32,088 nucleotides of DNA. It comes from an uncultured Planctomycetales bacterium. Its GTDB lineage: Bacteria > Planctomycetota > Planctomycetia > Isosphaerales > Isosphaeraceae. Below the pieces are notes generated by a model. The model was not told where the DNA came from, ran no database searches, and worked only from the letters and a program-made list of their open reading frames with translations. Below are positions 1 through 32,088 of the stretch, in pieces; position 1 is the stretch's first letter; every line of letters begins with the position of its first letter. Location of the stretch: the NCBI GenBank assembly GCA_903926465.1, contig CAIYJE010000032.1, forward strand, positions 1-32,088, read 5' to 3'. Both the position numbers and the translations under genes were made by a program.

Positions 1-58
1 CCGTTTGTAACTCAGCGCGTTCTTCATCCGACAATCGCACGATATACTTCTTCTGCAT
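1..58 (-). CDS. IS630-like transposase, N-terminal fragment (cut by window edge)
   Basis: The minus strand reads MQKKYIVRLSDEERAELQT and then leaves the window. This opening (M-x-K-K-Y-x-V-R-L-x-D-E-E-R) is typical of the helix-turn-helix N-terminus of IS630-family (Tc1/mariner-like) transposases, which cut and paste DNA at TA dinucleotides. Only 19 residues are present, so neither the DDE catalytic domain nor the integrity of the gene can be judged. The start is supported by a perfect AAGGAGGT Shine-Dalgarno at 64-71, five bases before the ATG. A 9-bp inverted repeat surrounds the start. The family call rests on motif recall and is moderately sure. Confidence 0.6.
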   Translation of the reverse strand, partial: MQKKYIVRLSDEERAELQT

Positions 59-87
59 GGTGCACCTCCTTGTGCAGAGCACCATGC
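55..87 (-). promoter_or_regulatory. Inverted repeat enclosing the transposase ribosome binding site
   Basis: GCATGGTGC at 55-63 is perfectly complementary to GCACCATGC at 79-87. The 15-base loop holds the AAGGAGGT Shine-Dalgarno (64-71), and the start codon lies in one arm. A smaller TGCAC/GTGCA pair (61-65 and 72-76) flanks the Shine-Dalgarno directly. In the mRNA this hairpin would hide the start codon, a plausible way to limit transposase translation. The regulatory role is inference. Confidence 0.45.
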
Positions 88-1157
88 ACCAGCGACAAAA
101 AAAACACAACCCCAAACCCTAGCGGTGACTAAGCACTAGCGATTTCATCTTTGGAGTCAGGAACAATCAAGGCAAGATCATGGAGTTGAGTACACAGGCG
201 AGCTGTAGGGCTGCCGTTGCGTATCATTGATGCGAGTATTTCATTGAACTTGGGCCAAGCGGTTGATGCGCCCGTTGCGTGAGCTTTGAAGTTGCGCTTT
301 TAAGCCCCCGAGTTCGTAAAATCGCAGCCGACGCTCCTGAACATGGTTTAGCGATCCGTTGCACATGGCCTGGCTAAGCGGTTGAGCGGAAATACATGCC
401 CGAAGCGACAGCGAGTGGATTTCTAATGAAATGACCGGCATGTGACGAATTCAGCCGCGTTTGCCGCAGCGCCTTTCTAGGGGAACTCCAAGAGATCCAC
501 TCTGCAGCGCTTCGGGATCGTATTCGGAGAAGTGGCCCATACTCACGAGTCAGGCTCGTGTTATCGGCGTCTTATCCAGAAAAACGCCAGGAAGCGGAAC
601 TTCAAAGCGAGTCAGCGACTGGATCTCCTTAATTTTCCACCTGATTTCATTCGACAAAAGATTCTTTTATTTGCGATTCGGGCTGGTATGTGAAGGTGGA
701 CCGCTTTTGCTGGTTTGGGTAACCTTGGGAAACTGGACGCCGCGTTCCCAACGCGGCTGCTACGCCCTTCAGGGCCGCTCATGCCCGTTACTTCAATCAG
801 TTGGTCGTTTGCATTATCAGGCTTTAGATTGCACCGACTATGCTTGCGGCCGCATCAGCATGGGGATCAAGCTCTAAAGCCGCCCAGTCACGCTCGCCCC
901 CTAATGAGGTTAGAACTCATTTTACGGAAATACTAATATTCAGGTAATTGTACACATATTTGGCAGGTTGACACGCTAGTGCCAATGCGGTTCAAAAGAT
1001 GAGTTACACACACAGGAGTCTAGGCCTGCTGCCCCAATTATGAACCACGATGGGTGATTGAAAAAAATTTGAAGATCAAGCGAATTCACTTGCCGATCAA
1101 TTTTCTTCGAATACGTTAAGCCTGTACTCAGCTCGTGAGTATTGTAAGTTCCAAGGT
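88..1157. other. Gene-free stretch with repeats and hairpins
   Basis: No open frame here has recognisable protein character or a good ribosome binding site. The stretch holds a copy of the dispersed repeat (about 250-470), a strong small hairpin GCCGCGTT-CCC-AACGCGGC at 739-757, and a nested hairpin. The nested hairpin has outer arms GGCTTTAGA (820-828) and TCTAAAGCC (873-881), and inside it ATGCT (840-844) pairs with AGCAT (857-861) around the palindrome TGCGGCCGCA (845-854). A TTGACA hexamer at 968-973 could be a -35 box for the fasciclin gene, but no convincing -10 follows at the right distance. The outer end of the IS630-like element should lie somewhere after position 88; I could not place it. 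Confidence 0.5.
250..470 (+). repeat. Dispersed intergenic repeat, copy A
   Basis: The element contains the box GAGCTTTGAAGTTGCGCTTTT (281-301) without its last base in the quoted 20-mer core, then AAATCGCAGCCGACGCT, then GGTTGAGCGGAAATAC, then GCCCGAAGCG-CAGCGAGTGG and ATGACCGGC. Copy C (2792-2930, same strand) matches its first part and copy B (9670-9785, opposite strand) matches its second part. A partial extra copy of the middle section (GGCCAAGCGGTTGATGCG) sits at 253-270, just before the first box, as if two units lie in tandem. It shows no protein-coding character. Function unknown. Confidence 0.7.
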
Positions 1158-1171
1158 AAAGAGGTTTTCGC

Positions 1172-1654
1172 ATGCGCAAGTTTTTTGGTTTCGTTGCGGC
1201 ATTTCTGATGGCTGTACCTGCATTCGCTGCAGACAAGACGATTGTTGAGATTGCTGCGGGTAACCCAGATTTCAGCACGCTGGTTGCGGCCGTGAAGGCA
1301 GCCGGTCTGGCTGAGACTCTGAGCGGCCCAGGGCCTTTCACCGTGTTTGCACCTACGAACGCCGCCTTTGAGAAGCTCCCCAAGGGTACGGTTGAAGAGT
1401 TGCTCAAGCCCGAAAACAAAGCAAAGCTCGCCAGCATTCTGAAGTACCACGTCGTGGCCGGTAAGGTTCTTGCCGCTGATGCCGTGAAGCTTGATGGTAA
1501 GTCAGCCAAGACCGTCGAAGGCTCTGACGCTGCGATCAAGGTCAAAGATGGAGCTGCTTACATTGCTGGTGCCAAGATTGTGAAGACCGACATTATTGGC
1601 AGCAACGGCGTGATTCACGTGATCGACGCCGTGATCCTGCCACCAACCAAGTAA
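1172..1654 (+). CDS. Secreted fasciclin-domain protein
   Basis: The 160-residue product has a signal peptide (residues 1-20, positively charged start, hydrophobic core, AFAA cleavage region) followed by one complete fasciclin (FAS1) domain. Visible FAS1 landmarks are the H1 box [15 protein letters not shown], the central YHVVAGK motif, and the C-terminal [12 protein letters not shown] strand. FAS1 domains act in cell adhesion or matrix binding outside the cytoplasm; the ligand here is unknown. The ATG has an AAAGAGG Shine-Dalgarno at 1158-1164. The gene stands alone, with a clear terminator 23 bases after the stop. Single-domain secreted fasciclin proteins of this size are common in bacteria. 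The family call is firm; the role is only general. Confidence 0.93.
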
Positions 1655-1676
1655 TTGATTGATGGTTGTGACAGAT

Positions 1677-1714
1677 AAAGACCCGTATCGCTCGTGCGGT
1701 ACGGGTCTTTTTTT
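1677..1714 (+). terminator. Rho-independent terminator after the fasciclin gene
   Basis: AAAGACCCGTA (1677-1687) pairs with TACGGGTCTTT (1700-1710). The stem extends inward by three more pairs around a six-base loop and is followed by a T-run to 1714. It sits 23 bases past the stop codon. Confidence 0.92.
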
Positions 1715-1729
1715 ATTGCTGAAAACTTA

Positions 1730-1759
1730 TTGAATCTGGTTTATGCAGATACTCATTAT
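1730..1759 (+). promoter_or_regulatory. Possible sigma70 promoter for the Spy-like gene
   Basis: TTGAAT (1730-1735) and CATTAT (1754-1759) are separated by 18 bases, with four of six matches in the -10 box. The site is in the right place, after the upstream terminator and before the next gene. The rest of the 331-base gap (1655-1985) shows only an AT-rich stretch with a weak inverted repeat near 1913-1955. Confidence 0.3.
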
Positions 1760-1985
1760 TGATTTCTGGTACGCATGGATCGGATTCCAGGCTTTCGAGG
1801 CCTGATGCCCTTATCGAAATTCTTCCTGGCCTGAGTCCATGACGGAATTCCCGAGAATGGATGCCGTGTTTTTTTGTTTTACTTCCAGGCAGGCGGCTGT
1901 TCTATTTTAAACGGAAGAGGGGCGACCTCAGCTTTTTTTGCGGTCCTCTTTTTTTCCCGCCCCGACCTAATTATCAGGAGTTCCC

Positions 1986-2681
1986 GTGGTTATTCACAAG
2001 CGATTCGGTATGCCGCTCCTGGCATTGGTGCTCAGTTTCGTTTTCCTCTCTGTTCTTCGGGCCCAAGAACCCGGCCCCGGTTACAAATCTGGCATGACTG
2101 CGCTCAATAATGTTTCGATCCTTGCAACTCCTCAGGCTGCTGAGGATCTGGGACTGACGCCTGAGCAATCTGACCAGATTCGTAAGCTCCAGATGGATCT
2201 GTTTGCCAGCTCTGGAGAAAAGATGAAGCCCCTCCAGGGAGCCTCGCCAGAGGAAGTCAGCAAACAAATGGAGCCGATTGGACGTGAGATCGCTGCCCAT
2301 GCGAAGACGCGGCTTACTGAGATTCTGAACCCTGAACAGTTCAAGCGGTACAAGCAGATCTCACTTCAAATGGCAGGCTATGCTGCTTTCCTGGATGCGG
2401 AGGTACAAGCAACTCTCAAACTTGACGACGAGCAGAAGACCAAGATTCAAGAAATCCAAAGCCACTTCTCAAGCAAAGTGCGAGAAATCAGCAAGACCGC
2501 CAGGGAAGATCGGAATACCGCTTCGGTCCAGATTCGTGAGTTGATGGACCAGCTCAAAACCGAAATCGTTGGCTTTCTTAACGTTGACCAAAAGATCGCC
2601 TGGGGCGAGATGGTGGGCAAAGAGTTCAAGTTGTCTCATCCGGGTGGTTCTGATGCCCCTCGTAAGCCACAGGCTCCCTGA
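1986..2681 (+). CDS. Secreted Spy/CpxP-like (LTXXQ-motif) protein
   Basis: The 231-residue product begins with a signal peptide (hydrophobic residues 9-25, probable cleavage after LRA-Q) and is otherwise helical and charged. It carries LTPEQ at 57-61, LNPEQ at 114-118 and LDDEQ at 146-150. These are repeats of the LTxxQ type found in periplasmic Spy and CpxP proteins, which act as ATP-independent chaperones or stress sensors in enterobacteria. Planctomycetes carry many such proteins of unknown role, so chaperone function is inference. A GTG start is preferred because AGGAG (1976-1980) lies five bases upstream; the next ATG, at 2010, has no ribosome binding site and would shorten the signal peptide. 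There is no obvious operon partner. Confidence 0.75.
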   Translation: MVIHKRFGMPLLALVLSFVFLSVLRAQEPGPGYKSGMTALNNVSILATPQAAEDLGLTPEQSDQIRKLQMDLFASSGEKMKPLQGASPEEVSKQMEPIGREIAAHAKTRLTEILNPEQFKRYKQISLQMAGYAAFLDAEVQATLKLDDEQKTKIQEIQSHFSSKVREISKTAREDRNTASVQIRELMDQLKTEIVGFLNVDQKIAWGEMVGKEFKLSHPGGSDAPRKPQAP

Positions 2682-3479
2682 TCACGGTCTGAACCCAGGC
2701 TTGAACTCAAGCCCTGGGGGCCGGAAGGTATTGTTGAGCCGGGGAGTACGTCATCGCCCCGCCTGGTGCTTGCTAAGGTTCGCAGTTGTTTGATGCAGGC
2801 CCGTGGTGCAAGCTTTGAAGTTGCGGTTTTGGGACCCGAGCCACCAAAACCGCAGCGGACGCTTCTGATTATTGTTTCGCGATGCGGTGCTCATGGCCTG
2901 GCCAAACGGTTGAACGCAAATACGAGGCCAAAACGTTAGCAATTGGATTCCTTAGAAACGGCGGTGAAATGAAGAGGGCTCGGATGATCGATGGCGTGGC
3001 TTCTTGCCGCCATGGTTTCTCGGAGAAATCAGAACGGGCCGATCTGGAATGCGTTGACAAAACCACAACAGGCCCAAAGTCGGTAGATTTCGGCTCTTTG
3101 AACCACCTCTAGATAGCGTAGGGATTTGCGAGCTTACGCTTTAGGTGGGCACTGGGAGCGTAGAAGGTGTCAATTTATGCTGGGAGGCCGCAATGTGGGC
3201 GTATGGTGTTGCTTGTTTACGTGTGGGCCTGGCGCGCACTGCTTCCTATCGCTTGTACGATCCGGGTCTCTTGCGTTATCGGTTCCGGAGTACGTCTGGT
3301 CTCTGGAAGTGTGTATTGTGGTTGATGAATAGGCTGGTCTCAGCCAGAAGTTCATGCCAAGCGAGCATCCAGCGCTTCCGGTTGATGACGTTGAGATGCC
3401 AGTCCCTTGCCGGAGAGGTCGGGTCTCAATGTTTTGGAAAGAATAGCCCAAGAGACCAAGAGCGACAGTACCCGAGTTC
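2682..3479. other. Gene-free stretch containing a dispersed repeat
   Basis: Several short open frames cross this 798-base gap, but they overlap each other, lack ribosome binding sites and resemble no family I know. The only structured content I can see is dispersed repeat copy C (2792-2930). Nothing recognisable lies between 2940 and 3479. Confidence 0.5.
2792..2930 (+). repeat. Dispersed intergenic repeat, copy C
   Basis: It aligns with copy A from about 264 onward. Shared blocks in the same order are AGCTTTGAAGTTGCG, CCGAG, AAAxCGCAGCxGACGCT, CTGA, GCGATxCG, TGCxCATGGCCTGGC, and GGTTGAxCGxAAATAC. The match to copy A fades after 2930, where copy A continues with the GCCCGAAGCG block. Confidence 0.7.
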
Positions 3480-4133
3480 CTAACGCGAGAGACGAAACCC
3501 AGAAAGAATTAGCGCAGGTACCAGAAGCACACCCAGTACAAGCCCCACGGCTATCACCACGCAGAGGAACGCAAACAGCCACTCGAAACAGATTTGAATC
3601 TTGCGAGCGAATGGAACTTGAATATCGACAACCACCGCATTGATCAGCCGACTTCCCTCGCCGCTAATCTCCACCGCTGATTCACCTGCAATCAGTTGCT
3701 CATTGATGGGAGCGGCCGCATGTACAGGCCGCGATGCAGCCTGAACATTTTGAAATGGCGGGGCGGGTGCCTGCGTCGGTGGAGCAGGGGGAACCGCTTG
3801 GCCTCGTGAGCCTGGTACCCGCTGATATCCCTTGCTGTCTCCAGTAATTACGAAGCCGGTCGATTTTCTGGGGAGTTCGTCGTCTCTCACCAAAACAAAG
3901 TCGGTCGATTGATTAGGGCCGTTCTCCACGTAGGAGATCTCCCTTTCCGTCTTCGTTTGGGGCTCATCATCGTCATCGTGGGTCAAGAGCGCGGTGGGGC
4001 GTGTCAGACTGACCGGTAGTGGATTATCCACAATGGTGTAAGACTGGCAGGCGGGGCACCGGCGCTTCTTGCCAATAGATTGTGGGCGGCTTTGTAAAAA
4101 TTGGCCGCAATTTTCACACTTGTAATCGATCAC
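3480..4133 (-). CDS. Zinc-ribbon protein with one C-terminal membrane segment
   Basis: The 217-residue product starts with a zinc ribbon: CENC (residues 6-9) and CPAC 16 residues later form two CxxC knuckles that would bind one zinc. The middle (about 35-160) is low-complexity, Asp-, Pro-, Gln- and Ala-rich, and probably disordered. A single transmembrane segment lies near the C-terminus (WLFAFLCVVIAVGLVLGVLL). This layout suggests a cytoplasmic zinc ribbon anchored to the inner membrane; the function is unknown. A longer reading from a GTG at 4145 is possible, but GGAGG (4139-4143) sits five bases before the GTG at 4133, so I chose the latter. It has no operon partner. Confidence 0.65.
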   Translation of the reverse strand: MIDYKCENCGQFLQSRPQSIGKKRRCPACQSYTIVDNPLPVSLTRPTALLTHDDDDEPQTKTEREISYVENGPNQSTDFVLVRDDELPRKSTGFVITGDSKGYQRVPGSRGQAVPPAPPTQAPAPPFQNVQAASRPVHAAAPINEQLIAGESAVEISGEGSRLINAVVVDIQVPFARKIQICFEWLFAFLCVVIAVGLVLGVLLVPALILSGFRLSR

Positions 4134-4145
4134 CGAGGCCTCCAC

Positions 4146-4934
4146 TTTTCCCAGCTGGCAGGCATGAACTTGCGGTCAAAGTCAATTCTGGACAATCCAT
4201 CCGAATCCGCACGGTGCTTGGCATGTCATCATCAGGATGGCGTTTGAGAAATGTCAAACATTGTGCCTGAAATCAGGATATCATACTCGTGACGCTTTTG
4301 AGTGATATCGTTCGCTTCTCTCCAGAATTTCATGGCAAGCGTTTTACCTGGGCATCGCATGCCCAAACCCCTGAAGCTGTCAGGTTGGCTCCTTCCGTGG
4401 TGGGGTATCAGGCAGGTTGAGAATTGGAGACATCTGGGCAAAAGATGCAACGTTGCGTTGAATGCTTGGTTGTAGGTCTGCGCTGGACCGAAGGGTTCTA
4501 CGGCGTCGGTGTTCTCCACTCACGGACCAAGCTGGTGGGCGTGTGGCCCCAGTATTTTCCTTGCAAAGCCTTGGGACCGAACGGTGTCCGATCCCGGAGG
4601 GTCTGTACAAATCGTGTTGCAAATTGGAACTTGAATGCTGGATGAGTGAGGGCCCGGGGCTTTGGTTTTTCAATAATCGGAACTGGTCCAACTGTCCGCC
4701 AGAGCATTTGCCGCCGTTGTGATTCTGGGTTGTAAAAGCCAGGTGGGTGACAGAGTTGCCTGGGATAGCAAGGGCCCCCAGCGTGCGTATGCTTTGGCAA
4801 CAACCGAAGACCGGACAGTCATAGGCGGGGCCGGCAAAGTCGAGTGCATGGTTGATAGCGGTTGCAGGCGGCACCCAGGGTCTGTACTTTGTCCAGAACG
4901 AATCTCCAGGGCACTCACGCACGGGTACTCATCT
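4146..4934. other. Gene-free stretch before the dehydrogenase
   Basis: About 790 bases with only short overlapping frames and no recognisable protein. A bulged hairpin pairs GATATCA (4277-4283) plus CTC with GAG plus TGATATC (4303-4309), and CCTGAAATCAGG at 4266-4277 is a short palindrome. Either could be a protein binding site, but nothing ties them to a gene. No clear promoter is visible upstream of 4935. Confidence 0.4.
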
Positions 4935-5723
4935 ATGCGACTGCAAAACCAGGTAATCCTGATCACGGGCAGCACCACAGGAATTGGCGCGGCCATGGCG
5001 CAAAGGTTTGTGAGTGAGGGGGCTCGCGTAATCATCCACGGGCGAGATGCCGCCCGGGGCAGGGCGCTCAGTCAAAACCTGGGCCAGGACGCTACCGCCT
5101 TTCTGCAGGGGGATCTTGCGGACCCTGCGCAAGTGGAGCAACTGGCCGCCGGTGCCCTTACAGCGTTCGGCACCATCCATGCCCTGGTTAACAATGCTGC
5201 CCTTACAAGCCGGTCGTCTCTGGCCGAAACCGACGTGGCGTTTTTTGACCACATGATTGCCGTAAACCTGCGGGCCCCATTCATGTTGATTCGCGCACTA
5301 CTGCCGGCCCTGAAGCAGACCCAGGGGTGTGTGCTGAACATTGGCAGTGTGCTGGCGCATTGCGGGCAGGCGAATTTGCCGGCGTATTCCATCAGTAAGG
5401 GGGGGCTGATCACGCTCACACGGAACCTGGCCGATAGTCTGGGGCCGGATCATGTGCGGGTCAATCAGTTGAACGTGGGCTGGACCCTGACCGACAACGA
5501 GTACCAGACCAAGCGCCAGGATGGGCTACCGGCCGACTGGCCGGAAACGCTTCCAGTATGGGCGGCCCCATCGGGGCGGCTGTTAACGCCAGAGAATATC
5601 GCAGAGGCCGCAGTTTACTGGGTCAGTTCGGCAAGCCGGCCCGTGAGCGGGAGTGTGCTGGAAATTGAGCAGTACCCGGTGATCGGTCGAATTGTGAACC
5701 AGGAAGGAAACGAAGACGCATAG
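4935..5723 (+). CDS. Short-chain dehydrogenase/reductase (SDR family)
   Basis: The 262-residue protein is a classical SDR and should be a cytoplasmic NAD(P)H-dependent oxidoreductase of unknown substrate. Visible features are the Rossmann dinucleotide motif TGSTTGIG (11-18), NNAA (86-89), and a full catalytic tetrad N111, S138, Y151 and K155 (YSISK). R37 after strand beta-2 would favour NADP(H). The C-terminal region has the usual GRLLTPENIAEAAVYWVSS segment. Length is normal for the family (about 250). The frame stays open 216 bases upstream, but those residues do not look like an SDR extension, so the ATG just before the Rossmann fold is chosen although its ribosome binding site is weak. 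It has no clear neighbour partner. Confidence 0.92.
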   Translation: MRLQNQVILITGSTTGIGAAMAQRFVSEGARVIIHGRDAARGRALSQNLGQDATAFLQGDLADPAQVEQLAAGALTAFGTIHALVNNAALTSRSSLAETDVAFFDHMIAVNLRAPFMLIRALLPALKQTQGCVLNIGSVLAHCGQANLPAYSISKGGLITLTRNLADSLGPDHVRVNQLNVGWTLTDNEYQTKRQDGLPADWPETLPVWAAPSGRLLTPENIAEAAVYWVSSASRPVSGSVLEIEQYPVIGRIVNQEGNEDA

Positions 5724-5829
5724 CCAGCGTTCTGAGTTCCTGATCTGGGCAATGGTTTGGGTTCGCTGGTCCGAAGTCGCTCAGTCACGCATGGTGGTGC
5801 TGGTGATTGTCAATTGCTGGATTCCCGGC

Positions 5830-6609
5830 TTATCCAACCTGAACCGTGAGCATGGAGATTGATCCACCGTCTACGCCTTCGATGGGGAATGCGGTCAGTT
5901 CTTTGGTCTGGCGGCTACCGATGATGTAAAGCAGTGGCAAGAAATGTTCAGGAGTGGGAATGGAGAGCTGGGCGTCTTTGCCGAGCTTTTGATAGTTCAG
6001 AAGCGGTTGATCGTCGGCCGCGAGCAGCATCTGTCTGGCCTCGCTCTCGAACCGGGCCGCCCAATCATAGGGAACGGGTGCTTCTTGGCCCCAGGCGTAG
6101 GCGCGAAGGTTGTGCACCAGGTTGCCGCTGCCAATGATCAAGATTTGCTCGTTTCGCAGGGGGGCGAGCCGTTTCCCAATTTCGTAATGAAACGCCGCGG
6201 GTTGGGTTGCATCAATGCTCAGCTGAACGACCGGGATATCCGCCTGGGGGTAGACGTGTTTGAGAATAGACCAGGTTCCATGATCAAGGCCCCAAGATTC
6301 ATCAAACGTCACGGAGACAGGGGCAAGCAACTCGCGAACTCGGTTTGCCAGGGCAAGATCACCGGGCGCGGGGTACTGCACCTGAAAGAGTTCTTTTGGG
6401 AAGCCGCCGAAGTCATGAATGGTGCGTGGCGATGTGCTGATAGTCACTCCGGTCCCGGGCACATACCAGTGTGCGGAGATGGCAAGGATTGCCAACGGGC
6501 GCGGGGTTTCTGTTCCGATCCGGCTCCAGCCCTGGGTGTACGGGTTGGTTTGCAGGGCGTTCATCGGATTCCCATGGCCGATGAAGTAGGCCGGAAGAAT
6601 GTCAGCCAT
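5830..6609 (-). CDS. ygiD: YgiD-type extradiol ring-opening dioxygenase (DODA/LigB-like)
   Basis: The 259-residue product matches the DODA-type class III extradiol dioxygenases such as E. coli YgiD (4,5-DOPA dioxygenase), which open catechol rings using a metal bound by histidines. The candidate ligands H12 (GHG), H47 (AHW), H166 (NLVHN) and H222 (PEH) have spacings of 35, 119 and 56 residues, close to those of the YgiD family. H110 in GLDHGTW is the likely catalytic histidine. Length is normal and no signal peptide is present, so it is cytoplasmic. GGAG about 11 bases upstream supports the ATG. It is divergently oriented to the aldo/keto reductase. The true substrate is unknown; the gene symbol reflects family membership only. 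Confidence 0.9.
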   Translation of the reverse strand: MADILPAYFIGHGNPMNALQTNPYTQGWSRIGTETPRPLAILAISAHWYVPGTGVTISTSPRTIHDFGGFPKELFQVQYPAPGDLALANRVRELLAPVSVTFDESWGLDHGTWSILKHVYPQADIPVVQLSIDATQPAAFHYEIGKRLAPLRNEQILIIGSGNLVHNLRAYAWGQEAPVPYDWAARFESEARQMLLAADDQPLLNYQKLGKDAQLSIPTPEHFLPLLYIIGSRQTKELTAFPIEGVDGGSISMLTVQVG

Positions 6610-6981
6610 TGGATGGATTTCTCCAGAGTGATCTGATTGGAAAGTGCAAGGAATTTTACCGCGTTCCAGGTTGAAAGTCGCATGCTCGGGATGCTGAGCA
6701 CAGTCCGGCTTGTTGACGCAAACTTCCCAGCCTTTGCCTCCAGTGGCGCCTGCTATTTGCGTATGCTTGAGTTTTGTTTAACATGAACTGGACCATCTCG
6801 TGGGTTTCGTTGGCCGGCTGGGCCATTTACCGGCTTTTAGATTCTTGCACAGAGTTGGTTCCAGAATTGCGGTCCAGAGAGCAATGCGCATCGGCGCTCC
6901 CCTTTCTGTACTGTGATTTCTGGAGAGTCGAACAGAACGGCGGTTTGGCTACAAACTCACCGGTGAACGGAGAAGCCTGGA
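6610..6981. other. Divergent intergenic region
   Basis: This 372-base spacer separates the divergently transcribed dioxygenase and aldo/keto reductase genes and so should contain promoters for both. A TTGACG hexamer at 6713-6718 lacks a matching -10 at normal spacing. I see no convincing promoter, repeat or small gene. Confidence 0.35.
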
Positions 6982-8214
6982 ATGTCTGAGCACGACGATC
7001 TCTCGATCCATCGCCGCGGATTTTTGCAGACGAGCGCCATTGCGGGAACCGCGGCGATTGCGGTTGGCACAAACCTGACCTCCAAGGCTGATGACGCTGT
7101 GGCTGAGGATCGCTCAGAGCCGGTGCCAACCCGTGTTCTGGGTCGGACCGGTGAGAAAGTGTCGATGCTCAGCTACGGCACCTTCAGGAGCGAGAGCCTG
7201 AACCGGTTGCTGCGGTTTACGTATGCCAACGGTGTTCGATATTACGATACCGCCGATGACTACGGTACGGAGCCTGGAATTGCCCAGTGGATGGAGACGG
7301 ATGCCGAAATTCGCAAATCAATTTTCCTGGTGAGCAAGGAACACCCCAGGAGCCCCAGAGAGTTACTGACCAAAATCGACCAGCGGCTGGCCACACTCAA
7401 AACCGACAGCATCGACCTGTACCTGATCCACGGCATTGGAGCTGGTTATCCAGCAGACTCGATTGAGTGGCCGAAGAGCAAGGAAATGAAGGAGACGGTT
7501 GAGGCGCTCAAGAAGTCTGGCAAGGTGAAGTTCGTGGGCTTTTCTTGCCACGATGCCCGTCGTGCAGAGTTTCTGGAGGCGGCGGCCGAGGGGAAGATTT
7601 TTGATGCTTTGATGATTCAGAATACGGCGTGGCTGGACAAGAATACGCGATTGAACAAGGCTATCGACGCCTGCCACAAGGCCGGGATTGGCCTGATTTC
7701 CATGAAGCAGATTGCCGGACCGAACCCGGCCGACTTCCTGGCCGAGGTCCCCAAGAAGGCACCAGAGCTGATCGCCAAGGGGCTGACCCCCTATGGCGCA
7801 CTGATGCACGCCATCTGGTCCGATGAGCGGTTCTCAAGTATCTGTGTATCCATGCGCAACTTTGACCAGGTGACAGAGAACACCCGTGCCGCCAAGGCGT
7901 TTGCTCCACTCAAGACGAGCGAGATTGAAAAGGTCCGTGAGGCGTTCCTGGCCTCTCGACCCAGTTTGTGTGCCGATTGTGACGGCCGATGCTCGCACGC
8001 GGCCGGTACCAAAGCCACGCTGGGGGATATCACCCGGTACCTGACTTACTATGAGCGGCACGGCCTGCGCGGGTACGCCCGACAGCAATTTGCCGAGCTT
8101 TCAGCCGAAGCTAGAGATTGGACGGGGGCGGATCTAGAAGCCGCGCGGGAAGCCTGCCCGTCCAAGCTTGATTTTGCCAGCTTGCTGTCAAGAGCCGATG
8201 AGCATCTGGCCTGA
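6982..8214 (+). CDS. Tat-exported aldo/keto reductase with C-terminal iron-sulfur-like cysteines
   Basis: The 410-residue protein has a twin-arginine signal (HRRGFLQTS, R11-R12) followed by a hydrophobic stretch, so it is probably exported folded with its cofactor. Residues 48-320 form an aldo/keto reductase TIM barrel with the complete catalytic tetrad D89, Y94 (YDTADDYG), K119 (VSKEH) and H150 (LYLIHG). The C-terminal tail has C330, C333, C337 and later C392-P, the pattern of the [4Fe-4S]-like domain that follows some bacterial reductases. Substrate and electron partner are unknown. GGAG lies just upstream of the ATG. The gene is monocistronic, with a terminator after it. Exported Tat-type members are common in planctomycetes. 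Confidence 0.9.
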   Translation: MSEHDDLSIHRRGFLQTSAIAGTAAIAVGTNLTSKADDAVAEDRSEPVPTRVLGRTGEKVSMLSYGTFRSESLNRLLRFTYANGVRYYDTADDYGTEPGIAQWMETDAEIRKSIFLVSKEHPRSPRELLTKIDQRLATLKTDSIDLYLIHGIGAGYPADSIEWPKSKEMKETVEALKKSGKVKFVGFSCHDARRAEFLEAAAEGKIFDALMIQNTAWLDKNTRLNKAIDACHKAGIGLISMKQIAGPNPADFLAEVPKKAPELIAKGLTPYGALMHAIWSDERFSSICVSMRNFDQVTENTRAAKAFAPLKTSEIEKVREAFLASRPSLCADCDGRCSHAAGTKATLGDITRYLTYYERHGLRGYARQQFAELSAEARDWTGADLEAAREACPSKLDFASLLSRADEHLA

Positions 8215-8260
8215 GCGAATTCCTAGGAAGCGGGATCGAGCCATTTTTGCTAAGAAGCCG

Positions 8261-8314
8261 TTTCAAAACCGGGACTGGCTCCGAGTCCGCGAGGTGCCTG
8301 TCCCGGTTTTGAAA
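8261..8314. repeat. 14-bp perfect inverted repeat downstream of the reductase
   Basis: TTTCAAAACCGGGA (8261-8274) is perfectly complementary to TCCCGGTTTTGAAA (8301-8314) around a 26-base loop. No T-run follows, so it is not a classical terminator; a true one lies just downstream. The arms and loop (GGGACTGGCTCC and GGTGCCTGTCCC) resemble a second element at 23214-23257 read in the opposite sense, suggesting a small dispersed palindrome family. Confidence 0.6.
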
Positions 8315-8327
8315 TTGCCTCTAAGAG

Positions 8328-8355
8328 AAACCCGGGCCAAGCGCCCGGGTTTTTT
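8328..8355 (+). terminator. Rho-independent terminator after the reductase
   Basis: AAACCCGGGC pairs with GCCCGGGTTT around a five-base loop and ends in a run of six T. The A-run on the other side means it can also act for the convergent rhomboid gene ending at 8385. Confidence 0.92.
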
Positions 8356-8384
8356 CATGGGTATTTCCCCGAGTGATCCGCGCA

Positions 8385-8993
8385 TTACACGTCAATCAAG
8401 GAACGATCGCTGACGGATCCGGAGTTGCCCAGCTTATTTCCGTTCACAAGCAGGTAGGCGACCACTCCGCCGGCAATGGCGCCGCAGATGTGACCATCCC
8501 AGGAAACGGACGAGCCGAACCGTGGCACCATGCCGAAGACCAGGGACATCCCGTACATCAACGCCACAACCACGGCGATGATCATGGGAATGATTCTGCG
8601 TTCCAGGAATCCGGAGAGCATCAGGAAGGTGGCCAGACCGAAGACCAGGCCGCTGGCTCCCACATGAACGGCGGGCCGGCCCACAAGCCAAAGCAGCAAG
8701 CCATTCAGGCCGATGATTGAGGCCACGATCTCCCAAGACTTTGCCTTGGAGCCTGCCAGAAGCGTGAGTAGCACGATCAGGGGGATGGTGTTGCTGATGA
8801 GGTGCCCCAAACTTCCGTGCAGGAAGGGCATCATGGGGATTCCGATAAGCCCGCTCAGGCTGCGCGGGACTAGCCCGAGGCCCTTGAGCCATGGAAGGAA
8901 AAAGCTGGCCAGGGATACGGCCCAGATGGCTCCCACGAACGCCAGAATTCCCTGGAATTCTTCGGTCACCGAGTCAGAAAGCGGCTTGCTCAT
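8385..8993 (-). CDS. Rhomboid-family intramembrane serine protease
   Basis: The 202-residue protein has about six hydrophobic membrane segments, the minimal rhomboid core. The catalytic dyad is visible as S114 in GASGLVFG and H168 in SWDGHICGAIAG. The loop HGSLGHLISN carries the conserved histidine and asparagine (H64, N68) that stabilise the oxyanion. Rhomboids cut transmembrane helices of client proteins within the inner membrane; the client is unknown. The ATG has a CGAGGAG Shine-Dalgarno at 8998-9004. The gene is convergent with the reductase and shares its terminator. Family assignment and activity prediction are both strong because all key residues are present. Confidence 0.93.
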   Translation of the reverse strand: MSKPLSDSVTEEFQGILAFVGAIWAVSLASFFLPWLKGLGLVPRSLSGLIGIPMMPFLHGSLGHLISNTIPLIVLLTLLAGSKAKSWEIVASIIGLNGLLLWLVGRPAVHVGASGLVFGLATFLMLSGFLERRIIPMIIAVVVALMYGMSLVFGMVPRFGSSVSWDGHICGAIAGGVVAYLLVNGNKLGNSGSVSDRSLIDV

Positions 8994-9345
8994 CGTGCTC
9001 CTCGTACAGCCTGGCCTGGAGTTGACTTTCTTGATCGCAGTTTCACTGGCTTGCCAGCCACAAACTGAATCATTCTCCAGTAGTTCGATCCATGAGCGTA
9101 CTCAGTTCGAAATGGCTCGTCGATTGGCTTGTGACCTGAGCCGTTGCCTGGTTGAGGGGTTGCTGGCCGAGCCAGGCGGGGCTTGAACCTAATGGATTGT
9201 TTCGGTGTCTGATCTGATATTCCCGGTTTTGTAACGAATTACTCGGAGGAAAGGGGTTCCTGGGCAAAAGTGCGCTGTGGCAGTGATCCCTGAGTGAGTC
9301 AGGAATTGGCCACGGCTCGATCCGCGAACCAACGGTCCAATTATC

Positions 9346-9573
9346 ATGAACAGCCGCCTGCAATTTCAAAATGTCGAGGCTGGGCCTGGGGCCCGGGTTC
9401 GGGTGCTCGCACGCAATGCGCGTAATCTTTTACTCACACCTACCAGAATCCAGGCCTGCACGCTTCAGCAAGAGATTGCCGCTATTCGCTCAGACTTGCA
9501 GGTTCGTGCGGAAACACCGCTCGTACGCTGGCTTGATCAGCTTGAACGCCAGATCCAGCCGTTCTTGCTCTGA
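9346..9573 (+). CDS. Hypothetical small protein (doubtful)
   Basis: A 75-codon frame from ATG to TGA. The predicted protein is basic, without a signal peptide or membrane segment, and its second half is helical with a Leu/Gln-rich pattern (LQQEIAAI, LDQLERQI). No family is recognised and there is no Shine-Dalgarno before the ATG. It sits directly upstream of the repeat block. It may be a real short gene or chance. Confidence 0.22.
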   Translation: MNSRLQFQNVEAGPGARVRVLARNARNLLLTPTRIQACTLQQEIAAIRSDLQVRAETPLVRWLDQLERQIQPFLL

Positions 9574-9625
9574 TATTACCGATGCTTGCGGTTCACGGTT
9601 GCGTGGCGCTCTGGTGTCCGATGCT

Positions 9626-9785
9626 GGCCCGAAGCGGCAGCGAGTGGATCTTTTTCGGTACCCCAAGCAGGTCGTCGCAGCAAACGAGGTTGAATGAGTT
9701 ACGAGCCGGTCATTCGATAAGAAATTCACTCGCTGCCGCTTCGGGCCTGTATTTCCGCTCAACCGCCTGGCCTCGCCATGTCTAA
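9626..9785 (-). repeat. Dispersed intergenic repeat, copy B, with a 21-bp inverted repeat
   Basis: Read on the minus strand, 9785 to 9670 aligns with 360-470 of copy A: ACATGGC, GGTTGAGCGGAAATACA, GCCCGAAGCGxCAGCGAGTG, ATTTCT, GAATGACCGGC and CGTTTGC occur in the same order. The GGCCCGAAGCGGCAGCGAGTG block also occurs on the plus strand at 9626-9646 and is exactly complementary to 9727-9747, giving a 21-bp perfect inverted repeat with an 80-base spacer. Confidence 0.7.
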
Positions 9786-10001
9786 CGCACCTGGGAACCA
9801 CTGCACGCTGCAATTTTCTGGTTCGAGGCCAATGCAGCCGCTCAAGATCTATTGGCGAAGCTCGGCAATGTTTCTTTTCTAAGTCGCGTATTTTACCTGG
9901 TTTGCCTTGCGGTTAGATTTGTAGGGTCGCGAACCTCGACTCTTGCAGAGAGCTTCAGGTTCGCAATTCCAGTGCGGACTGCCGTTGGGGAGCACCTTCT
10001 G

Positions 10002-12725
10002 ATGCGTGGCTTGAACGGGCTATCGTGGGTTTGGCGAGTGGGACTCGCCTTCTTAATATCTGGCGTATGCCTGGCACCGTTGTATGCCCAGGAGGAGCCC
10101 AAGAAGGAAGAACCTAAGAAAGAAGAGCCCAAGAAGGAAGAACCTAAGAAGGAAGAGCCTAAGAAGGAAGAACCTAAGAAGGAAGAACCTAAGAAGGAAG
10201 AACCTAAGAAGGAAGAACCTAAGAAGGAAGAGCCCAAGAAGGAAGAACCTAAGAAGGAAGAACCTAAGAAGGAAGAGCCCAAGAAGGAAGAACCTAAGAA
10301 GGAAGAAACGCCAATCGCAGCTCCTGGGGCTGGATCTGGAGCGGGGCCAACCAAGGGTTCGGACAAGATCAAGCCTTTTGACAAGGTGATCACCAAGGAA
10401 GCGGTGACCTCGGCCGGCCTGTTCTATGTGCACAGGCTTGAAGACAAGATTTTTTATGAAATTCCGACCTCAGAGCTGGGCAAAGAAATGCTCTGGGTGA
10501 CGCAGGTTGAGAAGACCGGCACGGGCTATGGGTATGGCGGTAGCCCGGTGGGTGATCGCGTAGTGCGCTGGGAGCAGAGAGATGATCAGATTTTGCTGCG
10601 TGATGTGAAGTACCAGATTCGAGCCGATATCGACGATCCAATTCGCGATGCGGTGGCGGCGAGTTCGGTTGAGCCCATCATTGCCGTGTTCCAGGTGATG
10701 GCCTACGGCAAAGACAAGGCACCCGTGGTAGAGGTGACGAGCCTATTCAAGACTGATGTGCCAGAGTTCAGCGCCAAGCGTGCGGTTCGTGGCTCGGGGA
10801 TTGATTCCAGCCGGACGTTCATTGAGAAGGTCAAGGCGTTCCCAACCAACATCGAGACCAAGGTTCTGGCCACGTTCCGGCCTGGCGGCGGTGGCGGTGG
10901 TCCGCTTGGGCCAATTGGCCCACGAGGTGGCGGCGATTCGGACGGTGCGGGGATCACGGCGGTGGTTCACCACAGCATGATCAAACTGCCCGATGAGCCC
11001 ATGCGCCCCAGGCGAGAGGATGACCGTATTGGGTTCTTTAGCGTGAACTTCCAGAACTTTGGTAATCTTGCCAAGCAGGAAGTTGAAGAGATATCTTATA
11101 TCACGCGCTGGCGGCTAGAGAAGAAAGATCCCAAGGCCGAGGTCTCAGAGCCCAAGAAGCCGATCGTTTACTACATTGGGCGAGAGGTGCCGGCCAAGTG
11201 GCGTCCTTTCATCAAGAAGGGGGTTGAGGCCTGGCAGCCTGCGTTTGAAAAGGCGGGATTCAAGAACGCAATCATCGCCAAAGATGCCCCCAGCCCTCGC
11301 GAAGATCCAGACTGGGATGCCGAAGATGCTCGGTATTCCACCATTCGCTGGCTGCCCTCGACGATTGAGAATGCCATGGGGCCGCATGTGCACGATCCCC
11401 GAACAGGCGAGATTCTGGAATCAGATATCTTGATGTTCCATAACGTTCTGAAACTGGCGCGAGACTGGTACTTCGTGCAGGCTTCGCCCAACGATCCCAG
11501 GGCGCAAACCCTGCCGTTGCCCGATGACCTGCTGGGCGACTTGCTTGCGTATGTGGTGAGCCATGAAGTTGGACATACGCTGGGCTTCCCCCACAATATG
11601 AAGGCGAGTTCTTCATATGCGGTGGATCAGCTTCGCAATAAGGAGTTCACAGAGAAGAACGGCGTGGAAGCCTCGATCATGGACTACGGCCGTTTCAACT
11701 ACGTGGCCCAGCCGGGTGACAACGCCCGGTTGATTCCGATTATTGGCCCTTACGACGAATTCGCGCTGGAGTGGGGTTACCGAGAATTCCCAGAGGCCAA
11801 GACGTACGAGCAAGAAAAAGCGGAGCTCGACAAGATCACCGCACGGCAGAAAGATAATCCCGTTCTGCGGTTTGGTGATCCCAATCCGGCGGAAGATCCC
11901 TCGCAGCAAACCGAGGACCTGGGGTCAGACGCCGTGGCGGCCACCGAGCTGGGCTTGAAGAACATTGACCGGGTTGCGGAATTCCTGGTCAAAGCCACCT
12001 GCAAGCCTGGCGAGAATTATGACCTGCTCCGAACCGAGTACACCCAGTTGCTGGGTCAGCGTGCCCGTGAGCTTGGCCACGTCTCCAACATGGTTGGCGG
12101 CGTGATCCGGAACAATCAATGGTTCCCGGATGGCACCAAGACCTACGACGCCGTACCCGCCGACCGGCAGAAGGCGGCCGTCGCCTTCCTGAACCAGCAC
12201 GCGTTCCAGGTTCCACCTGTGCTCGTGAATCCCGACATCTTGCAGCGTCTGGAGCCAACCGGGGCAGCCGACCGGATCCTCGGAAATCAGCGAGGCGTGC
12301 TAGGAACCCTTCTCAATGGCCGGCGGGTCAAGCGAATTGCCGAGCTTGCCCTGCGCGACCCTGAAAAGGCCTACAAGCCAGCCGATCTGATCAACGACCT
12401 GCACGAAGGAATTTGGTCCGAACTCAAGAAGAATCCGGTTGATATTGATCTTTATCGCCGTAATCTTCAGCGGGCCTACTTGGAGCAGCTTGCCGGCCCC
12501 GTGGAAAACCCAGAGACAGATAGTGATATGACGGCCCTGGCCCGCACCGAATTGATCCGCATCATTGCTGAGATCAAGGACGTGCTGGCCAAGGGAGATG
12601 CCAATCCTGTCACTTCAGCCGCCAAAACGCACTTGCTGGATATCCGGATGCGAGCCGAGAAGGCGCTCGATCCCACCGGCAAGTCACGCGCGCCTGGCGG
12701 TACTTTGATCTTCATGGGCGAGTAA
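10002..12725 (+). CDS. Secreted zinc-dependent metalloprotease (DUF5117/DUF4953-like) with PKKEE repeats
   Basis: The 907-residue product has a signal peptide (1-30, ending LYAQ) and a low-complexity tract of 14 PKKEE repeats (residues 33-102). A large catalytic part of the bacterial zinc-dependent metalloprotease family with DUF5117/DUF5118/DUF4953 architecture follows. The metzincin-type zinc motif HEVGHTLGFPH begins at H521, with E522 as general base and a third histidine ligand at the end. Downstream sequence (SIMDYGRFNYVAQPGD) supplies the expected Met-turn region. It should act outside the cytoplasm or at the outer membrane. ATG at 10002 is preferred over an in-frame TTG at 9852 because GGGGAG (9987-9992) lies nine bases before it and the signal peptide starts there. 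Natural substrate unknown. Confidence 0.9.
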   Translation: MRGLNGLSWVWRVGLAFLISGVCLAPLYAQEEPKKEEPKKEEPKKEEPKKEEPKKEEPKKEEPKKEEPKKEEPKKEEPKKEEPKKEEPKKEEPKKEEPKKEETPIAAPGAGSGAGPTKGSDKIKPFDKVITKEAVTSAGLFYVHRLEDKIFYEIPTSELGKEMLWVTQVEKTGTGYGYGGSPVGDRVVRWEQRDDQILLRDVKYQIRADIDDPIRDAVAASSVEPIIAVFQVMAYGKDKAPVVEVTSLFKTDVPEFSAKRAVRGSGIDSSRTFIEKVKAFPTNIETKVLATFRPGGGGGGPLGPIGPRGGGDSDGAGITAVVHHSMIKLPDEPMRPRREDDRIGFFSVNFQNFGNLAKQEVEEISYITRWRLEKKDPKAEVSEPKKPIVYYIGREVPAKWRPFIKKGVEAWQPAFEKAGFKNAIIAKDAPSPREDPDWDAEDARYSTIRWLPSTIENAMGPHVHDPRTGEILESDILMFHNVLKLARDWYFVQASPNDPRAQTLPLPDDLLGDLLAYVVSHEVGHTLGFPHNMKASSSYAVDQLRNKEFTEKNGVEASIMDYGRFNYVAQPGDNARLIPIIGPYDEFALEWGYREFPEAKTYEQEKAELDKITARQKDNPVLRFGDPNPAEDPSQQTEDLGSDAVAATELGLKNIDRVAEFLVKATCKPGENYDLLRTEYTQLLGQRARELGHVSNMVGGVIRNNQWFPDGTKTYDAVPADRQKAAVAFLNQHAFQVPPVLVNPDILQRLEPTGAADRILGNQRGVLGTLLNGRRVKRIAELALRDPEKAYKPADLINDLHEGIWSELKKNPVDIDLYRRNLQRAYLEQLAGPVENPETDSDMTALARTELIRIIAEIKDVLAKGDANPVTSAAKTHLLDIRMRAEKALDPTGKSRAPGGTLIFMGE
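10098..10307 (+). repeat. Coding tandem repeat, 14 units of 15 bp (PKKEE)
   Basis: Fourteen in-frame copies of a 15-base unit close to CCTAAGAAGGAAGAA encode (PKKEE)14. Units differ at silent positions (CCC or CCT, GAA or GAG), and some two-unit blocks are identical, which points to expansion by slippage or unequal exchange. Because each unit is 15 bases, gain or loss keeps the frame. The tract sits right after the signal peptide and would form a charged, extended linker. Confidence 0.95.
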
Positions 12726-12746
12726 GCGTTTGATCAATCAAGCTCT

Positions 12747-12777
12747 GAGGTTTCAGGGGTATTCCTCCTGAAACCTC
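12747..12777 (+). terminator. Hairpin after the metalloprotease
   Basis: GAGGTTTCAGG (12747-12757) pairs with CCTGAAACCTC (12767-12777), an 11-bp stem with a nine-base loop. Only a short mixed sequence and AAAAA follow, so it probably works together with the stronger hairpin just downstream. Confidence 0.6.
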
Positions 12778-12783
12778 TGCAAA

Positions 12784-12839
12784 AAGGCACGGCGTTTCCT
12801 GTACCCATTCCAGGAAACGACGTGCCTTCTTGTTTTTTG
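12784..12839. terminator. Bidirectional rho-independent terminator
   Basis: AAGGCACG-G-CGTTTCCTG pairs with CAGGAAACG-A-CGTGCCTT with a single mismatch. On the plus strand TTCTTGTTTTTT follows; on the minus strand the run TTTTT follows. It lies between the convergent metalloprotease and DUF1501 genes and can serve both. Confidence 0.88.
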
Positions 12840-12909
12840 GGCAGCCTCTCAAAAGGCTTGAATGAACCCAAGAATCTTACGAGTGGAAGATAAAAATGGA
12901 CTGGATGAA

Positions 12910-12966
12910 TTAGAACGAGCCCCGGCCGGCTTCGTCCTGATCTTCATACCCGTCCATCGGGTCCAT
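12910..12966 (-). CDS. Possible 18-residue small protein downstream of DUF1501
   Basis: A short frame MDPMDGYEDQDEAGRGSF starts 19 bases after the stop of the DUF1501 gene on the same strand. Its ATG is preceded by GGAGAGGA, one of the better ribosome binding sites in the window. The peptide is acidic with no membrane character. It could be a translated leader or small protein coupled to DUF1501, or chance; there is no homology evidence. Confidence 0.28.
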   Translation of the reverse strand: MDPMDGYEDQDEAGRGSF

Positions 12967-12985
12967 TCCTCTCCTGAATTCCAGG

Positions 12986-14443
12986 CTAGCCCAGAAGTTC
13001 ACGTAAAATGGGCTGGGCATCATCAACAACAATCGGTGTCGGGCGGTTCTGCGCATCTGGCAGCCTCAGGCCGGGATCAATGCCAAGCAGATGATAAACC
13101 GACGCGGCAAGCTGCTCAGGACTGACCGGGTGATCAACCGGGTAGGCAGCATCCTTATCGGAGTTGCCATACGTGGTTCCGCCGCGAATGCCGGCCCCCG
13201 CCAGCAAGGCTGGAAACAGGGTGCTCCAGTGGCCGCGTCCCCAACATGGGTTAGCCTGGGGAGTTCGGCCCATCTCACCAACCGCCAGAACTAACGTCTC
13301 ATCCAGTAAGCCTCGGTCATCCAGGTCGCTTAACAGGGCGGCGCACGCCTGGTCAAAGGTTGGGAGTAGCCGTTTGGTGACATCGTCACTATGCACGTGT
13401 GAGTCCCAGCCATAGCCATCGCAGGCATCATAGTGAACCGTGACGAACCGGACCCCAGCCTCCACCAGCCGTCGAGCCATCAGGACCGACTGGCCGAACA
13501 AGTGGCGGCCGTATTTGTCACGGGTTCTGGGGTCCTCGCGAGTCAGGTCGAGCGCGTTCCGGGTGGTCCCCGAGGTTGCCAGCGCAAGGGCGCGCTGGCG
13601 ATGAGAGTTCAGAGTTGCCGACCGAGTCTCGGCCTCCAGGTCCAGCGTCCGACGAGCCGCGTCAAACTGGTCGAGTAGGCTCACTCGCTGGCCAAGACGT
13701 TGGGCCGTGAGAGCGTCCAGTTCAAGCCCTTCAATCCGAAACGTCAGTTCTGGGTCTTCGCAATCGCGCCAGTAAGGATTATCCTCGGCACCTCGCTTAT
13801 CCACGGTGGTTGTCAGCGGCGCGTACCTGCGCCCAAGCCAGCCGGGGTGTTCGCCTGGCCTACGGTACTGGCCCGCCTCTTGAAGCCGCCCCAAAGAGTT
13901 GGGAAGTACGGCATAGGCTGGCAACTCGCGGGCAAGGCCAGCGTTACCATGCTGGTTCAGGTATTCCACCACCGAGCCGATCGATGGCCAGTCTCCAGGG
14001 GTGGGGCTGAACCCTCCACCCACAGGCACTTGCCAGATTTTTCCGGTCTGAATGTAGTGCGCTGCCCCACTATGATCGTTGTATTTATGTGTCATGGTCC
14101 TCACAATCGAGAACTTGTCAGACACTGACGCGAGCTGGGGCAAGCTTTCGCAAATTCTTAAGCCGGGAGTTCTGCTGGCGATTGGCCGAAGTGGCCCCCG
14201 GATCTTCTCGGGGGCGTCTGGCTTGAGGTCAAAGGTTTCGAGCTGGCTTGGGCCGCCAAACTGGAACAGGAAGATCACCGATTTTGCACGGGGCCGCGCC
14301 TGAATAAGGCGGTCAGGGTTAGATTCGGCAGCCAGCAATTGGGGCAGCGAAAGGCCAAGCAAACCAGCGCCGGCGGCCTGGAGCATGACCCGCCGGCTCA
14401 GTTGCTGATTTGGTAACCGGTACGGTCGGCTCAGGGACAGCAT
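12986..14443 (-). CDS. Tat-exported DUF1501 protein, orphan copy 1
   Basis: The 485-residue protein begins with a twin-arginine signal (SRRVMLQAAG, residues 16-25). It continues as a full DUF1501 domain, a member of the alkaline phosphatase/sulfatase superfamily fold. Characteristic segments are FGGPSQLETFDLKPDAPEKIRG near the start (here split for quoting: GGPSQLETFD and KPDAPEKIRG), the FGQSVLMARRLVEAGV helix, LLDETLVLAVGEMGRTP, GRGHWSTLFPALLAGAG, and the C-terminal LAASVYHLLGIDP. DUF1501 enzymes have no settled reaction. ATG at 14443 has AAGGAAG six bases upstream; a longer reading to 14491 lacks one. No cytochrome-type DUF1549/DUF1553 partner lies next to it, unlike the copy at 26287. It may share a transcript with the small gene at 14619. 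Confidence 0.92.
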   Translation of the reverse strand: MLSLSRPYRLPNQQLSRRVMLQAAGAGLLGLSLPQLLAAESNPDRLIQARPRAKSVIFLFQFGGPSQLETFDLKPDAPEKIRGPLRPIASRTPGLRICESLPQLASVSDKFSIVRTMTHKYNDHSGAAHYIQTGKIWQVPVGGGFSPTPGDWPSIGSVVEYLNQHGNAGLARELPAYAVLPNSLGRLQEAGQYRRPGEHPGWLGRRYAPLTTTVDKRGAEDNPYWRDCEDPELTFRIEGLELDALTAQRLGQRVSLLDQFDAARRTLDLEAETRSATLNSHRQRALALATSGTTRNALDLTREDPRTRDKYGRHLFGQSVLMARRLVEAGVRFVTVHYDACDGYGWDSHVHSDDVTKRLLPTFDQACAALLSDLDDRGLLDETLVLAVGEMGRTPQANPCWGRGHWSTLFPALLAGAGIRGGTTYGNSDKDAAYPVDHPVSPEQLAASVYHLLGIDPGLRLPDAQNRPTPIVVDDAQPILRELLG

Positions 14444-14618
14444 GGAACGCTTCCTTGGTGCCACCACTTGGCCCCGTCTGCTTGCCGGCAATGCATCTGC
14501 CTGCAGAAATTGAGCCGAAGTGTGGCAACACTGGGAGATGCCGAGGAATCAAAAACAGGATATACGTTCAGCCGGGCCTCAGCAATCACACAAATGTTTT
14601 ACACCGCCGGCGTCACGG

Positions 14619-15017
14619 CTAGCTACGGCTGGAAATGGTCAACGTCACGTGTGAAGCCGGCTGGTCCTCGATCAGGAGCGTGAGCTGATATCGACCGGGC
14701 TCTTTCAGATCAATGGCGATGTCATAAAGCGCAATCTGGAGTGACTCCAGTGGGTTCTCAAAGACCAGTGGCGGTGGAACCGTCCAGTCCCAGACCTGCT
14801 CGTCTTTGGCGTTGCGAAGCTCAAATCCAAAGCGATAGGCCCCTCGGCCCTCAACCATACGCAGATAAAGTGAGAAGCGAAACGTTCCAGGCAAATTATC
14901 GAGGGCAATGCTGACGAACGGGGCAATCAGAATGTATTCGTTGCTGCGGGCGTCTTCATAAATTTCTCGGCACGGAACAAACGCCTGCACCAGTGGGAGT
15001 TCACGGGGTGTGGTCAC
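14619..15017 (-). CDS. Small DUF6941-like protein
   Basis: The 132-residue product has no signal peptide and is rich in predicted beta strands. The opening PLVQAFVPCREIYEDARSNEY and the later GAYRFGFELRN, PGRYQLTLLIEDQ and LTIS segments resemble DUF6941-type proteins, which form a compact beta-sandwich of unknown function. The frame is open 315 bases further upstream, but that part has no protein character. I chose GTG at 15017 because AAGGAG stands nine bases before it and the family N-terminus begins there. It lies 175 bases upstream of the DUF1501 gene on the same strand, so the two may be co-transcribed. The family name is from memory and moderately sure. Confidence 0.68.
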   Translation of the reverse strand: MTTPRELPLVQAFVPCREIYEDARSNEYILIAPFVSIALDNLPGTFRFSLYLRMVEGRGAYRFGFELRNAKDEQVWDWTVPPPLVFENPLESLQIALYDIAIDLKEPGRYQLTLLIEDQPASHVTLTISSRS

Positions 15018-15889
15018 GGTTCGGGCTCCTTGGGAGATTTCCTGGCGCTGCCAGCAAATAAGACGGCGATTAGGCCAGGGCAAGGTTGCGGAGTTCACAG
15101 CTAAGAGCCTGATCGCGTTCCAAGCATTTGACAAGAACCTGGTGGCACATGAGTACCGGTGGTGCGTGTGGATCCGTACGGTCCCAGAGACATTCGGAAC
15201 CAAGGGCCTTGAATTACGGCCCGGAGCCAAGGGGTGGCAGTGGGCGATTGTACATGACCATAAAAAAGCGGAGGGAGCAATCGTCTGCTCCCCCCACTTC
15301 AAATCCGTAGCGTTGTGATCGACCAGATACAAAGTGATTCAACGAAACCAGATCAAAGAATCCGCAAGTCAGGTGTATACCATGTGCTCAAACCAAGTCC
15401 ACAAATCCGAGGGGGTCATCTCGGAAGCGTGATTCAAACGGTCCGTCGACCGCCGCGTGAGGTTGCGTGAATGGAAGGCCAGGCCCAGGCCGGAGTTGTC
15501 ATTTCTCGGGGAGGTGTAGGTCGCATTAAAAAGATCCTCCAGCTTTTGACAGGCTTTGTCGTGAAGTTGTGTAGCGAACAAAGAAGATCAAAACAAGAAT
15601 CTCAACTTCCTGGGCCGGTTGAGTTGGATGAGCTAAGTGCAACTGTTGTTCCAAACCTCAAATTTTTCTCGGGTATTCTATTTTTCTGGCAAATATAGGC
15701 ATGGGTGGGCCACAGGCAGGACTGGGTTTGCAAAGAAGTCAGGCGGTTTGTGCTCAGGCGCTGGGCGTTCGGCTTGGCCTATGCGGAGATGGGGGCATTT
15801 GCTAGAAACGGCATTGAATTGATAGGCCGGGTGGGGCATGGATTGTCCGGAGTCCCGGTTGTTTCGTTTGTCAGGGAGGACCGAGCGCT
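15018..15889. other. Gene-poor spacer between divergent genes
   Basis: Some 870 bases with no recognised gene. On the minus strand a 70-codon frame (15369-15581, TTG start, no ribosome binding site) has coding-like codon use and an odd mix of polar and aromatic residues, so it may be a gene remnant. A hairpin GGGAGCA/TGCTCCC (15273-15291), read on the minus strand, is followed after a short gap by TTTTTT and could be a weak minus-strand terminator for it. No promoter for the gene at 15890 was found. Confidence 0.35.
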
Positions 15890-16876
15890 ATGCGAGCGAC
15901 AGGCGCGTGGCTCATGACGTGGCTTGTGCTGGGTACAGGCGCGGCAGTGACCGCACAGACGGGTCGCGAGGGGCAGGGACGACCTGCATCTTCCGGTACA
16001 TCCAGCACGCTTCCCCCAAGCGTTCGGCCCAATGTGGGCAAACCTGGCGGAGCGATGGCTGCCGCGGCCATGCCCGTAGATCCTGCGCGGGCAAAGCGCA
16101 TGAATGAAATTCTGGAAGAGTGGGCCAAGGTGAGTCAGGCGAATGAAACGCTGTTCGCCCAGTTCACTCGGACCGATCGCTCGCCAGCCTGGCCAGAGCC
16201 CAAGGTGTTTGAGGGGCAGGCGTTGCTCTCCAAGCCGAATCTTGCCTGCCTGGAGTTCAACGAGAAGGTCAAGGACAAGCCAAAGCCGATCTTCAACCAG
16301 CGGATCGTTTCGTCCGGGGACAAGGTTTACCAGTTCCTTGGCCCTACCAAGCAAGTGTTCGTCTATCCGATGGCGGCCGACGAGCGTCGGCGTTCGCTTG
16401 AAGAAGGCCCCTTACCGTTGATGTTCAACATGCGGGTTGATGCGGCTCGCAAACGGTACCGCTGGGACCTTCGTGAAGAGCGAGCCGCGACCAAGGAAAA
16501 GCCGGCGACTTATATCATCGGCCTGGAACCACTCCAGGAAATTGACCGCGAAGAATTCACCGCGGCGTTGATCATGCTGAATCAGGAAACGCTTCTTCCA
16601 GAAGCGCTCCAGCTCACGTCTCCCAACGGGAAAGACACGAAAACCTTCGTGTTCAAGAAGGTGGAACGCAACGGCACCAACAATCCCGCTGCCAGGCCTG
16701 CCAATTACGATGGCGAGGGGATGTCTGCCGAGTTCGAGAAGTACGGCTACAAGGTAATCGTCAATCCAGACGGTGGCGGTCAGGCTGAGCCCCGCAACGA
16801 GGCGGAGGTTGCCACGCCTGTGGGTAGCAAGCCCCGCCCGAGTACCCCGGCCAAGCCTCCCACCAGACGCCCCTGA
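15890..16876 (+). CDS. Secreted TIGR03009-like protein (LolA-like fold)
   Basis: The 328-residue product has a signal peptide (1-23, ending VTAQ), a Ser/Pro/Gly-rich linker, and a domain from about residue 65 to 290 resembling the planctomycete-specific TIGR03009 family. Family-like features are the opening LEEWAKVSQANETLFAQFTRTD (quoted in part: LEEWAKVSQ and AQFTRTD), VFEGQALLSKPNLACLEF, a central dryness of cysteines, and strands typical of outer-membrane lipoprotein carrier (LolA) folds. The C-terminus is basic and proline-rich. Function is unknown; a role in lipid or lipoprotein handling would follow from the fold only. ATG has AGGGAGGA nine bases upstream, and a terminator follows. Confidence 0.8.
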   Translation: MRATGAWLMTWLVLGTGAAVTAQTGREGQGRPASSGTSSTLPPSVRPNVGKPGGAMAAAAMPVDPARAKRMNEILEEWAKVSQANETLFAQFTRTDRSPAWPEPKVFEGQALLSKPNLACLEFNEKVKDKPKPIFNQRIVSSGDKVYQFLGPTKQVFVYPMAADERRRSLEEGPLPLMFNMRVDAARKRYRWDLREERAATKEKPATYIIGLEPLQEIDREEFTAALIMLNQETLLPEALQLTSPNGKDTKTFVFKKVERNGTNNPAARPANYDGEGMSAEFEKYGYKVIVNPDGGGQAEPRNEAEVATPVGSKPRPSTPAKPPTRRP

Positions 16877-16902
16877 GCTAGCACTTCGCCATCGCAAATA
16901 TC

Positions 16903-16949
16903 AAGACCCCGGCTGTTTCGTCACCTTGGCGAAACGGTCGGGGCTTTTT
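16903..16949 (+). terminator. Rho-independent terminator after the TIGR03009-like gene
   Basis: AAGACCCCGGCTGTTTCG pairs, with G-U pairs and one bulge, with CGAAACGGTCGGGGCTT, and the stem is followed by TTTTT. Confidence 0.88.
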
Positions 16950-16997
16950 CATGGGCTGCTGATTTCCGACCCTGGCACAAACTACCAGCCGAACCGG

Positions 16998-17018
16998 GAG
17001 CTTTGAAGTTGCGCTTTT
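16998..17018 (+). repeat. Dispersed repeat, isolated 21-bp box
   Basis: The 21 bases here are identical to the opening box of copy A at 281-301 (core CTTTGAAGTTGCGCTTTT). The match to the rest of the element is not clear downstream, so this is a partial copy. Confidence 0.55.
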
Positions 17019-17159
17019 CTGGGGCTACTCACGCACTACCCCTGAAAAAGAGATATTCACATACCAATTGAGCCAAATTCAGAATCATCGAGATCCGACA
17101 GTTTCCGTCCTGTAACGACGGTACTGTCAGCCTAGAACTGCGGACTCCTGATAAAGTCG

Positions 17160-17289
17160 CACGGCTCTTGCGAGCCGTGAATTGCATTATGGAGGCCTAT
17201 GCTTGAGGGAGTAAGAACTCGACTCGGAGAGTCGAGCGACTTTGCCAGAACCGTCCCTACAGAGCGTGTGGAACCGGGCCTTCAGCCCG
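17160..17289 (+). other. Three consecutive hairpins, possible structured RNA
   Basis: CACGGCTC-TTGC-GAGCCGTG (17160-17179), CTCGACTC-GGA-GAGTCGAG (17218-17236) and CGGGC-CTTCA-GCCCG (17275-17289) follow each other within 130 bases. Each stem is perfect. The last is followed by AAAAA, so it is not a plus-strand terminator. The cluster may be a structured RNA or a set of small palindromic repeats. I do not recognise any known RNA family. Confidence 0.35.
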
Positions 17290-17336
17290 AAAAACAGCCA
17301 AGTGTCGATTGTTTAAGTGAATTCTTCAACGGTTAA
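17199..17336 (+). CDS. Possible 45-residue small protein (doubtful)
   Basis: An ATG frame of 45 codons begins three bases after GGAGG (17191-17195), slightly too close for an ideal start. The polar peptide (MLEGVRTRLGESS...) has no membrane segment or known motif, and most of it runs through the hairpin cluster. That overlap makes a chance frame more likely than a gene. Confidence 0.15.
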   Translation: MLEGVRTRLGESSDFARTVPTERVEPGLQPEKQPSVDCLSEFFNG

Positions 17337-17420
17337 TGTTTTCATAAAAGCTCACTTGCTTACGTGTAGGACTGTTGAGGAGGGAGTCCACCTCTGTTGC
17401 TGAGACGGTTTCTGGCTCCC

Positions 17421-17520
17421 AAGAAGTGCAACTTCAAAGCTCACGCGTCAGGCTATCAGAAGTACCGCGTCCATTGCGATTTGCGGGCTCTGAACAAAAA
17501 GCGCAACTTCAAAGACCGGG
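17421..17520 (-). repeat. Dispersed intergenic repeat, copies in reverse orientation
   Basis: On the minus strand, TTTGAAGTTGCGCTTTTT is followed by GAGCCC, AAATCGCA, GGACGC and TTCTGAT, the same block order as copy C at 2811-2870. A second box, TGAGCTTTGAAGTTGCA, follows about 75 bases on, so two units lie in tandem. Confidence 0.6.
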
Positions 17521-17708
17521 AGCTAGCCCTGGTTTTTCAAGCGGTTTATCGCACAGCCCATCAGGAATCGCCCCGGAACGGAATCTGGGCGGTTACCACT
17601 CCGTGCTGTCCGTCTGGGAGTTTGAGGCGTACCAGGATCGCGATTTTATAGCGGTTAACATTTGCGTTGCACACAGAGTGAGCGCCTTTCCTGGTGTTCC
17701 TTTTCCGA

Positions 17709-17787
17709 ATGTAGGACAGCCGCCCTCGGCTGTCTCTGAATTCCTGGGACCTTACGAAGATGACAGCCGAGGGCGGCTGTCCTACAT
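17709..17787. repeat. 26-bp perfect inverted repeat (REP-like palindrome)
   Basis: The arm 17709-17734 (contains GTAGGACAGCCGCCCTCGGC) is perfectly complementary to 17762-17787 around a 27-base loop. Each arm also contains its own near-palindrome, GACAGCCG/CGGCTGTC. No T-run follows, so it is not a standard terminator. It stands alone between repeats and the 3' end of a convergent gene, the usual place for REP-type elements. Confidence 0.8.
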
Positions 17788-18086
17788 CGAACGAAGATCA
17801 AGACACTGAGGCGTGACACTCAGCAAATCCTTTAAAGTGCAAGCCAATCGTGAACCGCTACAAGCGTGTCTGTCGCAAAGGGCTTGCCAAGCACTTCGGC
17901 CGATTTCGATCACGCTTCCCTGAGATTCCACCCTGGGCTCGGTTTGGTTTTGGATTATCGTTTGCTTGAACCATGTTCGCAACAAGGCCACAGGATGCCT
18001 TACCCGGCAGGTTGGCCCTGGTTTCGTGTAAAGATCCAGGAATCAAACTGTCTTGAAGCGTGCGATCAAGCCACTCGCCTGCGCTT

Positions 18087-19472
18087 TCAGATCACAGCCT
18101 TGATCACGCGTCCGCGGCTGATCGGAATCGGCCGACCCAGTGCATCGAGCACCTCGGTACCAGGTTCGTGGCCCAGGCAGTGGTACATGGTGGCCAGCAG
18201 GTCGCGAGGCTCGACCAAGCCTTCCACCACGTGGGCTCCGTTCTTGTCAGACGCGCCATGGACAATCCCGCCCTTGATCCCGCCGCCCGCCAGCGCCAGC
18301 GAGAAGGCGTGCCCCCAGTGATCACGTCCGCCATCTTTGTTGAACCTGGGGGTCCGCCCGAACTCGCCAAACCAGATCACCAGGGTTTCATCCAGCAAGC
18401 CGCGAGCTTCCAGATCTTCCAGCAGGGCAGAGTAGGTCTGATCCATCGTTGGCATCAAGGTTTTCTTGATTGCCTCGTTATGCTTGACGTGGGTATCCCA
18501 GCCGCCCGGCAATTCCTTGACTCTGGTCCAGTTCACCTGAATCAGGGTGACACCGGCCTCAATCAGCCTGCGGGCCAGCAGTGTGCTCTGGCCAAACCGG
18601 GTGCGTCCGTAACGGTCGCGAACGGCATCTGGTTCTTCGTTGAGGTCAAACGCCTTGCGTGCAGACGAGCCGCTGAGCAGGTCAAAGGCGCGCTGGGCGT
18701 GCAGGCCAAAGGGGTCGGTTTCGGCTGCCCGAAGCCTGGTATCGAGGTGGCCGTTGACCTGGTCAAGTAATGAGCGACGGCCGTCGAGGCGAAGCGGCGG
18801 GAGATCGTCGGGCAGTGACAGGTCTGGCGGTCGGAATTCCTTGCTTGATGGGTCGCAGTGCATGAGCCAGGGGTTAAACCGGTTGCCCAGAACGCCGGCG
18901 TCTTGGCCGGGCCAGGTTACGTTGCCGTCATTCCAGATATGTTCAGGCAGGGTGATAGCGGCTGGTAGTCGCCCCTGATCGGACCGGAGTGCCCGGATGA
19001 TCGCTCCCATGGTTGGGGCGTTATTGGGCGGCTTGGGCGTTGCGTTCTCTTGGCTGAGGGGGATATGTGGCACCCCGGTCAGCATCTGGTAGCCACTGGA
19101 GGAGTGGGCGTTGTCATTGGTAGACATGGCCCGCAGGACCGCGATCTTATTCGTGAGTTTGGCGGTGAGCGGCATCAGTTCGCCCACACGCAGTCCGGGG
19201 GTTGCCGAGTCGATCGAGCCAAATTCTCCCCGGATCTCGGCGGGTGCGTCTGGCTTGGGGTCCCAGGTTTCGTGTTGGGGCGGTCCGCCGATCAGGCCAA
19301 ACACAATCACCGACCTGGCCTTGCCGGTGCCCGTGAGTGCGCCCAGTTCCGCAGCCCGGCCAAGCCCGGCCATGGAGAGTCCACCCAGCGCAACGCCGCC
19401 AATCCTCAGCCATTCGCGCCGGGAAATGCCGTCGCATAGGGGGGAACTGGTGTCAAGGATTCTGAGAATCAT
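18087..19472 (-). CDS. Tat-exported DUF1501 protein, orphan copy 2
   Basis: The 461-residue protein carries a twin-arginine signal (SRREWLRIGG, residues 17-26) and a complete DUF1501 domain. Segments shared with the other copies include IGGPPQHETWDPKPDAPAEI, TWPGQDAGVLGNRFNPW, FGQSTLLARRLIEAGVTLIQ, LLDETLVIWFGEFGRTP and GRDHWGHAFSLALAGGG. The TWPGQDAGxLG block and the loss of other insertions make it closest to the copy at 28039. The fold places it in the alkaline phosphatase-like superfamily, but its reaction is unknown. ATG has GAGGAAG upstream. The gene is transcribed alone, divergent to the NfeD-like gene. No DUF1549/DUF1553 partner is adjacent within the window. Confidence 0.93.
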   Translation of the reverse strand: MILRILDTSSPLCDGISRREWLRIGGVALGGLSMAGLGRAAELGALTGTGKARSVIVFGLIGGPPQHETWDPKPDAPAEIRGEFGSIDSATPGLRVGELMPLTAKLTNKIAVLRAMSTNDNAHSSSGYQMLTGVPHIPLSQENATPKPPNNAPTMGAIIRALRSDQGRLPAAITLPEHIWNDGNVTWPGQDAGVLGNRFNPWLMHCDPSSKEFRPPDLSLPDDLPPLRLDGRRSLLDQVNGHLDTRLRAAETDPFGLHAQRAFDLLSGSSARKAFDLNEEPDAVRDRYGRTRFGQSTLLARRLIEAGVTLIQVNWTRVKELPGGWDTHVKHNEAIKKTLMPTMDQTYSALLEDLEARGLLDETLVIWFGEFGRTPRFNKDGGRDHWGHAFSLALAGGGIKGGIVHGASDKNGAHVVEGLVEPRDLLATMYHCLGHEPGTEVLDALGRPIPISRGRVIKAVI

Positions 19473-19791
19473 AAGACTTCCTCACACGCGAGCGAAGTTT
19501 GACGGCAAGCCACTGTTAAACAATAATCCATTATCATCGCAACGTTGCCAGGAAATCGCAATGGAGTCCAGAGGATGGGCCAGGCGCGTTTTTGGCCCCA
19601 ATTCCGGACCTGAGCCGAGGGGTCTGTTTTTTGAGGCTTTTGACGCCAGTTTGCCGAGGGTTCTATAATCGAAGCATGTCGCCCCTATGCAGAGCATGGT
19701 TGGACCTGGCTGGTACTGTCCAGTGGCGGTTCAAGACGCGGGCTGGTTCGAGGGGGACAGCCGGCATAGCTGCCGCTGGAGCTGTCGCACG
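19473..19791. other. Divergent intergenic region upstream of the NfeD-like gene
   Basis: A 319-base spacer with a strong plus-strand promoter at 19640-19669. The open frame of the NfeD-like gene reaches back to 19687, but the residues upstream of 19792 look untranslated. No minus-strand promoter for the DUF1501 gene could be identified. Confidence 0.45.
19640..19669 (+). promoter_or_regulatory. Sigma70-type promoter of the NfeD-like gene
   Basis: TTGACG (-35, 19640-19645) and a perfect TATAAT (-10, 19664-19669) are separated by 18 bases. Transcription would start near 19676, leaving a leader of about 115 bases before the ATG at 19792. It is the best promoter match in the window. Confidence 0.75.
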
Positions 19792-22011
19792 ATGAGTTCG
19801 ATCCGCATCGTTTCTCGGGTGTTGGTTCTGACCGTCCTCTTGGGCGTTCTCGGGTCGGATTGGTCGCTGGCATGGGTCGCTCCTCAAAAAGACGCTGACC
19901 CGGCCAGACCCGCCGCCGCCTTGCTTTTCCCGATTACCGAGCCGATCACGCACGAAGAGGTGGAAACGATCAGGACGGCGGTTGGCGATTATCTTCGCCA
20001 GGCGGCCAAGGCTAATTTTGAGCCCGTGATCGTGCTTGAATTTCGTGCTGAGCCGGCAAAAGCGGGCACCAGCGAGTTTTATCCCTGCTCAGAGCTGGCC
20101 GATGTGCTCATGAAAGAGTTCCGAAGTGCACGCAGCACCATCGCGTATGTGCCAGAGTCCCTTTCTGGGTATGCGTTGCTGCCGGTGCTGGCGTGTGATG
20201 AGGTGGTTGTTGGTCCCGAGTCTGGACTGGGACCGATCACTCGCGATGGATCGGCCGTGAATCCGCTGGCAAGCCAGATGCTGGAAACGATCGCCCAGTC
20301 CAAGCAACGAGATTTCTCGCTTCTGAAGGGGATGCTGGATCCAGGCGCCGACCTTCGGGAAGTTCGCACGAATGATGGTCGCGTGACATTTGTGCTGGCT
20401 CAGGATTTACCTGAGTTTGAACGTCAGCATGTGGTTACCACCATCCAGCCGGCCTGGGATGAGTCTGGGCGTGGCGTGCTAACTCCCGATCGGGCACGTG
20501 CGATTGACCTGGCCAAACTGCTGGTGACCAGTCGCGATCAGATTGAACGGCATTACAACGTGGAGTTGAAGGCCGTGGATCCGAGCTTGGTGGGAGCTGC
20601 ACAGGCGCTGGAAATTGTGGTTGTGGGCATGCTCGACCAGAGTAAGGCCGACCATATCAAGCGACAGGTTGGCCAGGTCGTCCGGGCCAGGCTGGATGGA
20701 ACTTCAGCCGAGGGGCGGGTTTCACTGGTCATCCTTAGAATAGACAGTGTAGGTGGAGAGCCAGAGGCGGCCAAAGAGGCGGCCGAGGCGGTTGCCGGAC
20801 TTTCCGAGAGTGGGATTCACAGCGTGGCCTTCATTGAAAATGAGGCGCTCGGTTTCGCGTCTTTTTTGGCCCTTGGTTGCGACGAGATTGTGATGCGCCC
20901 GGATGCCCGAATTGGCGATATCTCCCACATCGTTACCCGAGAGGGCTCGGTTATGCCGGTTGACCCCAAACTCATTCCGATTTATTCGGAGGAGGCCAGG
21001 GAACTGGCCAAACGCAAGTTTCATTCGGAACTGCTTGCCGCTGCCATGGTGAATCCCGACATCGAGATTGTTTCGGTCCTGGATACCCAGTCCAATGCGG
21101 TCATATTTTTGACGCCAGCGGAGGTTGCTGCCAATCCTGGGCGTTATGTGGTTCGTGAAAAGTTCAAGCAAGCTGGTCAGCCGTTGCGGCTAACATCTAT
21201 GACCGCCATCCAATCCGGGGTTGCCAAAGAGACCTCCAATGACCTTGCCGACTGGCTCGATTCCCGGGGCGTGAAGAAGCTGAGGACGGCCCAGCCGACC
21301 TGGGTCGATCATCTGGTTGAGACTCTGAATACGCAGTGGATGGGTGGTTTGCTGCTGTTCATTGGCCTGTTCATGTTAATACTTGAACTGAAGCTGCCTG
21401 GGGTGGGATTACCGGCCATTCTGTCCGCGCTCGCGTTCTTGCTGTTCTTCTGGAGCCATTACCTGGGCCGGACGGCCGACACCCTGGAGATTGTGTTGTT
21501 TCTGGCGGGCATGTTCTCGATTGCGCTGGAACTGTTTGTCTTGCCGGGGTTTGCCGTTTTTGGTGTGAGCGGAATCTTGATGGTGCTCACCAGTGTGATC
21601 ATGGCCTGCCATACCTTTGTCTGGCCAACCACCGAATACGAGTTCCGCGAGCTGGGTTGGACGGTGAGCAAGCTGGCATTGACGATTGTGGCGGTAACCG
21701 TGGGGGCCGTGATTTCAGGCAAGTTTCTCCCCTCGCTGCCGTTCTTCCGGCATCTGATCTTGATGCCTGAAGAAAGCGCCGGCGGAGGCGAGATGCTTGG
21801 GAGCAAGCCCTTGGAAATTGAAAGTCTTGGGCCGTTCAGTCACCTGCTGGGTGAACGTGGTAAAACCACAACCGTCTGTCGGCCCAGCGGTCGTGCCCGG
21901 TTTGGCGATGAACTGGTGGATGTGACGGCCGATGGTTTTTTCATCGAATCTGGGGCTTCTGTTCAGGTGATCGAGGCACGGGGCAGCCAGGTGATCGTCA
22001 AACGCTGCTGA
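19792..22011 (+). CDS. NfeD-like membrane protein with two ClpP-like domains
   Basis: The 739-residue protein has an N-terminal signal or anchor (residues 5-28), two tandem ClpP/crotonase-like domains (about 40-215 and 270-460), and four or five transmembrane segments (515-645). It ends in a C-terminal NfeD OB-fold (about 685-739, with CRPSGRARFGDELVDVTADG). NfeD long forms are membrane proteases that cut stomatin-like partners. Aligning the two LACDE/LGCDE boxes puts S125 (LSGYALL) at the nucleophile position in domain 1, but L353 (ALGFASF) there in domain 2, so the second copy is probably inactive. The start at 19792 follows GGAG; upstream codons are leader. No stomatin gene is adjacent. 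Protease activity of domain 1 is inference. Confidence 0.88.
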   Translation: MSSIRIVSRVLVLTVLLGVLGSDWSLAWVAPQKDADPARPAAALLFPITEPITHEEVETIRTAVGDYLRQAAKANFEPVIVLEFRAEPAKAGTSEFYPCSELADVLMKEFRSARSTIAYVPESLSGYALLPVLACDEVVVGPESGLGPITRDGSAVNPLASQMLETIAQSKQRDFSLLKGMLDPGADLREVRTNDGRVTFVLAQDLPEFERQHVVTTIQPAWDESGRGVLTPDRARAIDLAKLLVTSRDQIERHYNVELKAVDPSLVGAAQALEIVVVGMLDQSKADHIKRQVGQVVRARLDGTSAEGRVSLVILRIDSVGGEPEAAKEAAEAVAGLSESGIHSVAFIENEALGFASFLALGCDEIVMRPDARIGDISHIVTREGSVMPVDPKLIPIYSEEARELAKRKFHSELLAAAMVNPDIEIVSVLDTQSNAVIFLTPAEVAANPGRYVVREKFKQAGQPLRLTSMTAIQSGVAKETSNDLADWLDSRGVKKLRTAQPTWVDHLVETLNTQWMGGLLLFIGLFMLILELKLPGVGLPAILSALAFLLFFWSHYLGRTADTLEIVLFLAGMFSIALELFVLPGFAVFGVSGILMVLTSVIMACHTFVWPTTEYEFRELGWTVSKLALTIVAVTVGAVISGKFLPSLPFFRHLILMPEESAGGGEMLGSKPLEIESLGPFSHLLGERGKTTTVCRPSGRARFGDELVDVTADGFFIESGASVQVIEARGSQVIVKRC

Positions 22012-22019
22012 AATGCTCG

Positions 22020-22040
22020 GTGACTGAATATCCCAGTCAC
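22020..22040 (+). terminator. Weak hairpin after the NfeD-like gene
   Basis: GTGACTG (22020-22026) pairs with CAGTCAC (22034-22040) nine bases after the stop codon. No T-run follows, so it may only slow transcription or protect the 3' end; read-through into the next gene is likely. Confidence 0.35.
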
Positions 22041-22188
22041 GGCTTGCTCCCCGATCTCAACATCGGCCCAAGGTCGACCGCCTGAACCCTACCGGGTGGC
22101 CTGGTTGTGCGTTACGATTCGATATGGCCTTGCCCGTTCCCTGGCTTTCCGCTGGCGTGGAACGCTGATTCCTTTGAAGGACACCACC

Positions 22189-23130
22189 ATGATTCCAAGC
22201 CGATCTCGAACCTTTGCCCTGGCTCTGACACTTGGATTTGTGAGTTCGGTGCACGCGCAAGAGCCAGATGTACAAGCAACGCAGGAACATGCCCAGGCAC
22301 TCGACGAAGCTGCCCATGAACTCAGGGATCATGCCACAGCTCACGAACATGCCGCCAACGCACTGGCCGAACGGGGACGAGCGGCTGCCGCGGCGCTGTA
22401 TCGCGAGCGGGCCCGCGAGCTGTTTGCCGAGGCCGACCGTCGACAAGCCAATGCCAAGGACCAGCTGCCACCGCACGCACGGGCCGAGCAGGCGATTGGG
22501 CGGCTGAAGCCATTACTTGAAAAACTTCGGGCCGAACGAGAAGCGCTGGCCGACTCGAACGCTCCTGAAGATGTGCAAGATCGTGCCCAGAAGCGGATTC
22601 ACGCCGTGGAAGCCCAGCTTCAGCGCATTGCCAGGCGCAAGGGTGCGGTCCAGGAAGTTCCTCCTATGCCCAAGGATTCCGAACCGGTCCGCAGAATGGC
22701 AGAGGCCGGCCGTAGGCTTGAGCAGTTGCGTTTGGCCGCTAAAAATCTCAAAGAAGCAGAATTTCATGATCTGGCACTCGAAGTCTCTCGACGAGCCGAC
22801 ATGTTAGAAAAGCGGCTTGCCGAAGCCAAAGAGCGATTCGCGGATGAGATGAACCGTCGCCGTGCTCCTGAAGGCTTGCAGTCGGAAATCGAAGAACTCA
22901 GGGAACACAACGAACGGCTTCGCAACGAGATTCGCGAACTGCGTGAAAAACTTGAGCAGGCAAGCCGGGAAGACGCTGAAGCCGATGCCGAAGAGGAAGA
23001 AGAGGGTTGCGATTGCGACCATGAAATGGGTGAGGGTCAAGACGCCGAGCATTCTGACGACGATGAGCACGATGACCATCAAGAGGGCCATGGCGACGAG
23101 CACGAAGGCCACGAAAAAGTGGACAACTGA
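22189..23130 (+). CDS. Secreted coiled-coil protein with acidic His-rich tail
   Basis: The 313-residue product has a signal peptide (1-24, ending VHAQ) and a long alpha-helical, charged body (about 25-265) with heptad-like patterns such as LQSEIEELREHNERLRNEI (in part: EELREHNERLRNEIRELREK). The last 45 residues are almost only Asp, Glu, His, Gly and Gln, with a CDCDH motif. The tail could bind divalent metals such as zinc, nickel or calcium; this is inference from composition. No family is recognised. ATG at 22189 has AAGGA seven bases before it; the frame is open further upstream without a start of equal quality. It lies 177 bases after the NfeD-like gene and 174 before the DUF1549 gene, all on one strand. 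Confidence 0.75.
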   Translation: MIPSRSRTFALALTLGFVSSVHAQEPDVQATQEHAQALDEAAHELRDHATAHEHAANALAERGRAAAAALYRERARELFAEADRRQANAKDQLPPHARAEQAIGRLKPLLEKLRAEREALADSNAPEDVQDRAQKRIHAVEAQLQRIARRKGAVQEVPPMPKDSEPVRRMAEAGRRLEQLRLAAKNLKEAEFHDLALEVSRRADMLEKRLAEAKERFADEMNRRRAPEGLQSEIEELREHNERLRNEIRELREKLEQASREDAEADAEEEEEGCDCDHEMGEGQDAEHSDDDEHDDHQEGHGDEHEGHEKVDN

Positions 23131-23150
23131 GTTTCCAAGAGTGGAATCTG

Positions 23151-23169
23151 AACCCCGTTCTGCTATAAG
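23151..23169 (+). promoter_or_regulatory. Possible extended -10 promoter upstream of the DUF1549 gene
   Basis: TGCTATAAG (23161-23169) is a good extended -10 box. The -35 position (TGGAAT, 23142-23147) matches poorly, as is common for extended -10 promoters. It would give the DUF1549-DUF1501 pair its own transcript with a leader of about 130 bases. Confidence 0.4.
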
Positions 23170-23220
23170 TTGAAACGATGTTTAACTTGAAGCCGATCGG
23201 GGATCTGCGTTCGAAACCTG

Positions 23221-23252
23221 GGACAGGTTCTCTTTAGGCATGGAGCCTGTCC
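23221..23252 (+). repeat. Palindromic element in the DUF1549 leader
   Basis: GGACAGGTTC (23221-23230) pairs with GGAGCCTGTCC (23242-23252) with one G-U pair and a short loop. Order and spacing of GGGACAGG, CTC, GGAGCC and GTCC resemble the reverse complement of the element at 8261-8314. It lies in the predicted 5' leader, about 50 bases before the start codon. Confidence 0.45.
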
Positions 23253-23304
23253 TGTTTTGGAAACCAGGTCCGATTGGCATCGGGCACGTGCAGGAGCCCT
23301 GGTC

Positions 23305-26271
23305 ATGCGGGTCCAGATTCAACGATTCAAGTCAAGTCTGTCTCAGTGGAGACTGCTTGCCGTAGGCCTGCTGGCGTACAGTCTTGCCCCAGCCCGCGCA
23401 GCCGACGAGTTCAAGACCGCGATTGCCCCGATTCTGATGAATCGCTGTCTGGAATGTCATAATTCCAGCGAAAAGTCCGGTGGGCTCGACCTTTCGACCC
23501 GGCAGGGCCTGATGGCTGGCGGAGATACTGGGCCGGTCTTGGTTCCAGGCAAGCCTGACCAAAGCCCACTACTGGATCGCGTGGTTGACGGCGAGATGCC
23601 GCCGCCCAAGCTCGGCAAGAGCCAAGCCTTGGGTGATGATGAGGCCGAACGCCTGACTGACTGGATTGGGCAGGGGGCTGACTGGCCAGAGAAGATTAAA
23701 CTCGACGCGTTTGAGGTTAGCACGGCCAAGCGAGGCGGCCGAGACTGGTGGTCGTTCCAGCCGATCCAGCGGCCTGCGGTGCCCGTGGTCAAGAACCCTG
23801 GTGCTGGCACGATTGATGCGTTTGTTCACGCGGCTCTGGAACCGCAGGGCTGGGAGCCTGCCCCGCGGGCAGATCGCGCGGTGCTGATCCGGCGGCTTTA
23901 CTTTGACCTGGTGGGATACCCGCCCAGCTTTGATGAGATCAAGCAGTTCTCGGCCGACGAATCCCCTTTGGCCTACGATCGGCTGGTTGAGCGATTGCTG
24001 GCATCGCCCGCTTATGGAGAGCGCTGGGGGCGACACTGGCTGGATGTGGCGCGATATGCTGAGACATCGGGATATGAACGGGATCAGGAAAAGCCATTTG
24101 CGTGGAAGTATCGAGACTGGGTCATTCGGGCGTTCAATCAAGACATGCCGTTTGATCGCTTTGTCAAAGAGCAGCTTGCTGGCGATGAGCTGGCTGGCCA
24201 AGATGAATCCTCGGTGGCTGGCACTGGCTTCTTGAGGTTGGGTACCTGGAACGATGAACCCAACGACCCCGCCGAGTACAAATATGAGCGTCTGGAAGAT
24301 ATGGTGCATGCGACGAGCACCGCTTTTCTAGGCCTGACGGTCAAGTGTGCGCGTTGCCATGACCACAAGTTTGACCCGATCCGTCAGACCGACTATTACC
24401 GAGTGGCGGCGGCATTCTGGGCCGGGCCGATTGAGCCTGGCCCTCGTGAATCGCTGGGTGGCCCCAAGCCAGAAGAATTGTCGGTATCCAATGTGCTGGG
24501 CTGGACCGATCTCGGTCGAGAGGCACCACCGTTGCGGCTGCTGGTGAAGGGGGACGTGAAGCGACCAGGCGAGGTGGTTGAGCCAGGCCATCTGTCCTTG
24601 GTGCCCATGCTGGATCGCCCGCTGGATCCGCCCGCGGAAGGGGCGAAGACGACCGGTCGCCGGCGTCAGCTTGCCGACTGGATCGTTGACCCTCGCAATC
24701 CCCTGACCGCGCGGGTCTGGGTGAACCGGATCTGGCATCATCACTTTGGTAAGGGGTTGGTCCGTTCACCAGACAACTTCGGTTTCACGGGTGACAAGCC
24801 AACCCACCCGGAACTGCTGGACTGGCTGGCGAGCGAGCTGGTTTCGTCTGGCTGGAGCACCAAGCAGATCCACCGCCTGATCGTGAGTTCGGAGACCTAC
24901 CGGCAATCGTCGCTGCACCCCAGGCAGGCTGAGTATGCGTCCCAGGATGCGGGAAACCGGCTTTGGTGGCATGTGGAGCGTCGGCGGCTTGATGCGGAAT
25001 CGCTAAGAGATGCGTTACTTGCGGCCGACGGGAACCTGGACCGGGCCACGATGGGCGGGCCCAGCTTCAAGCCTGTGATCTCGTCCGACGCACTCGAAGG
25101 GCTTTCGATGAAGGACGCGGCCTGGACCGCCTCGCCGCCCGAACAGCAACGCAGGCGGAGCGTGTACTTGTACACCAAGCGCGGACTGCTGCCCCCCATG
25201 GCTGTGGCGTTTGACTTCATGGACACCACTCTGCCGTGCGGCCAGCGAGATGTGACCATGGTGCCACCGCAGGCGCTGGCGCTCTTGAATAATGAGTTCA
25301 TGCACGAGCGAAGTGCGGGGCTGGCCAAGTTACTCATGGCCCAGCCTGGCGGCTTGGAAACTCGAATTGATGAAGCCTGGCGGCGAACGCTCGGTCGATC
25401 GCCTACCGACCAAGAGCGAGCCCAGGCGGTTGAGCACGTAACCAAGCAGCGTCAGCATTTGACTGGACTTCTGGCTGCACGCAAGCAACGCATGGAATCG
25501 GTCGAGCCGGTTGCAGGTGGGCTAGTGTTGCACCTGGATTCCAGTAAGGGCCTTGAGCAAGATTCGCTGGGCCGCGTGGTGCGCTGGGGAGACCTGTCGG
25601 GGCAGGGGCACAATGCCAGCCAGGGGGCCGAAGTGGCGCGACCGCTGGTTGTGAATGCCTCAGAAGCTGGGGGCTTGCCACTGATCCGTTTTGATGGCAA
25701 GCGAACATTCCTGGAACTTGGTGGGCAGGTTCTCACCGGGCCATCTCTAAGCCTGTTTGCCGTGGTGCGAGATCGAGGCCAGACCACCGCGCACCGAACC
25801 TTGTTCTCAAACTGGAATGGTGCGGCTGGCAACTCCACGAGTTCCATCTTCCTGGGAACCACCGCAGAGGCCACTGTGCGGCTGAGCGATGACTTCACGT
25901 CTTCCAGGCCGCTGACACGCGGCAATGGCTTGTTCTTGCTGGCGGCCGTGGCCGGAGCCGAGGAGACGTCGATCTTTCAGGGCAGCCAGTTGCTGGTTCG
26001 CAAGGGGGGTAAACTCTCTCCCAGACGGCTCGACACGCTGTACGTCTTGGGCCAGCAGGGGAACATCCAGGGCGAGTGGTGGAATGGCGATCTGGCCGAG
26101 ATTCTGGTTTATGGCCGGGAGCTGAGTGAGACCGAACGGTTACGTGTGACGGCGTACCTGCTGGCCCGTCACCATCTCGCGCAAGCTCAAGAGGCAGATC
26201 CAGAGACCCTGGCGCTGGCCAGCCTGTGCCACGTGCTGCTGAATACCAACGAATTCCTTTATCTAGATTAA
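23305..26271 (+). CDS. PSCyt1/DUF1549/DUF1553 cytochrome-type protein with inserted LamG-like domain
   Basis: The 988-residue exported protein has a signal peptide (1-33) and a planctomycete cytochrome c-like domain with CLECH (C48, C51, H52). DUF1549 (about 168-375) carries a second CxxCH (C348, C351, H352), and DUF1553 spans about 452-730. Residues about 735-962 form a LamG/concanavalin-like domain (DLSGQGHNA, LIRFDGKRTFLEL, GDLAEILVYGRELSETE). It sits between the body of DUF1553 and its usual end motif LASLCHVLLNTNEFLYLD (quoted in part: CHVLLNTNEFLYLD). Such proteins are thought to act with a DUF1501 partner in extracytoplasmic redox or glycan turnover, but no reaction is proven. AGGAG precedes the ATG by eight bases. 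The DUF1501 partner starts 15 bases after the stop. Confidence 0.93.
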   Translation: MRVQIQRFKSSLSQWRLLAVGLLAYSLAPARAADEFKTAIAPILMNRCLECHNSSEKSGGLDLSTRQGLMAGGDTGPVLVPGKPDQSPLLDRVVDGEMPPPKLGKSQALGDDEAERLTDWIGQGADWPEKIKLDAFEVSTAKRGGRDWWSFQPIQRPAVPVVKNPGAGTIDAFVHAALEPQGWEPAPRADRAVLIRRLYFDLVGYPPSFDEIKQFSADESPLAYDRLVERLLASPAYGERWGRHWLDVARYAETSGYERDQEKPFAWKYRDWVIRAFNQDMPFDRFVKEQLAGDELAGQDESSVAGTGFLRLGTWNDEPNDPAEYKYERLEDMVHATSTAFLGLTVKCARCHDHKFDPIRQTDYYRVAAAFWAGPIEPGPRESLGGPKPEELSVSNVLGWTDLGREAPPLRLLVKGDVKRPGEVVEPGHLSLVPMLDRPLDPPAEGAKTTGRRRQLADWIVDPRNPLTARVWVNRIWHHHFGKGLVRSPDNFGFTGDKPTHPELLDWLASELVSSGWSTKQIHRLIVSSETYRQSSLHPRQAEYASQDAGNRLWWHVERRRLDAESLRDALLAADGNLDRATMGGPSFKPVISSDALEGLSMKDAAWTASPPEQQRRRSVYLYTKRGLLPPMAVAFDFMDTTLPCGQRDVTMVPPQALALLNNEFMHERSAGLAKLLMAQPGGLETRIDEAWRRTLGRSPTDQERAQAVEHVTKQRQHLTGLLAARKQRMESVEPVAGGLVLHLDSSKGLEQDSLGRVVRWGDLSGQGHNASQGAEVARPLVVNASEAGGLPLIRFDGKRTFLELGGQVLTGPSLSLFAVVRDRGQTTAHRTLFSNWNGAAGNSTSSIFLGTTAEATVRLSDDFTSSRPLTRGNGLFLLAAVAGAEETSIFQGSQLLVRKGGKLSPRRLDTLYVLGQQGNIQGEWWNGDLAEILVYGRELSETERLRVTAYLLARHHLAQAQEADPETLALASLCHVLLNTNEFLYLD

Positions 26272-26286
26272 TGGGTGGGGTGAGGC

Positions 26287-27762
26287 ATGGCCAAGCAAAG
26301 CGGCGGCGGCCGGTACTTCCCCTGCGGTCACACCAGGCGCGAGTTTGTGTGGCAGATGGGCGGCGGGTTTGCGGGTCTGGCCCTTGCCTCGCTACTGGAG
26401 GGAGACGGCTTCTTTTCGCGGGTTGCCCGGGCCGATCAGCCGGCCTCAGGGGCGGGCCCGCTGGCCCCCAGGCCCCAGCAATTTCCGGCTAAGGCCAAAA
26501 GCGTCATCTTCTTGATGATGAACGGAGGCCCCAGCCAGGTCGACACGTTTGACCCCAAGCCCGCGCTTGAGAAATATGCAGGCCAGCCGCTCCCCGAAGG
26601 AAAGACATACATCAATTCCGGGGGCCGCAAGGTTGGCTACTTAACACCCAGCTTCCGCCCGTTCCGGCCAGGCGGCCAGAGCGGGCTCATGATCTCGGAC
26701 TTCTTTCCCAAGGTTCGAGAGCATGCCGACAAGCTGGCCGTTATTCGCTCTTGCCATACGGACAGCCATGCCCACGGCTCGGCCTTGGTGGCCATGAATA
26801 CCGGCAAAACGATTATTGGTCGGCCGTCGCTGGGGAGCTGGTCGGTATACGGGCTAGGCTCAGAGAATCAGAATCTACCAGGGTATGTGGTTCTGCTTGA
26901 TAAGCGTGGCGGTCCGATTGGCGGCCAGCCCAACTGGTCCAGCGGCTTCATGTCAGCGGCTTACTCGGGAACCCTGTTCCGACCAATTGGCGACCCGATC
27001 CTGGACCTCAAGGGCCCGGATTTCATCGACCCACACGCTCAGCGCGAACAGCTTGACCTGCTGGCCCGCCTGAACCAGGAACATCTGGACCAGCGCCCCG
27101 GTGGCCAGGAACTGGCCGCGCGGATCTCAAACTACGAGCTAGCCTACCGGATGCAATCGGCCACGCCCGAGGCGGTCGACCTGGGCTTGGAATCGGCCCG
27201 AACGCTTGAAGAGTATGGGGTTGGGAAGCAGCCGACTGACGAGTTTGGCCGCAACTGCCTGATCGCACGCCGGTTGGTAGAGCGTGGGGTCCGGTTCGTG
27301 CAGTTGTACTCTGGGGGCGGGCATCTGGAAGAAACCTGGGATGCGCATGCCAGCATTGAAACGAACCACGGTCAGCATGCCGCGGAGGTTGATCAGCCGA
27401 TCTCAGCCTTGCTGACCGACCTTGAGCGGCGGGGGCTGCTGGAAGAAACGCTGGTGGTGTGGGGCGGCGAGTTCGGGCGGATGCCGTTCAGCGAGGGGAA
27501 AGGTGAGCCGGGCCGAAACCATAACCCGTATGGATTCAGCATGTGGCTGGCAGGCGCGGGGGTGAAGGGGGGCACGGCCTATGGTGAAACCGATGACTTT
27601 GGCTTTGAGGCCGTGGTCGACCGCGTTCACCTGCACGACCTTCACGCCACGATCTTGCACCTGCTGGGGCTCGATCATGAACGCCTGACCTACTTCCACC
27701 AAGGACGCAACGAGCGGCTGACGGATGTGTATGGCCATGTGGTTCAAGGAGTACTGGCGTAA
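26287..27762 (+). CDS. Tat-exported DUF1501 protein, partner of the cytochrome-type gene
   Basis: The 491-residue protein has a twin-arginine signal (TRREFVWQMG, residues 16-25) and a DUF1501 domain of the type that accompanies DUF1549/DUF1553 proteins. Diagnostic segments are MNGGPSQVDTFDPKPALEKY (lacking the APEKIRG block of the other copies), SFRPFRPGGQSGLMISDFFP, LPGYVVLLDKRGGPIGGQPN, EETLVVWGGEFGRMP, and GRNHNPYGFSMWLAGAG. It begins 15 bases after the stop of the upstream gene with GGGGTGAGG just before the ATG, so the two form a tight operon. The pair is a hallmark of planctomycete genomes; both would act together outside the cytoplasm. The reaction is unproven. Confidence 0.95.
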   Translation: MAKQSGGGRYFPCGHTRREFVWQMGGGFAGLALASLLEGDGFFSRVARADQPASGAGPLAPRPQQFPAKAKSVIFLMMNGGPSQVDTFDPKPALEKYAGQPLPEGKTYINSGGRKVGYLTPSFRPFRPGGQSGLMISDFFPKVREHADKLAVIRSCHTDSHAHGSALVAMNTGKTIIGRPSLGSWSVYGLGSENQNLPGYVVLLDKRGGPIGGQPNWSSGFMSAAYSGTLFRPIGDPILDLKGPDFIDPHAQREQLDLLARLNQEHLDQRPGGQELAARISNYELAYRMQSATPEAVDLGLESARTLEEYGVGKQPTDEFGRNCLIARRLVERGVRFVQLYSGGGHLEETWDAHASIETNHGQHAAEVDQPISALLTDLERRGLLEETLVVWGGEFGRMPFSEGKGEPGRNHNPYGFSMWLAGAGVKGGTAYGETDDFGFEAVVDRVHLHDLHATILHLLGLDHERLTYFHQGRNERLTDVYGHVVQGVLA

Positions 27763-27944
27763 GACTTTAAGTGTGCGTCTGGCTGTTCGAGACTCGATCT
27801 TGTCCCTGTCTAGTTCACGGGGTTCGCTCGGAACTTGCAGGTTGTTCTGAGGGATCTCAGCCATCCAGGGTCAGAAAAGCCGAACCGATGGGCGGTGGCA
27901 AAGAACCGACCGGATTCGAGCAGGGCTGGGGTTGTGATTTTGAA

Positions 27945-27974
27945 TTGGCAGCCTGTATCGCAAATGTTAAACTT
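27945..27974 (+). promoter_or_regulatory. Possible promoter of the fourth DUF1501 gene
   Basis: TTGGCA and TAAACT are about 17 bases apart in the 276-base gap between the two DUF1501 genes, with four matches each to the sigma70 consensus. It is weak, but the gap and the lack of a terminator leave both separate and read-through transcription possible. Confidence 0.25.
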
Positions 27975-28038
27975 TAGCGGCGAGGTTGGCTTACGGACGG
28001 AGCGTGAGTGGCCTGCATCTACCTGGGAGCCATCGACC

Positions 28039-29424
28039 ATGGGACGTCACAATCCTGGACCAACTTCAGGGCCTCGCTTGACCCGTCGAGGGTTCGTCCA
28101 GATGGGCTACTCGGGTTTGCTGGGTCTGGGTTTGCCAGGTTTGCTGGCCGCCAGGCACCAGACCGCGGTTGCGGGGTTGGCTCCCACCGGCCGGGCGAAA
28201 TCGGTGATTGTGATCTTGCTGAGTGGCGGTTTGGGCCAGCTTGACTCGTTTGATATGAAGCCCGAGGCTCCAGACAAGATCCGCAGCGAATTTCAGCCAA
28301 TTGCGACCTCGGTGCCCGGTATCCATATCTGTGAGCACATGCCGCTGCTGGCGGCCCGGGCGCATCACCTGGCCATTGTGCGTAGCATGTCGCATCCTGA
28401 GGGGAACCACCTGGTAGCCACTCACCGGGTGTTAACTGGACACCCGTCGAGTCCTCGTGGAGCAACCGACCTGGATCGTGTGGCGTCACGCGATGATTTT
28501 CCATGCTTTGCGGCGGCCCTGGATCAGGTTCGACCACGCAACGATGGGATTCCGAGCGGTGTTGCGCTGCCGTTGCGGCTGGTTGAGGGGCCGCTGACCT
28601 GGCCCGGGCAGGACGCTGGTTTTCTGGGCCCCAAGTTTGATCCCTGGCAGCTTCGGATCGACCCAAGTAAGCCTGAGGCTGGGGATAATAGTCTGACCTT
28701 GCCGCCGGGTCTAGATACCGAGCGGCTCCACCTGCGCAAGCACCTGCTGGGTCAGGCGGTCCTTACGTCACCAGACGATTCCTTTGCCAGCCAGCAAGAC
28801 CAGGCTCTGGCAATGCTCTGCAACGGCAAGGTGGGCAAGGCGCTCCAGGCTGATCGAGAAGACCCACGCCTGGCCGACCGCTACGGGCACCACCTGTTCG
28901 GACGCTCGTTGCTGCTGGCGCGACGGTTGGTTGAATCTGGTGTGCCTGTGGTGCAGGCAACGATGGGAATTGTGCAGACCTGGGATACCCACGTCGCGAA
29001 TTTCCCAAGGCTCAAAGACAATTTGCTTCCGAACCTGGACCGCGCGGTCTCTGCGCTTCTGGATGACCTGCAGGCGCGTGGTCTGCTAGACGAGACCCTG
29101 GTGGTGATGCTGGGCGAGTTTGGCCGTACGCCCAAGATTACGGTTCTTAGCCCCGGCGACGTCCCGGGTCGCGATCACTGGCCGGCGGTGTTCCCCGCCG
29201 TGTTTGCCGGTGGTGGAGTGGTTGGCGGACAGGTAATTGGCAAGTCCGACCGGATGGGGGCTTATCCGGTAACCAAGACCTTTGGCCCGCCCGACCTGGC
29301 CGCCACCGTATACCATGCGCTCGGGGTCGATCCCGCGACCCTGCTCCGAGATCGGTTGAACCGACCACTCACCCTCTGCACGGGTGAGGTGATGTCGCCT
29401 TTGTATACTACGGCGGCCGTTTGA
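28039..29424 (+). CDS. Tat-exported DUF1501 protein, orphan copy 3
   Basis: The 461-residue protein has a twin-arginine signal (TRRGFVQMGY, residues 15-24) and a complete DUF1501 domain. It shares SGGLGQLDSFDMKPEAPDKI, LTWPGQDAGFLGPKFDPW, LFGRSLLLARRLVESGV, LLDETLVVMLGEFGRTP, and GRDHWPAVFPAVFAGGG with the copy at 18087-19472, and less with the paired copy just upstream. The first segment has GGLGQ where the others have GGPSQ or GGPPQ, a small departure near the presumed active site. ATG at 28039 is preferred because GGGAG is nine bases upstream and the Tat signal begins there; the longer frame to 27835 is probably leader. It lies 276 bases after the previous gene and may be part of its transcript. 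Confidence 0.92.
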   Translation: MGRHNPGPTSGPRLTRRGFVQMGYSGLLGLGLPGLLAARHQTAVAGLAPTGRAKSVIVILLSGGLGQLDSFDMKPEAPDKIRSEFQPIATSVPGIHICEHMPLLAARAHHLAIVRSMSHPEGNHLVATHRVLTGHPSSPRGATDLDRVASRDDFPCFAAALDQVRPRNDGIPSGVALPLRLVEGPLTWPGQDAGFLGPKFDPWQLRIDPSKPEAGDNSLTLPPGLDTERLHLRKHLLGQAVLTSPDDSFASQQDQALAMLCNGKVGKALQADREDPRLADRYGHHLFGRSLLLARRLVESGVPVVQATMGIVQTWDTHVANFPRLKDNLLPNLDRAVSALLDDLQARGLLDETLVVMLGEFGRTPKITVLSPGDVPGRDHWPAVFPAVFAGGGVVGGQVIGKSDRMGAYPVTKTFGPPDLAATVYHALGVDPATLLRDRLNRPLTLCTGEVMSPLYTTAAV

Positions 29425-29799
29425 CTTCTGGTGTACCGGTCGGATCAGACGTGTCGTGCAAGTTTGGCTAATCCGTCTATTGTAACGCGTTTTCGCAGTT
29501 GGCTGTCGTCTGTGTGACGTTGTAAGCTCTTGGTGTTTATGTGGTTTGGAAAATCCGGAGGTTGTTCCTACTCTTTGGTGTTCAGATACGCTGATAGATC
29601 TCAAGTAGTGCCGAACACAATCGCAACTTGGTTGGTTCGGTGCTAATTGATTGCATTGTTCCGGTTCAGATACCGATAAATGCGAACGTAGGATCGAGGG
29701 GGGGACCTGAGTCCCCACGGGTTTGGCGTTGGTGAAATTTTGCTGCTTGGGTGAGTGGGTCTGGCGTACAGTCAGCGAATACAGAGGAAGGAATCTCAC
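29425..29799. other. Leader region upstream of the beta-barrel gene
   Basis: A 375-base spacer. A possible promoter has TTGCAT (29651-29656) and GATAAA (29675-29680) 18 bases apart. A hairpin GGGGAC-CTGA-GTCCCC (29701-29716) lies in the predicted leader, about 85 bases before the start codon. No terminator for the upstream DUF1501 gene is visible, and no gene is seen. Confidence 0.35.
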
Positions 29800-30924
29800 A
29801 TGGAATGGGCAGGAGCCCTGCGGATCGAGCGCACTCGTGCGCAAAATATTTTGGCGACCCTTGCGGTTTTGCTGGGGATCAGTACCCAAGGTTGGGCCCA
29901 GGAACTGGTGCCCACAGCGCCCGCGGCAACACTACCGACCGGTGATCTTGTGGATGTTGTGGGACCGCCCCCGGGCGTCAATCCGCTGCAATCGCCTGGA
30001 CAGTTTCTGGCCCCTCCAAGCGCATACGGGCCAGGTGGTGCGCCAGGTGTCAGGCCTCGTGAGACCATGAGCCTGTTTGACGCGGCTCTAGACTCACTTA
30101 CGGGTGATGTTTATGCGCCTGGGAAGTGGCGTCCGTTATCCCTGGGTACGTTATTTACCGAGGGCTGGGATGAGTCTTGGGCCAGTGGTCCCGCAGGTAA
30201 GTCTGGCCTGACACCACGTCAGGGCTGGCTGGGTGCATTCGATGGTGTGTTCTACCGCCTCTGGCTGACCACGTTCAGTTACCAGAATCAGTTGCGAACA
30301 CCCTACGGTGGGAACCGGTATCAGGGGAACTACACAATTTTCCTACCGCTCTCTCGCAGGTTTGAGGTGGCGTTGGATCTTCCCTTCGTTGTCTCCAATG
30401 GGACGATGAACCCAGGGCGAGGTTATACCTCACAGGTTGGTGATTTGAGTATCATCCCACGTGTAATGCTCTCCGAGAGCGAAGGACTGACGCAAAGCCT
30501 TTCGCTGGGCATTCGTACGCCTACCGGTAGTGCCGCCGTGGGCCAGGGCCACATGGAACTATTGCCGCGTTATGAATTCTGGGCGAATCCGTTCGGCGCC
30601 TGGGTGTTACGAGGATCGGTGGGTACAGACTCACCCCTGAATCAGAAGGGTCAGGCCGGAGTGTCGTCGCTGGCTGGCGGATTGACCCTTGGTCGATTTT
30701 TCACGCCGCATGATGCTCCGATTGGAGACCTGGCGATTTATCTAAACTGTAACTTCCGCACTCCATTTGAGGGTGCAAGCACGAATACTTTCGTCGGCGT
30801 GGGGCCGGGCACGCGGTTTCACGTCGGTGGTAACTGGTACTGCCTGGGGTACTGGGAGGTGCCTGTTGCCGCACCGGTGGCTAATACCTACACCGCGCAG
30901 TTTGCACTCATGAAGGTGTTCTGA
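29800..30924 (+). CDS. Probable outer-membrane beta-barrel protein
   Basis: The 374-residue product has a signal peptide (1-34, ending GWAQ) and a proline- and glycine-rich linker (about 35-85). From about residue 145 to the end, alternating hydrophobic strands such as FLPLSRRFEVALDLPFVVS (in part: RFEVALDLPFVV), LSLGIRTPTG, WVLRGSVGTDS and YTAQFALMKVF appear. The last residue is Phe, the usual signature of bacterial outer-membrane barrels recognised by the BAM machinery. It could be a porin or transporter; no specific family is recognised. ATG has GAGGAAGGA (29784-29792) seven bases upstream. The gene is alone and convergent with the sulfatase remnant. Confidence 0.7.
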   Translation: MEWAGALRIERTRAQNILATLAVLLGISTQGWAQELVPTAPAATLPTGDLVDVVGPPPGVNPLQSPGQFLAPPSAYGPGGAPGVRPRETMSLFDAALDSLTGDVYAPGKWRPLSLGTLFTEGWDESWASGPAGKSGLTPRQGWLGAFDGVFYRLWLTTFSYQNQLRTPYGGNRYQGNYTIFLPLSRRFEVALDLPFVVSNGTMNPGRGYTSQVGDLSIIPRVMLSESEGLTQSLSLGIRTPTGSAAVGQGHMELLPRYEFWANPFGAWVLRGSVGTDSPLNQKGQAGVSSLAGGLTLGRFFTPHDAPIGDLAIYLNCNFRTPFEGASTNTFVGVGPGTRFHVGGNWYCLGYWEVPVAAPVANTYTAQFALMKVF

Positions 30925-30978
30925 TAACTGCGGCCAGGTTTATCGTTCCAAACCACAATCCGTGGTGGAAGTCTTAAA

Positions 30979-31031
30979 GGGCCAGGGCCAGGTTTGTAGG
31001 GGATAACTCCCTTGCTGCCTGGCCCTGGCCC
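30979..31031. terminator. Long GC-rich hairpin between convergent genes
   Basis: GGGCCAGGGCCAGG (30979-30992) is perfectly complementary to CCTGGCCCTGGCCC (31018-31031). The loop contains a smaller GGGA/TCCC stem. No T-run follows on either strand. Its place between two convergent genes suggests a transcription stop or 3' end protection for both, although it is not a textbook rho-independent terminator. Confidence 0.55.
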
Positions 31032-31097
31032 GTTGTCCTTGGACTTTGTTAAACCTCGCCTGGTGAGGATTCAGATCAGGTATCACCCTGAGTCACA

Positions 31098-31948
31098 TCA
31101 CCTGGGCAGTGCGAGTTTTTCGGTAGGCAGCCCGTTATCAATGTCGTACTCGGGGTCGAACGCGGTGGTCCCTTGGAACCCCAGGTAATCGACCTGGCTT
31201 TTGAGCCACTCGCTCATCTTCTGTTCTTTGGCGTAGGCCATCAATCGGCTCTCCAGGTCCTGAACGACCAGAGGAAATTCAGTCGCGAGGTTCTTGCTCT
31301 CACCGGGATCCGTGGCCAGGTCATAGAGTTCTGTTTTTCCTGGTAGCGTGGCCACTTTGAGGAGTTTCCATTTGCCCTTCCGAATGGCACCTCGAAATAG
31401 TTCGACATTGATCAGCAGATCATCATGAGGCGATGGTTGCCCGGCTGCAATCGTGCCTGTGGCATCCTCGCCGTCGAACGGATGGTCGGGGCTACCGGTG
31501 GCACCAGTCAGCGCCAGCAAGGTTGGCATGATATCAACGTGGTGAAGCGGTTGGTTCACGGTGGCGGGCTGGAGCCGCGATGGCCAGTTCACGATGGCTG
31601 GAACTCGAACGCCCCCTTCATACAGGGTGGCTTTTCCTGCCCTGAACGGTTTGTTGGAGGCGGGTATGACGGAGCCAATTGAGGCACCTCCGCTCTCGGC
31701 TCGTTCTTCAGGAGATCGAGCCCCTGTGGCAAACAGAGCGCTGGTGGCACCGCCGTTGTCGCTGGTGAAAAAGATCAGCGTATTTTCACGCATCCCTTTT
31801 TCCTCCAAATTTTTGACAATGCGCCCGACCTGAGTGTCGAGGCTTGTGATCATGGCGGCGTAGGTTCGCCGTTGTTCGTCCTGGATGGTGTCTTTGTAGG
31901 CGTCGATGTCTGCTTGTGGAGCCTGAAATGGTGCGTGGGGGGCCAGCG
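31098..31948 (-). pseudogene. Sulfatase, 5' part removed by an insertion sequence
   Basis: The minus-strand frame encodes about 280 residues of a type I sulfatase, from APHAPFQAPQADID through RRTYAAMITSLDTQVGRI, TLIFFTSDNGG, KATLYEGGVRVPAIVNWP, and HHVDIMPTLLALTGA to the end. The catalytic N-terminal half with the C/S-x-P-x-R formylglycine motif is missing: similarity stops at about 31948, where the end of an ISAs1-like element begins. Intact sulfatases of this kind have 450-500 residues. The first in-frame ATG is at 31853, but a product from it would lack the active site. Sulfatases remove sulfate from polysaccharides and are abundant in planctomycetes. The missing part should lie beyond the window. 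Confidence 0.85.
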
Positions 31949-32088
31949 CAGGGCGATTGCACCATAAGTCATTATCCGAGCAGCACTTTTTCGAGATAGC
32001 TCTCGTCCCAACCGGCCGTGAGCCGTTTGTTTTTTATGCCGACCTTCAGCGTGGTCTCGTTCTTCAGCAAGCCGAGTGCGGCGCGGCG
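31949..32088 (-). mobile_element. ISAs1-like insertion sequence, terminal part
   Basis: The element runs from about 31949 off the right edge. Its end CAGGGCGATTGCACCATAAG (31949-31968) resembles the terminal repeats of ISAs1-family elements, and the transposase frame stops only four bases inside this sequence. The boundary coincides with the loss of sulfatase similarity. Target duplication cannot be seen because the other end is outside the window. Confidence 0.7.
31972..32088 (-). CDS. ISAs1-family transposase, C-terminal 38 residues
   Basis: The frame reads RRAALGLLKNETTLKVGIKN, then KRLTAGWDESYLEKVLLG and a TAA stop. The pattern L-x-L-L-K-x-x-T-x-K-x-G-I-x-x-K-R-x-x-A-G-W-D-x-x-Y-L-x-x-V-L is typical of the very end of ISAs1 (H-repeat-associated) transposases, a DDE family. 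The catalytic core is beyond the window, so whether the enzyme is intact is unknown. It reads on the same strand as the sulfatase it interrupts. The family call is from motif memory. Confidence 0.72.
   Translation of the reverse strand, partial: RRAALGLLKNETTLKVGIKNKRLTAGWDESYLEKVLLG

Follow-up and report, generated by a model that had tools for sequence, protein, structure and literature searches.

The window analysed here, a stretch of 32,088 nucleotides, is one whole contig of a 6.89 Mb planctomycete genome assembly of 207 contigs (hereafter the source genome), and a family of repeats built from recurring blocks lies mostly between its genes. A preliminary description had placed three larger copies (A, B and C) and some small pieces there, and the blocks common to all of them were recovered at or very near the coordinates that it gave. 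In an ungapped repeat search, positions 307-424 paired with 2835-2952 at 75%, and 344-516 paired with 9628-9800 in inverted orientation at 76%. Within the window, blastn joined A with B (E=4e-33) and A with C (E=1e-29), and it recovered the short block at 16995-17018 and at 17424-17453 with E=6e-4. An alignment of whole copies, which had been proposed, proved unreadable because the blocks are permuted. Two other repetitive features were seen in the window. Positions 10060-10344 hold a tandem repeat with a period of 15 bp (13 overlapping 105-nt copies), corresponding to a 5-residue peptide repeat near the start of a DUF4953/DUF5117 metalloprotease-like gene (9852-12725), and a long hairpin at 8245-8330 (38-nt arms, 79% complementary, 10-nt loop), just past an ORF ending at 8214, may be a terminator or another repeat.

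When copy A was searched against the whole source genome, at least 81 matching places were obtained at E<=1 (40 of the 98 first-look candidates were scored). The block CTTTGAAGTTGCG, with at most one mismatch, matched 90 times (43 exact), against 19 matches for the backwards pattern. The family is thus genome-wide and not limited to a few copies, while the initial estimate of hundreds finds no support in these numbers; they indicate some tens of elements, to which very decayed pieces could add.

Nine blocks were mapped over 59 stretches of the source genome (the window, L036-L075 and 18 others), and an ordered but nested grammar was obtained. The CTTTGAAGTTGCG block opens units and, reversed, closes them. 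Interior blocks share a head, GCCCGAMGCGNNAGC, at their start; either GAGTGGATTTCT or GAGGGATTC comes next, and the blocks often form inverted pairs. To the left of the CTTTGAAG block stands mostly cccgaCGCGTGAG or ccctcgCTCACGCG, which are one head in two orientations. On contig C142, an element running from CTTTGAAG to CTTCAAAG has CTCACACG on either side, and the sequence with the element removed matches unbroken heads elsewhere. Given this duplication and the unbroken heads, CTTTGAAGTTGCGC was identified as a terminal inverted repeat (TIR) whose element duplicates 8 bp of its target, the target being the head. Two mobile families, each nested within the other, make up the patchwork. One is bounded by the 14-bp TIR YTTTGAAGTTGCGC, of which CTTTGAAGTTGCG is a part, and this TIR is common to an IS and to short non-autonomous derivatives (MITEs). 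The other is a REP palindrome, GCCCGAAGCG-NN-AGCGAG, which is widespread in Planctomycetia and is the target of the IS. Among the blocks originally listed, GCCCGAAGCG-CAGCGAGTG is the REP head, while AAATCGCAGC-GACGCT and GGTTGAGCGGAAATAC are interior blocks. The first proposal, a MITE-like, REP-like or degenerate mobile element, fits in each of its three versions, for different blocks of the one patchwork.

Within the window, element A is a TIR-bounded MITE of 324 nt (284-607, forward strand), with its left TIR, CTTTGAAGTTGCGC, at 284-297 and a degenerate right end, GCGGAACTTCAAAG, ending at 607. Copy A had been placed at 250-470; it is present there, but it continues to 607, where the opposite end lies. 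Its left flank and presumed target duplication, TGCGTGAG (276-283, forward strand), forms the last 8 nt of the REP head gcgcccgtTGCGTGAG and agrees with the other flank, CGAGTCAG, at 5 of 8 positions; by eye, the joined flanks make a degenerate REP head. Nested in element A is a REP-type hairpin (398-516, forward strand), composed of GCCCGAAGCG-AC-AGCGAGTGGATTTCT and further sequence together with an imperfect reverse complement; it gives a self-inverted blastn match, and the DNA fold of 395-525 has z=-2.87. Copy C (2800-2955, forward strand) is the left half of a MITE, with a REP-like flank at 2800-2812, a TIR (CTTTGAAGTTGCGG) at 2813-2826 and inner blocks; a search for its right end found none. 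Copy B (9621-9800, reverse strand) is a MITE interior without TIR, consisting of a REP hairpin and inner blocks. The 34-nt arms of this hairpin (9621-9654 and 9719-9752) are 85% complementary, and the DNA fold of 9621-9752 has z=-7.02, a stability reached by 0 of 200 shuffles. The copies, A with its degenerate right end, C as a left half and B as an interior, do carry different halves of the same consensus, as had been stated.

Element D+E (17001-17514, forward strand, 514 nt) is bounded by the TIRs CTTTGAAGTTGCGC and GCGCAACTTCAAAG and lies between two perfectly matching copies of the 8-bp target duplication ACCGGGAG, at 16993-17000 and 17515-17522 (both forward strand). The pieces reported separately at 16998-17018 and 17421-17520 are the two ends of this one element, and the five occurrences first counted are four loci. 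A further end lies inside it, at 17439, and suggests that a second MITE was nested here and has recombined. About 190 nt from this element, at 17709-17787, there is a perfect inverted repeat with 26-nt arms set 27 nt apart, beginning ATGTAGGACAGCCGCCCTCGGCTGTC, which resembles a REP pair of the GTAG type, from another family.

For an assessment of target duplications, TIR ends were found exhaustively and paired by a stack rule, which joins 17001 to the inner end at 17439 instead of 17514. Under this pairing, which also admits ends that arose by chance (for example window 8307-9371), 8 of 36 pairs in the source genome were flanked by an 8-bp duplication with no more than one mismatch; shuffling gave a mean of 2.27, and 7 of 20000 shuffles did as well. 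In G014 the same held for 12 of 16 pairs and in other genomes of the class for 12 of 22, values that 0 of 20000 shuffles reached in either case. For the remaining source-genome pairs, recombination, decay or a wrong join by the script accounts for the lack of a kept duplication. The insertion register was cccga MGCGNNAG/cgag, the duplicated 8 nt being MGCGNNAG. In the source genome, 60 of 72 TIR ends adjoined the REP head in this one register, against 0.9% at random (13 nt before the TIR, head in either orientation, at most 3 mismatches). The REP pattern used was drawn from source-genome flanks, so the other genomes alone make the independent test; there 43 of 50 TIR ends adjoined a REP head (random 1.2%), in loci hand-picked from 16 genomes and not random, the two ends of one element not being independent. 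The corresponding value for G014 was 1 of 39 (random 1.3%).

Empty sites gave a further view of the same insertions. Flanks of 40+32 nt, joined with one duplication removed and compared with the fetched loci, matched continuous sequence elsewhere for 9 of 13 source-genome elements, and those of L040 were 100% identical over 68 nt to an uninterrupted paralogue. No empty-site paralogue was found among the fetched loci for the other 4 of 13, which include both window elements; element A had none among the loci compared. As to genes, 6 of 62 TIR ends lay within ORFs of at least 200 aa (one place being counted twice, as L018 and L061) in 57 source-genome stretches, although such ORFs make up 51% of the sequence there, which indicates that the elements mostly avoid genes. 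They had been said to lie always between genes: placement is mostly intergenic, but the "always" does not stand.

Among the source-genome pairs, 26 of 36 span 149-543 nt and are too short for a 450-aa gene. ORFs in longer pairs were read in L040, L042 and L048 only, and L040, on contig C158, contains a foreign IS4. The transposase of this transposon is of the IS4 family (NF033592, 171.6 bits; cut-off 115) and sits between two TIR ends, and the repeats might accordingly be seen as its decayed copies and the transposon as their mobiliser. Read by eye, however, it has ends of its own (CAATAGTGTTCGGC and GCCGAACACTATTG) and a 10-bp duplication of its own (GGGAAGTCCC), inside a long-type MITE, which makes it a passenger; we rejected it as mobiliser and regard this explanation as having almost no chance of being right. 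The ORF of this IS4 may be frameshifted.

Full-length ISs of 1495-1540 bp, with one DDE transposase and the same TIR, were found in seven other genomes (L164, L208-L216); the copy in G281 (Gemmataceae bacterium palsa_1347), for instance, has 1,540 bp, both ends and one ORF. Exact 8-bp duplications were present in 5 of 9 testable full-length copies (L209, L210, L212, L213 and L214), a count from an end list that skips weaker ends and is therefore incomplete. Of the other copies among the ten full-length ones read, L211 has a 6/8 duplication, L164 starts at a contig end, and L208, L215 and L216 (G241) have mirror-image flanks; a further copy, L217, showed one end only. Most of the full-length ISs sit in the same target as the MITEs. 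L212 is inserted at cccga/CGCGCCAG/cgaggg and L214 at cccga/CGCGCAAG/cgaggg, exactly the REP head of the source genome; the insertion sites of L210 and L213 are not in a REP head.

All five transposases examined with profile models exceeded the PF01609 cut-off of 23, the one from G281 with 34.8 bits and four further ones with 57.8-72.6 bits, and two of the latter also passed PF13546. All five remained below every NCBIfam cut-off. The IS701 model (cut-off 150) was the nearest for the G281 protein (73.4 bits) and gave 80.5-103.8 bits for the four others, which scored 57.3-79.7 bits with the IS4 model (cut-off 115). An alignment of seven transposases keeps D, D and YxLRWQIELFFKELK in 6 of 7, with C for R in L164, and we take the pattern Y-x2-R-x3-E-x6-K in it to be the YREK motif of the IS4 type. 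The group is IS4/IS701-like and apparently unnamed. The preliminary description had considered that the copies could be decayed pieces of one known IS: the TIR-bounded parts do derive from one IS group, but its transposases fall below the cut-offs of the named families, and the REP portion forms another family.

Scoring of up to 4 first-look candidates in each of 397 class genomes gave matches to the transposase at E<=1e-10 in 14 genomes. Most TIR-rich genomes yielded no match in that search, so the link between MITEs and IS rests on the TIR, the duplication length and the target. In G014 and G065, contig breaks cut off the ends of the IS copies. Intermediate forms were seen in G141, where five copies measure 924-966 bp and three of them have exact 8-bp duplications (again from an incomplete end list). 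In one of the five, L168, only residues 7-66 and 314-451 of the transposase are matched; it is an IS from which the central part of the gene is gone, as expected on the way to a MITE. L160 (G035) matches the C-terminal peptide at 50%, and a search for a clear TIR there found none. In the wider contig collection, the transposase search gave one named locus, a Gemmataceae MAG, and the plasmid collection gave one record, with 25% identity and annotated as IS701 family. At three IS left ends from three genomes (L086, L157 and L207), a ribosome-binding stretch, GGAAGGAGCC, and a complementary GGCTCC about 65-90 nt upstream were noticed by eye; their pairing could possibly form a hairpin and so keep read-through transcripts from being translated.

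A transposase sharing the repeats' ends had been suggested as a thing to look for, and while the seven genomes provide it in full length, the source genome yielded only a broken copy. Its contig C10 matches transposase residues 1-71 at 45% identity and residues 350-456 at 38%, with a right TIR within 20 nt after the latter and a decayed left end behind a REP head. The middle stretch of C10 is unrelated and reads, by eye, like part of an IS3-type transposase. The right end of this IS and many MITE ends have CTTTGAAGTTGCGCTTTT in common, and IS and MITE are alike over about the first 20 nt only. No intact transposase copy was found in the source genome; unless the assembly lacks one that exists, the family has therefore probably ceased to move there.

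The exact TIR YTTTGAAGTTGCGC occurs 32 times in the source genome, with 0 for the reversed control. Among the 45 genomes of its family, the source genome (32) and G014 (40) stand beside others with 0 or 1. Within 397 genomes of the class searched, which we infer from the name of G281 to be Planctomycetia, YTTTGAAGTTGCGC has at least one match in 126, many of them single and possibly due to chance, and at least 5 matches in 44 by our own count from the listing; the richest are G285 (125), G140 (118), G210 (64) and G071 (50), and the reversed control gave at most 2 in any genome. Outside the class, none of 187 genomes of the phylum (a sample of 199 without the source genome and 11 of the same class) had more than 2 matches. 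An exact 23-mer scan of the wider contig collection gave no match.

Repeats of this kind could also be selected regulatory or RNA elements (a terminator, an attenuator or a nucleoid-protein site) dispersed because they are useful, and the strong hairpins (z=-7.0 in copy B, -2.9 in A) as well as the mostly intergenic placement would agree with this. The hairpins, however, stem from the REP, and an Rfam scan of the window gave no family at the gathering threshold. TIR ends, duplications, truncated copies and patchiness (2 of 45 family genomes rich) look like selfish spread. We hold a regulatory origin to be very improbable, although the host may have come to use the repeats later.

The REP palindrome was followed separately. 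Its sequence AGCCCGAMGCGNNAGCGAG was present in 38 of 148 class genomes, with up to 387 exact copies (G051) against 0 or 1 for the reversed control, and in several genomes its copies stood as inverted pairs with a distance of 30-60 nt. The source genome has 23 copies, and G028 has 286 copies with zero exact TIR. A REP head with at most one mismatch stood on both sides of Y1_Tnp genes in 3 of 27 loci from REP-rich genomes; these RAYT-type genes (L225 and L240 in G113, L244 in G152) have exact or 1-mismatch heads. Given this abundance, the inverted pairs, the flanking of RAYT genes and the absence of the exact TIR in G028, the REP is a family in its own right, and we infer that it was probably spread by RAYTs.

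It is then conceivable that a single REP/BIME/REPIN system accounts for the entire modular block, that a RAYT (HUH tyrosine transposase) moved it, and that CTTTGAAGTTGCG is another REP arm. The inverted REP pairs, the flanked Y1_Tnp genes in G113 and G152 and the 5 Y1_Tnp matches above the Pfam cut-off in the source genome are in line with such a system. Against it stand the YTTTGAWGTTGCGC ends, which are flanked by direct duplications of 8 bp and in seven genomes enclose the gene of a DDE transposase; duplications of that kind are not known from HUH-mediated REP mobility. Moreover, none of the five source-genome Y1_Tnp loci has a REP head alongside at the mismatches allowed, and two of them have a 2-mismatch match to the TIR block that is probably due to chance; these genes were rejected as the mobiliser. 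We consider a single RAYT-driven system improbable, though for the REP head alone it may well hold.

The relative G014, which belongs to another genus, has the same kind of element at another target. Ends of the form TTTTGAAGTTGCGC bound elements of 150-285 bp there, with perfect 8-bp duplications in 6 of 15, for example TTGGGAAG, TTCCCAAG and CTGGGAAG (this end list, too, is incomplete). The target of these MITEs (L088-L100) is mostly a different palindromic repeat, CCCCCTTGGGAAGGGGG, which seems to recur between the genes of G014 in its own right. Given such cases, it was considered whether the transposase recognises a hairpin (cruciform) extruded from the target and not linear sequence, sometimes inserting across the stem. 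This would explain why the targets differ in sequence and yet are mostly palindromes (REP heads, CCCCCTTGGGAAGGGGG in G014 and TTCGTTCCCAAGCCGGAGCTTGGGAACGA in L210), and also the mirror flanks without direct duplication at L208, L215, L216, L167 and L173. Mirror-image flanks were seen around IS or MITE copies at L208, L215 and L216 (G241), L167, L173, L039 and L048, and at L215 24 nt are mirrored perfectly around the IS. Of 22 class pairs, however, 5 have them, where random pairing of REP-inserted ends gives 16.7%, and with stack pairing 2 of 22 do, a value reached by 15456 of 20000 shuffles. This is scarcely above random, so recombination between copies suffices for most of them. The site of L213, which has no evident palindrome, also counts against a hairpin target, and we think such target reading unlikely.

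Taken together, we are confident, short of certainty, that the modular repeats are MITEs of an IS4/IS701-like IS inserted into REP palindromes. In this mechanism, the transposase would bind the TIRs and join the element to the REP across an 8-bp stagger, and the short derivatives would be moved in trans by an intact IS. The REPs would be spread by RAYT (HUH tyrosine) transposases and would also have come to sit inside MITEs. Homologous recombination between TIRs and REP arms may then have truncated copies, which would account for the different halves of one consensus.

An unexplained intergenic patchwork of planctomycetes is thereby resolved into two mobile families acting in order, in which REPs spread and the IS and its MITEs land on them. 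REP landing pads would keep the element out of genes. Both families are present in many genomes of the class, so that occupied, empty and hybrid sites abound; REP turnover, the birth of MITEs by internal deletion and the targeting of safe sites thus become datable and testable. For insertions that do no damage, a possible further tool is a DDE transposase whose target is a palindromic REP and whose stagger is 8 bp.

Compared with known systems, the IS resembles IS701 and IS4 in its DDE_Tnp_1 domain, its YREK motif, its single ORF and its length of about 1.5 kb. It differs from them in its profile scores, the best being 103.8 of 150 and 79.7 of 115, with none of five transposases at an NCBIfam cut-off. 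IS701 usually duplicates 4 bp, against 8 bp here. The short elements are like MITEs and TIMEs in being TIR-bounded, mosaic, too short for a transposase and presumably moved in trans. TIMEs are reportedly derived from Tn3, whereas the transposase here belongs to another clan and the target is a second repeat family.

The REP part is similar to REP/REPIN/BIME systems with RAYTs in its many copies of AGCCCGAMGCGNNAGCGAG, often in close inverted pairs, and in its flanking of RAYT-type genes in two genomes; it differs in that no GTAG tag was noticed at the head in an unsystematic look and no RAYT with this REP was found in the source genome. REPs and many RAYT genes have been reported in R. baltica (PMC3733652). 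The main text of that paper contains neither GCCCGA nor AGCGAG; its consensus sequences are given in figures, so this REP may already be listed there.

The closest parallel is offered by ISs that use REPs as landing sites, of which ISRm22 (IS4 family, Sinorhizobium meliloti), ISPsy8, ISPpu9/10, ISPa11 and ISRm19 are described by Tobes and Pareja (2006, PMC1525189). ISRm22 makes 6-bp duplications at the palindrome axis, and the imperfect duplications of some IS copies were ascribed there to recombination (PMC1525189). Our elements are like these ISs, above all ISRm22, which also has an IS4-type DDE transposase, in inserting in one register of the REP and in having direct duplications, some of them imperfect. 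The duplication, however, is 8 bp, against 6 bp in ISRm22 and 2-3 bp or none in ISPpu9/10, ISPsy8 and ISPa11 (PMC1525189). Further differences from the known REP-targeting ISs are another phylum and another REP, the many MITE copies, the mutual nesting of REP and MITE, and the occurrence in many genera of one class. Searches of an open-access library gave no paper on these Planctomycetia elements, whether IS or MITE, and a name may exist in ISfinder or in subscription journals. As kinds, REP-targeting ISs and MITEs are known already; what is new is an IS4/IS701-like group that has multiplied, together with its MITEs, in many Planctomycetia and uses a widespread REP as its target.
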